64,000 bases of DNA from NCBI GenBank assembly GCA_019339365.1, contig CP079860.1:806001-870000 (forward strand), read 5' to 3'. Position numbers and translations under genes: made by a program. The notes beneath the pieces are model-generated. The model saw only the letters and a program-made list of their open reading frames with translations. It made no database searches and was not told the origin of the DNA. The DNA comes from Vibrio neptunius (lineage in GTDB: Bacteria > Pseudomonadota > Gammaproteobacteria > Enterobacterales > Vibrionaceae). Positions 1 to 64,000 of this stretch are shown piece after piece (the first letter of the stretch is position 1; every line of letters begins with the position of its first letter).

Positions 1-1238
1 CATGGGAAAACATGGTCGAAGGGCAAATCAACCTCAGAGACGCCAACGCAGGCACCATCAGCTACTTTGACGATAAAAAAAATAAGCAATATAAGCTGAA
101 TGCCAACCCTGCCCTACTGATCGCTCGTCCACGCGGCCTGCACCTGCCAGAGCAATCAATCCAATTCAATCAGCAAGCGATTCCAGGCTGTCTAATGGAT
201 TTCGCTTTGTACTTCTATCACAACTACCTGACCCGAGCGCAACAAGGGCTGGGCGTTTACTACTACATTCCTAAGCTTGAAAGCATGGAAGAAGCAGCGT
301 GGTGGGAGGACGTATTTACTTTCACCGAAGATCACTTCGGCGTGGCTCGTGGCACGATCCGCGCGACGGTACTGATCGAAACCCTGCCCGCTGTGTTCCA
401 GATGGAAGAAATGCTCTATGCCATGCGCGATCATATTGTGGCGATGAACTGTGGCCGCTGGGATTACATTTTCAGCTACATCAAAACGTTGAAAAACCAT
501 CCAGATCGCATCCTGCCAGATCGTCATGTGGTCGGTATGGATAAAGAGTTTCTCAATGCTTACAGCCAGTTATTAGTCAGAACCTGCCACCAGCGTGGGG
601 CGTTGGCCATGGGCGGCATGTCGGCCTTTATTCCAACCAAAGACCCGCAGGAGATGGAACGCGTGACCGCCAAAGTGATTGAAGATAAAGAACGCGAATC
701 GCGCAATGGTCACGATGGCACTTGGGTGGCTCACCCTGCTTTGGTCGACTTGGCGATGTCTGTGTTTGATAAACACCTTGCAGGCAAAGTCAATCAGCTT
801 GATTTTGTCAGCCCTACGCACGAAATCAGCGCAGAGCTGCTGCTTAAACCGTGTCAAGGCTCGCGTGACGAAGCTGGGGTGCGCAAGAACATTCGCATTG
901 CCCTTTACTACATTGAGGCATGGATTCAGGGTTCAGGTTGTGTGCCTATCTATGGCCTGATGGAAGATGCCGCAACCGCCGAAATCTCACGCGCAAACAT
1001 CTGGCAGTGGATTCATCACGGCGTCAAGCTGGATGACGGCCAGACCTTCAACAAACAATTATTCCACACGTGGTTGTATCAGGAACTCGACACTATCAAA
1101 CAGGAAGTGGGTGAGGCTCGCTATGCGGCAGGCCGCTTTGAACAAACTGCTGACCTTTTCTATCAGTTGTCTACCGCACAAGCGTTCGCCACCTTCCTGA
1201 CCTTACCGAGCTACGAGCTTCTGCAAGGAGCCGCGTAA
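1..1238 (+). CDS. aceB: Malate synthase A, C-terminal part (left edge cut)
   Basis: Condenses glyoxylate with acetyl-CoA to malate in the glyoxylate shunt; cytosolic. About 411 codons are visible and the frame is open through the left edge, so the first ATG at 12 is internal. Against the roughly 533-residue E. coli enzyme about 120 N-terminal residues are missing. Family blocks are clear: GQINLRDA near the edge, GRWDYIFSYIKTLKN, NGHDGTWVAHP, and near the end YGLMEDAATAEISR, whose Asp corresponds to the catalytic Asp447 of E. coli MSA. No isocitrate lyase gene (aceA) follows, so the usual aceBA pairing is not seen on this side. A strong hairpin terminator lies about 210 bp downstream. Confidence 0.95.
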   Translation, partial: WENMVEGQINLRDANAGTISYFDDKKNKQYKLNANPALLIARPRGLHLPEQSIQFNQQAIPGCLMDFALYFYHNYLTRAQQGLGVYYYIPKLESMEEAAWWEDVFTFTEDHFGVARGTIRATVLIETLPAVFQMEEMLYAMRDHIVAMNCGRWDYIFSYIKTLKNHPDRILPDRHVVGMDKEFLNAYSQLLVRTCHQRGALAMGGMSAFIPTKDPQEMERVTAKVIEDKERESRNGHDGTWVAHPALVDLAMSVFDKHLAGKVNQLDFVSPTHEISAELLLKPCQGSRDEAGVRKNIRIALYYIEAWIQGSGCVPIYGLMEDAATAEISRANIWQWIHHGVKLDDGQTFNKQLFHTWLYQELDTIKQEVGEARYAAGRFEQTADLFYQLSTAQAFATFLTLPSYELLQGAA

Positions 1239-1258
1239 ACAACAAATCAGCAGATAAC

Positions 1259-1438
1259 ATGGGAAGTTTAACTCCAGAACAAGCACTAGCCGTTATTGAC
1301 GGTACATTTCAGGCTGGACAACAGAGCCACAGCGCTGCTCTGGTGGTCGGTGTCAGTGGAGATATCTTCTAACCTCGACGAAAGCTGCGCCTTGCTTGGT
1401 ATCACTCACGCTGACCTGTTCTGTGACGAGAACGCGGC
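1259..1438 (+). pseudogene. Possible short ORF or remnant with a frame break
   Basis: Between aceB and its terminator an ATG at 1259 opens a 37-codon frame ending in GVSGDIF at a stop near 1370. A second open stretch (SNLDESCALLGITHADLF and a few more residues) follows directly in another frame and ends at about 1438. Joining the two by a single-base change would give a protein of about 60 residues. I do not recognise it, there is no good ribosome-binding site, and it may be only the aceB trailer. Confidence 0.22.
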
Positions 1439-1451
1439 ATAACTCTTGATA

Positions 1452-1475
1452 AAAAAGCGGCTACGGCCGCTTTTT
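1452..1475 (+). terminator. Rho-independent terminator after aceB
   Basis: Perfect 10-bp inverted repeat (AAAAAGCGGC / GCCGCTTTTT) with a 4-base loop, ending in T5. It is A/T-flanked on both sides, so it can also stop transcripts arriving on the minus strand from the repeat array to its right. Confidence 0.85.
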
Positions 1476-1539
1476 GTCATCACTCTTAACGGTCAACCAC
1501 GGTACCACCCCATCACTGCCGACGAAATAACATAACAAA

Positions 1540-1863
1540 CTAGCGTCTGCCCTTGTTTAAGAAACGATTTAAAAACGTCAGCCTAGAGGGTGGTAATGTA
1601 AAAGCCATCACTATCATAAACACCAATCCAATAAAGCTATACCAATCCGTAAAGGCAGAGTTATCTGTCTCGAATATGAATAACCAGTTTCTTACAAAGG
1701 TTTTGTAAAACGTTAAGGAGTAGTGTTGACTACCGAATTGAACACCAACAAGAAAATAGATAATAAAGAAAATCACTTTATCTTTGCGCAGATACAGTTC
1801 AGAGAGATAGTGGCAAATAATCACACCGAATAAACTGACAAAGACGTACAGCCAAATAGACAT
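1540..1863 (-). CDS. Small membrane protein, probable T6SS immunity protein, copy 1
   Basis: 107 residues with three likely membrane spans (about 2-19, 28-46 and 75-92) and a basic C-terminus (LNRFLNKGRR). I do not recognise a named family. Position behind an hcp-effector pair, membrane nature and duplication suggest an immunity protein guarding the inner membrane; that is inference. This distal copy is the most divergent in the variable segments (VGVQFG in the second span; FMIVMAFTL near the end). The start codon overlaps the stop of the preceding 52-codon ORF (TAATG), so translation is probably coupled. Confidence 0.75.
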   Translation of the reverse strand: MSIWLYVFVSLFGVIICHYLSELYLRKDKVIFFIIYFLVGVQFGSQHYSLTFYKTFVRNWLFIFETDNSAFTDWYSFIGLVFMIVMAFTLPPSRLTFLNRFLNKGRR

Positions 1864-2021
1864 TATTGTTCACCATGAGTGTCAGCGCGGGCCAACATCA
1901 GAGGATGGCTAGCCTTGTTATTGCAACCGGTGAAGTAGTCACCGAAGGCAACTCGGTCTTTCATCATCTCAACCATCGCATGTGCGAGCCTCATCCATAA
2001 CCTAAGCCGTCTGAGAAACAT
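1863..2021 (-). CDS. 52-residue conserved ORF, spacer copy 1
   Basis: Reads MFLRRLRLWMRLAHAM..., contains DYFTGCNNKASHPL and ends HGEQ. Basic, amphipathic N-terminus and a single Cys. Its stop TAA overlaps the ATG of the downstream membrane-protein gene in the same TAATG arrangement that joins the effector candidate to copy 4. Reading frame and length are kept in all three spacers despite base changes, which supports a real gene. Function unknown. Confidence 0.55.
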   Translation of the reverse strand: MFLRRLRLWMRLAHAMVEMMKDRVAFGDYFTGCNNKASHPLMLARADTHGEQ

Positions 2022-2044
2022 TAACATCACCATAGATTAACAAA

Positions 2045-2368
2045 CTAGCGTCTGCCCTTGTTTAAGAAACGATTTAAAAACGTCAGCCTAGAGGGTGGCA
2101 ATGTACAAACCGTCACTATCACGAACACCAATCCAATAAAGCTATACCAATCCGTATAGGCAGAGTTGTCTGCTTCGAATAAGAATAACCAGTTTCTTAC
2201 AAAGGTTTTGTCGAACGTTAAGGAATAGTGCTGGCTACCGAATTCAACAAAAACAAGAAAATAGATAATAAATAAAATCACTTTATCTTTGCGCAGATAC
2301 AGTTCAGAGAGATAGTGGCAAATAATCACACCGAGCAAACTGACAAAGACGTACAGCCAAATAGACAT
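2045..2368 (-). CDS. Small membrane protein, probable T6SS immunity protein, copy 2
   Basis: 107 residues, three predicted spans. Differs from copy 1 mainly at residues 37-48 (VFVEFGSQHYSL) and near residues 85-93 (FVIVTVCTL). The N-terminal 30 and C-terminal 20 residues are essentially invariant. Coupled by TAATG to the 52-codon ORF upstream. Membrane topology and the immunity role are inferred from sequence and context. Confidence 0.75.
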   Translation of the reverse strand: MSIWLYVFVSLLGVIICHYLSELYLRKDKVILFIIYFLVFVEFGSQHYSLTFDKTFVRNWLFLFEADNSAYTDWYSFIGLVFVIVTVCTLPPSRLTFLNRFLNKGRR

Positions 2369-2526
2369 TATTGTTCACCATGAGTGTCAGCATGGGCCAG
2401 CATCAGAGGATGGCTAGCCTTGTTATCGCAACCGGTGAAGTAGTCACCGAAGGCAACTCGGTCTTTCATCATCTCGACCATCGCATGTGCGAGCCTCATC
2501 CAGAACCTAAGCCGTCTGAGAAACAT
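2368..2526 (-). CDS. 52-residue conserved ORF, spacer copy 2
   Basis: Second copy of the spacer ORF. It keeps length, start and the TAATG junction with only a few substitutions (for example Leu to Phe in the RLRLWMR stretch). Preservation of the frame through independent substitutions argues against simple spacer DNA. No recognised domain. Confidence 0.55.
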   Translation of the reverse strand: MFLRRLRFWMRLAHAMVEMMKDRVAFGDYFTGCDNKASHPLMLAHADTHGEQ

Positions 2527-2549
2527 TAACATCGCCATAGATTAACAAA

Positions 2550-2873
2550 CTAGCGTCTGCCCTTGTTTAAGAAACGATTTAAAAACGTCAGCCTAGAGGG
2601 TGGCAATGTACAAATCGTCACTATCACGAACACCAATCCAATAAAGCTATACCAATCCGTATAGGCAGAGTTATCTGCTTCGAATAAGAATAACCAGTTT
2701 CTTACAAAGGTTTTGTCGAACGTTAAGGAGTAGTGTTGACTAAAAAAGTTAGCAAAAGCAAAAAGATAGATAATAAAGAAAATCACTTTGTCTTTGCGCA
2801 GATACAGTTCAGAGAGATAGTGGCAAATAATCACACCGAGCAAACTGACAAAGACGTACAGCCAAATAGACAT
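2550..2873 (-). CDS. Small membrane protein, probable T6SS immunity protein, copy 3
   Basis: 107 residues, three predicted spans. The second span carries the AFANFFSQHYSL variant, shifting towards the copy 4 type (VFVNFFSQHYSL), while the C-terminal half matches copy 2. This mosaic pattern fits recombination between units. Junction with the preceding small ORF is TAATG. Confidence 0.75.
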   Translation of the reverse strand: MSIWLYVFVSLLGVIICHYLSELYLRKDKVIFFIIYLFAFANFFSQHYSLTFDKTFVRNWLFLFEADNSAYTDWYSFIGLVFVIVTICTLPPSRLTFLNRFLNKGRR

Positions 2874-3031
2874 TATTGTTCACCATGAGTGTCAGCGCGG
2901 GCCAGCATCAAAGGATGGCTAGCCTTGTTATTGCAACCGGTGAAGTAGTCACCGAAGGCAACTCGGTCTTTCATCATCTCGACCATCGCATGTGCGAGCC
3001 TCATCCATAACCTAAGCCGTCTGAGAAACAT
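2873..3031 (-). CDS. 52-residue conserved ORF, spacer copy 3
   Basis: Third copy of the spacer ORF, directly downstream (in the direction of transcription) of membrane-protein copy 4. Same start, stop and junction as copies 1 and 2. It could also be a vestige of the 3' end of a lost effector gene that travelled with each immunity gene; the sequence alone does not decide. Confidence 0.55.
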   Translation of the reverse strand: MFLRRLRLWMRLAHAMVEMMKDRVAFGDYFTGCNNKASHPLMLARADTHGEQ

Positions 3032-3054
3032 TAACATCGCCATAGATTAACAAA

Positions 3055-3378
3055 CTAGCGTCTGTCCTTGTTTAAGAAACGATTTAAAAACGTCAGCCTA
3101 GAGGGTGGTGTTGTCAGGAGCATAACTATCACGAACACCAATCCAATATAGCGATACCAATCCGTATAGGCAGAGTTATCTGCTTCGAATAAGAATAACC
3201 AGCTATTAAGGAAGGCTTTGTCAAATGTTAAAGAGTAGTGTTGACTAAAAAAGTTAACAAAAACAAAAAAATAAACAATAAAGAAAATCACCTTGTCTTT
3301 GCGCAGATACAGTTCAGAGAGATAGTGGCAAATAATCACACCGAATAAACTGACAAAAACGTACAGCCAAATAGACAT
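3055..3378 (-). CDS. Small membrane protein, probable cognate immunity protein, copy 4
   Basis: The copy adjacent to the effector candidate and therefore the likely cognate immunity gene. 107 residues, three predicted spans. It has several private changes (AFLNSWLFLF; YRYIGLVFVIVMLLTTPP; final NKDRR instead of NKGRR). Its ATG overlaps the effector stop codon by one base (TAATG), so the pair should be translationally coupled. Confidence 0.78.
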   Translation of the reverse strand: MSIWLYVFVSLFGVIICHYLSELYLRKDKVIFFIVYFFVFVNFFSQHYSLTFDKAFLNSWLFLFEADNSAYTDWYRYIGLVFVIVMLLTTPPSRLTFLNRFLNKDRR

Positions 3379-4166
3379 TATTCATCCCCTTCAAAATAGG
3401 GGCTGATCGCAGATGCAGCGGTTACCGTGTTTGCTCCCGACTCAAACCATAGCGATCCTTTTGACATCGAACGCCACCCTTTGGCATAGTCTCGTTTAAA
3501 GTATCGAAATAACATAAGCTGTTCTGAGTCTGGCATATTGGTCCATTTTTGAACGACTCGCTTTTTGGAAACCAGGCCATATCCGCTTGTAGCAAGGTCC
3601 ACAACGGCATAAGCGGCGTCACCATCTCGTTTACTCAAGCCAAGAGATGAGGCTGCTTTGTGATATTGCTTGCGCAACAGACTATTACTATTTCCATATT
3701 TGCCAGTGTACTCTCCTTTCCAGTTTTGAATTATATTTCCTGTCATATTGTATGAGTTTTCATAAATATTGTTACCACCATGCGCCATCATTGGCATGCC
3801 TACCGTACTGCACCAAGATGCCCCCGCAATAGAGAAAATCGAGCTGGTCACACACCCCCCATAACCGACCGACAATTGCCCAATCCCCGCCACTAGACCT
3901 ATACCATACACACCTAACTCCAAGGCTTGATCAATCAGGCTTTGACGTTCTCTTTTTACAAGTCGGACAACCCTCTCCCCAACTAAAATACCGTTCTCGT
4001 AGTCTCGCAATAGACATTTTCCAAGAAAACGATACTGCTCTCGAAACTCATGCTGAATGGTAGGGTCAGACAAGTGCGTCAGACTGTATGTGTTGGCTTG
4101 TTGAAGCAGCCCACGGACAATCATTTTCACCTCATCTTGGGTGATTTCACCTCGACTTGAGCTCAT
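3378..4166 (-). CDS. Putative T6SS effector with a DUF4225-like domain
   Basis: 262 residues. Residues about 90-140 are glycine-rich and hydrophobic (GVYGIGLVAGIGQLSVGYG... SIFSIAGASW), followed by HGGNNIYENSYN, QYHKAASSLG, GDAAYAVVDLATSGYGL and a C-terminal LFRYFKRDYAKGWRSMSKG block. This is the pattern I associate with DUF4225 proteins. It overlaps the upstream hcp gene (ATGA) and is followed at once by a membrane-protein gene, the classic order Hcp / effector / immunity. I infer a membrane-acting antibacterial effector delivered through Hcp. The family assignment is from memory of the motif pattern, not a search. Confidence 0.7.
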   Translation of the reverse strand: MSSSRGEITQDEVKMIVRGLLQQANTYSLTHLSDPTIQHEFREQYRFLGKCLLRDYENGILVGERVVRLVKRERQSLIDQALELGVYGIGLVAGIGQLSVGYGGCVTSSIFSIAGASWCSTVGMPMMAHGGNNIYENSYNMTGNIIQNWKGEYTGKYGNSNSLLRKQYHKAASSLGLSKRDGDAAYAVVDLATSGYGLVSKKRVVQKWTNMPDSEQLMLFRYFKRDYAKGWRSMSKGSLWFESGANTVTAASAISPYFEGDE

Positions 4167-4665
4167 CGTTCGTCCTTATCCCTAACGTCTGAGAACGCTT
4201 GAAGCCATGAGGAAAAAGCGCCAGTATTGGCTCCTATATGCCTCCAACTGATGTCTCGGTATGAGATCAGCATGGTTTCATTCATTTCGTTGTCGTTGAA
4301 GTCAATAACATGTGGCATATGTGTCGATAAAGAACGTATCAGCGCCCCTGTCAGCTTAATTTCGTAAAACAGTTCGCTGCCACCTTTAGAGCTTGGACGG
4401 TAGAAATTTAAGCAACATTTGAGTTCATCCCCATCAGAACAAGCCTGAGCGAGAATCGGACTGGCCTTATCTATCTTTTTCACTATTTGAATCGGGTGAT
4501 GAATAGCCTTGTTATCGTAATCGATGGAATGAGAGAAAGACAAAACGGTGATTTGATCTTCATGACCAGATTGGTAGCTGTTCCCCATAGATAGGGGGTA
4601 TTACAAGCATGAGACAGACATCCGTTGTCGACACTCTCTATTGAAAGAAAAGCTCTTGTAGACAT
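4163..4665 (-). CDS. hcp: Hcp-family T6SS tube protein (reading frame interrupted)
   Basis: Hexameric ring protein that forms the T6SS inner tube and carries small effectors. The start ATG at 4665 has a strong GGAGGT site 5 bases upstream and opens MSTRAFLSIESVDNG, the usual Hcp N-terminus. The rest (GNSYQSGHEDQITVLSFSH, HHPIQIVKKIDKASPIL, FYEIKLTGA, ISYRDISWRHIGA) continues in another frame from about 4588. One extra C in the C5 run (4594-4598 on the plus strand) would join both parts into about 167 residues, the normal Hcp size. The internal ATG at 4588 has no ribosome site. The break may be a sequencing error or a real inactivation. Overlaps the effector gene by ATGA. Confidence 0.8.
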
Positions 4666-5094
4666 GTTATACCTCCGATAAAAAAATTAACGTACCAAAC
4701 CTGGTTAAAAATCGCACTATTGCATATCGACCCGAAAAAGCGGTCAAAAAACAACCAAATCTTAATTAATGACAGTATTTTGTACTGAAAAGCTAGAGGT
4801 AATGCCACTATTGACTGGTATATCGACAGTTAGAGCCAAGCGTTGACGAAAATAATATCTTCCGGTATGTGATGTCTAATCAAAAAAAAAAGATTGAAAT
4901 TACACCAATTCGAGGGAAATATGCGCCACGTGTCATTCTTCATATCATGTACGCACGGCTCATAAGGTGCGAAGAGGGTAGAAGCATCATCCATGACCTA
5001 GGTCGTCTGAGAGATGTTGCCGTCACTGCATGTCATGATAACTAAAACGGGCTAAGCTTAACCCGATGAACGCCCATCGGGTTGCGATAGGAGG
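4666..5094. other. Intergenic region upstream of hcp with a decayed spacer-ORF fragment
   Basis: About 430 bp, AT-rich near hcp, and presumably carrying its promoter. At 4984-5030 the plus-strand sequence resembles the segment of the 505-bp unit that encodes the N-terminus of the 52-residue ORF (minus-strand reading SLRRPRSWM versus FLRRLRLWM), with its start codon lost. The repeat-related sequence therefore flanks both sides of the hcp-effector genes. No other gene seen. Confidence 0.5.
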
Positions 5095-5577
5095 TTATTC
5101 GAACTGAGTCTGCCAACCTTTGAGGATTTGATTAATCTGACGCTTCTGGTTTGAGTTCATGCCTTTTACCAGTTTATGCTGTACTTGAGCATGCTCTTCA
5201 ATGATTTTATCAATCAAGGTAAACCCTTCATCCGTCAGTTGCACGGTGACACTGCGGCGGTCTTGTTTACTGTGCTCACGCGCAATGAGGCGTTTGGACT
5301 CCAACTTATCAAGACGATTTGTCATCGCACCAGAAGTGAGCATCATAGAATCGATTAATTCAGAAGGGGTTAGGCGAAATGGTGAACCACTGCGCCGTAA
5401 GGTGGCCAAGACATCAAACTCACCCAGCTTTAAGTCATAGCGCTTGTGCAATTGCGTGACTTCCGTTTCCATATGTTTGGCAATTCTGAGCAGCCTGCCC
5501 ATGATGGCCATGGGTTCAGTATCTAATTCGGGCTTTTCCTTTGCCCATTGTTCGACCACTCTATCTATAGCGTCCAT
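5095..5577 (-). CDS. MarR-family transcriptional regulator
   Basis: 160 residues with a MarR winged helix: LKLGEFDVLATLRRSG, then LTPSELIDSMMLTSGAMTNRLDKLESKRLIAREHSKQDRRSVTVQLTDEG (about 50-135), flanked by dimerisation helices. Divergent from the EamA transporter gene with a 118-bp gap containing two copies of an inverted repeat, so it most likely represses both itself and the exporter. Ligand unknown. Confidence 0.9.
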   Translation of the reverse strand: MDAIDRVVEQWAKEKPELDTEPMAIMGRLLRIAKHMETEVTQLHKRYDLKLGEFDVLATLRRSGSPFRLTPSELIDSMMLTSGAMTNRLDKLESKRLIAREHSKQDRRSVTVQLTDEGFTLIDKIIEEHAQVQHKLVKGMNSNQKRQINQILKGWQTQFE

Positions 5578-5612
5578 GAACTGGTTTCTCCACTAACAAA
5601 ATGACGTATCGA

Positions 5613-5634
5613 AGTATCTTAACATAAAGATACT
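5613..5634. promoter_or_regulatory. Operator candidate 1 for the MarR regulator
   Basis: Perfect 8-bp inverted repeat AGTATCTT-(6)-AAGATACT in the promoter zone of the marR-type gene. It shares the core TATCTTAACNTAAAGATA with a second copy 57 bp away on the transporter side. Confidence 0.65.
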
Positions 5635-5671
5635 TTACAAACAGAACTTTTAGGCGTACATTCACGCAAAA

Positions 5672-5689
5672 TATCTTAACGTAAAGATA
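5672..5689. promoter_or_regulatory. Operator candidate 2, in front of the EamA gene
   Basis: TATCTT-(6)-AAGATA inverted repeat ending 6 bp before the transporter ATG. Binding here would block initiation of the exporter gene directly. Confidence 0.65.
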
Positions 5690-5695
5690 AAAATT

Positions 5696-6596
5696 ATGAA
5701 TATATTACTGGCGATGATCCCCGCTTTCTTCTGGGGTACAACATACGCAGTGACACAATATAGCTTGACTGATTGGCCTCCCCTACTGCTGGGAGCCATT
5801 CGCGCACTTCCTGCCGGGCTCTTGTTACTGATGATTAAACCGTCTCTGCCAAAAAAAAGGAGACTGGCAAATTCTCTTCAGTCTTGGACTGATTAACATT
5901 GCGACCTTCTTCGGGCTGATTTTTGTTATGGCATTGACCTTGCCTTCGGCAATTTCCGGTGTGGGTATGGTGTCTGTCCCCGTGTTTGCCATGGTGTACA
6001 ACTGGGTAGTGAACAAAACTCGCCCTAGCTCGATTCAGGCTGTCTGTGGTGCGGCCCTAGTGGGTCTGGCGTGGATGTTGTTCTCTCCAAACTCGATTAG
6101 CCTCAATCCGATTGGTTTGGGGGCGATGCTCGCTGCCATCATGTGTATCGTTGCGGGTAGCTCCTTGACCAAGTCATTGGGCAACCGCATGCACTGGTGG
6201 ACCGTACTGACATGGCAGCTGATTCTCGGCGGCGCGATTCTGTCTGTCGCGGCAGGGTTTCAGGCAGTCGTGGACCCAGCGCAATACAGCAACGCACTAG
6301 GCAATTTCTCGCTTAGTAATGGCTTAGGTTTATTGTGGGTCGTCGGTCTCAACACCGCATTGGGTTACGGCATGTATGTGTGGCTTTTGCAACGCATGAC
6401 TGTGGTGGACTTTACCTTTGGCGGCATTGCCAACCCAATTGCAGGTATCGTAACGGGTCTGGTGCTGCTGGGTGAATCTTTTACCCCACTCCAGTACAGC
6501 CTGATGAGCGGTATGATCGTGATGTCTCTGCTACCACAGGCAATACTGGCGCTGAGACAAAACAAACCGTCACCAACGCAGTGCCAATCAAGCTGA
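5696..6596 (+). CDS. EamA/DMT-family transporter (reading frame interrupted)
   Basis: Inner-membrane drug/metabolite exporter with about ten predicted spans once repaired. The first 50 codons (MNILLAMIPAFFWGTTYAVTQ...) run into a stop after an A8 run at 5851-5858. Dropping one A restores LPKKGDWQILFSLGLINIATFFGLIFVMALTLPS and continues to 6596, giving about 299 residues, normal for the family. Divergent from and presumably controlled by the MarR-type regulator. The frame break sits in a homopolymer and may be a sequencing error. Substrate unknown. Confidence 0.85.
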
Positions 6597-6613
6597 GTAA
6601 TTCGACCTATTGC

Positions 6614-6642
6614 AAAGGGCCACTTTTGATGTGGCCCTTTTT
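6614..6642. terminator. Bidirectional terminator between converging genes
   Basis: AAAGGGCCAC-(7)-GTGGCCCTTT with T-runs on both strands, placed between the EamA gene and the GGDEF-EAL gene, which converge. Confidence 0.85.
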
Positions 6643-6657
6643 GATTGACTGCACGTG

Positions 6658-9130
6658 TCAGGAAACAATGACTGGCTGCTCAGTTGCAGCAAGATAGTGA
6701 ATCCACTCTTCCACCGGCAGAGGTTTGGCAAAGTAGTACCCTTGCGCAAATCGGCAACCAATCTGCCGCAGAGTAGCAACGTGAGATTCAGTTTCGACTC
6801 CTTCTGCAATCACCGAAAATTCAAGAATCTGCGCCAATTTAAGCACCGCTCGGGTGATCTCGTAGTCAACTTTTGAGGAATTCACATCTTCGATAAAGCT
6901 CCGGTCAAGCTTGATGCAATCTGCTGACAGATTTTTGAGTACCGACAGTGATGAGTAGCCAGTGCCAAAATCATCAATGGCAATCTTGTAGCCTTTCTCA
7001 CGCAAAGTCGCAATGGTTCGAACGCAGGTTTCAAAATCACGCATCATATCGCGCTCAGTGATTTCCAGTAACAGCTGATGCGGCTGGCAGTCGGTGTCAT
7101 CTAATATCTGTTGCAACTGCTGAGCTAAATCCGTTCGATAGAACATCCGCGCTGAAAAGTTAATAGAGAACAACAAGCCTTGTAATTCAATGCCATCACG
7201 TTGCCATTGGGTGATCGAATTCGCGACTTTTCTGAATACCCATGTGTCGATCTCAGTGATTAAATCCGTTTTCTCAGCCACTTCAAGAAATTCAGCTGGT
7301 GGAATCATCCCCAATTTAGGGTGATTCCAGCGAACCAGAGCCTCGGCCCCAACAATGGTGTTTGAGTCTAAATCCACCTTGGGCTGGAAATACACCACCA
7401 GCTCATCATTGGCTATCGCTTGGCGAAGGCCCATATTGGTCTCGACTAAGTCCGTCACTTCATGGGTCATCTTATCCGCGTAGACTTTGTACTGATCGCG
7501 GCCACATCGCTTGGCATGATACATAGCCGTATCCGCATTACGAACCAAAGTTTCACCATCTTTACCATGAAGTGGGAATTCACATACACCAATGCTGGTA
7601 GAAACAAAAATCAAGTTGTCTTCGATGTAATAAGGTTTGCGCAATGCCTTGTTGATTCGCTCTGCGAGTAATTCACCATCTTTAAGGTTGGCGTTAGAGA
7701 TAACAATCATAAACTCATCACCGCCCATGCGTGCGACAAACCCTGAATCTCCAATTATCTTCATCAGAATTTCCGACATGTTAACCAATAGGTTGTCCCC
7801 AGAGGCATGACCTAAGGAATCATTGATGGTTTTGAACTCATCGGTATCAAGATAAAGCAAAACAAACGATTCGCCATTTTTGGTACTCTGTGCGATTTCA
7901 CGTTTGAGCTTTTTCGTCGCGAGTAGGCGATTAGCCAGACCGGTCAAAGGGTCATGATGCGCGAGAAAGTCGAAGTTCTTTTTCTCATCATGCAGTTCTA
8001 AGTAAGCATCTGACAGGCGTGAGGCCATGTTGTTGTAGGCGCTTTCTATGTGTCCCCATTCGTCTTTGCGTCCTAGAATCGATGGGCTTTTTGATCGAGT
8101 CGGACTCAAGACGATCAAAGCCGTCTTTTAAATCATCAAGTGGTTTTCGGATATGACGACGCACCACGTGGCTCACCAGCAGCACAGATAGCAGTACCGC
8201 AGCAAAGCTCATCGTCACCGCATTGAGCCGCGATGCTTCGATATCTTTTTCCAGCTTTTTAGTTAACTCAAGCGCCTGATTGAGTACGCGCGCTTCGGTA
8301 TTCTCCACCATGTTCAGTAGCTGAGTTTGTGCGTCCACCAGCGATGCCATCACTATCCAACGCTGCTCTAGGTTAGCGCGGATACGTCTCAAAGCCGAGT
8401 TATAGCGCTTGACCGTACGATGGATACGCTGCTTTTCTAGCACCACCGCTTCTGTTTTAATGTCGACGTTTTCCAGATGAAGCAGGAAGATATCAAGCTC
8501 TTTTTCGACCTCGATCAACAGCACTTTTTCTGTTTCAGGAGTAATTCTGCTGTGAATATCCCCGACCATTTTACCAGCGGAAAGAAACGCTTCTCTCAGC
8601 ATGTTGACTAAGTCTAACTCATTGTTGTACCGCATAAAGTCAGGCTCATTGATGTGGCGAAGCTTGCTGTCAGCAATCGCCAGTTCTAGTTTATCCAGCT
8701 GCTCCGCTAGGGTTTCATCGATCTCGTGAGTCTGTTTAAGTATGCGGTTTAGCGCTAGCGAACTGCCAAGAAATCGATGAAAGCTTTCGATAAACGCATC
8801 TATCCTCAACGAGAACGCTTGGTTGGTCGAGAGGTCGCGTAACCTCTGCAACTGGAAATCGACATTAAATGCTTCTTCTGACAAGGTCGTTTCACTGAAG
8901 AGAAATGTCTGTTCAAGCAGTTTTACTCTGGAGGTGAGCGCAAAAACGCGCCGACTGATCTCTGAATTGACGATCAGATCGGACACATGTGACGTAGTTT
9001 CCGTTTTTAGGGTCGACTCGACAGAATGAAGTGAGCGAATGACCATAAATACCGCGAAACTAACGATCAACAAAGAGAACAAGTTAGCAATGATCAGGCG
9101 CTGAGTTAGGTTAATGTGGCTGAATTTCAT
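6658..9130 (-). CDS. Membrane GGDEF-EAL c-di-GMP protein with periplasmic sensor region (frame interrupted)
   Basis: About 823 residues when repaired. One span near the N-terminus (RLIIANLFSLLIVSFAVFMVI), a helical periplasmic region of about 270 residues, a second span (VTMSFAAVLLSVLLVSHVV), a HAMP-like linker, GGDEF with intact RMGGDEF, and EAL with AEALVRW, ITERDMM, DDFGTGYSSL and AEGVE, so synthesis and hydrolysis of c-di-GMP both look possible. The frame breaks at a T5 run (8088-8092); one base fewer joins SDSIKSPSILGRKDEWGHIESAYNN. I chose ATG 9130, which overlaps the upstream stop (ATGA) and has GGAAG in front. Coupled to the periplasmic binding protein gene, it resembles the NspS-MbaA arrangement. 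Confidence 0.85.
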
Positions 9131-10245
9131 TGCGGCTTCCATATGCTGAGATACGCTTCGCGATAGCCATTTTGTGGGTCATATATCCCGCTATCTTTTG
9201 GGCTGATTAACTCTGCAACATTGTCAGGTGTCACAAGGTGTACAGGCGCGGAGTAGCCGCTTGGCGGCATGTTATGAAAAGCTCGATTAAGCTCATCAAT
9301 GATTTGCCACCCCTGTAAGTAAAGGGGCTCAGGTACAGTAGCCAGTTGAAAGGTGTCGCTATCGATACGTTTGTAGGCGGCTTTGCTGCCATCGCCAGCA
9401 GAAATGTTCTCAGGCACCGGTTTATTGGCTTCTAAAATCGACTCCAAAGAAGGAATCGCATAATCGATATACAAATCATTGATAGCCAGTATGTGGGTGA
9501 TCTCATCACCATGTTTTTCCCACAATTGATCGAGAACAGCAGGCATTTGTTGAGCAATTTTATCCAAGGGTAACGCTTTGAGTTCTAACACCTTACAGGT
9601 TGCACATCGCTCAATAGCCGCAACCATAGCATCCGACTTAATCGTTGCAATCTTGTAGTTCGGATCAGTAAATACCAACGCATTAACATGGCGATTAGAA
9701 TTCACAATCGCCAGCAAAGCAGCCACTTCTGCAACAGCCAATGGATCGGTGGTGATGTTAGTGAACAAGCCAATATCAGCGTTGCCCCCAGCGAGCTCCG
9801 TGGCATGCCAACCGATCACCGTAATACCTAAACTTTCAGCCAACTTGAGGATACGCTTATGTCGGTGTGCATCAATCCCACCTAACACAATCGCATCGGG
9901 TTCAAAACCAATCGCCTTTCTTATCGCCGCGCCCTGGCGAACTTCTGAGCCAAGGCCGTCAATAAATCTTAAGTGCCAATCAAGGTGAGATATCGCTTCA
10001 GACATACCTCTCGCCACTCCATATACACCGCCATTACGAAGGTCTGAAGCAACGAAAATAATGTTTCTTTCACGAACAATTTTAGGGCCTATTTTCGGAC
10101 CATCCCACGCCTGATCGCTGGCTATCGCGAGCGCTACTTTCTCTTTGGCATAGGTGAAAAAATCGATGTCAGTCGAACTAGCAAATAACGGCAAGCTACA
10201 AACAGTGGCGAGCAATAGGCTCGCCACACTTAAGAATTTATGCAT
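9127..10245 (-). CDS. Periplasmic sugar-binding-like sensor protein
   Basis: 372 residues with a Sec signal (MHKFLSVASLLLATVCSLPLFAS) and a type-1 periplasmic binding fold of the ribose/LacI kind (IIFVASDLRNGGVYGVARGMSEA; FEPDAIVLGGIDAHRHKRILKLAESLGITVIGWHA; ILAINDLYIDYAIPSLESI). No permease or ATPase is adjacent. The stop overlaps the start of the GGDEF-EAL gene, so the likely role is a ligand-binding co-receptor that controls that enzyme rather than transport. Ligand unknown. Divergent from the LuxP-like gene 82 bp away. Confidence 0.8.
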   Translation of the reverse strand: MHKFLSVASLLLATVCSLPLFASSTDIDFFTYAKEKVALAIASDQAWDGPKIGPKIVRERNIIFVASDLRNGGVYGVARGMSEAISHLDWHLRFIDGLGSEVRQGAAIRKAIGFEPDAIVLGGIDAHRHKRILKLAESLGITVIGWHATELAGGNADIGLFTNITTDPLAVAEVAALLAIVNSNRHVNALVFTDPNYKIATIKSDAMVAAIERCATCKVLELKALPLDKIAQQMPAVLDQLWEKHGDEITHILAINDLYIDYAIPSLESILEANKPVPENISAGDGSKAAYKRIDSDTFQLATVPEPLYLQGWQIIDELNRAFHNMPPSGYSAPVHLVTPDNVAELISPKDSGIYDPQNGYREAYLSIWKPQ

Positions 10246-10327
10246 ACTTAGTATAAAAATCTTTAACTCATAATTTTTATATATTTATAATAATGTTAAT
10301 ACACAATCAAAACATTTGGTAACAAGT

Positions 10328-11425
10328 ATGCGATTTCACATCAATAAAGTGCTAACAGCCGCACTGACTGGCACTTTATGCGTTTCATCTTTTGCTTTTA
10401 GTTCCGACCCTTCCCAAACTCAACAAGATCAAAAGAAGTTGGAAACGTTTCAAAAGACAGTGAGCGGCGCTGCAGTTCCTGTCACTAAAACTGCAGCCGA
10501 GAAATCAGTAAAAATCGCCTTAATTTACCCAAGTGCCGATATCTCTGATTTCTGGGTACGTAACTATACTGCACTAATCGAACGCCTTAAGGATCTCGAA
10601 GTCCCTTTTAAAATCGTTCAGTACACCTCAAAACAAATTGAGCACTCATTGCAAACTCAATATACCCAACAGGTGTTAAACGCTGCGAAGCCTTACGATT
10701 TTGTTATTTTTGGCCCGTCAGAGCTTAGTCTGCAATCAGGAAACATCCAGAAGTTGTCCGCCTCTAATGATTTCAAAACCTTTATTTGGGCGTTTCATAC
10801 CCCAGATTCACAATGGCAACACCAGCCCGATGCATGGTTTGACTTTTCTAGCACGATGGGGGCAGAAGTATTGTGTCAACATGTCATCAAACATCTAGGC
10901 AACGAGGTCGACTTTGCTGCTAACCGAGGTATTCCTGGCATTACAGATACCCAGCGTTCCCAAGGGTTTATAGATTGTGTAAGAGAAAAAGGTAACTGGT
11001 TCACAACCTACGAGCACTTCGGCCAATACCAAAAACTGGGCGGCGCTGATGGTGTCAAGCTGGTACTGGATAACTTCCCTGAAGTTACTATGATCCATAA
11101 TGCGAACACAGCGATGACAATGGGCGCCATTGATGCCCTAGCTGAAGCAGGGAAACTCTCTGACATCTATGTCACCGGTTGGGGTGGCACGGCAAAGGAA
11201 ATAGAAAAGATACGCTCTGACGAACTGGATGCCACTCCGATGCGCATGAGTGACGACCTTGGTGTAGCGACCGCAGAAGCGATAAAATTTCATTTGGAAA
11301 ATCGAGCCGATGAAATTCCACTGATCTACCTTGGTCGCATCAGCGTGGTACACAATGAAATGGAGAATGCAGAGCTCGATAAGCTGACTCATGAAGCCTT
11401 TCGTTATTCAGGAGTCAGTCACTAG
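10328..11425 (+). CDS. LuxP-like periplasmic binding protein
   Basis: About 365 residues with a signal peptide. Resemblance to the autoinducer-2 receptor LuxP is clear: VKIALIYPSADISDFWVRNY (LuxP has ISVVYPGQQVSDYWVRN), MGAIDALAE, VTGWGGT, MRMSDDLGVATAEAIKFHLE and a closing FRYSG. Of the LuxP ligand residues as I recall them, Ser79, Trp82, Arg215, Trp289 and Arg310 appear conserved, while Gln77 is Asp and Asp267 is Ala. The ligand may therefore not be AI-2. No luxQ follows. Transcribed away from the binding-protein/GGDEF-EAL pair. ATG 10328 is preferred over an upstream TTG. Confidence 0.8.
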   Translation: MRFHINKVLTAALTGTLCVSSFAFSSDPSQTQQDQKKLETFQKTVSGAAVPVTKTAAEKSVKIALIYPSADISDFWVRNYTALIERLKDLEVPFKIVQYTSKQIEHSLQTQYTQQVLNAAKPYDFVIFGPSELSLQSGNIQKLSASNDFKTFIWAFHTPDSQWQHQPDAWFDFSSTMGAEVLCQHVIKHLGNEVDFAANRGIPGITDTQRSQGFIDCVREKGNWFTTYEHFGQYQKLGGADGVKLVLDNFPEVTMIHNANTAMTMGAIDALAEAGKLSDIYVTGWGGTAKEIEKIRSDELDATPMRMSDDLGVATAEAIKFHLENRADEIPLIYLGRISVVHNEMENAELDKLTHEAFRYSGVSH

Positions 11426-11445
11426 CTAAGTCTCTATAGTCCAAC

Positions 11446-11483
11446 AAACCTCAATGCATGACATTGTTATCGCATTGAGGTTT
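11446..11483. terminator. Hairpin after the luxP-like gene, abutting a parS2 site
   Basis: 12-bp perfect inverted repeat (AAACCTCAATGC / GCATTGAGGTTT) with a 14-base loop. The last three T bases of the stem are also the first three of a TTTACACTGTAAA parS2 motif. The T-run is short, so termination may be weak. Confidence 0.6.
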
Positions 11484-11494
11484 ACACTGTAAAC
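11480..11494. other. parS2 centromere site
   Basis: Core TTTACACTGTAAA (11481-11493) matches the published chromosome-II parS consensus NTTTACANTGTAAAN, the binding site of ParB2. Intergenic, between the luxP-like gene and the Nudix gene. Confidence 0.85.
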
Positions 11495-11509
11495 ATCAAT
11501 TCTCAACGA

Positions 11510-12127
11510 TTAGTCAACGTAAATAGGCTTATCTGGGTTGGCCAAATAATCAAACATCATTTCAATGTCTTCGGCCAAAACACGCCCTTGGGACAGTTGA
11601 GGAAGCTCATCCGGTGCAAAAAATTCAATTTCAGAAATCTCAATATTAGTCGTGGCTTCACCAGATACAAAATCACACAGAAAGAACATCTTATAGATAT
11701 GAAACGGAAACTCTGGCTGATAGTCATGCACTGCACGATCTTTCACCGCAACCAGCCGAGGGTTGTTCACCACATAGCCCGACTCTTCCAATACTTCACG
11801 TACAACACCGGCTTTCGGTGTTTCACATACGTCACCCCAACCTCCGGGTAGCGTCCAGCAATCATCTTCTCTTTCTCTGACTAAGAGTATTTTTCCATCC
11901 TTAATCACGGCAGCGCGTAGGTCTATTTTTGGTGTTGGGTAACCTGATTCCGGAATAAACAGTTTCTGTACCTGCTCAACTGGGCTACCACTCAAATGAG
12001 CAAACATTTGATGGGCAATCTCATCTAACTGACGGTAGCGCTCCAGATCGTATTTATCTCTACCATACGTTTCGCCGGCCTGTGCGATGGCTTTAATTTG
12101 TTTAGCCCAATCTAACCACGGTTGCAT
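11510..12127 (-). CDS. NUDIX hydrolase with N-terminal Nudix_N-type domain
   Basis: 205 residues. Residues 1-60 (MQPWLDWAKQIKAIAQAG... YDLERYRQLDEIA) match the helical N-terminal extension found in nucleoside-diphosphate-sugar pyrophosphatases of the Nudix_N type. The Nudix box follows: GGWGDVCETPKAGVVREVLEESGY, with the REVLEESGY metal-binding glutamates intact. Likely hydrolyses a nucleoside diphosphate linked to another group; the substrate cannot be read from sequence. Confidence 0.9.
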   Translation of the reverse strand: MQPWLDWAKQIKAIAQAGETYGRDKYDLERYRQLDEIAHQMFAHLSGSPVEQVQKLFIPESGYPTPKIDLRAAVIKDGKILLVREREDDCWTLPGGWGDVCETPKAGVVREVLEESGYVVNNPRLVAVKDRAVHDYQPEFPFHIYKMFFLCDFVSGEATTNIEISEIEFFAPDELPQLSQGRVLAEDIEMMFDYLANPDKPIYVD

Positions 12128-12193
12128 TCACGATTCCCTGCAAAAATCCAAACTTAGCGCCCATAGTAACCCATTCACTGTGCAATGATTCAC

Positions 12194-13126
12194 TTATCGT
12201 CTCACTACTGACTTTTTTTCACCAGATTCTGACCAAGCTCCATTGCGCAATAACTCATAGAAGCACCGCGCTGCTGGGCCGGTTTTGGCCCCTTTGGGTA
12301 GAGTAAGATGAAGCGGGACTTGATAACAGTCACTCTCCTCCACATTAAGTACCTGCAACTGTCCTTGATTTCGCTTGGCAATAATGTGAGTCGGCAAACG
12401 GCAAAAACCCACACCCTGCTCTACCGCCCGAAAGGCGTGGTCAAAGTTATCAACAGTAATTCTCTGGTTGGATTTCAGCCAGCCGACATTTTGCGCCTGC
12501 TCATTGGTTTGAGACGCGCCAAGATCGCGAATAACGATCTGACAATGCGTTGCGAAATCAGCCATAGTTAAACTCGCTTGCTGAGCAAGCGGGTGTTCGG
12601 TCGACACAACAGGAACCATGCTGGTCAGCGAAAATGCCTGAGCCGGATAGTTAGTCACTGGCAGGGTGATGATGGCAATATCAGCCTGTGCACTAGTGAC
12701 CATGTCAGATGTTTTCGATAGTGACGTTTCCACAACCTGAATCGAAGTCGCGCTGTTTTGCCTGAGGTAATATGCCATTGGACGATAGAGCAAAGACGGA
12801 TCGCACAAGTGATCCATTGCAACAATTATTTCAGACTCAACGCCATCTGCCATCTGCTGGCTAAGATCCTCAAGTTCTCTTGCCTGATCCAGCATGCTAT
12901 TTGCTCTACGCAGCAGAGACTGGCCATGCTCAGTCAATGTTGCTCGCTTACCTTTTACTTCAACAAGCTGAACACTGAGTTGCTCTTCCAGCTTTTTGAC
13001 CGAGTAAATTAAGGTCGTGTGGCTCTTATTGAGCACGACCGCGGCAGCCTGAATGCTACCAGCTCTTTCTATCTCACGAAGCGTGACCCATTGCTCTAAC
13101 GTGCTTTTTAATCTCACCGCTTTCAC
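12194..13126 (-). CDS. LysR-family transcriptional regulator
   Basis: 310 residues: N-terminal helix-turn-helix (AGSIQAAAVVLNKSHTTLIYSVKKLEEQLSVQLVEVKGKRATLTEHG, about 18-65) followed by a LysR substrate-binding domain. Divergent from the ydhR-like and membrane-protein genes, which it probably controls. The start is uncertain: GTG at 13126 or GTG at 13117. The second has better spacing from an AGG. Confidence 0.88.
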   Translation of the reverse strand: MKAVRLKSTLEQWVTLREIERAGSIQAAAVVLNKSHTTLIYSVKKLEEQLSVQLVEVKGKRATLTEHGQSLLRRANSMLDQARELEDLSQQMADGVESEIIVAMDHLCDPSLLYRPMAYYLRQNSATSIQVVETSLSKTSDMVTSAQADIAIITLPVTNYPAQAFSLTSMVPVVSTEHPLAQQASLTMADFATHCQIVIRDLGASQTNEQAQNVGWLKSNQRITVDNFDHAFRAVEQGVGFCRLPTHIIAKRNQGQLQVLNVEESDCYQVPLHLTLPKGAKTGPAARCFYELLRNGAWSESGEKKSVVRR

Positions 13127-13235
13127 CTGTCAGTTTTTTAGACATTTATACGCAAAATTATGAACTTTTCTGTTTATTTTTTATAGATAAAAATCATCCC
13201 AACAGCAACCAAACACCACTTACGGAGAAACCATC

Positions 13236-13553
13236 ATGAAACTATTACAAGTCGATTTTGAATACCACGGTCCGATGGGAGAAGAAATGTCTCAGGCGCT
13301 GATAGAGCTAGCTGAGTCAATCAATCGCGAACCGGGCATGATCTGGAAAATCTGGACTGAGAGTGAAGCTAAAAAGCTCGGCGGAGGAATATACCTGTTT
13401 GAAGATGAAACCAGCGCTCAACGCTATCTTGAGATGCACGCTGCACGCTTAAAACAAATGGGGGTCGCAGAAGTACGCGGCATTATCTTCGACATCAACC
13501 AACCACTGACAGCCATAAACCAAGGCCCTGTCAATCAGCAGGTAGCACAATGA
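13236..13553 (+). CDS. YdhR-family putative monooxygenase
   Basis: 105 residues of the small ferredoxin-like fold YdhR family: LLQVDFEYHGPMGEEMSQAL, EPGMIWKIWTESEAKKLGGGIYLFEDETSAQRYLEMH, RGIIFDINQPLT. Good ribosome site (GGAG) before the ATG. The stop overlaps the start of the next gene, so the two are co-translated. Catalytic activity for this family is inferred from fold, not established. Confidence 0.85.
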   Translation: MKLLQVDFEYHGPMGEEMSQALIELAESINREPGMIWKIWTESEAKKLGGGIYLFEDETSAQRYLEMHAARLKQMGVAEVRGIIFDINQPLTAINQGPVNQQVAQ

Positions 13554-13921
13554 ACAACAAAACCTTCCTAACCCTACATGGCGGTATTTATACCGCCTTT
13601 GCTATCGCTCTGTTTTTTCTGCCCCATGTGATGTGGCCGATGTATGGCGTAGAAATCAATGATCGATACGCCTACTTCTTATCTCAACATACCAGCATCT
13701 TTTTGGGCGGGGTGGCCGCTGTCAGTTTGTTGCTGCGCCACATTGAACACAGAGAAACAATGCGTCAGCTGTTTAAAGCTCTGGTGGTGACCAACCTACT
13801 TGGCGTAGTGATCACCGGTTACGCAGGGTTTATCGGCATTTTTGTCGGTTTTGGCTGGAGTGACCCGGCGTTTTTCACTCTGCTGACCATACTGAGCTAT
13901 CGGCAACTCGCCCAGCAATAA
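13550..13921 (+). CDS. Four-span integral membrane protein
   Basis: 123 residues with four hydrophobic stretches (about 8-27, 48-65, 75-92, 98-118) and little soluble sequence. Overlaps the YdhR-like gene by 4 bases (ATGA), so functionally linked to it. I do not recognise a characterised family. Confidence 0.75.
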   Translation: MNNKTFLTLHGGIYTAFAIALFFLPHVMWPMYGVEINDRYAYFLSQHTSIFLGGVAAVSLLLRHIEHRETMRQLFKALVVTNLLGVVITGYAGFIGIFVGFGWSDPAFFTLLTILSYRQLAQQ

Positions 13922-14036
13922 CGTAGTGACGAGCGCCTCTTATGATTAGGCGCATCGTCCTTGTCTCGCCTTTCATCCATTTACTGCGTAGAATACGCGC
14001 TCTTTTCCATCCCCAAACATTGATAGGCAGACAAGT

Positions 14037-15284
14037 TTGCACACAGTAGAACAACTAAGAAATGGCCAGCTGGCAGGCATTCTGCGCCTTCAGCTTTCTG
14101 AGCAATTAACTGAGTTACCACGAGAGATCTTAACGTTATCTGACAGCTTAGAGATCCTCGATGTGTCCAACAATCTACTGTGCGAACTGCCAGAATGGCT
14201 GACCGAGCTTACCCAACTCAAGATTGTTTTTGCTTCCAATAACCGCTTTACCCGTCTTCCTTTGGTGCTCGGCCAATGTGAACGGTTAGAAATGGTTGGC
14301 TTTAAGAGCAATCAAATTGTCCGTGTGGCGGAAGAATCTTTACCAGAACAACTCCGCTGGCTGATTCTGACCGATAACCAGATAAAGCAGCTACCAGAAT
14401 CTTTGGGCCACAGACCACGACTGCAAAAACTGGCGTTAGCGGGTAACCAGATCACGGCTCTACCAAAGAGCTTTAAAAATTTGTTTAATCTAGAGCTAGT
14501 CAGGCTGTCAGCCAACCAACTCGATGTGTTTCCTCAAGTCTTGCTTGAGCTGCCAAAGCTGGCTTGGATGGCGTTTGCGGGCAACCCATTCTGTGAGCGT
14601 CTGTCGCATAACGAAAGTGTCCCTCAGATCTCATCGGCCAGTTATTCACTCAATCACGTGCTTGGCCAAGGCGCTTCTGGGGTTATCTCACACGCAGACT
14701 GGCTCGATAGGGATTTTGATTTCCCTGCAGAAGTCGCGGTAAAAGTGTTTAAAGGCGAAGTAACCAGCGACGGCTACCCGCAAGATGAGTTGCAAGCTTG
14801 CCTGCAGGCAGGGCTACACACGAATCTAGTCAAATCGATTGCACAGGTGAACGAAGATGATCACCTTGCGCTGGTCATGGAGTTGATCCCATCGGATTAT
14901 TTTAATTTGGGATTACCGCCGACTCTGGATACCTGCACGCGTGATGTATTCAAACCGGAATTGACCCTTAGTGTCGAAAAGATCGAATACATCGTTGATC
15001 AAATGCTCAACGTTTTCAGCCACCTGCATGACAACAAAGTCTGCCATGGTGATTTGTATGCCCACAACGTTTTGATCAATCGACAAGGTGAGATGATATT
15101 CGGCGATTTCGGCGCCGCCTCAGTGTACGACTATCTGACTGATGCTCAGCAGCAAGGTGTACGCCGCGTTGAGGCCAGAGCTTTGAGCCACTTTATTGAG
15201 GACTTACTGTCAGTTTGCGATCATAACGACATAGGCAGCACCAGTTACCAACGCTTAAGTAACATGATGCGTTTGGCGGGCTAA
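14037..15284 (+). CDS. Leucine-rich-repeat protein kinase
   Basis: About 415 residues: residues 1-190 are about seven LRR units of the LPxxLxxLxxLxxLxLxxNxL type; residues about 208-400 form a protein kinase domain. Visible kinase motifs: glycine loop LGQGASGVIS, VAVK lysine, catalytic loop CHGDLYAHNVLI (Arg of HRD replaced by Gly), DFGAAS metal-binding loop. It lacks a membrane span, so cytosolic. The opening codon is TTG at 14037 with no strong ribosome site. Substrates unknown. Stands alone between unrelated genes. Confidence 0.88.
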   Translation: MHTVEQLRNGQLAGILRLQLSEQLTELPREILTLSDSLEILDVSNNLLCELPEWLTELTQLKIVFASNNRFTRLPLVLGQCERLEMVGFKSNQIVRVAEESLPEQLRWLILTDNQIKQLPESLGHRPRLQKLALAGNQITALPKSFKNLFNLELVRLSANQLDVFPQVLLELPKLAWMAFAGNPFCERLSHNESVPQISSASYSLNHVLGQGASGVISHADWLDRDFDFPAEVAVKVFKGEVTSDGYPQDELQACLQAGLHTNLVKSIAQVNEDDHLALVMELIPSDYFNLGLPPTLDTCTRDVFKPELTLSVEKIEYIVDQMLNVFSHLHDNKVCHGDLYAHNVLINRQGEMIFGDFGAASVYDYLTDAQQQGVRRVEARALSHFIEDLLSVCDHNDIGSTSYQRLSNMMRLAG

Positions 15285-15293
15285 CGAATGTAT

Positions 15294-15316
15294 GGGTGAG
15301 TCACTTTGGCTCACCC
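15294..15316. terminator. Hairpin between the kinase gene and the HxlR gene
   Basis: GGGTGAG-(9)-CTCACCC inverted repeat between converging genes. The right arm includes the stop codon of the HxlR gene. No long T-run. Confidence 0.5.
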
Positions 15317-15651
15317 GATTTGATCGATTTCGTCTTGTAAGGCTTCCAGCTGTTCAAGAATGGCTAAAAATTTCTCTCCGAACTCTGTCACCTGATACTC
15401 CACCCTTGGTGGCAACTCGTTATAAATCACTTTATCGAGTATTCCAAACTCCACATTGCGCTTAAGACACTGGTTCAACACCTTCGTCGATAGCCCCTCA
15501 ACATTGCGCACCATTTCTCCCGGTCGATTTACCCCTGCAGCGAGTAATTGATAGACCGTTAGCGACCATTTGCAGCCATAGATTGCTTCCACCATTCGCG
15601 CGCTGCTTTGGGGGCAGTTTTTCTCGTAAAAAGTTTTTCTTTGTTATTCAT
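15311..15651 (-). CDS. HxlR-family transcriptional regulator (N-terminus probably frameshifted)
   Basis: Winged-helix regulator: YGCKWSLTVYQLLAAGVNRPGEMVRNVEGLSTKVLNQCLKRNVEFGILDKVIYNELPPRVEYQVTEFG. The uninterrupted ATG frame begins only at 15595 and lacks the usual Cys-Pro start; just upstream in frame lies NCPQSSAR with no start codon. One additional A in the run at 15618-15622 joins ATG 15651 (MNNKEKLFTRK) to it, giving about 113 residues with the conserved CP motif whose Cys senses electrophiles or oxidants in many relatives. Divergent from the SDR/cupin pair, its likely target. Confidence 0.82.
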
Positions 15652-15664
15652 AAAGATGGACCAA

Positions 15665-15694
15665 AAAGTACCTACCCTACTGATTTGTACTTAC
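15665..15694. promoter_or_regulatory. Possible HxlR operator
   Basis: Two GTAC-N-TAC half sites in direct orientation (AGTACCTAC and TGTACTTAC) in the short divergent promoter region. Suggestive only. Confidence 0.35.
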
Positions 15695-15755
15695 TATTCA
15701 GTGATTTACATTGCTCCTAATATTAGCATGTCCGAATCAATCAGGAGAAAGAAAA

Positions 15756-16523
15756 ATGACATACAGTAATCACGGTACCGCACTCATCATCGGTGGTTCG
15801 AGCGGCATGGGTTTTGAAACCGCCAAGCTACTGCTACAAAATCAAGTCCCAGTCACGCTAGTAGGCAGAAGTGCCGACAAGCTCGCACAGGCGGCTAGCG
15901 AGCTTGGTGAGTTGGGCATGGTAAAAACGCACCAGGTAGATTTGTATAATGCTGACTCTGTCTCGCAACTTGTACAGGAAATCCAAGATTCCCAGCAAAC
16001 CATCGGCTATTTGGTCAATGCCGCGGGTTACTTTAATCCCAAAGCCTTCATTGACCATACTGAACAGGATTATGATCGCTACCACCAGCTTAATAAGGCG
16101 ATATTTCAAATCACGCAGGCCGTTGCGCAAAAGATGATTCAGGCCAACCGTGGTAGTATTGTCAATATTGGTTCCATGTGGGCGAAACAAGCGATTAAAG
16201 CCACACCTTCTTCCGCCTACTCGATGGCTAAAGCGGGTCTGCATGCACTGACTCAGCACTTGGCGATGGAGTTGGCTGATTACAATATTCGAGTCAACGC
16301 TGTCTCGCCAGCCGTGGTCAAAACGCCCATCTATGAAGCGTTTATTGACCCTAAAGACGTCGATCAGGCTTTGGAAAGCTTTAACGATTTTCACCCGATA
16401 GGTCGAGTCGGAACCGCGACGGATGTGGCGAACAGCATCAGCTTTTTACTTTCGGATCAGGCGAGCTGGGTGACAGGCGCTATCTGGGACGTGGATGGCG
16501 GCGTGATCGCTGGCCGTAACTAA
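15756..16523 (+). CDS. Short-chain dehydrogenase/reductase
   Basis: Classical SDR of about 255 residues: cofactor motif [15 protein letters not shown], catalytic Ser in IGSMWAK, and YSMAK. Start taken at ATG 15756, behind AGGAG; the upstream ATG adds 15 residues lacking family similarity. Followed 25 bp later by the tandem-cupin gene and controlled presumably by the divergent HxlR regulator. Substrate unknown; FabG-like quinone or carbonyl reductases are possible. Confidence 0.9.
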
Positions 16524-16548
16524 TGCATATCAACCTAAGGAGTAACTG

Positions 16549-17205
16549 ATGCTCAATATGAACTTTGCCCAGCGCGTCGTCATTGATACTGAGTCGATGC
16601 CTTGGGTTGCTAGCCCAGCCAAAGGCGTTTGGCGCAAACCGCTAGAGCGAGAAGACGCGGAATCCGGTCATACAACCAGTGTCGTCCGCTACGATGCGGG
16701 CTCTCGTTTCAACACGCATCCACATCCAATGGGAGAAGAAATATTCGTCTTGGAGGGTATCTTCTCCGATGAACAGGGGGACTACCCCGCAGGCACCTAT
16801 CTGCGTAACCCACCCGGCAGTCAACACGCTCCTTTCAGCGATCAAGGCTGTACCATCTTGGTGAAACTGAATCAGTTTGATGAGAGAGATAACGCGAGCA
16901 TCAGAGTGAACACCCACATGCAAGCTTGGTTACCTGGAATTGGCGGCCTTGAAGTGATGCCATTGCATGAGTTCGAACATGAACACGTCGCTTTGGTGAA
17001 ATGGCCAGCGGGAGAAAGATTTCAGCCGCATCGACATTTTGGCGGTGAAGAGATCTTTGTCCTATCAGGAGAGTTCGCCGACGAACATGGCCGCTACCCA
17101 AAAGGGAGCTGGTTACGTAGCCCACATATGAGCGAGCATTTTCCTTTTGTTGAGCAGGAAACCATCATTCTGGTCAAAACAGGGCACTTGCCCTTATTAC
17201 GCTAA
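16549..17205 (+). CDS. Tandem cupin protein (ChrR-like cupin domains)
   Basis: 218 residues built of two similar halves. Each has the HxHxxGEE-type metal motif: HPHPMGEEIFVLEGIFSDEQGDYPAGTYLRNPPGSQHAPFS and HRHFGGEEIFVLSGEFADEHGRYPKGSWLRSPHMSEHFPF. These are cupins of the ChrR anti-sigma C-terminal type, without an anti-sigma zinc domain. Operon partner of the SDR gene (AAGGAG before the ATG). Probably a metal-dependent enzyme or sensor for reactive species; inference. Confidence 0.85.
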   Translation: MLNMNFAQRVVIDTESMPWVASPAKGVWRKPLEREDAESGHTTSVVRYDAGSRFNTHPHPMGEEIFVLEGIFSDEQGDYPAGTYLRNPPGSQHAPFSDQGCTILVKLNQFDERDNASIRVNTHMQAWLPGIGGLEVMPLHEFEHEHVALVKWPAGERFQPHRHFGGEEIFVLSGEFADEHGRYPKGSWLRSPHMSEHFPFVEQETIILVKTGHLPLLR

Positions 17206-17219
17206 ATGATTCGATAACA

Positions 17220-17246
17220 TGGCCATCTGGTTAACTTAGATGGCCA
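17220..17246. terminator. Hairpin between converging cupin and SDR genes
   Basis: TGGCCATCT-(9)-AGATGGCCA perfect inverted repeat. No T-run, so it is either a weak terminator or an RNA end-stabiliser. Confidence 0.45.
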
Positions 17247-17257
17247 GTTCAATCACC

Positions 17258-17989
17258 CTATTTTCCACCAGCGATATCGATGAACGAACCGGTCACAAAC
17301 GACGCTTCGTCAGACAGCAGCCATGCGATCGACTGAGCAACCTCTAGTGCCGTACCACCACGCCCAAGCGGAATTTGAGAAGCGAGTCGGTCTACACGTC
17401 CTGGTTCACCGCCATCGGCGTGCATCTCAGTGTAAATGCAGCCCGGCCTGACGCCATTGACTCGAATATCACGTTCAGCCAGCTCTAGAGACAAACCTTT
17501 AGTTAAGGAATCCATCGCTCCTTTCGATGCGGCATAATCGACATATTCAAACGGAGCTCCCGTTCTTGACGCTGCCGAAGAGACGTTGACAATAGCTCCT
17601 GACGCATCCAGTTGATTGATAAACGCTTTGCAGCACAGGAAACAACTCACCACATTGGATTCCATCACCTGTCTAAATCGGCCTACATCGACCTTATTCA
17701 ATGTCGTTTGCTGGAACAATACACCGGCGTTGTTCACCAGATGAGTCACCACACCAAAACGAGCCTTGACGACACTGAACATGGTTGCAACTTGATCTTC
17801 ATCCGACACATCCGCCTGAAGCGCGAACGCACGACCACCCGACTGAGTTATCGCCTCCACCACCTCATCAGCACGCTGGTGGTTTTTAAGATAATTGACA
17901 CACACCGCGTAGCCCTGCCGCGCAAGAAGCTTGGCGGTTTCTGCGCCAATTCCTCTTCCCGCTCCTGTAACGATGACCACTTTATCCAT
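17258..17989 (-). CDS. Short-chain dehydrogenase/reductase
   Basis: 243 residues: TGAGRGIG cofactor motif, VNYLKNHQRADEVV (a basic patch after beta-2 typical of NADP preference), NNAG, VSSAASRTGAPFEYVDYAASKGAMD with catalytic Ser/Tyr/Lys, and a closing GSFIDIAGGK. Glucose-1-dehydrogenase/FabG-like. Lies 38 bp downstream of a co-directional LysR gene, which likely regulates or is co-transcribed with it. Confidence 0.9.
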   Translation of the reverse strand: MDKVVIVTGAGRGIGAETAKLLARQGYAVCVNYLKNHQRADEVVEAITQSGGRAFALQADVSDEDQVATMFSVVKARFGVVTHLVNNAGVLFQQTTLNKVDVGRFRQVMESNVVSCFLCCKAFINQLDASGAIVNVSSAASRTGAPFEYVDYAASKGAMDSLTKGLSLELAERDIRVNGVRPGCIYTEMHADGGEPGRVDRLASQIPLGRGGTALEVAQSIAWLLSDEASFVTGSFIDIAGGK

Positions 17990-18025
17990 CTGCTCGTCCT
18001 TTCCTTATCTTTTCTATTAGGTTGG

Positions 18026-18040
18026 TTTTACACTGTAAAA
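18026..18040. other. parS2 site overlapping the 3' end of a LysR gene
   Basis: TTTACACTGTAAA at 18027-18039. On the minus strand the last codons and stop of the LysR gene (Thr-Val-stop) are spelled by this motif, so the centromere site and the gene end share sequence. Confidence 0.85.
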
Positions 18041-18933
18041 TGCGTTGGTTCCTGCATTTTCTCCACACCACTCATTAAACGCTCAACCAGTAAGGTCAAC
18101 GCCTTAGGTTGGTAGCGCCTTTGTTTATACACCAGATACGCCTGTCTCACACTACGCTGATACTGAGGCAATACTCGGACAATATTCATCCCTTCATGAA
18201 CATGCCTAAATGGTAAAGAAGCCACGCCTAACCCTTTTTCAACCGCGCCGCATACCGCCAATATATCGTTAACAATCAACTTAGGTTTGACCGTCATGAC
18301 ATCAACCAAACGTTCCTGTTCGTAAACCGAGATATCTAATGCATGATCGACACTGACCCAATCCAGCTTGCTGAGCTGCTGTAAATCTTTCACATTCCCC
18401 ACTCGCTTGATGTATTCAGGGCTGGCAAAGAAGGCATGGCGAGCTGTAAACAAAGGCCTGGCTATCATGTCGTTCATCTCTGCCAAATCGAAGGTGATCA
18501 ATAAATCTCGGTCAGTTTGGGGAACGGCTTGCTCCTGGCTTAGCACCAAGTCGAGCGAGACATTGGGGTAATCAACCAAAAACTGTTCAACGACATCGCC
18601 CACAAAAGCACGGTAGAAGTTGTGTGGGATCGCTAACTTTATCTTGCCCGAAACTTGCTGCGTATCTGAGACCACTTGACCAAAGCCAGACTCGATCGAC
18701 TCCATACCGCTCTGCAACACCTCAAACGCCTGTACGCCACTTTGTGTTGCGACCAGTTCCCTGCCCTTCTTCTCAAGCAAACGGATATTCAGACGCTGCT
18801 CTAACGCCGAGAGACGGCGCGACATGGTTGATACTGGCAATTGCAGTTTCTTAGACGCCGCCAGCAAAGAGCCTTCTTCGACAACGCAACAGAACAAATA
18901 AAGGTCATCGATGTTTCCAAATATGGAATTCAT
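18028..18933 (-). CDS. LysR-family transcriptional regulator
   Basis: About 301 residues: helix-turn-helix EEGSLLAASKKLQLPVSTMSRRLSALEQRLNIRLLEKKGRELVATQSG, then a substrate-binding domain. ATG 18933 is preferred to an upstream GTG because AAGCAGG precedes it at suitable distance. Co-directional with the downstream SDR; divergent from a DUF2798 gene 83 bp away. Confidence 0.88.
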   Translation of the reverse strand: MNSIFGNIDDLYLFCCVVEEGSLLAASKKLQLPVSTMSRRLSALEQRLNIRLLEKKGRELVATQSGVQAFEVLQSGMESIESGFGQVVSDTQQVSGKIKLAIPHNFYRAFVGDVVEQFLVDYPNVSLDLVLSQEQAVPQTDRDLLITFDLAEMNDMIARPLFTARHAFFASPEYIKRVGNVKDLQQLSKLDWVSVDHALDISVYEQERLVDVMTVKPKLIVNDILAVCGAVEKGLGVASLPFRHVHEGMNIVRVLPQYQRSVRQAYLVYKQRRYQPKALTLLVERLMSGVEKMQEPTHFTV

Positions 18934-19015
18934 GCTTCTAAACCTGCTTATTTTTTTCACATATGGCTAGTTATATCCTTAGTGACAACATAAGAACAAG
19001 CAGAAGAGGCGAAAT

Positions 19016-19255
19016 ATGAGTCGCAAACATTTTTGGATTTCAGCCCTACTTTCTTCACTGACTATGGCCGCCATCATGTCTGGATTAATTTCTGGCTATA
19101 AACTTGGCTTTGGTAGCGAATGGCCAGCGGTCTGGCTCGACAGTTTTATTCTTGCATGGCCAGCAGCACTTGTACTCAACCTGACCGTACTGCCGCTAAT
19201 ACGTAAGCTCTCAAGTTGGCTAGCTGGGGTCGGTGTTGTATCGCAGGCCCAATGA
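19016..19255 (+). CDS. DUF2798-type small membrane protein
   Basis: 79 residues with two membrane spans (about 8-30, 42-65) and the DUF2798 pattern: LSSLTMAAIMSGLIS, then W-D-F-AWP-A-LN--V-P--R. Strong GAGGCGA ribosome site. Divergent from the LysR gene, so a probable target. Function of the family unknown. Confidence 0.8.
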   Translation: MSRKHFWISALLSSLTMAAIMSGLISGYKLGFGSEWPAVWLDSFILAWPAALVLNLTVLPLIRKLSSWLAGVGVVSQAQ

Positions 19256-19272
19256 TTGCTTTGTGAGCGATA

Positions 19273-19295
19273 AGGGAGCGTCTGATTTGCTCCCT
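19273..19295. terminator. Hairpin between DUF2798 and LprI-like genes
   Basis: AGGGAGC-(9)-GCTCCCT between converging genes, followed by a pyrimidine-rich tract on the plus strand. Confidence 0.5.
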
Positions 19296-19315
19296 CTTCT
19301 ACGATTTTGAAATGG

Positions 19316-20545
19316 TTATGGAATGATGATGTCGCGCAGTTGCTGTTCTCTTTGAGCGGTGAGCCAATTCAGGCATTGCTCTTTTAACGACGGATGGGGC
19401 GCAGTCACTAAGCGACAGGTCGCATCTCGGTGCTTTATCCATTGCCTTTGTACCTCTCGTAACTCGAAAGACTGAGGTTTTGGCAACATAGACTCTGGTG
19501 ATGGCAGCTTGAGATAGTTCATCACCTCTTGATAAGTCGCATTGAGACGCTTATCCGTTTCAACCAGAGGTGTAGGCACGCTCTCGATGTTGCCCCGAAC
19601 CGCCCTTTCCAAAGCTTCTAGGTAATCGTTTTTCTGTTCTTGGATGGAATCCGATATCCACGCCGCTCTCCCAGTACCGCCATGCATTTCTTCTTGTTGC
19701 GCTTTAAGAGTAACAAAGGTCGTCATTTCGTTGTAAGCGGCCTCCATCAACCCCGAATACTGCCCTGAGAGTTGCGCATTCAAAGCACTTAACGCACTCT
19801 GACGACGAGTTTCTTGTTCTAGTGCATCTCTTTTAGCGCAATACCCAGCGCCTGCGCCACTGGAAATGTAATCGCATAGGTTAAAAGGCACCACTTGGTT
19901 GTCTTTCCAATGCTGATAATAGTCTTTGACCGCATATGACAGCTCAGCGGGAACCCACCCACCACGGGTGATGAGCCAGAAAACGAGCTCTGGATCGGGT
20001 TTGCCAAATACGCTACCTTCACGCGAGGCCTGTTCTGCCAGCTCCCATACATCATAAAATGGCCAGTCGCCATCTTCATCCTTTACGTCATACTGGACGA
20101 AAAACGCTTCAGCGTCCCGCTCAGGTAATTCTGCCGCATAGCGGATCGTTTGAACTTTTTGCTCTTCATCATAAAGCGATAAAGCGGGATTGTGTTGTTT
20201 GGCCTTCTGATAGGTCTCAAGCGCACTTTTAGGGTCTGACATTGATATACTGCCCGCTCTAAAAAACACCTTCTCAAGGTAGTTGTCTAGTGCCTCTTGA
20301 TGACCTTGCAAAGCGGCTTGCTGATAGTGATAGACACTCTGCTGGTCAGACAGGATGTATTGGTAAGCGAGCCTGAAATGCGCCTCAGCACTGCCCTGCT
20401 CTGCGGCAACCATGTATAACGATTTGGCTTGCTCCTTTTCACCCTGTTCATAGAGTGTGTTGGCTCGTTCGAGCACATCCGTTTGTGCAGAAATAGCGGG
20501 AAATGCTACGCAGCAGCTAAGAAATATCGCGAGTCGTTTACTCAT
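19316..20545 (-). CDS. Secreted protein with Sel1-like repeats and an LprI (DUF1311) domain
   Basis: 409 residues with a Sec signal (MSKRLAIFLSCCVAFPAISA). Residues about 25-110 hold helical Sel1/TPR-like units (LYEQGEKEQAKSLYMVAAEQGSAEAHFRLAYQY). The C-terminal 110 residues match the lysozyme-inhibitor LprI/DUF1311 pattern: LNATYQEVMNYL, VQRQWIKHRDATCRL and two further Cys. Likely periplasmic and possibly protective against lysozyme; activity is inferred. Confidence 0.75.
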   Translation of the reverse strand: MSKRLAIFLSCCVAFPAISAQTDVLERANTLYEQGEKEQAKSLYMVAAEQGSAEAHFRLAYQYILSDQQSVYHYQQAALQGHQEALDNYLEKVFFRAGSISMSDPKSALETYQKAKQHNPALSLYDEEQKVQTIRYAAELPERDAEAFFVQYDVKDEDGDWPFYDVWELAEQASREGSVFGKPDPELVFWLITRGGWVPAELSYAVKDYYQHWKDNQVVPFNLCDYISSGAGAGYCAKRDALEQETRRQSALSALNAQLSGQYSGLMEAAYNEMTTFVTLKAQQEEMHGGTGRAAWISDSIQEQKNDYLEALERAVRGNIESVPTPLVETDKRLNATYQEVMNYLKLPSPESMLPKPQSFELREVQRQWIKHRDATCRLVTAPHPSLKEQCLNWLTAQREQQLRDIIIP

Positions 20546-20651
20546 CTGTCGTCCGGTACCTTATCTAACCAGCATCTATTGAAAGCGTTTATTACCTAAA
20601 AGACAACGACTTGTCTAATCAGATGATGAGTTTTATCAGGGTTCAGAAACA

Positions 20652-20678
20652 AAAAAGGGATCACAAGGATCCCTTTTT
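20652..20678 (-). terminator. Rho-independent terminator of the YebC-family gene
   Basis: AAAAAGGGATC-(5)-GATCCCTTTTT, 35 bp beyond the stop of the minus-strand gene. T-runs on both strands. Confidence 0.85.
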
Positions 20679-20712
20679 AGCAATGCTTCAGCACATGTTA
20701 GTGTGCCTGAGA

Positions 20713-21429
20713 TTACAGCTCAGCGTTGTGGTAAACCTGCTGAACGTCATCACAATCATCTAGCATGTCGAGGAATTTCTGGAATTTCTCTGCATCTTCA
20801 CCCGCAACAGGCGTGTGAGTTTGAGGAACGAATGTAATTTCTTCAACATCAAGCGTTAGATCTGGGAAAGCGCCGTTTAGCGCCGTCTTCGTTTTGAAGA
20901 ACTCAGTGTGAGGAGCGAATACCGTAATCACGCCATCTTCAAGTTCAACGTCAGTAACATCCACATCATCCATCATTAGCGTTTCTAGAATGATCTCGTC
21001 ATCATCGCCTTTGAACTGGAATACCGCTTGGTGATCAAACATATGCGAAACTGAACCTTCAACGCCAATTTTCGCACCTGTTTTAACAAAACACTGGCGT
21101 ACATCTTGGAAAGTACGGTTACCGTTATCTGTTAGACAATCAACGATAACACTAGTACCGCCAGGGCCGAAGCCTTCGTAACGTGCAGGAACGTAGTCTT
21201 CACCGCCGCCACCGTTAGCTTTATCAATCGCTTTGTCGATAACGTGTGCAGGAACTTGGTCTTTTTTCGCTTTTGCGATCAGGTGCTTAAGAGACAAATT
21301 CATGTCTGGATCTGCACCGCCATTTTTCGCGCACATGTAAATTTCTTTACCGTATTTGGAATAAACTTTAATTTTTGCGCCAGCTGTTTTCGCCATAGAG
21401 GCTTTGCGCACTTCAAAACTTCTTCCCAT
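20713..21429 (-). CDS. YebC/PmpR-family protein, YeeN-like
   Basis: 238 residues, full length. Features: basic N-terminal segment [44 protein letters not shown], the family block [16 protein letters not shown], then [23 protein letters not shown] and an acidic C-terminus. YebC-type proteins act as transcription regulators or, in recent work, as ribosome-associated factors; the YeeN branch is less studied. Preceded by GAGAGAA as a ribosome site. Confidence 0.92.
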
Positions 21430-21517
21430 CGGGATGTTCTCTCTAATTCAATTTAACGCGAAGGATTTTAGCAAAAATCGAGACCATTTCAATTTCTCGG
21501 TATATTGCAACAGGAGG

Positions 21518-21727
21518 TCAGGCGACCCCCATCACTCGCTTGTACTTGGCTACAGATTCGAGAAAAGATGCTCGTTCATCTTCATCTCTGATTTTATTCG
21601 CTTGCTGATCAATTTCATCTGGCCCTGCTTTCGCTTCACGCAACTTCCAGACTAAAAATGAGGCCTGTTTATCAAGCTCAATTTTGTTTTTTTCATTGGC
21701 AGGGAGGGTAGATAAATTAATCGACAT
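21518..21727 (-). CDS. Small hypothetical protein
   Basis: 69 residues from ATG 21727 (MSINLSTLPANEKNKIELDKQASFLVWKLREAKAGPDEID...YKRVMGVA), helical and charged. A longer start at 21805 would add 26 Cys-rich residues that look unlike coding sequence. I do not recognise a family. No strong ribosome site. Confidence 0.55.
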   Translation of the reverse strand: MSINLSTLPANEKNKIELDKQASFLVWKLREAKAGPDEIDQQANKIRDEDERASFLESVAKYKRVMGVA

Positions 21728-21837
21728 ACAAAGGGCTGAATCTGCAAAAATATGGAAAGGGAATATAGCACATCCGTCACTTAAATGGACATCAAAGCAC
21801 GACAAGTGCGTTAACTAAGATCAAAAAAAGAAAAATT

Positions 21838-21862
21838 AAGGGTGGCAATATGAGCCACCCTT
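21838..21862 (-). terminator. Terminator of the 65-residue gene
   Basis: AAGGGTGGC-(7)-GCCACCCTT followed on the minus strand by a T-rich tract (CTTAATTTTT). Confidence 0.75.
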
Positions 21863-21886
21863 ACATCGATTATCACTGTCATCACA

Positions 21887-22084
21887 CTAGTGCAGTATGC
21901 CTAGGTCTTTCGCTTCCTCTATGGTTAAGCCGCTTTCGCGAATCTCTCTTAATGCTTCAATACGACGACGAGCCTCCGCCGACTTAACACTTTTGGTTGG
22001 CTTCTGTGATTGTACTTCTTCCGTGAAGTCCCACTTGTCTGTGATTTTCGTCATTTCATCATGGTCAATAGAATTAATGGACAT
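21887..22084 (-). CDS. Small acidic/basic helical protein
   Basis: 65 residues from ATG 22084, which has a strong GGAGGT site 5 bases upstream. The earlier ATG at 22105 is not needed. C-terminal part AEARRRIEALREIRESGLTIEEAKDLGILH is a charged helix, loosely like small PA3496-type proteins. Function unknown. Confidence 0.65.
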   Translation of the reverse strand: MSINSIDHDEMTKITDKWDFTEEVQSQKPTKSVKSAEARRRIEALREIRESGLTIEEAKDLGILH

Positions 22085-22449
22085 TGTAACCTCCGAACAA
22101 ACCATGCAAGGGACAGCTAATCTGTAGCAAAAGCTCGCCGCCCTTGTTAAGAATTTTAGCTTGATAATGTGATTGCGCTAATAGTTCGCACACAGTTAAT
22201 GTTTTTTGTATAAATAAGCTTTGCGCATGGCCAAATGACGAAGTACATTTAAAAGATTACCCCTAGCCTTTTTAAGGCGATCCAGCTCTCACTTTCCACG
22301 CTGACGTCAGTGGAATTTCTCCTTCACAAATGACAAGCCTGTTCAGATACCAATCGTTTTTCGAGTCACTTCACTGTTTTAATCACGACTTCTTTTCAGT
22401 CAAAAATTAACAGTTAATGATAATCATTCTCCTTTATTTTTAAGTAAGT
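22085..22449. other. Divergent regulatory region with a Fur box
   Basis: 365 bp without a gene. Contains an inverted repeat TTCCAC-(10)-GTGGAA at 22295-22316 with TGACGTCA in its centre, and a Fur box close to the ABC gene (listed separately). The rest is AT-rich and presumably carries promoters in both directions. Confidence 0.6.
22413..22431. promoter_or_regulatory. Fur box
   Basis: GTTAATGATAATCATTCTC agrees at 17 of 19 positions with the Fur consensus GATAATGATAATCATTATC. It lies 19 bp before the GTG start of the first ABC ATPase gene, so the ABC operon should be iron-repressed. Confidence 0.85.
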
Positions 22450-23304
22450 GTGATTATTAGTGATAAAGAGCTAACGCATGCGGTACATCACGACCCTATC
22501 ATTCAGGTTCGTAATTTGTGCGTCGACTACATAACGGACAACGGCGACTTTCGTGCCGTGAAATCCGTCAGCTTTGATATAGGCAAAGGTGAAATATTTG
22601 GTCTTGCGGGCGAATCTGGCTGTGGTAAAAGCACGATCGCTTTTGCTATCAATCGCCTCCACAAGCCACCCGCGTTCATCTCTGGAGGGCAAATCCATTT
22701 CGACGGTCAGGATCTGCTTAAGCTTTCAGATCGCGAGATAAACGCGATTCGTTGGAGCGAAATTGCGATGGTTTTCCAAAGTGCAATGAATTCGCTGAAC
22801 CCAGTTCTGCCCGTTCAGGAACAGTTTGCCGACGTGTTGCGCCACCATAAAGGCATGAGTGACCTTGAGGCTAAAGACCGAGCAGAAAAACTGCTGGATC
22901 TGGTTAACATTCCCCGCGAACGGTTAAGCGAATATCCTCACCAGTTCAGTGGCGGCATGCGCCAGCGACTCGTGATTGCGATTGCGTTATCGCTTAGCCC
23001 AAAACTGATCATTATGGACGAACCCACAACCGCACTGGATGTCGTAGTACAACGTGAGATCCTGCAGCAAATCTATCAGTTGCGTGAAGAGTTTGGTTTC
23101 TCAGTTCTGTTCATCACCCATGATCTGGCACTAATGAGCCAGTTGTGTGATCGGATTGCCATTATGCGCCATGGAGAGATCGTTGAAGTCAATCAATCGG
23201 CTCAGATCCGTAACCATCCTCAACACCCTTACACACAGAAACTATGGGCGTCATTCCCCAATATTCATCAAGGTAAGCATCACGCACAAGGAGCGACGGT
23301 ATGA
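22450..23304 (+). CDS. Oligopeptide/metallophore-type ABC transporter ATPase (DppD/OppD-like)
   Basis: 284 residues: Walker A GESGCGKST, Q-loop in MVFQSAMNSLNP, signature FSGGMRQR, Walker B LIIMDEPTTALD, His switch THDL, and an OppD-type C-terminus (HPQHPYTQKLWASFP). Starts with GTG just downstream of a Fur box. Overlaps the second ATPase gene by 4 bases. No permease or binding-protein gene is adjacent, so its membrane partners must be elsewhere. Iron control hints at uptake of a ferric complex or metallophore; inference. Confidence 0.9.
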   Translation: MIISDKELTHAVHHDPIIQVRNLCVDYITDNGDFRAVKSVSFDIGKGEIFGLAGESGCGKSTIAFAINRLHKPPAFISGGQIHFDGQDLLKLSDREINAIRWSEIAMVFQSAMNSLNPVLPVQEQFADVLRHHKGMSDLEAKDRAEKLLDLVNIPRERLSEYPHQFSGGMRQRLVIAIALSLSPKLIIMDEPTTALDVVVQREILQQIYQLREEFGFSVLFITHDLALMSQLCDRIAIMRHGEIVEVNQSAQIRNHPQHPYTQKLWASFPNIHQGKHHAQGATV

Positions 23305-24233
23305 GCCAGCCGATTATCCAACTCAACAATGTTGTCAAAGAGTTCACGATTGGCGGTGGTTTCGCCGCGCAAGATAGATTTAAAGCACTGCAAGGCGTCA
23401 GTTTTAGTCTCCACAAAGGCAAAACTCTGGCGTTGGTCGGTGAGTCCGGTTGTGGAAAAAGCACCTGTGCCCGCTTGATCACCAAAGTCCACTCGGCCAC
23501 ATCAGGAGAGATCCTGTTTAACGGCAACAACATTGAACAGATCCAGAGCCGAAAAGCCCTGCTTGATTATCGCAGTAAAGTGCAAATGGTGTTTCAGGAC
23601 CCGTTTGGCTCACTTAATCCAACTCATACCATTGCTCACCACCTCACCCGCCCACTTAAGATCCATAAGCAGGTTAAGAGCAGCCACGCCATCCCGGAAC
23701 GATTGACTGAGTTATTGGACTTAGTCGAACTCGCTCCAGACACATTAGAAAAGTACCCTCACCAGTTAAGCGGAGGCCAGCGACAACGGGTGAATTTAGC
23801 GCGAGCACTAGCAGTTGGCGCGGAAGTGATATTGGCTGATGAGCCGACGTCGATGCTTGATGTCTCGATCAGGCTTGGCGTTCTGAACCTGATGCAACGA
23901 ATGAAAAAAGAACTGGGTATCGGCTTTTTGTACATCACACATGATTTAGCGACCGCTCATTACATCGCGGAAGAAACCGCCGTCATGTATAAAGGACAGA
24001 TTGTTGAGTGGGGTGACACACAGGCGATCTTAACCGATCCGCAACATCCTTACACCAAGCTGTTGATCTCTGCGGTGCCGGATCCTGATCTGTCGTTTGG
24101 CAACCTGGTCAAGAGTGAGCCAAACTACTCTGTGGACGCAGATCAAATTCGCGCGACCAGCGCGGTAGTGCAACAAGGCTTTGATCAAATTGGTCCAAAT
24201 CATTTTGTAAAACATTGGGTTAAAGCGGCATGA
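23301..24233 (+). CDS. Oligopeptide/metallophore-type ABC transporter ATPase (DppF/OppF-like)
   Basis: 310 residues: Walker A GESGCGKST, VFQDPFGSLNPTHT, signature LSGGQRQRVN, Walker B VILADEPTSMLD, THDLATA and HPYTKLLISAVPDPD. Pairs with the upstream DppD-like subunit to form a heterodimeric ATPase. Its stop overlaps the start of a third gene by 4 bases, so three genes form one tight operon. Confidence 0.9.
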   Translation: MSQPIIQLNNVVKEFTIGGGFAAQDRFKALQGVSFSLHKGKTLALVGESGCGKSTCARLITKVHSATSGEILFNGNNIEQIQSRKALLDYRSKVQMVFQDPFGSLNPTHTIAHHLTRPLKIHKQVKSSHAIPERLTELLDLVELAPDTLEKYPHQLSGGQRQRVNLARALAVGAEVILADEPTSMLDVSIRLGVLNLMQRMKKELGIGFLYITHDLATAHYIAEETAVMYKGQIVEWGDTQAILTDPQHPYTKLLISAVPDPDLSFGNLVKSEPNYSVDADQIRATSAVVQQGFDQIGPNHFVKHWVKAA

Positions 24234-24700
24234 TGACGCTTGAGAACTGGGTCTCACACATCGACAACTGGTACCAAACACAGAAGCATGATCAAGGTAT
24301 TGAAGGTTTAGTACTGGGTGTGCCTGACGAAGTTTGGGGTCCAGAGATTAGCGAATTACAAAGTAAAGCCATTGCCTGCTGGTTGGATGCTTGTCTGCGA
24401 GTTTTCCATTTTGAGCGCTACTCACAACCTGATAAGGCTTACCAGTATCTGCAACTCGCCTACAGCAAACTCCAATTATGCGCCTGCAAAAGCGATACAG
24501 AGTTATTGTTAAAAGATTGGTGCATGAGACGACTGCAAAACCTGGCGGTGCTCAGTTTAGAGTTTTGTAATCAACGTCCCGAAGCACACTGGCAAACTCA
24601 GTCAAATCAGATGATTGAGTCACACGTCCAGTTTATGGCCGCACAAAGCTGGAATGAACCTCGGAACGATGATCAAGACTTATCCGCACAGTGTCATTGA
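24230..24700 (+). CDS. Unknown protein co-translated with the ABC ATPases
   Basis: 156 residues, helical and rich in Trp, Gln and Cys (NWVSHIDNWYQTQ; QSKAIACWLDACLRVFHFERYSQPDKAYQYLQLAYSKLQLCACKSD). No signal peptide or membrane span. Start overlaps the ATPase stop (ATGATG). I do not recognise it. The last ten codons contain an RctB-type ATGATCA motif. Confidence 0.65.
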   Translation: MMTLENWVSHIDNWYQTQKHDQGIEGLVLGVPDEVWGPEISELQSKAIACWLDACLRVFHFERYSQPDKAYQYLQLAYSKLQLCACKSDTELLLKDWCMRRLQNLAVLSLEFCNQRPEAHWQTQSNQMIESHVQFMAAQSWNEPRNDDQDLSAQCH

Positions 24701-24875
24701 TCGTTTGAATGGCAGTGTTGCGAAGACCGTGGTGATATTGTTGAGATGTTCAAACACAGCGATCTTCTTGATTTATCTGCGGTTGATTTGGATGATCGCA
24801 AAACCAATAGCGCTCACAACAAAACTCACTGTTTTTAGACTGACGGAACAATGATCAAGGTTTTGCCATGATCAT
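24669..24875. repeat. Three outlying RctB-type 12-mer motifs
   Basis: ATGATCA cores with the oriCII-type flanks occur at 24669-24675 (preceded by GGAACG, inside the preceding gene), 24851-24857 (preceded by GAACA) and, inverted, at 24869-24875 (followed by GCTTTCAG). They lie on the terminator side of rctB, about 2.5 kb from the main array. Confidence 0.6.
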
Positions 24876-24902
24876 GCTTTCAGTGGTTGAGGAATAGCAG
24901 GC

Positions 24903-24930
24903 AAAAAAAAGCGAGTTCTTAAGAACTCGC
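24903..24930 (-). terminator. Palindromic terminator (minus-strand oriented)
   Basis: Perfect 20-bp palindrome GCGAGTTCTT/AAGAACTCGC next to A8, which reads as hairpin plus T8 on the minus strand. Probably a backup terminator for rctB transcripts. Confidence 0.7.
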
Positions 24931-25141
24931 GAAATATTCAGAATGAATGTAACAATATGAGCCAATCTATCAGGGATAATCCAGATCCCTTATTCATCAG
25001 AAAGGACAAAAGGTTGTCTATTCGGGGTAAATGTTATCCAACTCAGTTGCAAACAATGTCAGTTCACTGTCAGGGGAATGTAGTAGATTTGTCTATTCAC
25101 TCTAGGTGTGTAACAGGCTGTGTCACTGAGTAATCAAGGGT

Positions 25142-25164
25142 AAAAAAGCCAGCAATGGCTGGCT
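25142..25164 (-). terminator. rctB terminator
   Basis: AGCCAGC-(4)-GCTGGCT with A6 on its left, giving hairpin plus T6 on the minus strand, 27 bp past the rctB stop. Confidence 0.8.
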
Positions 25165-25190
25165 AATACGAAAGTGAGCGTTATCTTTAA

Positions 25191-27161
25191 TCAGACTGCA
25201 ACTTCGTCAAGCACTCTAAATACAGCTTCATCAAGATGTCCTTCATAAACCTGTTTACATATTTTGCGTCTCACTGCTAAGCCGGCGATCAGGCGTTCAA
25301 TGGATAAATGCTTGTTTTCACTTTGGCCATTGTAAAGTTCAATCAGCTTGCTAAGTGTCTCGTATGGAATGATCTTTTCCCCTACTCGAAGGAAATCAAG
25401 CTTCTCAATGAGCTCCTGACACTCTTCTTGAATTGAATTGTGAGAATGACCAGTCATCGCTGCTAAAGCCGTTATAGAGCGTTCTAGAGCCTCTGGTGAG
25501 GTATATTTAGATAGAGTAATAGTGATTTCATCCGCGTTAATCTCAACAAGATGCTTGCGAACTTTTACTCGACGGCCCAATTTCCCTTTAGGCGATCTTT
25601 GTTTACGTTGAATTGGCTCGAACTCGCCATCAATGATCTGAGACATTTCATCCAATTGCTGTTTTGTCACCATTTCATTGCGTAGCGGGTTTGGTAAAGT
25701 GGGCGCCATATTGCGTTTACCAGCATTGGTCGTGCGGGCACGAGAATAACGAAGGACTTCTTCGGCGTCGCACTTAATGTCAAGCTGATAATCTTTGATC
25801 TTACCGCCCTCTTCAATCGTCGAGATCGTCAGGTGGTAACCCCAGAGGTTTACCTCAAACAGTTCTTCTGTCCTCTCTCCTTCAGATAATCTCTTCAATT
25901 CGCGGATCAAATCCATAGAAAATCGACGCCACTCTATGTTGCGCGCCAATTTCTGATTGAGCGTGCTGAGTAGCATAACATCCGTATGACGGCGTGACAT
26001 TCGGCTTCGGAAATAGCTATAAAGCTGGAAAACTAACGTATGTTGTTTCAGGATTTCCGGTGGAAAGAGGAAAAAATAGTCCCGAGTCAGCAATTCTTCG
26101 TAAAAGGACGGCTCCCAGACCAAGATATAGAGGTTTGGCTTAATACGAATTTCGCCATCTGCACCTTCTGTTGGCGCTTCCTCTGAAGCAGTAATGGTTC
26201 GAGCTAAGAAACGAAAACGATCACTCTTAAAGCCTTCTGGCATGTTCTCACTCAACCAGCGCCCTGTAAGTTCATGTAATTGAAAATCGGTAAATTCGAT
26301 CCTATCGATGCTGTCGCGGATCGAATCACGCGCCGGACCACTGTCTTTCTTGCCACGCAGTGACAAAATATCGGTAATGTAGAGTGGCGTTTTATTTGGT
26401 GCCTGCTTCGCATCTAACTGGTACTGATGCTGATGATGATCGTGATATTGAACGGTCAGAGTAAACAAGGCAAACAACGTCATAAGATCATCTACCGTCA
26501 TGATGTTCTTCGAAGAGCGCGTTTCGATCACGGCTTTAGTACCCGAGATCGACACCATACTTTTCTGATACTGCTTACGCGTACGAGGAGGAGCTAAAGC
26601 CTGATCAATAATGCCAGCCCAGTTGGTGGGTGACACAACAAACTGGTCTGCTTCATCTTTCATTGCTGGTGGAGTGTTCAGACCATACTCATTCAACAAA
26701 CGTTTGTTAACGTGAGTCTGCGCTAACGCTTTAGAGCGTTTTTGCTTTTCGCTCTGTTTTACCGATTCGGTCATAAGGCTAGTTGCGCCAAGTACTGAGA
26801 TCAGTTGGTTGGGGTTCACAAAACGATGTAGCATTGTTTTTCCTGCGAGACCCTCTTCAAATCGAACTGGAACTTGCTGGAACAAACCGATGTTCACAGC
26901 AGCGCGTAATCGTTGCTGGATCGCTGCTCTAGTCAGTTGACCATCTGTTGCTTCAATCAGTTCTGTCGTAGAGACTAGGCCATCTTTACTACTGAAGCCT
27001 TGTAGAGAGATGAGATTCAGAAGTTCAACTATGCTTTTAGTGACCCCTTTGAAGTGTTGATACTGTTCAATCCAATTGACTGCGGCTTCAGACACTTCAA
27101 ACATGTGCCCATCTTTATGGCTCCTAGGAGCTTTGATCAATACTTTTTCTTCTGAGCTCAT
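25191..27161 (-). CDS. rctB: Chromosome II replication initiator RctB
   Basis: 656 residues, the expected length (V. cholerae RctB is 658). Binds 12-mer iterons and 39-mers at oriCII and opens the origin. Recognisable from MSSEEKVLIKAPRSHKDGHMFEVSEAAVNWIEQYQHFKG, GFSSKDGLVSTTELIEATDGQLTRAAIQQRL (first winged helix), the central RSRMSRRHTDVMLLSTLNQKL block and the C-terminal HLSIERLIAGLAVRRKICKQVYEG. Transcribed away from the iteron array. A truncated 39-mer-like element lies 24 bp before the start, fitting autorepression. Confidence 0.97.
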   Translation of the reverse strand: MSSEEKVLIKAPRSHKDGHMFEVSEAAVNWIEQYQHFKGVTKSIVELLNLISLQGFSSKDGLVSTTELIEATDGQLTRAAIQQRLRAAVNIGLFQQVPVRFEEGLAGKTMLHRFVNPNQLISVLGATSLMTESVKQSEKQKRSKALAQTHVNKRLLNEYGLNTPPAMKDEADQFVVSPTNWAGIIDQALAPPRTRKQYQKSMVSISGTKAVIETRSSKNIMTVDDLMTLFALFTLTVQYHDHHQHQYQLDAKQAPNKTPLYITDILSLRGKKDSGPARDSIRDSIDRIEFTDFQLHELTGRWLSENMPEGFKSDRFRFLARTITASEEAPTEGADGEIRIKPNLYILVWEPSFYEELLTRDYFFLFPPEILKQHTLVFQLYSYFRSRMSRRHTDVMLLSTLNQKLARNIEWRRFSMDLIRELKRLSEGERTEELFEVNLWGYHLTISTIEEGGKIKDYQLDIKCDAEEVLRYSRARTTNAGKRNMAPTLPNPLRNEMVTKQQLDEMSQIIDGEFEPIQRKQRSPKGKLGRRVKVRKHLVEINADEITITLSKYTSPEALERSITALAAMTGHSHNSIQEECQELIEKLDFLRVGEKIIPYETLSKLIELYNGQSENKHLSIERLIAGLAVRRKICKQVYEGHLDEAVFRVLDEVAV

Positions 27162-27184
27162 TTATTATGATCCGTATCACAATG

Positions 27185-27208
27185 GCCGTAATATCGCTAT
27201 GGTTCCGA
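27185..27208. promoter_or_regulatory. Truncated 39-mer-like RctB site at the rctB promoter
   Basis: GCCGTAATATCGCTATGGTTCCGA shares both ends (GCCGTAA and TTCCGA) with the three 35-bp elements on the other side of the origin but is 11 bp shorter. In V. cholerae a shortened 39-mer in the rctB promoter mediates autorepression. Confidence 0.6.
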
Positions 27209-27209
27209 A

Positions 27210-27365
27210 AGGATAAAGAAAAATCGATCATAAATAAAGGGAAAACTTATTGTTTTAATAAGCTGATCTTTATGATTAAAGTGATCTTAAATGATTATAT
27301 GATCTATTGATCTGAGTGTAGTGTCGCTTTTAAGTTAATGTAATTTAAAGTGTTTTTTTATCCAC
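27210..27365. other. AT-rich DNA-unwinding element with phased TGAT repeats
   Basis: Very AT-rich. TGAT occurs at 27264, 27273, 27282, 27292, 27300 and 27308, spaced 8-10 bp apart. The complementary strand reads ATCA repeats, the kind of single-strand motif reported for RctB binding in the V. cholerae origin. Lies directly beside the iteron array. Confidence 0.65.
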
Positions 27366-27369
27366 CGTT

Positions 27370-27500
27370 GAAAGCATGATCATGAGTAGTTCGAAACGAT
27401 GATCATAACTAGAGTGAAAGCATGATCAATATTATCCAGAACGATGATCAATAGAAGCTCGAATGCATGATCATTAGTTCTTCAGAAGCATGATCATCGT
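27370..27500 (+). repeat. Array of six RctB iterons (12-mers)
   Basis: Six directly repeated ATGATCA cores at 27376, 27399, 27422, 27444, 27467 and 27490. Five are flanked by GAAAGC or GAAACG/GAACG-type sequence and the fifth by GAATGC. Spacing is 22-23 bp, two helical turns, so all face the same side of the DNA. Each core contains a GATC Dam site, whose methylation RctB binding to 12-mers requires in V. cholerae. Confidence 0.93.
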
Positions 27501-27511
27501 GCACTCACACT

Positions 27512-27520
27512 TTATCCACA
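27512..27520 (+). promoter_or_regulatory. DnaA box
   Basis: TTATCCACA, exact match to the strongest DnaA box, 16 bp after the last iteron core. Confidence 0.85.
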
Positions 27521-27733
27521 AAGAATATTCACTATTAACTAGACATGCATATAGAGTAATGCATTTTTGTACAAATAAGTACGAAACGATGATCAAGGTG
27601 TTCTTGATTCGTGTTGAAAATGGCTCATAAATGTCGCTTTATTCATCAACGTGAAATCCGTTTGACATCTTTGTGTTGATTGACATCGATTTCATTCCCT
27701 GACTTAGTGTATGAAAGCATGATCAAGATAAAA

Positions 27734-27768
27734 GCCGATGTACGATACATCACGAAGTGGGTTCCTCG
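27734..27768 (+). promoter_or_regulatory. 39-mer-like RctB control element 1
   Basis: 35 bp from GCCG to TTCCTCG with TACGATA at the same internal offset as in element 2. It is the most divergent of the three (TTCCTCG in place of TTCCGAG). Confidence 0.5.
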
Positions 27769-27822
27769 ATTGATGTTCAGAATTGGTCATATTAGTTTAA
27801 TCCCTTAGTTCATCTGCACTCT

Positions 27823-27857
27823 GCCGTAACTTAGTACGATATTTTCATGCTTCCGAG
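27823..27857 (+). promoter_or_regulatory. 39-mer-like RctB control element 2
   Basis: 35 bp beginning GCCGTAA and ending TTCCGAG, with TACGATAT in the middle. Same length and termini as element 3. Confidence 0.65.
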
Positions 27858-28122
27858 GAACAAACGAGCTTGATCATTGATCCGTACTATGATCATTTTA
27901 AATTATGCGTATGAGTCCTTGAATCATGTCTATTTTTACCTTGATCATGGTTCCTCTCTCATGATTTACATTCGAAAGCATGATCAAAGGAGTTACCTTG
28001 ATCATGCTTTCAGAGAGTGAATTTATCGCTCATCTAGAGTACTAATTCGAAAAGCTTGTTTCAGTCGTACTCGCTGTGTATGTCATCAGCAAGTAAGGTT
28101 ATTCGCAATCGGAATTACACTG

Positions 28123-28157
28123 GCCGTAAATCATACGCAGATATCAATCGTTCCGAG
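28123..28157 (+). promoter_or_regulatory. 39-mer-like RctB control element 3
   Basis: 35 bp beginning GCCGTAA and ending TTCCGAG, with TACGCAGATAT in the middle, 31 bp before a parS2 site. Confidence 0.65.
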
Positions 28158-28186
28158 AAAATAAGACGGTTTTTAGTGGCTATCAA

Positions 28187-28201
28187 GTTTACAATGTAAA
28201 T
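28187..28201. other. parS2 site near parA
   Basis: TTTACAATGTAAA at 28188-28200. A half-matching ACATTGTAA follows within 20 bp. Being about 210 bp upstream of parA, it could both nucleate ParB2 and influence the parAB promoter or the rctA region. Confidence 0.85.
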
Positions 28202-28413
28202 ATGTGACATTGTAACACTTTTATTGTGGGAGATTCTTACAGGGTTATTTCACTATATTTATGGTTAAATATTGACAGGTTTTATTGAGGATTCATTAAA
28301 TCGATTGAAAATTCTCTTATTAATGTGATTGTTGTCGATAAATGCATGTTCACCTTTTCGTTGTTTTTGGTTTGTTATGCTGTACAATTGACAACAGTCA
28401 CTAATAATGGAAT

Positions 28414-29637
28414 TTGGCAATGAAAAGAGAACAGACAATCGAAAGTCTCATTCAGCTGGCTGAGCAAACGGCTCAGGTTCAGGCCGACCGCATTGAGATT
28501 GTTTTAGAAGAGCGCAGTGATGAGCATTTTCCACCAATGTCGAAAGCTTTGATGGAAACTCGTTCAGGTCTGACTCGCCGTAAACTGGATGAGGCCATCA
28601 GTAAACTTGAAGAATCCGGGCATCAGTTTACTAAGAATAATGCAAACCATTATTCAATTTCGCTGCAAGAAGCGCATATGCTGATGGACGCTGCAGGTGT
28701 AGCAAAATTCCATGAGCGTAAGAAAAATAATGACAATAAACCTTGGATCATTAACGTTCAAAACCAGAAGGGTGGCACTGGTAAATCCATGACGGCCGTG
28801 CATCTAGCCGCATGCTTAGCGTTGAATTTAGACAAGCGTTACCGAATCTGTCTGATTGACTTAGATCCTCAGGGCTCGCTACGGCTATTCCTTAATCCGC
28901 AAATTAGCCTGACTGACCACGATAACATTTACTCAGCTGTGGATGTCATGCTCGACAACGTGCCTGAAGGCGTTGAAGTCGACAAAGAGTTTCTGCATAA
29001 AAATGTGTTGCTGCCCACTCAGTACCCGAACCTGAAAACCGTATCAGCGTTCCCAGAAGACGCAATGTTTAACGCGGAAGCGTGGCAAAACCTGTCACAG
29101 AATCAGTCGTTGGACATAGTCAAACTACTTAAACAAAAGCTGATTGACCAAATTGCTGACGATTTCGATATCATTATGATTGATACGGGACCACACGTTG
29201 ATCCTTTGGTCTGGAACGCGATGTACGCCTCCAATGCTTTGCTGATCCCATGTGCGGCAAAACGCTTAGACTGGGCGTCAACGGTTAACTTTTTCCAACA
29301 CCTGCCAACAGTCTATGAGATGTTCCCAGAAGATTGGCAGGGACTAGAGTTTGTTCGCTTGATGCCGACTATGTTTGAAGATGACAACAAGAAGCAAGTG
29401 GCAGTTCTGACCGAAATGAACTATCTATTAGGCGATCAAGTGACAATGGCCACTATTCCACGTAGCCGTGCTTTTGAAACTTGTGCTGATACTTACAGCA
29501 CTGTGTTTGACCTGACAACGGGCGATTTCGAAGGTGGTAAAAAGACCTTGGCGACAGCGCAAGACGCTGTTCAAAAGAGTGCGTTGGAACTAGAACGTGT
29601 CCTACACAGCAACTGGTCATCACTAAATCAGGGGTAA
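28414..29637 (+). CDS. parA: Chromosome II partition ATPase ParA2
   Basis: About 407 residues. N-terminal 100 residues hold a helix-turn-helix segment (TRSGLTRRKLDEAISKLEESGHQ), as in type Ia ParA proteins, then a deviant Walker A (QKGGTGKSMTAVHLA), LIDLDPQGSL and MIDTGPHVDP. Segregates chromosome II with ParB2 on parS2 sites and probably represses its own promoter. An in-frame ATG two codons in (28420) is an equally possible start. parB follows 7 bp after the stop. Confidence 0.95.
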   Translation: MAMKREQTIESLIQLAEQTAQVQADRIEIVLEERSDEHFPPMSKALMETRSGLTRRKLDEAISKLEESGHQFTKNNANHYSISLQEAHMLMDAAGVAKFHERKKNNDNKPWIINVQNQKGGTGKSMTAVHLAACLALNLDKRYRICLIDLDPQGSLRLFLNPQISLTDHDNIYSAVDVMLDNVPEGVEVDKEFLHKNVLLPTQYPNLKTVSAFPEDAMFNAEAWQNLSQNQSLDIVKLLKQKLIDQIADDFDIIMIDTGPHVDPLVWNAMYASNALLIPCAAKRLDWASTVNFFQHLPTVYEMFPEDWQGLEFVRLMPTMFEDDNKKQVAVLTEMNYLLGDQVTMATIPRSRAFETCADTYSTVFDLTTGDFEGGKKTLATAQDAVQKSALELERVLHSNWSSLNQG

Positions 29638-29644
29638 TGAGACT

Positions 29645-30616
29645 ATGGCAATTAAGACTTCAGATTTAAACGCAAGATTGTTTGGCAAGGCGAACAAACG
29701 CCACGTCGCCACCCCTCAGGAAGCACAAAAGGCGGCGAAAGATCAGGCTCAGGTTATTGAGCTCTCTGTCGCTGGTGAAGACGTAGTGACCTTTGAATTA
29801 GTGCGTATTCCGGCTAATCAGGTTGCACAAGATACTGTCGTGTTTGCTGAAAATGCTCGTGAGCAATCGTTTCTGAATGAGCACGCGTTATCCGATGTAC
29901 TCGCTACGTTGAAAGAGCGCGGTCAGCAATATCCGGCAGTCGGTCGTAAACGTGATGATGGTAAAATCGAAGTGCTCGATGGTAGTCGTCGTCGCATGTC
30001 ATGTATCTTGGCTGATAAAGATTTTTTGATTTACGTTGCTGAAAACATCAACGGCGAGCATGCAAAATTCCTGTCTGATGTCGCTAACGCGCACAAGCCG
30101 CTGTCTTTGTATGAGAAAGGCAAAGAGATGCAGGCTAAATTGGAAAGTGGGGAAGCGGAAGATCAGAAAGCACTGGCAAAAATGTTCCAATGCAGTGAGG
30201 CTTTGGTGAGTGGGGCATTAAAAGCAGCCGATTTGCCGCTCACTTTACTTCAAGCTTACCCAAATGTCGCAGACTTAGGCCGTCCTACTATTGTTAAGTT
30301 GCATAAGCAGTTTAACGAGCTGAGTAGCGCGAACCGCAGTAAACTTTTGGACAAATGCCAGTCAACCGATGGTTTCGTCTGGCAACGTAGCCAGGCTCAG
30401 GGTGTGGCTCGTATCACTAAAGAAGTATCCGAGACCATTGAGCAATGGATTGAAGCGCTTGCACCAAGCAAGCGGCCTACCACTCGTAAAGTTGATCTCA
30501 TTAAAGGAAGAGCGAGCTATAGCCGCAAAGGCGCTGATCTAGCGCTTAACCTGAAGAAAGTCGACGATACCACTATGCAGGAAATCCTAGATTTTGTTTC
30601 GTCTAAATTGAAATAA
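29645..30616 (+). CDS. parB: Chromosome II partition protein ParB2
   Basis: 323 residues: ParB N-terminal box NAREQSFLNEHALSDVLATLKERGQQYPAVGRKRDDGKIEVLDGSRRRMS, helix-turn-helix region EDQKALAKMFQCSEALVSGALKAADLP and a C-terminal dimerisation part. Binds the TTTACANTGTAAA sites found across the window. Co-transcribed with parA. Confidence 0.95.
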   Translation: MAIKTSDLNARLFGKANKRHVATPQEAQKAAKDQAQVIELSVAGEDVVTFELVRIPANQVAQDTVVFAENAREQSFLNEHALSDVLATLKERGQQYPAVGRKRDDGKIEVLDGSRRRMSCILADKDFLIYVAENINGEHAKFLSDVANAHKPLSLYEKGKEMQAKLESGEAEDQKALAKMFQCSEALVSGALKAADLPLTLLQAYPNVADLGRPTIVKLHKQFNELSSANRSKLLDKCQSTDGFVWQRSQAQGVARITKEVSETIEQWIEALAPSKRPTTRKVDLIKGRASYSRKGADLALNLKKVDDTTMQEILDFVSSKLK

Positions 30617-30632
30617 CATCAGTCAGTACATG

Positions 30633-30656
30633 AAAGCCGCGAAGAGCGGCTTTTTT
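30633..30656 (+). terminator. parAB terminator
   Basis: AAAGCCGC-(5)-GCGGCTTT followed by T-run, 17 bp after the parB stop. Confidence 0.85.
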
Positions 30657-30721
30657 CTATATCTCATTTCTCGTTCCAAGTTGTTATAATTCGCATACAT
30701 TCTGAAACCGGACAACGGTCC

Positions 30722-32722
30722 ATGCGCGATTATTTCTCTCAGCTAATGCATTCTGCTCGTACGGCTAATCATAGATTCGGTGTTGTGCTCAAAGGGGATG
30801 AGCTTTGGCAAAAGCAAACTCTATCGACGATTAAAGACTTGTATGCAGGAGCCAATATCTTTCAGCTTGGTGGTGACCTTTGTGTTGACAGTGACCAGCG
30901 CTATTGTGTGTCTTACAAACACGGGCTGCGGTTATTGGGGCAAGAGTGTTCACTTTTGGTGTGTGATTTGTCCTCAGAGTTTGATGCTAGCTCATTCAGT
31001 GCGGTACTAGGTTGTGTGAAAGGTGGGGGCGTAGTGGTGATTTTGCCACCGCCATCTGACTCTGCTTCCCTAGCCACACAGTGGCTAAATTCCGCATTAG
31101 AGCGTTTGATTTGTATCGAACAGGCTCAATCATTTCCGTCACTTCCTTTGGTTGAAAAGATTGAATCTACTCCCTTTCTGCAGCAAAACATCGCTGTTGA
31201 AAAGATTCGCAAAGTTGTCGAAGGCCATCGCAAACGTCCATTGGTCTTGACTGCTGATCGCGGAAGAGGAAAAAGTAGTGCATTGGGCATAGCGGCTGCT
31301 GAGCTGATGCAAACTCGCACCCTTCGTATTCTAGTGACTGCACCTAGCTTAGCTACCGTCACCCCTGTGTTTGAGCATGCTCAGCGATTGTTGCCTAGTG
31401 CGTCGTTGAGCAAGGGGAACCTTCGCTATAATGCTTCCTCACTCACGTTCATAGCACCAGATGAATTGATCAGACAAGAACCCAAATGTGATTTTCTTTT
31501 GGTTGATGAAGCTTCCGCGATTCCAATTCCTATGCTGAAAAAAATGGTTGAGCGACATCATCGCTGCGTCTTTTCTACCACGATACATGGTTATGAAGGA
31601 TGTGGCAGAGGGTTTACGCTCAAGTTCCAACAATGGCTGAAACAACAAAGAGCTGGAACCGCATTTTATCATCTTGAACAACCTATACGCTGGAGTAAGG
31701 ATGACCCTTTGGAAAATTGGTTGTTCGACACATTTTTGCTGAATGCGGAACTGACCCCGACAGAAACGGTTCTTTCATCTGATGTTAAACTCAGTAAGAT
31801 TGATAAGACTCAATTGATAAGCAACCCCGAATTGTTGCGAACTTGTTTTGCTTTGCTAGTGAATGCGCATTACCAGACATCGCCGAATGACTTAATGTTG
31901 TTGCTGGAAGATGAGGCGATCCAGCTTTTTGCTGCATTCAATCATGGTGACTGTCTTGGGTGTATGCTCACTGTTTGCGAGGGGGAACTAGAGCCAACCT
32001 TGATAGAATCGATCCAGCAGGGCAACCGGCGACCTAAGGGGCACCTAGTGCCAGTGATGCTGGCAAACCAAATCGGAGTGGGGGAGGCTGCTCGCCAAGC
32101 CAGTCTACGAATCATGCGAATTGCTACTCATCCGGATTATCAGCAGCAAGGGATCGGCTCATCTATGGTGGAGCAGCTGTCTCTAGGTAGTGACGCGGCA
32201 TTTATTTCTACCAGTTTTGGAGCGACTAGCGAATTACTCCAGTTCTGGTTCAAGAATGGATTCACAGCGGTGAAGCTGGGCATCCAACGTGACCAAGCAA
32301 GTGGCTGCCACTCTGTCGTGATGATAAAAGGGCAGCCAACCTGGCTACAAATTGCTGAGAACCACTTTGAGCAATCAATGCCCTATCTGTTAGGTGAAGC
32401 TTTTAATGATATTGAAACCGACATTGTACGTAATCTATTGCGTAAGGAAGATGCTTCCGACGAATTCGGAGGGTTCTTTGAGTTGATCGCTCGTTATTGC
32501 AAGGGAGGTGCTGGGTACGAATGCGTGGCTCCTTTTATTGCAAATATGTTGCTAGCCTCAAATACGGCATTGCAAAACAGTTCAGATTTAATGATTAGAA
32601 AATTATTGCAGCAGCGAAGCTGGCAAGAATGCGGTGACGAGTTCAGTTTGAGTGGAAGGAAGCAAACCGAGCAGCAATTGAGAATTGATATTCAGGTAAT
32701 GCTCGATTTGATGACAGTGTAA
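30722..32722 (+). CDS. tmcA: tRNA(Met) cytidine acetyltransferase TmcA
   Basis: 666 residues, full length. Forms N4-acetylcytidine at the wobble position of elongator tRNA-Met using acetyl-CoA and ATP. Visible: Walker A TADRGRGKSSALG (about 180), LLVDEASAIPIPML (DEAS helicase box), FSTTIHGYEGCGRGF, and the GNAT acetyl-CoA loop RIMRIATHPDYQQQGIGSSMVEQL (about 465-490). Its last codons (ATG ACA GTG TAA) form a near-parS2 sequence just before a true parS2 site. Confidence 0.96.
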   Translation: MRDYFSQLMHSARTANHRFGVVLKGDELWQKQTLSTIKDLYAGANIFQLGGDLCVDSDQRYCVSYKHGLRLLGQECSLLVCDLSSEFDASSFSAVLGCVKGGGVVVILPPPSDSASLATQWLNSALERLICIEQAQSFPSLPLVEKIESTPFLQQNIAVEKIRKVVEGHRKRPLVLTADRGRGKSSALGIAAAELMQTRTLRILVTAPSLATVTPVFEHAQRLLPSASLSKGNLRYNASSLTFIAPDELIRQEPKCDFLLVDEASAIPIPMLKKMVERHHRCVFSTTIHGYEGCGRGFTLKFQQWLKQQRAGTAFYHLEQPIRWSKDDPLENWLFDTFLLNAELTPTETVLSSDVKLSKIDKTQLISNPELLRTCFALLVNAHYQTSPNDLMLLLEDEAIQLFAAFNHGDCLGCMLTVCEGELEPTLIESIQQGNRRPKGHLVPVMLANQIGVGEAARQASLRIMRIATHPDYQQQGIGSSMVEQLSLGSDAAFISTSFGATSELLQFWFKNGFTAVKLGIQRDQASGCHSVVMIKGQPTWLQIAENHFEQSMPYLLGEAFNDIETDIVRNLLRKEDASDEFGGFFELIARYCKGGAGYECVAPFIANMLLASNTALQNSSDLMIRKLLQQRSWQECGDEFSLSGRKQTEQQLRIDIQVMLDLMTV

Positions 32723-32731
32723 AATGGACCA

Positions 32732-32746
32732 ATTTACACTGTAAAA
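32732..32746. other. parS2 site after tmcA
   Basis: TTTACACTGTAAA at 32733-32745. A degenerate copy (TGACAGTGTAAAA) sits about 20 bp upstream at the tmcA stop codon, suggesting a double ParB2 site. Confidence 0.85.
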
Positions 32747-32796
32747 AGCCTCAAGCTCATTCACTGTTATGGCAACTCAGTAGTAACATTCAAGTA

Positions 32797-32823
32797 AAAG
32801 AGGAGAAACTTCTCCTCTTTTTT
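32797..32823. terminator. Bidirectional terminator between tmcA and a chemoreceptor gene
   Basis: AAAGAGGAGA-(4)-TCTCCTCTTT with extra T bases, between two converging genes. Confidence 0.85.
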
Positions 32824-32838
32824 CATCGGTTACTTCAT

Positions 32839-35800
32839 TTAGTTAGGGTAGTTACTTAGCTTTAGAACGGTCGAATTATTGGTTTCTCTTCTTGATGAAG
32901 GAGAGGCGTCTTCAATCTTAAAATTGGACAGTTGCTGAATGACACTTTTTACTTGTTCTTCCATTGATGTACTGTTACCTGACGCTTGTTCTACCAAAGC
33001 TGCGTTCTGCTGAGTCATACCATCCATTTCTTTAATCGTTTCATTTACTTTAGTAATGCGGTCACTTTGAGTAGAGGAACTGGCAGAAATGTCAGAGATC
33101 ATGGTGTTGACTTTCTCTACGGCAGATACAATATCTTTTAGAGTTGAGCCAGATTCGTTAACCAATTCAGTACCTTCTTCTACTTTAGAGACGCTGTCTC
33201 GTATCAACTCTTTGATTTCTTTAGCCGCTTGAGCCGAACGTTGAGCGAGGTTTCGAACTTCTCCAGCCACAACCGCAAAACCCCGCCCTTGTTCGCCGGC
33301 TCTCGCCGCTTCAACGGCTGCATTAAGCGCAAGTAAATTGGTTTGAAAGGCTATTTCATCAATTACGCCTATGATGTCTGAGATTCGCTTACTGGAACTA
33401 TTGATTTCCGCCATGCTGACTACTGCCCGGTCAACCACCTCGCCCCCTTTCTGCGCTTTTGTCTGGGCGTCGCGAGCCAGTTCTGTAGCTAAGTTCGCAT
33501 TGTCAGCATTTTGCTTCACAGACTCTGTCATTTCTGACATAGATACGGAAGTTCGTTCTAGTGACGTCGCCTGATCTTCTGTTCGATGACTAAGGTTTAC
33601 TACTCCACTTGATAGTTCACTGACAGAACTGCGAACAATTCCAGCAGACTGGTTGATGTTCTTAATCAATCCCATCAGGTTTTCAATACTGGCGTTCACC
33701 GCTTGCTTTAATATAGAGAACTCGCCTTTGTAGTGGCCTTTGACTGTACAGGTTAAGTCCCCATTTGCTAGTTTTGCTAGGACATTCTTGCTCTCATTGA
33801 TAGGTTCCACCATGGCATCTAACGCTTGGTTCATCCCTTGTACGATTTGTTTAAAATCTCCCTGATGGAGTGAGGTATCAGCGCGGCTGTCTAGATTACC
33901 CTCTACGGCTGATGAGGCTAATGAATTGGCGTCGACCATCAGTTGGTTAATGGCCGAAATACAGGTGTTTAGATTGTTTTTAAGTTTATTGAAATCACCG
34001 TTGTAGTTTTCATTGATGGGTTGTGGTACGCGACCTTTCGCTATGTGGTCAACACAATCGGCAGCAACGGTAAGTGGTGTCACGACCGCGTCCAAGGTAT
34101 TGTTGACACCTTGGATGATGGAGCGAAAGTCTCCTTGATGTTGAGAGACGTCTGCTCGTGCAGATAGATTGCCTTTGACTGCGGCATCCGCAAGCGCATT
34201 GGCATCAGTGATTAGCAAATTGATCGCAGAGATACAGGTATTGAGGTTATCCTTCAAACGATTGAAGTCACCTCGATAGTCATCCGTGATAGTCTCTGGT
34301 ACCTGGCCAGCCGAGATTTTTTCAATACAATCTGCTGCCATGGTTAAAGGGCCTACAATTGCGTCGAGCAGCTCATTAATCCCATCTCCCAGCTCATGCA
34401 TGAATCCGGTTAAGCGCGTTGTATCCAAACGTGTACTAAGTTGACCCGATGCGGCGGCTCGGATGACATTTTCGACTTGTAGCTCGGCGTCTCTCTGCTC
34501 TGTGAGATCCGTCCATTCAATCACGGTTCCTAGCCTAGTTCTGTTATCACCCAGAACAGGGTTAGCGATGACGTTGTAGGTACGATTATCTATGCTAAGT
34601 TCAATATCGATTCTAGCCTCTGAGCTATTCAAAATACGCTGATATTCATTCGTCTGATTGAAGTGACCGATGTTTGTCCCTAACAAATTAGTGGGATCAA
34701 ATCCGCTGATGGATTTGCTAAAACTTGCCGCATTAGTATTGAACTCATTGAGCATTGCGTGATTGAGGTAGATGAGTTCATTGTTGTTATCTGCCACCAT
34801 GACATTGGCTGAAACTTGGTCCAGTGCTTGTCGTATCCGGCTATTTTGTTCAGCTAAAATTCGCTCTTGTTCCATTCTCTCTTCTAGGCTGTGTTGCGCT
34901 TGACGCAGATTGTGTTGCATTTTGGACAGCGCCTTGAGCAACATTCCCGACTCATCATTAAAGTTATAACTTACCTGATTGTTCAGTTCTCCAGATGCGA
35001 TGGAGTTCGCTATTTGTACAGCACTTGAAATGGGGGTGGTGATTGTTTTTTGTACAAAATAGACGGCCAAAGCAGTAAGAAGTATTGAAACTAAAGTTAG
35101 AATAATATCTTGTGTTAACAAGTATCTCGCTTTGTCTGCATAAGCTTGAGTAAGGGCAATAACATCGTTTGCTAATTTATCTTCAACTTGCTTGAGCATG
35201 TTGATTTTTGATGTTTGTGCGGTGAACCAGACGGAAGCATCAATACCAAAATTACCGAAAGTCCCTTTTCTTATCGCCACCTGACGATAAGCAAGTGTTT
35301 CTTCAATAATTGGTCCAGTCATAATCTCTTCGTAGACAGCCAATTGAGAGGGAGCGGCGAGCGTTTTAAAGACGTCCAAATAATTATTTTGAGCCGATAC
35401 CAAGTTGAGGAAACGTTCGTATTGGCGTCCTTGAAATGTATCTGTTGAAAAGACATTCGTTAATACGGTCCGTTCTAATCCTGCCCGTTCTTTGCTTTGT
35501 AAGAAATTCACATATGCTGCAGCCATGGAACTGAGCTCACCACTTGAGCTGGCTTTAGATAAATGAACAATATCTGCAAGAAACAGGGCGTTCAGCTCGG
35601 TATAGAAACTAACAGCTTGGCTACTAGGAATATTTAGTGTGTCAATGGCAGATCTTGTTGATGCGATGTTGCCGAGTTCAGTTATTGAATGATTCAACTG
35701 ACTTTCAAACGCCGAACCGTAGATGGCGGGATCAAACCTATCCATAAATTGCCGGAGTTGTTTTCTCTTCTCATTGACACTCTCACGTTGTTGTTGGAGT

Positions 35801-36048
35801 TCTTTGAAGAAACGTTGACCCCGGCTGTTAATGAAACCAGCGGATATATCACGCTCGTTTTGCAATTCATGAACAAGGGCGCTTGCTTTAACGGAAAACT
35901 CAGACAGCATCAATATATTGTTGTCTTCCTTGAGCAATGCCATATTTCCCATTACTTGAGTTTGGGAAAAATACACCAAACAAACAACGGGAATGACAAC
36001 AATGGCTATTAACTTCCAACGTAGTTTTAGATCAGCAAAAAGGCTCAT
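32839..36048 (-). CDS. Methyl-accepting chemoreceptor with NIT sensor, PAS and repeated HAMP units
   Basis: About 1069 residues from ATG 36048 (AGGA upstream); a longer frame to 36159 adds unrelated sequence. Order: membrane span ([17 protein letters not shown]), periplasmic nitrate/nitrite-type NIT domain ([22 protein letters not shown]), second span, HAMP, PAS (about 410-510), then three further HAMP-like units of about 90 residues ([18 protein letters not shown] / [18 protein letters not shown]), and an MCP signalling hairpin ([51 protein letters not shown]). Divergent from the che operon, so a probable input receptor for it. Ligand inferred only from the NIT class. Confidence 0.92.
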
Positions 36049-36552
36049 AGATTTATTCCTATGTTTCGTCTTACAAATCGCCAAGTGCGAATGTCGGTTA
36101 TGTAAACGTAACGTAACAATCAAATATGAGCTTAGTTTAATAGGGTGTGGATTGCGCATTGCTTGTCTTGGAAATGTTACTTCTATCGACTACAGCTTGA
36201 GAAAACATCACACTCGTATGCGCAGATTTACAATGTAAACTTACCGTGTCGCTGGTTATTCTCGTATGTCGTACAGAACCAATAACGGATCACAAGCTTA
36301 AAAAATGTTTTTGATTTCTATGCCAATTGCCATTTATCTACAAAAAGAGTGTGGAAATTATTTCTGAGGTGCACACAAGAGTAAGTGACTAAAAAATAAA
36401 GTATTTAGCTATAGTTTAGCTAGCGACATATGATTTTTGATTCATAAAGTACTCGAGTGCGTTTGCTAAATGACTATTCCTTCCTAAACTCAAAAATAAG
36501 CGAACAGCTTCCATAACGGCTAGGAAAATATAAGAAAAGTGTAGGTAGAAAC
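36049..36552. other. Divergent promoter region of the chemosensory cluster with a parS2 site
   Basis: 504 bp between the two divergent chemotaxis transcription units. Contains one parS2 site (36227-36239) and otherwise AT-rich promoter sequence. No ORF supported. Confidence 0.6.
36226..36240. other. parS2 site
   Basis: TTTACAATGTAAA at 36227-36239, in the intergenic region ahead of the chemosensory operon. Confidence 0.85.
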
Positions 36553-36846
36553 ATGGAATGTTTACTTCCTGAGTCTCTAGACATTTCTACAGTGCTAGAT
36601 ACCACAACTCAGTATCAAGAATGGCTTGCAAACCAAGACACTATTCACTTAGACGCCACAGCAGTGGTGAGGGTGGATGCTGCAGGTATACAACTCCTCT
36701 CTTCTCTTTTTATTTCCGCAAAGAAGAATCAACGAGAAATTCAATTGCTTAAACCTAGTGAAGTTTTGCTCGAAGGCATTGAGACGCTGGGTTTACAAGA
36801 CGTATTTGATTTAAAACTAAAGTCGGAGAGTAATCAAAATGACTAA
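36553..36846 (+). CDS. STAS-domain protein, first gene of the chemosensory operon
   Basis: 97 residues. STAS core: TIHLDATAVVRVDAAGIQLLSSLFISAKKNQREIQLLKPSEVLLEGIETLGLQDVF. The position that carries the phosphorylated Ser in anti-sigma antagonists (DSAG) is Ala43 here (DAAG), so it cannot be switched by serine phosphorylation at that site. Overlaps cheY by 8 bases. Similar small STAS proteins open F7-type che operons in other proteobacteria. Role unknown. Confidence 0.8.
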   Translation: MECLLPESLDISTVLDTTTQYQEWLANQDTIHLDATAVVRVDAAGIQLLSSLFISAKKNQREIQLLKPSEVLLEGIETLGLQDVFDLKLKSESNQND

Positions 36847-37198
36847 GATTCTTGCAGTAGATGATTCTGTATCAATTCGTCAGATGGTAAGCCACACATT
36901 ACGCGATGCCGGATACGAAGTAGAAACCGCCAACGACGGCCAAGATGCATTAAACAAAGTGGCGAGTAGCAAATTTGATGTGGTTATTTCAGATGTCAAT
37001 ATGCCCAACATGGGAGGGTTTGAATTAGTCAAAGCGCTTAGGGGCAAGCCACAATATAAATTTGTTCCAATCTTAATGCTCACGACCGAAACCAGCACCG
37101 AGAAAAAGCAGCAAGGTAAATCGGCTGGTGCAACTGGGTGGTTGGTTAAACCTTTCAATCCAGAAACGCTACTCAAAACACTAAAACGCGTTATTTAA
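36839..37198 (+). CDS. cheY: CheY-type response regulator
   Basis: 119 residues, single receiver domain: acidic DD at 8-9, phosphorylation site Asp52 (VVISDVNMPNMGG), Thr in MLTTETSTEKK and Lys in WLVKPF. Located directly before cheA, so its cognate receiver. In V. cholerae the equivalent cluster III is not needed for flagellar chemotaxis; whether this CheY touches the motor cannot be told from sequence. Confidence 0.92.
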   Translation: MTKILAVDDSVSIRQMVSHTLRDAGYEVETANDGQDALNKVASSKFDVVISDVNMPNMGGFELVKALRGKPQYKFVPILMLTTETSTEKKQQGKSAGATGWLVKPFNPETLLKTLKRVI

Positions 37199-37244
37199 AT
37201 AAGATTAGTATTCATTAACAACGTCGTTTGGCAGGGAACCGCTC

Positions 37245-39326
37245 ATGGCTTTAGATATGGAACAGTTGCGCAAGATGTTTTACGAAGAGTGTCGTGAAAA
37301 TCTTGAAGTGTTGGAAGATGTGCTGCTTAATTTGGACGTGACCTCTATTGACGAGGAGTCCATCAATACTATTTTTCGGGCTGCTCACTCTATCAAAGGA
37401 GGAGCGGCCACGTTTAATTTGTTTGATATCAGTGAATTTACCCATTCCGTCGAAGCTTACCTAGATCGCGTCCGTAATAACGAAAGAGAGCTCACAGCTG
37501 GAACGGTGGATCTTCTTCTTAAAAGTGGTGACTGTATTCGAAGTATGCTCGAGGGGCATGAGCAGGGAAGCGAGGTTAATAGCGAATTACAACAAGAAGT
37601 CAGTGCTGAACTTCATCAATTGTTAGGCGAAGACGTATCTACGCCAGATTGCCAAACCACACAAACTAAGGTTTCGGCCGATGAGGCAGAAGAGCCTGAG
37701 ACTGAGTCCACTCAAGGTGATTGGCATGTCATCTTTGAGCCTCATCCCGAGATGTTCTTTAGCGGCAATGATCCACTCAGAATTCTAAGAGAACTAAACG
37801 AACTTCATCCTTCCTGTGTGATCACTGTGATCACTGAATCTTTGCCTGATATTGAGGCCATAGAATCTGAGCTTTGCTATCTCAAGTGGCAAGCGCAACT
37901 AGCTGCCGAGGTCGAAGAAGCAGATATTCGAGAAATTTTCGAATGGGTGGAAGATGAATGTGAGCTGTCGATTGAATTCGTCTCACAACCCTCGACCGTC
38001 GTGAAGAGCAAACCATCAGAGTCAGTGGATCAGGAAGCGGCTGCTGCTAAAGATGCTCTCCCACCCGTTATGGCAAAAGCCGAACAGAAATCAGCCAAAG
38101 TGGCTAAAACTGAGTCTAGTGTCAGTTCTATTCGTGTTGATATCGACAAGGTAGATAGTTTGATCAATTTGGTTGGTGAGCTGGTGATTACCCAATCAAT
38201 GCTTACTGAAATTGGCAATGACTTTACGATGGAAAAGCTTGAGAAACTCAAAGTAGGCTTGGCGCAGTTGCTCCAGAATAGCAAAGATCTGCAAGAAAAC
38301 GTGCTCAACATTCGAATGTTACCAATGAGCTTTGCTTTCAGCCGTTTCCCTCGGTTGGTTCGAGATTTATCCAATCGCCTAGAGAAGCAGGTCGATCTAC
38401 AAATTCAAGGTGAGCAGACTGAACTGGATAAAACCGTACTAGAACGCATTGTCGATCCTTTGGTTCATTTGGTTAGAAATGGGATTGATCACGGAATAGA
38501 ACAACCTCAAACCCGATTAGAAAGAGGTAAAGAAGAGCAAGGTGTGATCAAGTTGAATGCCTATCATCAAGGTGGGTCAATCGTGATTGAAATTAAAGAT
38601 GATGGAGCGGGTTTAGATTGTGACAAGTTGTGGAACAAGGCGACTGAAAAAGGTGTACTCGCACCAGATGCGCGCCGTGAAGACATGAGCGATAAGCAGA
38701 TCATGAACTTGATCTTTGCGCCGGGTTTTTCGACCGCAGAAGAAGTGTCTGATATCTCTGGACGAGGTGTTGGGATGGATGTAGTCAGAAGAAATATTGA
38801 AGAACTCGGTGGTCACATTGAAGTTGAATCGGAATTGGAAGTGGGCAGCTGCTTCACGATCAGCTTACCTTTAACGTTGGCGATTTTAGATGGTCAGTTG
38901 GTCAAAGTGGCTGGTGAAGTGTATGTCATCCCGCTCTTAACTATAGTGGAGTCCATACAGATTGACCCTGAGTGTATCAAGGTTGCCTCTGGAGGCATTG
39001 AGTTATACCGCTTGCGCGAAGAAAACATTCCAATCCTGCGTCTCCAAGAAGAATTAGAGATGGGTCAGAGTGGTTCGCTAGATGAACGTATTCTTTGCTT
39101 TGTCGAGGCTGCTGGTAATCGGGTTGGGCTACTGTTGGATGAGTTGCTTGATCAACAACAGGTGGTCATTAAGAGCTTGGAGTCGAATTACAGTAAGGTG
39201 GCTGGTATTTCAGGCGCCACTATTCTTGGTGATGGTTCAGTATCGTTAATTCTCGACATACAAGGGCTGATCACCAATTTCCTCAATCGAGCATCAGACT
39301 CAACGCACAGCGGCTTGGCTGCATAA
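37245..39326 (+). CDS. cheA: Chemotaxis histidine kinase CheA
   Basis: 693 residues: HPt domain with phospho-acceptor His48 (FRAAHSIKGGAATF), a variable acidic linker in place of a clear P2, dimerisation P3 (SIRVDIDKVDSLINLVGELVITQSML), ATPase with N box LVHLVRNGIDHGIE, G1 DDGAGLD and G2 GRGVGMDVVRRNIEELGG, then a CheW-like P5 domain. The core kinase of the cluster, driven by the receptors around it. Confidence 0.95.
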   Translation: MALDMEQLRKMFYEECRENLEVLEDVLLNLDVTSIDEESINTIFRAAHSIKGGAATFNLFDISEFTHSVEAYLDRVRNNERELTAGTVDLLLKSGDCIRSMLEGHEQGSEVNSELQQEVSAELHQLLGEDVSTPDCQTTQTKVSADEAEEPETESTQGDWHVIFEPHPEMFFSGNDPLRILRELNELHPSCVITVITESLPDIEAIESELCYLKWQAQLAAEVEEADIREIFEWVEDECELSIEFVSQPSTVVKSKPSESVDQEAAAAKDALPPVMAKAEQKSAKVAKTESSVSSIRVDIDKVDSLINLVGELVITQSMLTEIGNDFTMEKLEKLKVGLAQLLQNSKDLQENVLNIRMLPMSFAFSRFPRLVRDLSNRLEKQVDLQIQGEQTELDKTVLERIVDPLVHLVRNGIDHGIEQPQTRLERGKEEQGVIKLNAYHQGGSIVIEIKDDGAGLDCDKLWNKATEKGVLAPDARREDMSDKQIMNLIFAPGFSTAEEVSDISGRGVGMDVVRRNIEELGGHIEVESELEVGSCFTISLPLTLAILDGQLVKVAGEVYVIPLLTIVESIQIDPECIKVASGGIELYRLREENIPILRLQEELEMGQSGSLDERILCFVEAAGNRVGLLLDELLDQQQVVIKSLESNYSKVAGISGATILGDGSVSLILDIQGLITNFLNRASDSTHSGLAA

Positions 39327-39332
39327 GGAGGC

Positions 39333-39881
39333 ATGATGGAATCGATGGCAGCGGAACAGGTAGACTCTCGCCAAGCAATTGAAGCTAAGGCTCAAGCGGT
39401 ATTAGAGCAAGTCAGCGAAGAGGGGGTGTCTGAAAGTGCGGACTTCTTAAGTTTTAAGCTTGCGGATGAGTTATATGGTGTTGAGATAAAAGATGTTGAG
39501 GAAATTCGTGTCTGGGAGCGTCCAACACCGATACCGAGAGCACCACAGTATGTGAAGGGAGTAATAAATCTACGTGGAATGATTGTTCCAGTTGTGGATT
39601 TGCGAAGTCGATTTGAAATTGGTGAATGTGAATATCTGCCAAGTACGGTTGTGATTGTTTTGCGTTTTCAGGCAGAAGAGAACGAGCGTTTGATGGGCCT
39701 AGTGGTTGATGCAGTGAGCGATGTCGTTAGCCAAGGGCAAAATGAGCTTTATCCAGGAGTGGGTGAGTCGGCCGTGACTCCTTATCTTCAGGGGTTAATC
39801 AATGTCGGTGAGCAAGTCATGTCGCTACTCAATACCGAAGAGCTCCTCAATATAGACAGAATTTTGAGGAGCGTTTCATGA
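39333..39881 (+). CDS. cheW: CheW coupling protein 1
   Basis: 182 residues with a roughly 40-residue acidic/Gln-rich N-terminal extension before the CheW fold (FLSFKLADELYGVEIKDVEEIRVWERPTPIPRAPQYVKGVINLRGMIVPVVDLRSRF). Starts 7 bp after cheA with AGGAGG in the gap. Overlaps the second cheW by 4 bases. Confidence 0.93.
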   Translation: MMESMAAEQVDSRQAIEAKAQAVLEQVSEEGVSESADFLSFKLADELYGVEIKDVEEIRVWERPTPIPRAPQYVKGVINLRGMIVPVVDLRSRFEIGECEYLPSTVVIVLRFQAEENERLMGLVVDAVSDVVSQGQNELYPGVGESAVTPYLQGLINVGEQVMSLLNTEELLNIDRILRSVS

Positions 39882-40348
39882 GTATTCCCTATGAATTTTT
39901 GAGCTTTGTCTTAGGGGGAGATGAATATGGCGTGCCTATTTTGGATGTGCGTGAAGTTCGAGGTTGGAGCTCTGTACGAGAAGTCCCTAACTCTCCAGAT
40001 TACATGATCGGTGTTTTGGAGATTCGTGGAGAGTATGTCCCCATTGTTGATTTACGAGCTCGCTTTGGATTGCCCCCAGCAGAGATCAGCGCTACCACGG
40101 TGGTGATCGTTCTCAATGACGCAGATATGCATCCGCTTGGCATCATTGTTGATGGTGTCTCAGAGGTTTATCCATTAACCGATGAGCAAATAAAGCCCGC
40201 ACCGCATGTATCTCATACCGTTGATCATAGCTATATCAGAGGTATCGCCTCTGTTGAAAATGGTCATCTGATTTTAATAAAACTTGAGGCTCTGTTTGAT
40301 GTTTCAGAGCTTGTTGTACCTGACCAGAACGAAGAGAGTTGGGCCTAA
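39878..40348 (+). CDS. cheW: CheW coupling protein 2
   Basis: 156 residues, standard CheW fold (FLSFVLGGDEYGVPILDVREVRGWSSVREVPNSPDYMIGVLEIRGEYVPIVDLRARFG). Two non-identical CheW proteins in one operon are usual for F7 systems and may couple the receptors separately or build the baseplate. Confidence 0.93.
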   Translation: MSIPYEFLSFVLGGDEYGVPILDVREVRGWSSVREVPNSPDYMIGVLEIRGEYVPIVDLRARFGLPPAEISATTVVIVLNDADMHPLGIIVDGVSEVYPLTDEQIKPAPHVSHTVDHSYIRGIASVENGHLILIKLEALFDVSELVVPDQNEESWA

Positions 40349-40383
40349 ATACGTCAAACGAAGCAACCAGTGAGAGGTGACTC

Positions 40384-43164
40384 ATGGCATTTTGGAATCG
40401 GAAACCACAACCTGCTGCAGAGCAATTTTCATCCATTGCGCAGGATAGTTTAATGGAAGACTACGAGCCGGAAAGTAATCAAGGGTTATCGAAAGATCAA
40501 CTCTTTTCTGCATTGAATGCCGCTCAAACAGCACTGATGATGATCGATAGGGATTTTAACATCACCTACGTGAATCAAAAATCACTGGACTTACTGAAAA
40601 TGCACGAGACGCTGTTTCAGTCGCTGTGGCCAAATTTTCGTGCCGATGAAAAGTCTTTAATCGGCTATTGTATTGATGGATTTCACTCCAATCCAGCGCA
40701 TCAGCGCCAAATGCTTTCCAATCCTTCAAATCTGCCTTATACCACGACCATTGACGTCAAAGATGTAAAAATTGAGTTGAATGTCGGCGCCATCATAGAC
40801 GGACAAGGTAACTACGTTGGTAACACACTAGAATGGGCTGATGTGACGGCGGCGATTGCCCAGCAAGATGATATTGCTAGGTTGCAAGCAGCGGTTGATC
40901 AAGCCCAAACGGCCATGGTGATGATAGATCGTGACTTCAACATCACGTATGTCAACCAAGAAACCCTCAAGTTATTTGGTAAACACGAGGCGACATTACG
41001 AACAGTATGGTCAGGCTTTACGGCTTCAGAAGAGTGGCTGATGGGGCGTTGTATTGATGAATTTCATAAGAACCCTGCTCATCAAAGGCAATTGCTGTCG
41101 GACCCATCGAATTTACCATATAAGACCGATATTCAGATTGCAGAGTTAATCATAGAGTTGAATGTCGCTTCGATTACTGATTCGCAGGGCAATTACATTG
41201 GTAATACTTTAGAGTGGTCAGATGTCACCGCCATACGTGCTCAACAAGACGATGTGGCAAGGCTACAAGCGGCGGTTGATCAAGCTCAAACTGCGATGGT
41301 AATGATTGATCGTGATTTTCTTATCACTTATGTCAACAAAGAAACCATTGATCTTTTTGGCCAACACGAGTCTAAGCTTCGGACGGTTTGGTCTGGCTTT
41401 AGAGCATCTGAAGAGTGGTTGATGGGCCGTTGTATTGATGAGTTTCATCACAATCCAGCCCATCAAAGGCAGCTACTTTCTACACCAAATAATCTTCCTT
41501 ATAAAACGGATATTGATATTGCAGGTATCAAAATAGAACTTAATGTTGCTGCGATTACTGACGCGCAAGGCAACTACATCGGTAATACTCTCGAGTGGCG
41601 TGACGTCACCGAAGAGCGTGAAAAAGAGCAGGAAGTCGGTCGTTTAGCCTCGGCGGTCAAAGGCATGACGACGAACCTAATGATGGCTGACAAAGATGGC
41701 ATTATTCAGTATCTCAACCCAGCATTGGCCGCGTTACTCAAGTCCAGAGAGAGTGATTTACAACAAGCGCTACCAGGATTCGATGCTAGCAATCTGGTCG
41801 GAAAAAATATTGATGTCTTCCACAAGAACCCGAGTCATCAGCGAAACATTATCAATAACCCTGACCGCTTACCGTTTAGCTCAAATATTGCCGTGGGTGG
41901 TCTTGAGTTTAATTTAACCTGTATTGCCATGCATGACGCGCAAGGCAATTACATTGGCCCAGCCTTGCAGTGGGAAGATATTACCGAGCAGCAAGATGGT
42001 CAGCGTCAGGTTGAAGCATTAATCCAACGCGCCATCTCCGGTGAGTTAAACGAGCGAATTGATACCTCTGTTTACAGTGGCTTTATGAAAGAGTTGGGGG
42101 ATGGGATCAACAACCTACTTGATACCATGGTTGAGCCAATAGGCCAGTGTATTGATGTGATGAGCCGCGTGGCGGATGGGGATCTGAATACCAATATGTC
42201 GGAAGACAACAAAGGTGAATTCGGTCGTCTATCGGATGCCGTCAACACGTCAATTCTGAATCTACGTAATATGGTTGATAAGATCACTCAAGCCTCAGCA
42301 CGAGTTGCTACCGCTTCTACTGAAATTGCTGAAGGCAACAATGATCTTAGTCAACGTGTAGAAGCACAGGCTTCCAATCTAGAAGAGACAGCAGCAAGCA
42401 TGGAGCAGATGACGGCCACGGTTCGTCAAAATGCTGATAATGCGAAAGGAGCAAACTCTCTTGCGGAAGATGCGACTAAGAAAGCGAGTAAAGGCGGTGA
42501 GGTGGTGGGCCAAGCGGTTTCTGCAATGTCGGAGATCAATACCGCGAGCAAGAAAATTGCTGACATCATTGGTGTTATCGATGAAATTGCCTTCCAGACA
42601 AACCTATTAGCACTGAATGCCGCTGTGGAAGCTGCACGCGCTGGTGAACAAGGGCGTGGCTTTGCCGTTGTCGCGGGTGAAGTGCGTAATTTAGCGCAAC
42701 GCAGTGCGGCTGCGGCTAAGGAAATCAAAGGCCTAATTAAAGACAGTGTTGAAAAAGTAGACGAAGGCTCACGATTAGTAGACGAATCAGGTGACACCTT
42801 GAGCGAAATTGTCGAGGCTGTTGAGAAGGTGACCGAACTCATCGCACAGATAGCTTCGTCTAGTGTTGAGCAATCGACTGGTATTGATGAGATAAACCGA
42901 GCGATAACGACCATGGATGAGATGACTCAACAGAATGCTTCGTTGGTTGAACAAACCTCGGCAGCGAGCCAGTCGCTTAAAGATGAAGGTAAGCAACTCA
43001 TTCACTTGATGAACTTCTTTGCTTCCGATGACAACGTCGCAAGTTTTGATACGTCGACGAAAGAGACTAGGCAGAATGACAATGTTAGGGAGATAAGAAC
43101 ACAGCGTGTCGTTAACTCTGGTTTTAAAGCCAGCGAGGAAGGGGACGAATGGGAAGAGTTCTAA
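40384..43164 (+). CDS. Soluble Aer2-like chemoreceptor with four tandem PAS domains
   Basis: 926 residues with no membrane span. Four PAS units: about 40-155, 165-280, 290-405 and 415-530; units 1-3 are near copies (MxMIDRDFxITYVN... [19 protein letters not shown]... LEWxDVTA), the fourth diverged. Then HAMP-like helices and an MCP hairpin ([44 protein letters not shown]). Ends in EWEEF, an xWxxF-type tether that recruits CheR/CheB. The conserved FHKNPAHQR histidines recall Aer2 PAS domains, which bind heme and sense oxygen; heme binding here is inferred. Overlaps cheR by 16 bases. Confidence 0.93.
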
Positions 43165-44003
43165 ACCGAGAGGGTGGCGGACTGTCTGGGGAAGAGTTTG
43201 AACTGACGGATAAAGACTTTAAGTTTATCCAGTGGTTCATGCACAAACATGTGGGAATCTACTTTGCAGATAGAAAGCGGGCAATGGTTTATGGACGAAT
43301 TAGTCGCCAGCTCAGGCGACTAGGGCTTACTCGCTTTGCCGATTACAAATCTGTGATCGAACAAGACAGCAACGAGCGAGTGAGGTTCATCAATAGCCTA
43401 ACGACCAATAAAACGCAGTTTTTTCGTGAATACCATCATTTTGAGTTTCTCGAGAAAGTACTACTGGAGGAGTGGCAGCAGCAGGGGACGGAAAATATTA
43501 AGATTTGGTCTGCGGGATGCTCAACAGGAGAAGAGCCATACAGTTTTGCCTCTTCTCTTTACTGTGCAAATGCATTCGAGATGTTTGAGCAAGTCTCGAT
43601 TACTGCCACCGACCTTGATAGTAAAGTACTGTCGCATGCAAAAGTGGGGATTTATAACGATGAAGCCATTTCTTCAATCCCCAAGCAATACCTGAAGCGC
43701 TGTTTTTTTAGAGGCAAGGGCGACCAGAAAGGCAATATCAAAGTGGCTAAAGGGCTGCAGAATTGTATTCAGTTTGCTCAACTCAACTTGTTAGATAAGT
43801 GGGATTTCAAACAATCTTTTGATTTAATTTCTTGCCGTAATGTCATGATTTATTTTGATAGACCAACTCAAGAAAAACTGATCAAACGGTTTCATCAACA
43901 GCTTGCACCGAATGGGATTTTGTTTATTGGACACTCTGAAAGTGTAGGAGCTTGTAGCAATATTTTTCGTCACTTAGGCAAAACCATCTATGTAAAACAA
44001 TAG
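43149..44003 (+). CDS. cheR: Chemoreceptor methyltransferase CheR
   Basis: 284 residues: N-terminal helical domain, then SAM-binding [15 protein letters not shown] (motif I), [31 protein letters not shown] and LFIGHSES near the end. Methylates receptor glutamates with CheB as its antagonist. Probably docks on the EWEEF tail of the receptor encoded just before. Confidence 0.95.
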
Positions 44004-44093
44004 GGACAGCTATGATTGGGCTAAAGAACGGGAAGCCGAAAAACGAAAACAGCCATTTCAATCGCTTTTATCATCCTCAAAAAAGAGAGACAC

Positions 44094-44657
44094 ATGATCA
44101 AAGTGTTTCCTGGAGGCGTATATTGCACTCGAGAAGACGAGCTCATTGCTACGGGGTTAGGTTCGTGTATTGCGGCGTGTATATGGGATGAATATGCCGC
44201 CATAGGAGGGATGAACCACTTTCTGTTGCCTTTCCATAACCACTCTGAAATTAACGCCTGGCGTCCTAATGAGGTGGTGTCTACAGCATCACGCTACGGT
44301 AGCCATGCAATGGAAATGTTAATCAATACTTTGATCACCCATGGTGCTAGACGATCATCCCTCAAAGTGAAATTGTTCGGGGGTGCACAAATGTTAGGTC
44401 GCCACTCTATGATCGGAGAAAAAAATATTGCCTTTATTCTGAATTATGTCGAGCAGGAAGAACTGTCGGTTGTGGCGCAAGACTTAGGAGGCGTCGATCC
44501 GCGCAAAATCATTTTCAACCCACTAACAGGACAAGCGTGGATGAAGCGGATCCCCTACAACGAAATCCATCACTTGCAGCATGAAGAAGATAAGTACGCT
44601 AGTCAATTGGATAAAGAAAGTCACCGCCCTCATGATGATGATGTGGAGCTGTTCTAA
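44094..44657 (+). CDS. cheD: Chemoreceptor glutamine deamidase CheD
   Basis: 187 residues: catalytic Cys in [13 protein letters not shown], His in GGMNHFLLP, and Thr-type residues as in the CheD fold; KLFGGAQML follows. The C-terminus DDDVELF is longer than usual and shares its last four residues with the receptor-like protein downstream. The last base of its stop codon overlaps the cheB ATG. Confidence 0.93.
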
Positions 44658-45693
44658 TGAAAAAAATAAAAGTACTGGTGGTTGATGATTCTCCTGTTTT
44701 TAGAGCGTTATTGGCTCAAATGATTAATGCTGATCCTTTGCTGGACGTTGTCGCTATGGCTGAAGACCCTTATCAGGCGAGGGATCTCATCAAGATTCAC
44801 AACCCAGATGTGCTGACGCTAGATATCGAAATGCCCAAAATGAATGGCGTCCAATTCTTAAAAAATCTGATGCGATTACGCCCAATGCCCGTGGTGATGA
44901 TATCCACTTTAACTCAGCATGGTGCGGAAGCCACATTAGCTGCACTTGAGTTAGGTGCTGTGGACTATTTTCCCAAACCTGCTGTCGATAACACGGGTGA
45001 AATGGTCAATTACAAAGATCAAATTACCGACAAAATCAAGATGGCGGCAGGCGCCAATGTTTTCTTGGATCGCTCTGCACATACCCCTGCACAGAAAGTG
45101 GCCCATACCAGTTTTAAAACCAAAGTTGAGCTGATTGCTATTGGCGCATCTACGGGAGGGACCGAAGCGGTAAGAAATGTGCTGTCAGCCCTTCCTTCTG
45201 GTTTACCCCCGATTGTCATTACCCAGCATATCACGGCGATGTTTAGTGCGTCTTTTGCTCAGCGCCTCAACGATCACAGCGACATTCAGGTACAAGAACT
45301 GTCGGCCAACACCGCGCCTTTAGTCAATGGATGTGCGTATGTCGCTCCAGGCGACAAGCATCTGGTGGTGGTAAAGCGTGGGGCGCACTTGTATTGCCAG
45401 CTCGATGATCGGCCCGCGGTTAATCGTCACAAACCGTCAGTGGATGTGATGTTTGATACGGTGGCAGAAACGGTTGGACAAAACGCGCTTGGCATTATTT
45501 TAACCGGTATGGGACAAGATGGTGCTCGCGGTATGCTCAAAATGCGTCAAGTGGGTGCAATGACCATTGCTCAGGATAAGGCCTCTTCCGTTGTCTGGGG
45601 ATGCCAAGAGTGGCGGTAGAGATGAACGCGGCTCAGAAGGTATTGAGCCTTAAGCAGATACCTCAACAGATATGTGATTGCTTAAAAAAATGA
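44657..45693 (+). CDS. cheB: CheB methylesterase/deamidase (frame interrupted near the end)
   Basis: Receiver domain with Asp56 ([12 protein letters not shown]), then methylesterase with catalytic triad Ser165 (GASTGG), His191 (ITQHITA) and Asp288 (MGQDGA). The open frame stops at 45619 after VVWG; one additional G in the run at 45597-45600 restores [17 protein letters not shown] to a stop at 45693, giving about 345 residues, the normal length and ending. All catalytic residues precede the break. Confidence 0.93.
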
Positions 45694-45726
45694 GACCTAG
45701 AAAGGGCATGACGTCAGGGATGTACT

Positions 45727-46891
45727 ATGAATAAGAAAACTATGACCGCAAAAACTCGCTATAGCTTAGCAATAGGAACGCAGATTGTGTTGTTATCCAT
45801 AGGCATGACTTTGTCTTCATCTATCGCCCATGTCGCCGTGATGGTGTTAGCCGCAGCGGTTCCTTGGCTTGTTTTTCCGCGTACGGCTTCAGTGTCTAAA
45901 TCGCTTGAAAAAGAAAAACAAACATTGACCCAACACGAAAAGGTTGCGACGCATGGTGTCGGTGAAATATTACACAAGATCGCTGCGCAGCTCAATGAAC
46001 CGCTCAGATCATCAACATGGTGTTGTGAATGAATCTGCCGAAACGTTGAATGAGAGTTTTTTTGAGTTGCAGAGCCTAGCGGAAAGCCAAAATGCGATTG
46101 CTGAAGAATTAGTGACAAGCATGATGGGAAATAAAGACAGTGCATACGATATCACTCAGGTTTTACCAAAGACCGAAGGCATTATTCGCCAGTTTGTCGA
46201 TACATTGATTAACGTGTCAGAGAGGAGTATCTCTGCGGTCCATAGCATTCATGATATGTCGGACAAATTGGATACGGTATTTAAATTACTCGCTCAGGTT
46301 CGTGGTCTGTCTGAGCAGACCAACCTCTTGGCGCTGAATGCGGCCATTGAAGCCGCTCGGGCTGGTGAAGCGGGGAGAGGGTTTGCAGTCGTGGCGCAAG
46401 AGGTGAGAAACCTGTCAGTAAAAGCCGAGGAGCTGAATAGCGAAATCGAGAAAGAGATTAATATTGCACAAAACACGGTCAAAGAGGCCAATAAAACGGT
46501 GGGTGAAATGGCCTCGATTGATATGACCGAAGCGATTGAGTCAAAAGAAAAAGTGGATGATATGCTTCAGGGAGTCCAGCAAGCTAACGTCGCGATTGAA
46601 CAAGAAGTTCAGAAAATTAAATCGATTGGCGCCACGCTACATGGGCGTGTCGGGGACGGTATTCGAGCATTACAATTCACAGACATCATTGTCCAGCAAG
46701 GGGATTATGCCAAACACAGTGTGGTATTTTTAGAGCAGATAACAGACTACCTGACGGCTTATGAAAATGGCACCATTGATGAGCAAGCATTTAGTCAAGC
46801 AGTCGCAGAGTTGAAATCCAGTATTGAGCATCGAGGCGCTCCAGCCGCTTCTCAGGAAAATATTGAAGAAGGAGAAGTGGAGCTGTTTTGA
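45727..46891 (+). CDS. Short membrane receptor-like protein with MCP signalling hairpin (frame interrupted)
   Basis: About 388 residues when joined. Two N-terminal spans with almost no periplasmic loop ([39 protein letters not shown]), then a helical region and an MCP tip ([45 protein letters not shown]). No sensor domain. The frame changes near 46005; removing one base gives [21 protein letters not shown]. The C-terminus EEGEVELF matches that of CheD. Equivalent to the receptor-like gene at the end of V. cholerae cluster III. Confidence 0.82.
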
Positions 46892-46954
46892 TGCCCAAAC
46901 ATAACCGATTGGTCGTGGAGGCGTGCTCGCCTTCGTTGTTGAAAAGGAGACATC

Positions 46955-47254
46955 ATGTCGATAGAAACCCAAATAGATTCGCAATCTAAGCAAGTGACCA
47001 TCTCAATTGAAGGGGCTTTTGGCTTCAATTTAGTTCAAGAGTTTCGTCGTTGTTACTCTGACAAGAAGGACTTTCGCTTTACGATAGATTTGCGCAAAGT
47101 CGATTATATTGACAGTGCTGGGCTGGGAATGTTGCTCAATATGCATAACTACCTAGAGCAGGAGGATGGAATGATCCGTATAACTAATACGTTGCCACAG
47201 GTGCGTAAAATACTGACCATTTCTCGTTTTGATAAGAAGTTTCTGATCGAATAG
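46955..47254 (+). CDS. STAS anti-sigma-factor antagonist (HsbA-like)
   Basis: 99 residues: STAS fold with intact phosphorylatable Ser54 in YIDSAGLGMLLNMHNYL. Next gene encodes a receiver-phosphatase-kinase, so this Ser is the likely switch residue. The arrangement matches HsbA/HsbR of Pseudomonas. AAAAGGAG ribosome site precedes the ATG. Confidence 0.88.
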   Translation: MSIETQIDSQSKQVTISIEGAFGFNLVQEFRRCYSDKKDFRFTIDLRKVDYIDSAGLGMLLNMHNYLEQEDGMIRITNTLPQVRKILTISRFDKKFLIE

Positions 47255-47271
47255 CGGTCAAGGAGGGTCGT

Positions 47272-48965
47272 ATGCATGTCATGATAGTTGACGACCACGC
47301 TACCAATCGAGAGCTTTGTCGTTGTATGCTGGGGGAGACGGCCAAGCAAATAACGATGTTCGAAAATGGCGAAGGCGTAGTCGAAGCAATGTCGAAAATG
47401 TCGTCTTTGCCAGATGTTATCTTGCTTGATGTAATGATGCCAGTTAAAGATGGATATACTACGGCAAAGGAGATACATGATGCATTTCCTAAATTGCACA
47501 TCCCAATCATCTTCCTCACGGTTTTAGATGATCACGACTCTTTTGAACGCTGCCTGACTTTGGGTGAAGACTTTATCCCTAAACCTGTCGAGAAAAGTGT
47601 CCTCGTTGCAAAGGTGCAAGCGCACTATAGAACGTTGAAAATGCACAACGAGGTAAAAATTCAACGCGATCAGTTGAGTAAATTTCACGAACAAGTTCGC
47701 TATGATTATGCCATTGCTGAGTCGATTTTCTCCAATCTAATGGATGAAATGAGTTCTCAAGTGAAAAGCATTTATGGCATCAACTATATTTCTACCCCAT
47801 CTACCGTTTTCAACGGCGATTTGATCATTGTGGCAAATCGGCCGCATGGGGGCGTATACGTGATGATCGCTGATGCGACAGGGCATGGATTGCCAGCCGC
47901 TATTTCTGCCATACCTGCGACTCGGGCGTTTTTCTCTATGGCGTCGAAAGGCCTGTCTCTGGGAGAGATTGTACGTGAACTCAATGATGTGCTGGTGCGT
48001 TTCCTTCCTATGGGTATGATGCTGGCGGCCAGTGTTTTTGAAATCCGGGCAAATGGTTTTGAAGTTTCTTGGTGGGGGGAGGCTTACCTGACGGTTATCT
48101 GCTCGACAAAGACGGTTCAATTAGAAGAAAGCTCGTCTCTACACACATGCCTCTAGGTGTGTTAAAGGCACATGAATTCGAAGCCGATCTGGTTCACTTT
48201 AAGATGGAACCCGATCAAAAGATAGTCTGCTATACCGATGGGGTTATTGAAGCGGAAAATGGTGTCGGTGAGCAATACGGACAAGAACGTCTTGAACAAG
48301 CTTTAACGACTGGGCGTGCACTGATTCCAACCTTATTTGAATCCGTACGGAAGTTTGCGAGTCGCAATGTCGGCGATGACTTATCAATACTGGCGATGGA
48401 GTTTCCCATCTCCAACAGCAATGATAAAGTTGCCCAGCAAAACAATTACTATTTGAGTAAAACGCCCGCTCAATCGAAAATGCACTTTCCAGCTGGTGTG
48501 CTTAAATCGGTCACCATCATGAGTGAAGTCAGGCAGTTTCTGACAGGTGTGATGACGGGGCCGCATTTAGATCTGGTCTGCTCCGTTCTGTCTGAGCTTT
48601 TTGCAAATGCGATTGAACATGGGTTGTTGCACCTAGACTCGACAATCAAGGAAGAACCTGATGGCTTCTTTACCTTTTATCAATTGCGTGAAGAAAAACT
48701 TAAAGAACTTTCTGAGGAGTTTTGGGTGACTCTGCTGATTGATTTCAAACCAGAACAAAAACAACTCGTCTTGGAGCTAGAACATAATGGTGCTGGGTTC
48801 GACTACCGTAAGTTGCAGCACAATATTGATAAGTCTTTAACGCATGGACGGGGGGTTGTACTGGCTTCAGAACTCTGTGATTCGTTAAATTATTCGAAAC
48901 AAGGAAAGCGTGTTAAGGCAGTGTACAGTTTAGATGCGAAACACCACTTCCCAAGCTCAGCTTAG
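47272..48965 (+). CDS. Receiver-PP2C phosphatase-HATPase regulator, HsbR-like (frame interrupted)
   Basis: About 564 residues when joined. Receiver with Asp53 (VILLDVMMPVKDG), coiled linker, SpoIIE/RsbU-type PP2C (GDLIIVANRPHGGVYVMIADATGHGLPAAISA; VCYTDGVIEAEN; GDDLSILAMEF) and a C-terminal RsbW-like kinase (VLSELFANAIEHGLL N box; LEHNGAGFD; GRGVVLASELCD). The frame breaks in the G6 run at 48074-48079; one more G gives SWWGGGLPDGYLL. Probably dephosphorylates and phosphorylates the adjacent STAS protein under control of CheA phosphotransfer; inference from family and operon. Confidence 0.9.
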
Positions 48966-48969
48966 GTAT

Positions 48970-48984
48970 ATTTACAGTGTAAAA
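48970..48984. other. parS2 site after the chemosensory operon
   Basis: TTTACAGTGTAAA at 48971-48983, 6 bp after the stop of the phosphatase-kinase gene. Confidence 0.85.
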
Positions 48985-49089
48985 GCACCTGAGAAGTGAC
49001 CTAAGCCTTACTTTGTCACAAATTTAATACTGTATTTTGCGAGGATTATATAAACTAAAGTTATAGAAACTGGATTAAGTAGGCTGTAA

Positions 49090-50763
49090 ATGTGGGACAA
49101 GTTAGTCAGCTTATCTGATGATAATCAACAGGTTATTGCTAAATTGCGACCAGATATGAATATCGATGGTCGTTTTGATAGTAAAGGTGTTGAAGAAGCG
49201 ATAGCAGGCTTAGGTGCGACCGGTTTTTGCGTATTGAGCGATGAGATCACTCGATTCATTAACTGTGCCAAAGAAGGAAAAAGCGAAGCTTTAGTGGGTT
49301 TCGCTATCGCTGAAATCAGAGATGCTGTGGTTGAAGTGGTATTATCGGAGCATGATATGCTAGCCAGTATGGTGGTCACTGGGGCTTATCGTGGCTCGCC
49401 GCTTAAAGGCCCACAAATTGTACATGCATTAGCCCAAGCGCACGTCACCAAAGGCATCAATAAACTTGCGCTGAAAAAAGTGTTGATGATGAGCCATCAA
49501 TTAAAGCCGGGTGAGACCTTTACCCAGCCTGTTGCTAAAGGCAAAAATCCTATTCAAGGGCAAGACGCCAAATTCATTCCCTTAGTTAAAGATATCACCA
49601 AACAAGTACTCGCTCCGTCTCAAGATAAAGATGGCAAGGTAGATATGCTTGATCTTGGCGAAACGGTGACTGTCGAAGCAAATTCACGCCTCATGAAGCG
49701 TATTCCTGCGACGAAGGGAACGCAGGGAATGACGGTTCAGGGGAAGCTTATCCCACCGAAACCCGGCAATGATGCCATGCTAAAAGCGTCTAAAGGCTCA
49801 GAAATATCGCCCGATGATCCGAACTTGCTTATTGCTGCGGTTTCAGGGATGCCAATGATTAAAGAACGTACTGTAGAAGTTGAAGATGCTCTATGCCTAC
49901 CAACTATTGGGGTCGCGACAGGGCATGTCAAATTTAAAGGCAACGTGATAGTTACTGGCAATATCGAGTCCGATATGATGGTTCGCGCTACTGGGAATTT
50001 GACGGTTGGTGGCTTTATTGAATCTGCAGATGTTCAGGCTCAAGGGGATATTGACGTAGCTAAAGGTATCATCGGTCATAATGTGTCAGAAGATGAAGAA
50101 AAAAGCTGCCACGTCAAAGCGGGAGGGTCAATAACCGCGAATTATGCTCAGTTTTCAGAACTTCAAGCCGCAGAGAATATCAGCTTGTCTGTACATTGTA
50201 TGAATAATGAGATTCGTTGTGGTAAAGATTTAACCGTATCAGACGCTGCTGGAAAGCAAGGTACTTTAAGCGGGGGTAGCGCTAAAGTTGGTGGTAAAGT
50301 GACCTGTGTAAACCTTGGTGTTGAGGGGGATACAGCAACTTATATCAATCCATTTGCCCGCTATCAAAACTTCAAAGATCGTCAGCAGAAATACAAAGAG
50401 CAATATAAGCTCGCTCAAGAGGCGACGATGGACGTTGTTCGTAAGGAACTAGAGTATAAGAAAACCCCTAAATCTGAGCGGAGTGAAGAGGAGGGGGCCA
50501 GTATCGAGCAACTTAAAGTGGAATCCAACGCACGTCTAGAGAAAGTGAAAATGGCACGAGACAGGCACGAGCTAGAGCTTGAACAAGCTCTGGCAGAGAG
50601 TGTTGTTGAGGTGAAGAACAAGGTTTATACACACGTGACGGTGCAATACGGGGACGAAAAAGTCATTACCAAACGAGCGCATGGCACCAGTACGTTTTCT
50701 TTTAACCAGTATGAAATTCGATGTGCCTCGGCAATGGATGAGGAAGCGCTTGAGCAAGAGTAA
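49090..50763 (+). CDS. FapA (DUF342) family protein
   Basis: 557 residues: N-terminal region, then the DUF342/FapA beta-helix (VKFKGNVIVTGNIESDMMVRATGNLTVGGFIESADVQAQGDIDVAKGIIGH) and a C-terminal coiled coil (about 425-505) with an end domain. Relatives include polar-flagellum assembly protein A and large cell-envelope polymerising proteins; a specific role here is unknown. Starts ATG 49090 about 120 bp after the che operon, likely with its own promoter. Confidence 0.88.
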   Translation: MWDKLVSLSDDNQQVIAKLRPDMNIDGRFDSKGVEEAIAGLGATGFCVLSDEITRFINCAKEGKSEALVGFAIAEIRDAVVEVVLSEHDMLASMVVTGAYRGSPLKGPQIVHALAQAHVTKGINKLALKKVLMMSHQLKPGETFTQPVAKGKNPIQGQDAKFIPLVKDITKQVLAPSQDKDGKVDMLDLGETVTVEANSRLMKRIPATKGTQGMTVQGKLIPPKPGNDAMLKASKGSEISPDDPNLLIAAVSGMPMIKERTVEVEDALCLPTIGVATGHVKFKGNVIVTGNIESDMMVRATGNLTVGGFIESADVQAQGDIDVAKGIIGHNVSEDEEKSCHVKAGGSITANYAQFSELQAAENISLSVHCMNNEIRCGKDLTVSDAAGKQGTLSGGSAKVGGKVTCVNLGVEGDTATYINPFARYQNFKDRQQKYKEQYKLAQEATMDVVRKELEYKKTPKSERSEEEGASIEQLKVESNARLEKVKMARDRHELELEQALAESVVEVKNKVYTHVTVQYGDEKVITKRAHGTSTFSFNQYEIRCASAMDEEALEQE

Positions 50764-50787
50764 TCTAACCGCCTACTGAATATAGAT

Positions 50788-50818
50788 AAAAGCAGCCAAT
50801 TTTATACGGCTGCTTTTT
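50788..50818. terminator. Bidirectional terminator
   Basis: AAAAGCAGCC-(10)-GGCTGCTTTT with T5, between the FapA-family gene and the converging MFS gene. Confidence 0.85.
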
Positions 50819-50823
50819 CTTAA

Positions 50824-51969
50824 CTAATGGCCGGTCAAATGGTACTGGTTGTACGATTTTACGGTGTAGGACACTAAAGCTATCATAGAGCAGCCTAACA
50901 ACACTGTACCCAGCTGCTGAACCTGTCCTGCGACAACCAGACCTATGCCGATCTGCATATAATAGATCAGGCCTAATATGGCTCCGCTAGAGCCTGTGTA
51001 ATGCTTGTAATCTTTAAGCGCTGCACTGATGACATTTGGAATAGCAATGCCAAATGCCATCACCACCAGCATCATCATGATGATAAAGTAAATACTGTTC
51101 TGGGTGAGATAAACCCCTAGGCTTCCAAGGCATAGAAGTGTAACTGCTATCCCAACCAGCGTTGACGATGGAGTATGTTTGCTCAACAAATACTTGTTTA
51201 AATAGCTGCCAATTAAGGTACCGATCCCTAGGATAATACCACTATAACCAAACTGGGCAGAGTTGAAGCCAAGCTTAGTAAAGATGAAAGCCCCCAGTTG
51301 ATAGTAGGAAAACAAGGCGATATTGAAGACGGCAATCATGATCGTTGAGTACCAGATATGACCGTCCTTAAACATCGATGTACCCAACTGGCAAAGGTTA
51401 AGCGGTTTTTTTTCGCGCTGAGTTTCTGGGAGCTTCCACAAGTTGTAAACGACCAGAATGACAGCCATGGCCAGTAAGGTTGAAAAAACATAATTATGTC
51501 CTCCCGCTTGTACCAGCTGACCACCTATAGACATACCAATAACGGGGCTGATAGCGATCCCCATACTCATTAAACTGAACACTTTCCCCAGAGCTTCTCC
51601 ATCAAAGACATCTCTTAACATGGTTTGAGTCACCACTGAGCCAACTGCAATTCCAAATGCGCTGGCAGCACGAGCAGTGATTAACCACTCAAATTGTGTG
51701 CTGAGCAAAGCAATCAATGTTGATAGGCCGTAAACCGTTATTCCTCCTATCATGGCAGGCCGTCTACCCCATTGATCAGCAGCAACCCCCCAAAACACGA
51801 CGCCTAATGCAAAAGCGATAAAATAGACAGATAAGGTCTGTGAAGCTTGAGCGTTGGTGACGGAAAAAGAGTGAGCGATAGAGTGTAATGCCGGACTATA
51901 GATGGTTTCGACAACCTGCGGAAACATCAACATAGTGAACATCAGCCAGAGTGAAGGTTTAGGCTGCAT
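50824..51969 (-). CDS. MFS drug-resistance transporter (Bcr/CflA-type)
   Basis: 381 residues, about twelve spans. Motif A-like GVAADQWGRRPAMIGG after span 2 and motif C-like GIAISPVIGMSIGGQLVQAGG in span 5, typical of 12-TMS proton antiporters of the Bcr/CflA/EmrD group. Divergent from an AraC-family gene 97 bp away, its probable regulator. Confidence 0.9.
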   Translation of the reverse strand: MQPKPSLWLMFTMLMFPQVVETIYSPALHSIAHSFSVTNAQASQTLSVYFIAFALGVVFWGVAADQWGRRPAMIGGITVYGLSTLIALLSTQFEWLITARAASAFGIAVGSVVTQTMLRDVFDGEALGKVFSLMSMGIAISPVIGMSIGGQLVQAGGHNYVFSTLLAMAVILVVYNLWKLPETQREKKPLNLCQLGTSMFKDGHIWYSTIMIAVFNIALFSYYQLGAFIFTKLGFNSAQFGYSGIILGIGTLIGSYLNKYLLSKHTPSSTLVGIAVTLLCLGSLGVYLTQNSIYFIIMMMLVVMAFGIAIPNVISAALKDYKHYTGSSGAILGLIYYMQIGIGLVVAGQVQQLGTVLLGCSMIALVSYTVKSYNQYHLTGH

Positions 51970-52066
51970 AGTTAATCCTCAATAAATTTGAATTGGAATC
52001 AAGTATAAAGAGCGCTAAAATTTTCCATTAACGACAATAACACCAAAAACATCAACATTAGGACAG

Positions 52067-52849
52067 GTGGGCGTGCTGATCGAAGAACATACTATGTTTG
52101 ATCCCGATAAAATTGATTCGAAAGTGGTAGGAATTGCGGCTGATCTTGGCAGACACGATTCTGGTATGCACAAGCACCAAAAAGGTCAATTGTTGTACGC
52201 GCCAAGAGGGTGCATGAACTTCGCGCTGTCGAACTCTGTGTGTATCCTTCCACCGACTAAAGCGGTTTGGATTCCGCCAGACACTGTGCATCGTGCTTTT
52301 ATGACCAATGTAGTGGCGTACCGTTCGCTGTATTTTGATTGCAATGCTTTTCGTTGCCCAGACAGCATTACCATTATTGAAGTCAGCGAGTTGCTGAAAG
52401 CGCTGATTAACAAAATGGCTTTCTGGCCAGTAGACAAACCCGAAATAGAAATGAACAACTGTACTGCTCTGTTCTGGGAAGAGTTTGACCATAGTAAGAC
52501 CTACTCCTACGAGTTGCCATTGCCAACCGACCGAAGGTTGAATAGTTTTCGTCTTCGGGTATCAGATGAAGCATTTTTGGCTCCAGATTTGGTGACGTTA
52601 GCCAATTCAGCTGGAGCTAGCACTAAAACGGTCACTCGAATTTTTAAAGCCGAAACGGGCATGTCTTATCAGGAATGGAGGCAGCAATGGAGAACGCTTA
52701 AGGCGATAGAGCTATTGTGCCGAGAAAGGCAAGTGAGCGACGTTGCGCATTGGCTAGAGTTTTCCTCAGACAGTGCATTTATCGCATTCTTCAAGAAGCA
52801 AATGGGCCAAACACCGCTGAGTTTTATGAAACATAACGCGTCTTATTAG
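52067..52849 (+). CDS. AraC-family transcriptional regulator
   Basis: 260 residues: N-terminal cupin-like domain (HKHQKGQLLYAPRGCMNFAL; LPPTKAVWIPPDTVHRAFM) and a C-terminal double helix-turn-helix (LVTLANSAGASTKTVTRIFKAETGMSYQEWRQQWRTLKAIELLCRERQVSDVAHWLEFSSDSAFIAFFKKQMGQTPLSF). Start GTG 52067 follows AGGA closely; ATG 52094 is an alternative. Divergent from the MFS exporter. Confidence 0.9.
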   Translation: MGVLIEEHTMFDPDKIDSKVVGIAADLGRHDSGMHKHQKGQLLYAPRGCMNFALSNSVCILPPTKAVWIPPDTVHRAFMTNVVAYRSLYFDCNAFRCPDSITIIEVSELLKALINKMAFWPVDKPEIEMNNCTALFWEEFDHSKTYSYELPLPTDRRLNSFRLRVSDEAFLAPDLVTLANSAGASTKTVTRIFKAETGMSYQEWRQQWRTLKAIELLCRERQVSDVAHWLEFSSDSAFIAFFKKQMGQTPLSFMKHNASY

Positions 52850-53547
52850 TTTAGCCCCATTTTTAGTACCACGACCCTTCGTTTGAACCTAAGTGTAATC
52901 AGATTTAGGCTGTCCTAGCCTGACTTTGGTCCCATCCCGAAAACAATCATGGGATAGGTGTCGACCTAAATTGCCCACCTCTCTGTCATTGTTATATTGA
53001 CATTAAAGTTATTAGCTCCTCAACAATGTCATTATCTACCTGAATTAACAAAATTAATGTTCTCGTCACTTTCGTCAAAATATGATTTTTTCGATTGAAA
53101 ATCTCGTTAAAAATAAAAATAACACCTAAATATAGGTATATCATTCTAACCTTTTAGTTAATTTAACTGTTACTTCTATCATCAAAAGGTCATTAAATTT
53201 CGGCTGACAACAAATATCTATATCTATTTTTATAAATAGAATTGAAGTTATCATAACAAATCTAAAAAACGGCTATTAAGTGTTCGGTTATTCTTAAGTT
53301 TGCTAAAAGTATAATTTTCAAGTTGCTGATTTTAAATGGAATAAAAATTCAATCATGGTTTAAATGCCATTCTAATCCCCTTTTTGCAAACCCGATAAAA
53401 CCTCCGTTAATCTGAGCTGAAGATTTAATGGTAAGGAGGTTAATAGTCTCTAATTAATTTAGAGATAAAATCTAGAGCAAAAATAATAATTAAATTAATA
53501 GATAGAAATTAGCAATGGTTACACTTATAAATCATAAGGGATTAATA
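52850..53547. other. Long AT-rich leader ahead of the secreted-protein/Rhs locus
   Basis: About 700 bp, markedly richer in A/T than its surroundings from 52980 onward, with no credible ORF. Near its end CCTCC (53401-53405) and GGAGG (53435-53439) can pair over a 29-base loop, with further short matches (GTTA/TAAG). Probably a foreign-type promoter and leader; the AT bias suggests H-NS silencing, which is inference. Confidence 0.5.
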
Positions 53548-54665
53548 ATGAGCAAGTTAAAAAAGAATATATTCGTCATACTACCGTTAACTTTACTTTC
53601 TGCATCAACGTTTGCCGCCATTAATGGTAGTTATGAGGTTTCATCGATCATGCTAAGTGCGGATCACAATGAAAGCCTTGGCGCTCCGATGCCTTTCTAC
53701 GCCAATGGTAAAATGCAATCTAAGCTCAATGTCACGGTGGCCTTTTCTGATCGTTACGGTTCACCTGTGACGGTAAGCAATGATGAAGTAAAGAATGCAA
53801 TTTCGTTTTATCTGAAAAGCAATGACGTCCAATTAGGTCAGGACAAAGACTGTAGCTATGGGCGAGATTGTTGGGGTTATACCTACAACGAGAATGACTA
53901 CGCCCACCAAATCAGTGGCGCTTATCAGAGTATTAAAAGTCTTCCTAACTCACGCATTCTCTCAACAGCATCAAACAAGCTAACGGTTTGGGTATATGGC
54001 AACGAAACGGCTCAATATCGCCAAGTTTGTGCGCAAATCAAGTTTGATAACGGCAGTGTCTACGATAGCTGTGCTTACCCATATGATGAAAGTGCTCTTT
54101 ACCAAGGTGTGCAACCTAAAGAATACAGCGCTTCTGAGTTTGCTGACATTGGCACAGGCGAAACCGTTTGGAAAGATGAAGGTGACGGTTTCTATTTCGA
54201 CAAAGCTGAAGTCCGTAACTTCTACATCACACCGACGGACACCTCTATCACTATGACCAAAGTTGCCATGGATAATTGGGAAGAATCGAACAGCGACAAA
54301 GTATTCCTGCAAGACGAGTGGCTTGGCTGCTACAGCGATTGTCCAAACGGATTCCGCTCGGTGAAAGGCTATATCTTTGAACCCGGTCGAGAGCGCACGG
54401 TTTCAGATCAATACGTTTGGAATAGTGCAGCGGGTGAGGGCCGTACAGCTACATGGCGTGTTAACCAAAAACTGCGTTCGGTGACATTGAGCCAGCTTCT
54501 TTTTCAGGCAACACATCAATTAACGATTCTCAGAAAGAATATCGTTTCACCGCTTATGACCAGTACGGAAACAAAGCACGTCTAAAACTGACTTACCCTG
54601 AAAGCCAGTTTAGCGGTGGCGGTCAGGAATGGGACTACACCCAATGGAACCTAGTTAACCAATAA
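53548..54665 (+). CDS. Secreted protein of the Rhs locus (frame interrupted)
   Basis: About 372 residues when joined. ATG 53548 (AAGGG upstream) opens a Sec signal (MSKLKKNIFVILPLTLLSASTFAA) and a mature domain rich in Tyr, Asp and Asn with paired Cys (DCSYGRDCWGY; VCAQIKFDNGSVYDSC; WLGCYSDCPNG). The frame breaks at the T5 run 54500-54504; a one-base change continues FSGNTSINDSQKEYRFTAYDQYGNKARLKLTYP to a stop at 54665. I do not recognise the family. Adjacent to the Rhs gene (66 bp) and probably in one operon. Confidence 0.75.
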
Positions 54666-54730
54666 TATCTCGCCTGAGAAAACCGTTAGCCCACATACGC
54701 TGGGCTAACTTTCGCCTTAAAGGAGGCACT

Positions 54731-57700
54731 ATGTCTAATTGGACTTCAAATGCATTTAATTTTGATAGTTATTGTTCAGGGGGCGTAGACCAAAGAACAA
54801 GAAGCTACTCCTATCAAATTCTTTTAGGATCCTTAGTCGGCAATTGGCTAAAAGGCCCTAACCTTGATATCGCTCTGCAGTTTTCACCCTACTCGCGGGA
54901 TAACCTAGGTTTCGGCATGGGTTGGCAGTTAAACATTCCAAGATACGATCTTAAAAATAAACAACTGCATCTAGCGAATGGGCAGTCTTACCGAGCTGAA
55001 TTGGGCGCGAACTACAAACTTGATCTTCGCTATAAGAAATTGCTCGACTTCTCAGTGAAAGGTGACGCTAGTGGCTATGAGATTACCTATCGAAATGGTC
55101 GCAAAGACATCTTAGATGATCACGGTAATCTGATTAAAGTCATCCAAAGTGATGGCCATGCTCTGCATTTTTCCTGGTTAAACATAGGTCAAGAAAAACG
55201 TCTGAACAAAGTCTGGGATGATCGTACATCAGAAAGCCAACCACTTTTGCTTATCGTTCACGTTGATCCGAGCAGAGTGAATGTTTTTACGAATATCGGC
55301 AGTGCTCACGAAGCATATTTCAGACTTATCCTAAACAATAACAATCTCGTTCAATGCCAATTATCTGAAGATGCGGGTAGTTATGACTTTGGCTACAAAA
55401 CGATAGGGTCCTATAACCTAATTCAGAGTGTTACCCACCCTTGTGGAATGCTTGAGCAACTGGCTTATGACGCCAATGGAATAAGAGTAAACACCAACAC
55501 TTACCTCCCAGCGGTCACTTCTCATCGTGTTTTAACGAGAAACTCCCCCATTATTGAGACTCACTATGGCAGCGTGAATTCCGATAGCCGAAACTTTATG
55601 GGCTACAACGTGCCTGGCGGTAGTTTAGGTGAAGGGGTTGATAACTTACTTGAACGTGGAATCGAATACTCATACCGGGTACAAAAAGTGGAAAGCGGTA
55701 CGATCAAGACCATTCAAACCTATAACCAATTCCACTTGTTGGTTGAAGAAGCTCGCCTGATAAACGACAAAATTGTCCACCTCAAGAAGCTTGGCTATCC
55801 AGCTCGTGACAACGAGGATTTTGCCAATCAGCCTGCTCAATACGCGCTCATCAATCAAGAAGAGCAAACTTGGTCATCGGGTGAAGATAGTCATCTGCAA
55901 ACTCGTCATTGGCAATACGATCAGTACGGTAACATGTTGTCTTTTATCGATGAAAACAACATTGCTGAGTATTATGAGTACTATTCATCACAAGGTGAGC
56001 CAGGCTGTCCAGCCTCTCCTTCTGGCATGGTGAACTTTGTCAAATCTCGTACTCTGAGCAATGGTTCTGAACAACGTAAGATTTCTTATGAGTACGGAGA
56101 GGTTGCAGGTCTCAACAATCAAAAGGATGTCGTGCTGCGCTTGGAAAATGCTCATGATCGCTACCAAAGCCATTACCGCTACCACGAGAATAACAGTGAG
56201 ACATTTTCTTTGGGTCGACTAGCTTCCATCCAAAACGATTTCATTCATGCAGAGGGTACCTATGCCAAGACTTCAAGCTATCACTATGTTTTGGAGGGTG
56301 ACACGGTTGAAGAACATGAGGAACTGGTGTGTCACGACAATACAAAAATTAATGTGGTTGTTAGCCACTATCTCGATATTGGCGAAATTGCTCATCATGT
56401 AGATGCGGATGGTGTTCGTTGTAGTTTTGAATATGACTCGTTACGTCGGACAAAAAGCGAACGCATTGATGGTAGTGCTGCACGTTCATACCAATATCTA
56501 GTGGATACCACCCAAGCTAGGCAAACCATGGTGCTCACAGACTGCAAGGGCAATTTGTGCGAACAGAGTTGGGATGGGCAAGGCAGAGAGTTAGAAGCGA
56601 AGCTCGGCACTACAACCACTTGGAAAAAAGAGTATGACGAATTCGGACGCTTAGCCAGCAAGAGCACTTTTGACGATCTGCCCGATAAAAAGGCGCGTAC
56701 GATTTCTGTCACTCAGACAGAAACGTATGAATACGATGATTGGGGGCAGATTAAAGCAACTACGCTCCCGAATGGTAATCGTCATATCGCGTTTAACAAT
56801 CTAGCCAGCCGCCAAAAAACACAAGGCATTGAGGGGTTAGCGCTAACAGTCAGTGATTTGAACAACTGGGGGTTAGAAGATAGAAAGCAACAAGGTGATC
56901 GCGTTTGGCATTATGAATACGATGCTTGGGGCCGACTTAAGAAAGAAACCGATCCAGCTAGTCAATCGAAAAGCTATCAATACGACAAGTTTGATCGTGC
57001 CGTTCATATTACTCAAGCTAACCATGTGACTCAGCAAATTACCTACGCGGTACATACCGATCAAACGCAAGTCACTCAGTTAAAAATAGGTTCACAGATC
57101 GTTGGGCAGCGTGATCTTGATGGTTTGGGGCGACCTCTTGAACTTCGTCGGGGTGCCAGTAGCCAAGCCTCTTTAGCTTGGACCTATGCCGATAGCAGTA
57201 ATATTCCGCAGACAGAAACCAGCTTATCCGCTCCAACAAGACGTTTTAGTCGCGATGCACAGTTAGGTGTTCTCAACGAGAAACAGTCTGGAGACCAGTC
57301 AACAACATACCAATATGATCCCGTCTCCGGCCTACCAACTGGCAGTGAAGATAGCAACGGGAGTCGAAGCTCGATTACATATTCTGTGACGGGTTTACCT
57401 GAGTTTGAGCAGCATGACGGCAACATCCGCCAGTACATTTACTCAAAAGGTGGTGTGATTACCTCGATTCAAAGCACGCGAGACAGACGTCAGTTCGGTT
57501 ATGATGAGCTTGGCCGATTAGTCAAATTAAGTACAGATAAAGCTACTGTTGAATACGAATATGATCAATTTGATCGTATCACTTTAGAGCAATTGACATC
57601 GGGTAGTCACACTCAAATTACCGAGATTGAATGGGATGAATACAGTCGCGAAGTGAACCGTGCTGTCGCACTCAACGACGTTTACATCTTTGAGCAGTCT

Positions 57701-58423
57701 CAAGACTACAACGAACTTGGTTTACTTCGCTGCCGAGAAAAAGAGTGTGCAACCTTGGGCAATGTAACGGAGACGTACACCTATGATTCACTCTCACAAC
57801 TTAAGCGCGTTGAGTTTTTAGGTACCGGCCCACTTAGCGATTGGGGTGAACCAATCTTATTCCTTGAATGGGACTACGATGACCTCGGTAATATGCTGAC
57901 TCAGCGTTGTGTCACCAACGATTCTCAAGACCTCGCAGACTACTACTACGAAGCAGATGATCCAACACAGTTAACACGCATCACCCACACGCACCCTCAG
58001 CTTCCGAGCCAAACCGTACTCAAGTATGACCTGAATGGCAACATGATTGAGGATGCAGAAGGGCGAGCGCTAAGTTACGACCACTTCGACAAACTTACCA
58101 GCGTGCTGTCTGATAACACGGAATGGATGTACACCTACGACAGCAATGATCGTCTCATTGGGCAGTACTCTGATACCGATAGTCGCCAGTTTGAGTATTT
58201 GTGGAGTGACATCGCGTCTATTGAAGACAATGGCCGCGTAACCCACTACATCTACGATGATGGTGTGCCGAAATGGTCAGAACAAGACTCTGTTGTCTCT
58301 ATGATAGCCACCGATCAAAACGGTTCTGTCATTGCTTCTAACACCGCGGGTCAAACGGATGCAATGTACCGCTACTCTCCATATGGTCAACGCGAACAGG
58401 TGGTAAATAACAATGAGCAATAA
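54731..58423 (+). CDS. Rhs/YD-repeat protein, large N-terminal part
   Basis: 1230 residues with many YD repeats (YEYDDWGQIKATTLPNGN; YEYDAWGRLKKETDPASQ; YQYDKFDRAVHI; YDLNGNMIEDAEGRALSYDHFDKL; YRYSPYGQ). N-terminal 150 residues resemble the beta-propeller/TcdB-like start of RHS proteins (LQFSPYSRDNLGFGMGWQLN). No signal peptide or PAAR domain. It ends just after SPYGQ, where intact Rhs proteins continue into the LGFNGE...DPSGH core. That core is encoded by the next gene, which overlaps by 11 bases in another frame. YD repeats normally build a cage around the C-terminal toxin. Confidence 0.92.
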   Translation: MSNWTSNAFNFDSYCSGGVDQRTRSYSYQILLGSLVGNWLKGPNLDIALQFSPYSRDNLGFGMGWQLNIPRYDLKNKQLHLANGQSYRAELGANYKLDLRYKKLLDFSVKGDASGYEITYRNGRKDILDDHGNLIKVIQSDGHALHFSWLNIGQEKRLNKVWDDRTSESQPLLLIVHVDPSRVNVFTNIGSAHEAYFRLILNNNNLVQCQLSEDAGSYDFGYKTIGSYNLIQSVTHPCGMLEQLAYDANGIRVNTNTYLPAVTSHRVLTRNSPIIETHYGSVNSDSRNFMGYNVPGGSLGEGVDNLLERGIEYSYRVQKVESGTIKTIQTYNQFHLLVEEARLINDKIVHLKKLGYPARDNEDFANQPAQYALINQEEQTWSSGEDSHLQTRHWQYDQYGNMLSFIDENNIAEYYEYYSSQGEPGCPASPSGMVNFVKSRTLSNGSEQRKISYEYGEVAGLNNQKDVVLRLENAHDRYQSHYRYHENNSETFSLGRLASIQNDFIHAEGTYAKTSSYHYVLEGDTVEEHEELVCHDNTKINVVVSHYLDIGEIAHHVDADGVRCSFEYDSLRRTKSERIDGSAARSYQYLVDTTQARQTMVLTDCKGNLCEQSWDGQGRELEAKLGTTTTWKKEYDEFGRLASKSTFDDLPDKKARTISVTQTETYEYDDWGQIKATTLPNGNRHIAFNNLASRQKTQGIEGLALTVSDLNNWGLEDRKQQGDRVWHYEYDAWGRLKKETDPASQSKSYQYDKFDRAVHITQANHVTQQITYAVHTDQTQVTQLKIGSQIVGQRDLDGLGRPLELRRGASSQASLAWTYADSSNIPQTETSLSAPTRRFSRDAQLGVLNEKQSGDQSTTYQYDPVSGLPTGSEDSNGSRSSITYSVTGLPEFEQHDGNIRQYIYSKGGVITSIQSTRDRRQFGYDELGRLVKLSTDKATVEYEYDQFDRITLEQLTSGSHTQITEIEWDEYSREVNRAVALNDVYIFEQSQDYNELGLLRCREKECATLGNVTETYTYDSLSQLKRVEFLGTGPLSDWGEPILFLEWDYDDLGNMLTQRCVTNDSQDLADYYYEADDPTQLTRITHTHPQLPSQTVLKYDLNGNMIEDAEGRALSYDHFDKLTSVLSDNTEWMYTYDSNDRLIGQYSDTDSRQFEYLWSDIASIEDNGRVTHYIYDDGVPKWSEQDSVVSMIATDQNGSVIASNTAGQTDAMYRYSPYGQREQVVNNNEQ

Positions 58424-59542
58424 AGATTCAGTATTCATTACTCCGCTTAATCGTCGTGAGTTTCTGATTAAAATTGGCCAAACCAGTGCGGTGGCTGGAG
58501 GCATTTCACTACTGCCAACCTCTGTGCGTCTTGCAATGGCGCAATCTATGACGGTCTCGCCATCGCACTTAGGCTTTAACGGCGAATGGCTGGACCCGGT
58601 ACTCGAAGGTTACCACTTAGGCCAAGGCTATCGAGTCTACCAACCTAAGTTAATGCGTTTTAACGCCCCAGACAGTTTAGCGCCATTTAGTGAGGGCGTT
58701 CATAATGCTTATGTCTACTGTCATAACGATCCACTCAACTTTACGGACCCAAGTGGTCATTTGAATATCAGTAAGATTTTGTTTGGTGCGTTCGGCGTTA
58801 TAGCGGGTATTGTGGGGATTGCACTGGCTGCTCCGACCGGAGGCTCAAGTTTGGTTCTTGCTGCTGGCATCATTGGCGGTATTGCGGGAATGACCAGTGG
58901 TGCGCTCCAGATTGCATCAGGCATCATTGATGATGGCGACATCTCTCGTAAACTGGATATCGCTACTATTCCATTTGATATTATTGGCGTGGTCAGTGGT
59001 GGCTACTCAGCTTTCAAGTCAGTACAAAACTTACGTTGGGTAAGAGCTGGCGGTGCTTTGGAAGATGTCACTCAGCCGGGGCTAGGCTCTCGGCTGTGGA
59101 ACAAGATTAGCCCGTCAGCTGAGTACAACCTTGACTGGGCGCGTAAAACCAATCCTGCGATGAGAATTGGCAGTTCAGAAGGTCAAGTTATTGTCACCAA
59201 AATGGTACAAGGCGGCAAAACCATGACTTATACGCCCCCCCGATTCACGGTGGTTTTACTAAGATTCTGCTGGGTCAAGTCAAAGTAGGCGCTCGTGGTT
59301 ATACCATTTATCAAGGCATTATGACAGCTCGCTCTATTGGCAGTATTGGCTGGTCGACGGTCAAAACTATCCCCGGAAGACTAGACAGCGAGAAATCATC
59401 GAGCGACAGTATGGTAACAGAGGGTAGAAGTTCAAACCCTGAAGCGAGAAAGACTCAGCTATATTCTCTGGAAGAAACCCGCCAGCGCATAAAATATGGC
59501 AGTGATGTGCAAAGAATGATACGCCAATTGCCTCTATCCTAA
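58413..59542 (+). CDS. Rhs core and C-terminal toxin-like part with a Tat signal peptide (frame interrupted)
   Basis: About 376 residues when joined. Residues 1-44 form a twin-arginine signal: NRREFLIKIG (Arg14-Arg15), hydrophobic stretch to about 40, cleavage likely after AMA. Residues 52-116 are the Rhs-associated core (LGFNGEWLDPVLEGYHLGQGYRVYQPKLMRFNAPDSLAPF ... DPLNFTDPSGH). Residues 117 onward are a variable tip with two glycine-rich hydrophobic stretches (GVIAGIVGIALAAPTGG; AAGIIGGIAGMTSGALQIASGII). The frame breaks at the C7 run 59235-59241; one C more continues IHGGFTKILLGQVKVG to 59542. The ATG has AGGTGG upstream, and an in-frame stop just before it shows the split is genuine. Toxin family not recognised. 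Confidence 0.85.
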
Positions 59543-59575
59543 TCGACAAGATGCAAAAAGAGAGAGGAGACGCCA

Positions 59576-59620
59576 ATGTCGTTCACTAAATCAACAAGCG
59601 TTAGTTTAGCTGTAACATAA
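59576..59620 (+). CDS. 14-codon ORF after the Rhs gene, possible immunity-gene vestige
   Basis: MSFTKSTSVSLAVT with a strong GAGAGGAGA ribosome site 6 bases before the ATG, between the Rhs stop and the terminator. This is where an immunity gene is expected. It may be the start of a deleted one or a small peptide. Confidence 0.35.
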   Translation: MSFTKSTSVSLAVT

Positions 59621-59627
59621 AATGACG

Positions 59628-59653
59628 AAGCCATCCGCAAGGATGGCTTTTTT
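59628..59653. terminator. Terminator at the end of the Rhs locus
   Basis: AAGCCATCC-(4)-GGATGGCTT followed by T-run; also positioned to stop uspA transcripts from the opposite strand. Confidence 0.85.
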
Positions 59654-59671
59654 GATTTTTTACTCGCTGTA

Positions 59672-60103
59672 TTAGTTTGGAATTGGCACAACCAGAATGT
59701 CGACAGGAGATTTGTTGATCAGGTGTCTCGAATAAGAAATGATCTTACTCCAGAAGTCCTGATGGTGGCCACATATCAGCAAGTCGACACGGTTGTCCTC
59801 AATGGTGTCATTGAGCTTATCGCCCAGATCGCCAGTCCCAACTAAAAAATGCTTCACAGGAAAATCTAGCTTGGCTTGGAATGCGCGCAACCATTCCATC
59901 GAGTATTCGTTGAGTGGTCTGACGCTGGTGTCAGCCTGAATGTCGACCAGCTCCGGATAGATTTCTCCATGGGTGCCATCAATGTGGATGAGCGATATCT
60001 CCGCGTCATGCTGCTTAGCCATAAATACCGCTCTTTCAAGCAACACATTGCTCTCTTCCGACAGCTCCAGCGCGACCAGAATATGTCGATATTTCATTAC
60101 CAT
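59672..60103 (-). CDS. uspA: Universal stress protein UspA
   Basis: 143 residues: YRHILVALELSEESNVLLERAVFMAKQHDAEISLIHIDG, and the UspA-type end LLICGHHQDFWSKIISYSRHLINKSPVDILVVP. The glycine-rich ATP-binding motif of UspF/MJ0577-type proteins is absent, so this is the non-ATP-binding UspA/C/D type. Confidence 0.93.
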   Translation of the reverse strand: MVMKYRHILVALELSEESNVLLERAVFMAKQHDAEISLIHIDGTHGEIYPELVDIQADTSVRPLNEYSMEWLRAFQAKLDFPVKHFLVGTGDLGDKLNDTIEDNRVDLLICGHHQDFWSKIISYSRHLINKSPVDILVVPIPN

Positions 60104-60218
60104 GTCCTCTTATTGAACTGACTCATTTCATCATAGAGCGAATCGCTGAAAAATGTTGTCTAAGAGATCGCGGAAATGCTACAAATTGCATTGGTTGAAC
60201 ATAAGGATATTGTTCTAA

Positions 60219-60824
60219 TTAGTTAGAGGCGGGTTTCTTGACCGCTAACACAGAAAAGGTATGCCAATGCTTGATTCGTCCCAGTGCTGTCTTTCCTGAT
60301 TCATCGCGCTCTTGGAACTGGATAATATCGAAATCTTTGAACAAAGCTTCCACCTGTGGTTTCGTCAGTGGTGTAGTTGCTATACGGAATCCATGAGCCC
60401 AAGAGTCTTTTTCACCCATGAAATCACCGCTAAATACGCCGCCAATTTTTAGGCTGTTACTGATGGATTGCCACGTGTCAGGAAACGCCTCCGGTTCAGC
60501 AAAGAACAGGCTGTTGTGTGCCAGAACCACTCCAGCTTGTGGGTAACGGAACGTTTCAAATGTGGAGAGTGAGAGATTAATCGAAGGCTGGTCTGCGAAT
60601 CGATCGCGGCAGAGGCCAATCGCGTCTTCATTATTATCAAAACCATACACCTGATAGCCTTGCTGCGCTAGGTAGGCGATGTCGCTGCCCGTACCACAGC
60701 CACAGTCAATCGCAACTGTACAGCCAGAACGGTTGATTTGGTGTGCGTTCTCAGTTTTTGGTGAGTGCTTTTTGGCCAGTACCTTTTGGTAGTATTGGTG
60801 CCAAGTTTCGCTGTTCTTATCCAT
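60219..60824 (-). CDS. Class I SAM-dependent methyltransferase
   Basis: 201 residues: motif I VAIDCGCGTGSDIAYLAQQGYQVYGFDNNEDAI, then a core FSGDFMGEKDSWAHG block. TehB/UbiE-like small methyltransferase. Substrate unknown. Stands alone, divergent from the GH1 gene. Confidence 0.88.
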   Translation of the reverse strand: MDKNSETWHQYYQKVLAKKHSPKTENAHQINRSGCTVAIDCGCGTGSDIAYLAQQGYQVYGFDNNEDAIGLCRDRFADQPSINLSLSTFETFRYPQAGVVLAHNSLFFAEPEAFPDTWQSISNSLKIGGVFSGDFMGEKDSWAHGFRIATTPLTKPQVEALFKDFDIIQFQERDESGKTALGRIKHWHTFSVLAVKKPASN

Positions 60825-60918
60825 TGTTCACTGCTATCGGAGGGAAGGGTTGTAGTGTGCGTGAACGGAAAAAACTAGGAAATAACTATCTCACACCTCA
60901 GCCTCATTTTGTTCCTAA

Positions 60919-62355
<1,437 letters not shown>

Positions 62356-62720
62356 AGTCAAGGAACCGGCTCCTTGACTGATTGCGTCTCGCGATAGGCT
62401 CATACTCGGCGCAAGTCGCTTTATGTGAATGAGTCTGAATACAATCTATCGGTTTCGTTTCCTTGAGGTGATTAGAACGGCTGGTTGGCCTAGATCGGCT
62501 CTGCCCCATTCAGAACCAGAGATGGCCATCCCTTGAAGTCCTTTTGGTGTGTGTCCTGAATTTCTACTTGTCCTGAATTTCTACTCTGAATTTCTAGTTT
62601 CTATTTCTCAAATAGTCAAAATTTGAGACCGACCTTGCCTCATATTGATGCTTCTTATGCATTTAAAAAGCCCCTTACGTCGATTGACATAAAGGGCTAC
62701 TGGGAAAACAGGGATACCCG
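62356..62720. other. Intergenic region with a short triplicated motif and a terminator
   Basis: 365 bp. CTGAATTTCTA occurs three times at 62557, 62574 and 62587. Near the right end AAGCCC...GGGCT with T/A-rich flanks (62666-62698) forms the shared terminator of the two converging genes. No ORF supported. Confidence 0.5.
62666..62698. terminator. Bidirectional terminator
   Basis: Imperfect hairpin AAAAGCCCCTTA-(10)-TAAAGGGCT between the GH1 gene and the TauE/SafE gene. Confidence 0.55.
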
Positions 62721-63503
62721 TTAGAAAATGAACTTATAGCCTAATGAGATCATCAACAGGCTCAGAGAGATGGATATCGTTCGTTGAATGAGTTTTGGAC
62801 CATACTTCATTGCCGAAGCGCTACCAACGTGGTTACCAAATAAGTTCATGACCACTAATGGGACGGCCAATGCGTACATAACACTCCCCGCTAACATGAA
62901 TGCGATCAGTGCACCTATATTCGAAGCAAAATTAAATAACTTTGACGTCGCTGAAGCGGAAACCAAATCGAACTTGAGCAAATAATGCAGTGCAAGGATC
63001 AGAAAGCTTCCAGTTCCCGGCCCGAAGAAACCATCGTAAAATCCAATCACAAATACGGCAGCAGGAACACCAAACAAGATGACGTATCGATTGATGGGCG
63101 CATTCGTATCGTGTTCTTTGCTCTTTTTGGGAATGAAAGATAACACAATACCAAATGGAAGCATGGCGAGTATGATCTTGCCGATCGTATCAGGATCGAA
63201 ATAAAGTATTGCTTCCGCACCCGCATAGGCCCCCACTAAACCCGCAGGTATACCCGTTGCTACCGCTGTCCAGATCACACATTTATTTCTGACGAAATTA
63301 CGGATCGCCGCAATGGTACCAATGGTGCTGACAATCTTCTCTTGTCCCAGCGCAATGTGTGGCGGTAGGCCGGCAAGAATGAAAGAAGGAACCAAAATCA
63401 GACCGCCTCCACCGGCAACCGAATCAATAAACCCAGCAGCAAATGCAGACACCATCAGTGCAACCAGAATCCAAAATGTAATATCGCTTCCTAGAAATTC
63501 CAC
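62721..63503 (-). CDS. TSUP-family permease (TauE/SafE)
   Basis: 260 residues, about eight spans in two halves. Family pattern: AGFIDSVAGGGGLILVPSFILAGLPPHIALGQEKIVSTIGT and, in the second half, GFYDGFFGPGTGSFLILA. Exports or imports sulfite/sulfonate-type anions in relatives; substrate here unknown. Just 15 bp downstream of the dehydrogenase gene, so one operon. Confidence 0.9.
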   Translation of the reverse strand: MEFLGSDITFWILVALMVSAFAAGFIDSVAGGGGLILVPSFILAGLPPHIALGQEKIVSTIGTIAAIRNFVRNKCVIWTAVATGIPAGLVGAYAGAEAILYFDPDTIGKIILAMLPFGIVLSFIPKKSKEHDTNAPINRYVILFGVPAAVFVIGFYDGFFGPGTGSFLILALHYLLKFDLVSASATSKLFNFASNIGALIAFMLAGSVMYALAVPLVVMNLFGNHVGSASAMKYGPKLIQRTISISLSLLMISLGYKFIF

Positions 63504-63518
63504 GCTGTGTTGCTCCTT

Positions 63519-64000
63519 TTATGATGACTCTTGATAGGTTTTGATGAGTACAGAGGTGTCCATACGACCGTATCCGTGGTTCTGTAGCTCACGATATTCA
63601 CTATCTACTTTGATCGTGAGTGGCAAATCTATCCCTAACCTTTTGCTTTCGTCGATACAAATGCCTAAATCTTTGCGCATCCAATCAATCGCGAACCCAA
63701 AATCAAATTCATCTCTAGACATCGTTGAGGAACGATTCTCCATCTGCCAAGAACCTGCCGCCCCATGCTTCAAGACATCCACAAGGTCATCGATATCTAA
63801 GCCAGCATGTTTTGCCAACGTCAGTCCTTCACTCAAGCCTTTCAAAACGCCAGCAATACAGATCTGATTGACCATTTTTGAACGTTGGCCTTGGCCGTTT
63901 CCTCCCATCAACTTGGATTGTTTTCCATAAACGCTCATCACAGATGCTGCCTGCTCATACATTTCACTTTGACCACCACACATGATAGTTAGAGCACCAT
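63519..64000 (-). CDS. Beta-hydroxyacid dehydrogenase (3-hydroxyisobutyrate dehydrogenase family), C-terminal part
   Basis: About 160 residues visible; the frame is open through the right edge (GALTIMCGGQ precedes the first internal ATG), so the NAD-binding N-terminus is outside. Family markers: GNGQGQRSKMVNQICIAGVLKGLSEGLTLAKHAGLD with the catalytic Lys (SKMVNQ), and the helical C-terminal domain (KDLGICIDESKRLGIDLPLT). Reduces or oxidises a short beta-hydroxyacid; operon partner of a TauE/SafE permease. Confidence 0.9.
   Translation of the reverse strand, partial: GALTIMCGGQSEMYEQAASVMSVYGKQSKLMGGNGQGQRSKMVNQICIAGVLKGLSEGLTLAKHAGLDIDDLVDVLKHGAAGSWQMENRSSTMSRDEFDFGFAIDWMRKDLGICIDESKRLGIDLPLTIKVDSEYRELQNHGYGRMDTSVLIKTYQESS

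Follow-up and report, generated by a model that had tools for sequence, protein, structure and literature searches.

A split Rhs gene pair of Vibrio whose toxin-bearing half starts with a Tat-type leader: a candidate three-gene polymorphic-toxin module

In the 64,000-nucleotide stretch of Vibrio neptunius DNA analysed here (the window), an Rhs-type protein is encoded as two chains: a YD-repeat shell (gene B) and a shorter chain (gene C, the "tip") that begins with a Tat-type leader ahead of the end of the Rhs core. A gene for a protein with a Sec-type start (gene A) lies upstream of both. Judged from the sequences, these genes probably form a three-gene polymorphic-toxin module, composed of the shell, the Tat-tagged toxin chain, and a Sec-exported accessory protein. 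The separation of the shell from the toxin half at the Rhs core is a conserved design. Our preferred reading, to which we assign a probability of about 0.6, is that the shell and the Tat-tagged plug enclose the toxin while still in the cytoplasm, after which they cross the inner membrane together.

The split gene pair and its shell partner

The positions of the features are given in Table 1. As the preliminary description had claimed, the Rhs chain is split at the core and the second gene begins 11 bases inside the first, so that the repeats and the core are found in two overlapping genes and not in one chain. The shell ORF continues past SPYGQ and terminates in YRYSPYGQREQVVNNNEQ followed by its stop codon (the gene B end, as listed for the shell, is SPYGQREQVVNNNEQ). 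Gene C consists of the leader, the Rhs core end, a hydrophobic segment, and the beginning of a C-terminal domain; RR occupies residues 14–15 and is followed by an uncharged stretch, AMA ends at residue 43, LGFNG starts at residue 53, and DPSGH ends at residue 116. An in-frame TAA (58404–58406) lies upstream of the gene C ATG, with two codons in between. The TAA and the AGGTGG had been taken together as a sign that this is not a simple frameshift. Both are present in the window, but the TAA was found in only 2 of 15 close copies (the window and one of the same species); the remaining 13 have a tip frame that stays open for 25–35 codons further upstream. The shell ORF stops close to the tip start, in the shell's own frame, in all 15 close copies, and two complete plasmid records are annotated with two genes and an identical 11-nt overlap.

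Table 1. Features of the three-gene locus in the window
Feature	Position	Strand	Evidence or remark
Gene A, Sec-signal protein, family unknown	53515..54585	+	NGxMQ motif, two invariant Cys
Gene B, YD/Rhs-repeat shell, 1230 aa	54731-58423	+	PF05593 E 1e-26, TIGR01643 E 6.9e-24
AGGTGG, Shine-Dalgarno-like, 9 nt 5' of gene C ATG	58398-58403	+	direct sequence reading
Gene C (tip), 291-aa ORF, shortened in the window genome	58413..59288	+	TIGR03696 E 2.5e-17
Tat-type leader, gene C residues 1-43	58413..58541	+	RR 58452-58457; AMA end 58541
Rhs core end LGFNGE...DPSGH of gene C	58569..58760	+	homology, 39-row alignment
Remainder of gene C C-terminal domain, different frame	59321-59542	+	C-terminus shared with intact same-species protein

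The single gene reaching to 59542 in the preliminary description was not recovered, because the ORF ends at 59288 and the rest lies in another frame. The small ORF in that frame matches the C-terminus of an intact 376-aa protein of the same species, which indicates that gene C of the window is broken near its 3' end. Genes C and A each differ from the same-species copy by one single-base indel, and gene A of the window is likewise broken near its 3' end. Intact copies of both genes are present in other genomes. The broken parts of both genes are located near the 3' ends, away from the split.

The preliminary description had proposed a search for homologous split pairs in other Vibrio. A YD-repeat shell gene directly adjoined 48 of 61 distinct tips (upstream of 43 and downstream of 5), and where the order was changed to A–C–B, the tip and shell were still together. 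The 13 tips without a directly adjacent YD gene count against the preferred reading; five of them had a YD gene in the same locus, and the other eight came from five genomes, four of which contained a YD gene elsewhere. The fifth, genome G106, carried a tip, with no YD gene detected at E 1e-20 and no gene A. Under a somewhat different counting rule, a YD gene was located just upstream of 2 of the 96 leaderless short cores among the matches listed. The YD/RHS repeats of gene B (PF05593 and TIGR01643) are those of Rhs/YD polymorphic toxins. No signal peptide was seen in gene B and no strongly hydrophobic N-terminal stretch in its same-species copy or in other shells, in agreement with the earlier view of a shell lacking a signal. 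Specifically, the best 12-residue N-terminal hydropathy was 0.56–1.82 in 34 shell ORFs versus 1.74–2.93 in 26 ORFs just upstream of shells, which were selected by place and length rather than family (one of an original 27, itself a tip, was dropped).

Conservation of the Tat-type leader

RR is the leader motif of 59 of the 61 distinct short core proteins, and KR that of the other 2. These proteins are distributed over Vibrio, four further genera of its family, and two further families of the order, and the motif was followed by at least 12 uncharged residues in all 61. The twin-arginine leader first proposed from the window alone, together with the proviso that its RR should be conserved in homologues, is borne out by these counts. 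The leader was absent from all six long one-chain relatives. The motif and start-codon counts cover matches of at least 60 bits outside loci L048–L127; weaker profile matches (E about 1e-11 to 1e-3), mostly from the core onward and including some short ORFs, fall mostly outside the leader counts. Both arginines were also invariant in 39 aligned rows, which are the short ORFs out of 47 BLAST matches and were chosen without regard to RR; the remaining eight matches, ORFs of at least 505 aa without a leader (L002 and L025 to L031), were left out of the alignment. When a Tat-like start was defined as an RR motif with at least 12 uncharged residues behind it, only 4 of 179 other ORFs of at least 250 aa, drawn from part of these loci, showed one by chance.

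The SRRxFLK-type motif and the uncharged stretch behind it are located near the N-terminus, as is typical of Tat substrates, although this placement is doubtful in 5 of the 61 tips. An ATG lay within 30 codons upstream of the motif in 56 tips (all starts being predicted); in the other five (L045, L046, L047, L182, and L188), the nearest ATG was farther away or absent, so that the N-terminal position of the leader depends on a putative GTG or TTG start 4–21 codons off. F occurred at position +3 in 10 of 11 cluster representatives, the eleventh being a false Pseudomonas match. A loose AxA pattern says little because it fitted every one of the 11, even the false match. Three Pseudomonas ORFs (L098, L112, and L118) have RR by a loose pattern and were judged false by eye; L098 is counted among the 57 of the Tat-like-start comparison and the 11 cluster representatives. 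The Pfam TAT_signal profile matched 3 of 39 leader–core pieces at E 0.1, with no match to the window's own piece, and 5 of 18 full tips, one of them above the cut-off. A TatC gene is present in the window genome.

Purifying selection acts on the leader. In a comparison of 14 close copies, the median dN/dS values were 0.050 (leader, 47 pairs), 0.034 (RR to AMA, 50 pairs), 0.008 (core, 9 pairs), and 0.027 (part after the core, 20 pairs), where, of 91 pairs, those with dS >0.2 and without saturation were kept. With both arginines invariant in the 39 rows, the leader is conserved where its surroundings vary, which counts in favor of the preferred reading. A tree of the cores (132 rows, 69 columns), which included every second one of 105 leaderless short cores, was unresolved and implied 11 changes of the Tat label. 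A class-wide search at 1e-15 gave no match beyond the own genome (1 of 369 genomes); in this and two other genome searches, genomes were sampled from larger groups and no more than 12–15 candidates were scored per genome.

The Rhs core, the toxin domains, and gene A

Gene C carries an Rhs-associated core with an Asp pair and a DPxG end (TIGR03696). The two Asp, at tip residues 87 and 112, occupy columns that are invariant in the 39 rows and, by homology, probably mark the places of an aspartyl autoprotease pair. Their spacing of 25 residues differs from the 22 of RhsA (D1324 and D1346, as given in the available part of PMC8765631), a point that counts against the preferred reading. The core aligned to residues 1091–1151 of the 1152-residue chain of 8h8a, and its profile matched Rhs and teneurin-like PDB chains (8h8a, 7q97, and 8cp6, the last being Tse5). 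Beyond the core, the toxin families differed between tips: 4 of the 18 tips scanned matched a family above the curated cut-off (Tox-HDC twice, Stv, and Scabin-like), whereas 11 showed no toxin family even weakly, and no toxin family was found in the C-terminus of the window's own gene C with Pfam or NCBIfam. The AlphaFold model of the tip had a mean pLDDT of 45.6 (24 rows), too poor to lend fold support to the plug and toxin readings.

Gene A, which the preliminary description does not mention, was found in 22 of 227 genomes of the genus, all of them among the 23 tip-bearing genomes. Its sequence starts with a Sec-type signal. Residues N53, M56, Q57, C161, C175, D339, Y341, and G342 were invariant in 21 rows (the window excluded), and intact homologues carry DxYG at the C-terminus. 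In Pfam, two of 21 members each had a single weak match (E 0.011 and 0.052), one weak match was obtained against the PDB (E 0.014), and the AlphaFold model, with a pLDDT of 31.8 (3 rows), was of poor quality. A role for A as a toxin-specific immunity protein was considered and set aside, because a single A family accompanies tips of various toxin families. Some conjugative plasmids carried by Vibrio of shrimp and fish samples also contain all three genes.

The proposed export route, its rivals, and related systems

We infer the following route. B and C would be made together by way of the 11-nt overlap, and the C core would enter the B shell much as the terminus of a single-chain Rhs protein does. 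The toxin would in this way be shut in before harming the producer and be cleaved off inside by the core. The Tat leader, sited where the chain enters the shell, would remain outside the closed cage and carry it over the inner membrane, B travelling as a passenger, before signal peptidase cuts after AMA. Protein A would arrive by Sec, encounter the cage either on the surface or in the periplasm, and might serve as a cap, receptor binder, or release factor. The outer-membrane step may use a type II secretin as exit; a GspD gene is present in the window genome. Export of a signal-less partner on the Tat signal of another chain has reportedly been described for hitchhiker complexes (Rodrigue et al., 1999, are said to have shown it). 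Hydrogenase-type hitchhikers are enzyme complexes, whereas the cargo proposed here is a toxin cage, and a cage of these dimensions would make a very large cargo for Tat, which counts against co-export. A paper of 2025 that deals with one toxin class reports, in the part available, that no Tat signals were found and argues that toxins folded in the cytoplasm tend to be incompatible with Tat (PMC12691689). Enclosure in a shell would solve this handicap. In E. coli, the Rhs protein PA2684 was still cleaved after a Tat signal had been attached to it, according to the available text of PMC7170923.

The preliminary description had placed the second half as an outer tip and had suggested assembly or release in the periplasm. 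The outer position is contradicted by RhsA, whose C-terminal conserved region is an aspartyl autoprotease that spirals inside the cocoon and seals one end with the toxin within (available part of PMC8765631). The core of about 65 residues corresponds to the final segment of this RhsA region, which makes a shell-dependent plug more probable than a folded tip on its own. Assembly or release may take place in the periplasm, but a cage put together in the cytoplasm and exported as a whole seems the better fit. It is unlikely, though the most credible of the alternatives, that the tip is exported by Tat alone or with another helper, while the shell acts as a cytoplasmic guard or takes another route and the two meet late or never. 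The shell's lack of a signal of its own, the 13 tips without an adjacent shell gene, and the tip of G106 with no shell at E 1e-20 and no gene A would agree with separate export; the shell gene directly beside 48 of 61 tips in either order, the interior position of the RhsA region, and the danger of a free folded toxin to its producer (as argued in PMC12691689, in the part available) argue against it.

Co-export also presupposes that the leader is a Tat signal. That it instead anchors the chain in the membrane, or is a signal of Sec type in which RR occurs by chance, is improbable: an invariant RR is not a requirement of Sec signals, and the motif is RR or KR in all 61 tips, with F at +3 in 10 cluster representatives, even if few members are matched by TAT_signal and the start codon is doubtful in five. 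Least credible by far is that a sequencing error or recent frameshift divided an ordinary one-chain Rhs protein and that the leader arose by chance. The single-base indels in genes A and C show that errors or decay do occur in the window genome, but these breaks are not at the split, the split and leader recur in 61 distinct proteins from three bacterial families, which refutes such an origin, and the two plasmid records share the same layout.

The Tc toxins are among the closest known systems. Their TcB and TcC chains (Photorhabdus TcdB2–TccC3 and YenBC) likewise form one Rhs cocoon from two chains, with the aspartyl protease and toxin on TcC (available part of PMC8765631). The module described here differs in being cut right at the core, which leaves the second chain nearly without shell repeats, and in the Tat-type leader of that chain. 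The core wording DSLSPFG-GG-N-Y-YC-GDP-N-DPSGH is one that we take to be of TccC type, and the non-Vibrio core matches include, among the matches listed, Xenorhabdus and Photorhabdus (these relatives cover 80 of 459, and 11 of the 80 fall outside the core pattern). Membership in the Tc toxins was not adopted, because RHS_repeat was the sole Pfam match of gene B at E 0.1, with no SpvB or TcdB domain. An SpvB match elsewhere in the window genome belongs to a separate locus. PF18276 (TcA) had no match in the own genome and likewise none in any control genome, and the window ORF list holds none long enough for TcA, the largest other ORF having 1106 aa, which is presumably too short. T6SS Rhs effectors (RhsA, Tse5, VP1517, and TseI) share the Rhs cage, C-terminal autoprotease, and toxin, but no PAAR domain was found in genes B and C with Pfam or NCBIfam, whereas RhsA carries an N-terminal plug together with PAAR on its single chain (available part of PMC8765631). 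Short Rhs-core proteins of Pseudomonas, mostly 260–400 aa among the matches listed, have the same LGFNGE...DPSGH core; unlike the tips, those listed lack the RR leader and mostly retain the final repeat strand (TDQQRSVL...YTPYG) on one chain with the core.

A Tat-type signal on a cage–toxin chain was not encountered as a route for such toxins in the parts of the literature searched, and the available sections of a broad survey of polymorphic toxins and export routes (PMC3482391) contain no mention of Tat or twin-arginine signals. The module may, somewhat short of an even chance, represent a new toxin route, in which a signal-less shell passes through Tat on the signal of its own plug, a Sec protein completes the particle beyond the cytoplasm, and several interchangeable Tat-tagged toxin plugs can serve a single shell. 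A Tat-signalled toxin chain with a separate cage chain would make the export of an enclosed toxin testable, and this naturally split cage would allow the plug to be studied separately from the shell.

Layout of the module and breaks in its genes

Gene B, the YD-repeat shell, matched the Pfam family RHS_repeat (E = 1e-26), and gene C, the tip, which joins a Tat-type leader to the Rhs core end and a toxin part, had no Pfam match at all and was recognized by the NCBIfam model of the Rhs-associated core (E = 2.5e-17). The preliminary description had placed a second gene 11 bases inside the YD gene, behind AGGTGG, and the ORF coordinates bear this out, with 9 nt read between this motif and the start of C. 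The leader claimed ahead of LGFNG was also recovered: the two arginines are residues 14–15, AMA ends at residue 43, LGFNG lies at residue 53, and DPSGH ends at residue 116.

Features of the module (gene positions within the 64,000-nt stretch)
Feature	Coordinates	Strand	Description
Window	G000:C2:806001-870000		on one of two contigs; genome 5.36 Mb
Gene A	53515-54585	+	first in the row A-B-C
Gene B	54731-58423	+	1230 aa; YD repeats; C-terminal end SPYGQREQVVNNNEQ
Gene C	58413-59288	+	291 aa; overlaps the end of B by 11 nt

The window copies of A and C are both broken near their 3' ends. In a second genome of the species (G100), the intact C encodes 376 aa and ends in the C-terminus of window ORF 59321-59542, and A continues to its usual C-terminus. 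An alignment of 6586 bases between the two genomes showed 98.7% identity, and A and C each differed by one single-base indel. These breaks may reflect sequencing error or decay, and they leave the B/C split untouched. Between 44657 and 48965, a CheB-like ORF was seen by eye to stop early at 45619, and two response-regulator/phosphatase-like ORFs (47272-48156 and 48069-48965) to overlap in different frames, which, together with the indels in A and C, may point to frameshift errors in the assembly. Elsewhere in the genome (G000:C2:326304-332260), an SpvB-domain fragment (166-aa frame) precedes an Rhs core (2238-aa frame) by ~6 kb; this may be another Rhs or Tc-like locus whose N-terminus is broken.

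Conservation of the leader and spread of the tips

C was matched at E = 1e-3 in 61 of 227 Vibrio genomes, and short ORFs of the C type with a leader accounted for 39 matches in 23 genomes (selected by shortness from 47 BLAST hits). Both arginines were invariant in the 39-row alignment, and the majority of the remaining leader columns were variable. The family-level search gave any match at 1e-3 in 109 of 296 genomes and the order-level search in 11 of 295 at 1e-15, six of these, from two other families, with tips; together, these searches extended the range of the tips to four further genera and two further families. At class level (1e-15), the only match among 369 genomes was the source genome itself.

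When distinct core-bearing ORFs of at least 60 bits were pooled, leaving out the named loci L048-L127 (n = 67), 61 were short, and their leaders carried RR in 59 cases and KR, a working variant of the Tat motif, in two (SKRDFM and SKRNFM). Loss of the RR motif in homologues had been named beforehand as a refutation; the motif is kept. At least 12 uncharged residues followed it in 61/61 tips, an ATG lay within 30 codons ahead of it in 56 and not in five, and the leader was absent from all six long chains of the pooled set. Among 14 close copies, median dN/dS was 0.050 for the leader, 0.034 from RR to AMA, 0.008 for the core, and 0.027 after the core (of 91 pairs, 47, 50, 9, and 20 were usable, respectively); the leader is thus under strong purifying selection in these copies. 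An in-frame TAA had also been used to argue against a simple frameshift. However, the tip frame is open for 25–35 codons upstream of the tip start in 13 of 15 close members, so that this argument holds only locally, for this species, and it is the conservation of the split in homologues that stands against a frameshift.

Shell partners, companion gene, and toxins

The search for homologous split pairs in relatives was successful: a YD gene adjoined the tip in 48 of 61 cases, directly upstream in 43 and directly downstream in five. Of the other 13 tips, five (L161, L190, L195, L035, and L166) had a YD gene further off in the fetched locus, and the remaining eight came from five genomes, four of which had one elsewhere; tip-bearing G106 yielded none at 1e-20. 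Three loci (L161, L190, and L195) contained two tips and a single shell, as expected for exchangeable toxins, and in L195, a tip and the shell are separated by three copies of A in tandem; these arrangements look like a stock of exchangeable parts. Among the named loci, which are the best 80 of 459 relatives and mostly Pseudomonas, leaderless short cores mostly kept the last repeat strand in-chain, and 2 of 96 were immediately preceded by a YD gene; the four Tat tips there were all from Vibrio, with the YD gene upstream in three and downstream in L058. In one Pseudomonas locus (L066), seven short ORFs with an Rhs core lay on the same strand, none with a Tat leader.

A, B, and C with the identical 11-nt overlap were found on two complete conjugative plasmids, pHLB-202008 of V. 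parahaemolyticus and pLMB143 of V. campbellii, whose records annotate B as an "RHS repeat protein" and C as an "RHS repeat-associated core domain-containing protein". By eye, the product of a divergent gene upstream of the V. jasicida module (L048:1151-1813) is a DNA-binding protein of ToxR/CadC type that has a membrane segment, and the pLMB143 record shows a winged-helix protein at a similar position.

ORFs just upstream of shells had a Sec-type N-terminus, with a best 12-residue hydropathy of 1.74–2.93 (n = 26), compared with 0.56–1.82 for shell ORFs (n = 34). The 21 aligned A members have in common an N-G-x-M-Q motif, invariant at N, M, and Q, together with a pair of invariant cysteines and D-x-Y-G at the C-terminus, and there was no convincing match in Pfam or among solved structures. 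Searched across whole genomes with a profile derived from loci fetched for their tips, A occurred at E = 1e-8 in 22 of 227 Vibrio genomes, each of them one of the 23 that carry a Tat tip (Fisher p = 1e-29, ignoring kinship). On a Yersinia enterocolitica plasmid (L160), the gene after that of a leaderless one-chain RHS core protein encodes an "Ig-like domain-containing protein", which may parallel A.

Toxin families exceeded the cut-off in four of 18 relatives' tips scanned: Tox-HDC in two (E = 7.5e-17 and 1.2e-12), Stv in one (1.7e-11), and Scabin-like in one (2.7e-9), where Pertussis_S1 also passed over the same stretch (4.2e-5); we take the last two to be ADP-ribosyltransferase families. PARP, Tox-ART-HYD1, and Peptidase C80 appeared below the cut-off, and the scan found no toxin family in 11 tips, nor did Pfam or NCBIfam at the C-terminus of the window C. 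Pfam TAT_signal matched five of the 18 tips, one above the cut-off, and three of 39 leader–core pieces at E = 0.1.

A proposed split cage and its possible export

In RhsA, the conserved region at the C-terminus winds into the cocoon in a spiral, closes it at one end, and acts as an aspartyl autoprotease that releases the toxin inside (PMC8765631). This region is larger than the ~65-residue core of C, and most of it would therefore fall in B. The core profile aligned to residues 1091–1151 of chain 8h8a (1152 residues), and both Asp columns were invariant (39 rows). One-chain relatives (L154, L050, L055, and L160) have 9–12 residues between PYG and GFNG or AYNG; after signal cleavage, the B tail (11 residues) and C head (10 residues) would occupy this stretch, so that B and mature C resemble a single cage divided in two at one loop. 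The Tat leader would sit where the chain enters the shell.

Since proteins cross by Tat in the folded state, a toxin that was free would be active inside the producer; PMC12691689 offers this as the probable explanation for finding no Tat signals on another toxin class. If the toxin were enclosed in B ahead of export, this obstacle would be removed, and export of the closed cage would also take the signal-less B out. Cleavage of the Rhs protein PA2684 in E. coli was reported to persist after a Tat signal had been added (PMC7170923), which is compatible with this proposal and is no proof of export. The genome encodes TatC and the T2SS secretin GspD, and outward release via the T2SS is a guess. 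Co-export as a closed cage is, by inference, the most likely mechanism.

The literature searched, with preprints and most subscription papers outside it, contained no title or abstract opening on Tat-exported Rhs proteins. In PMC3008741, the Tat signal belongs to a phospholipase, and neither "Tat" nor "twin-arginine" occurs in the first 300,000 of the 357,715 characters of the survey PMC3482391. The variant is thus undescribed within that literature. Its architecture is well supported, and the combination of a split cage, a Tat-tagged toxin plug, and a Sec-type companion is a real, conserved variant of Rhs toxins.
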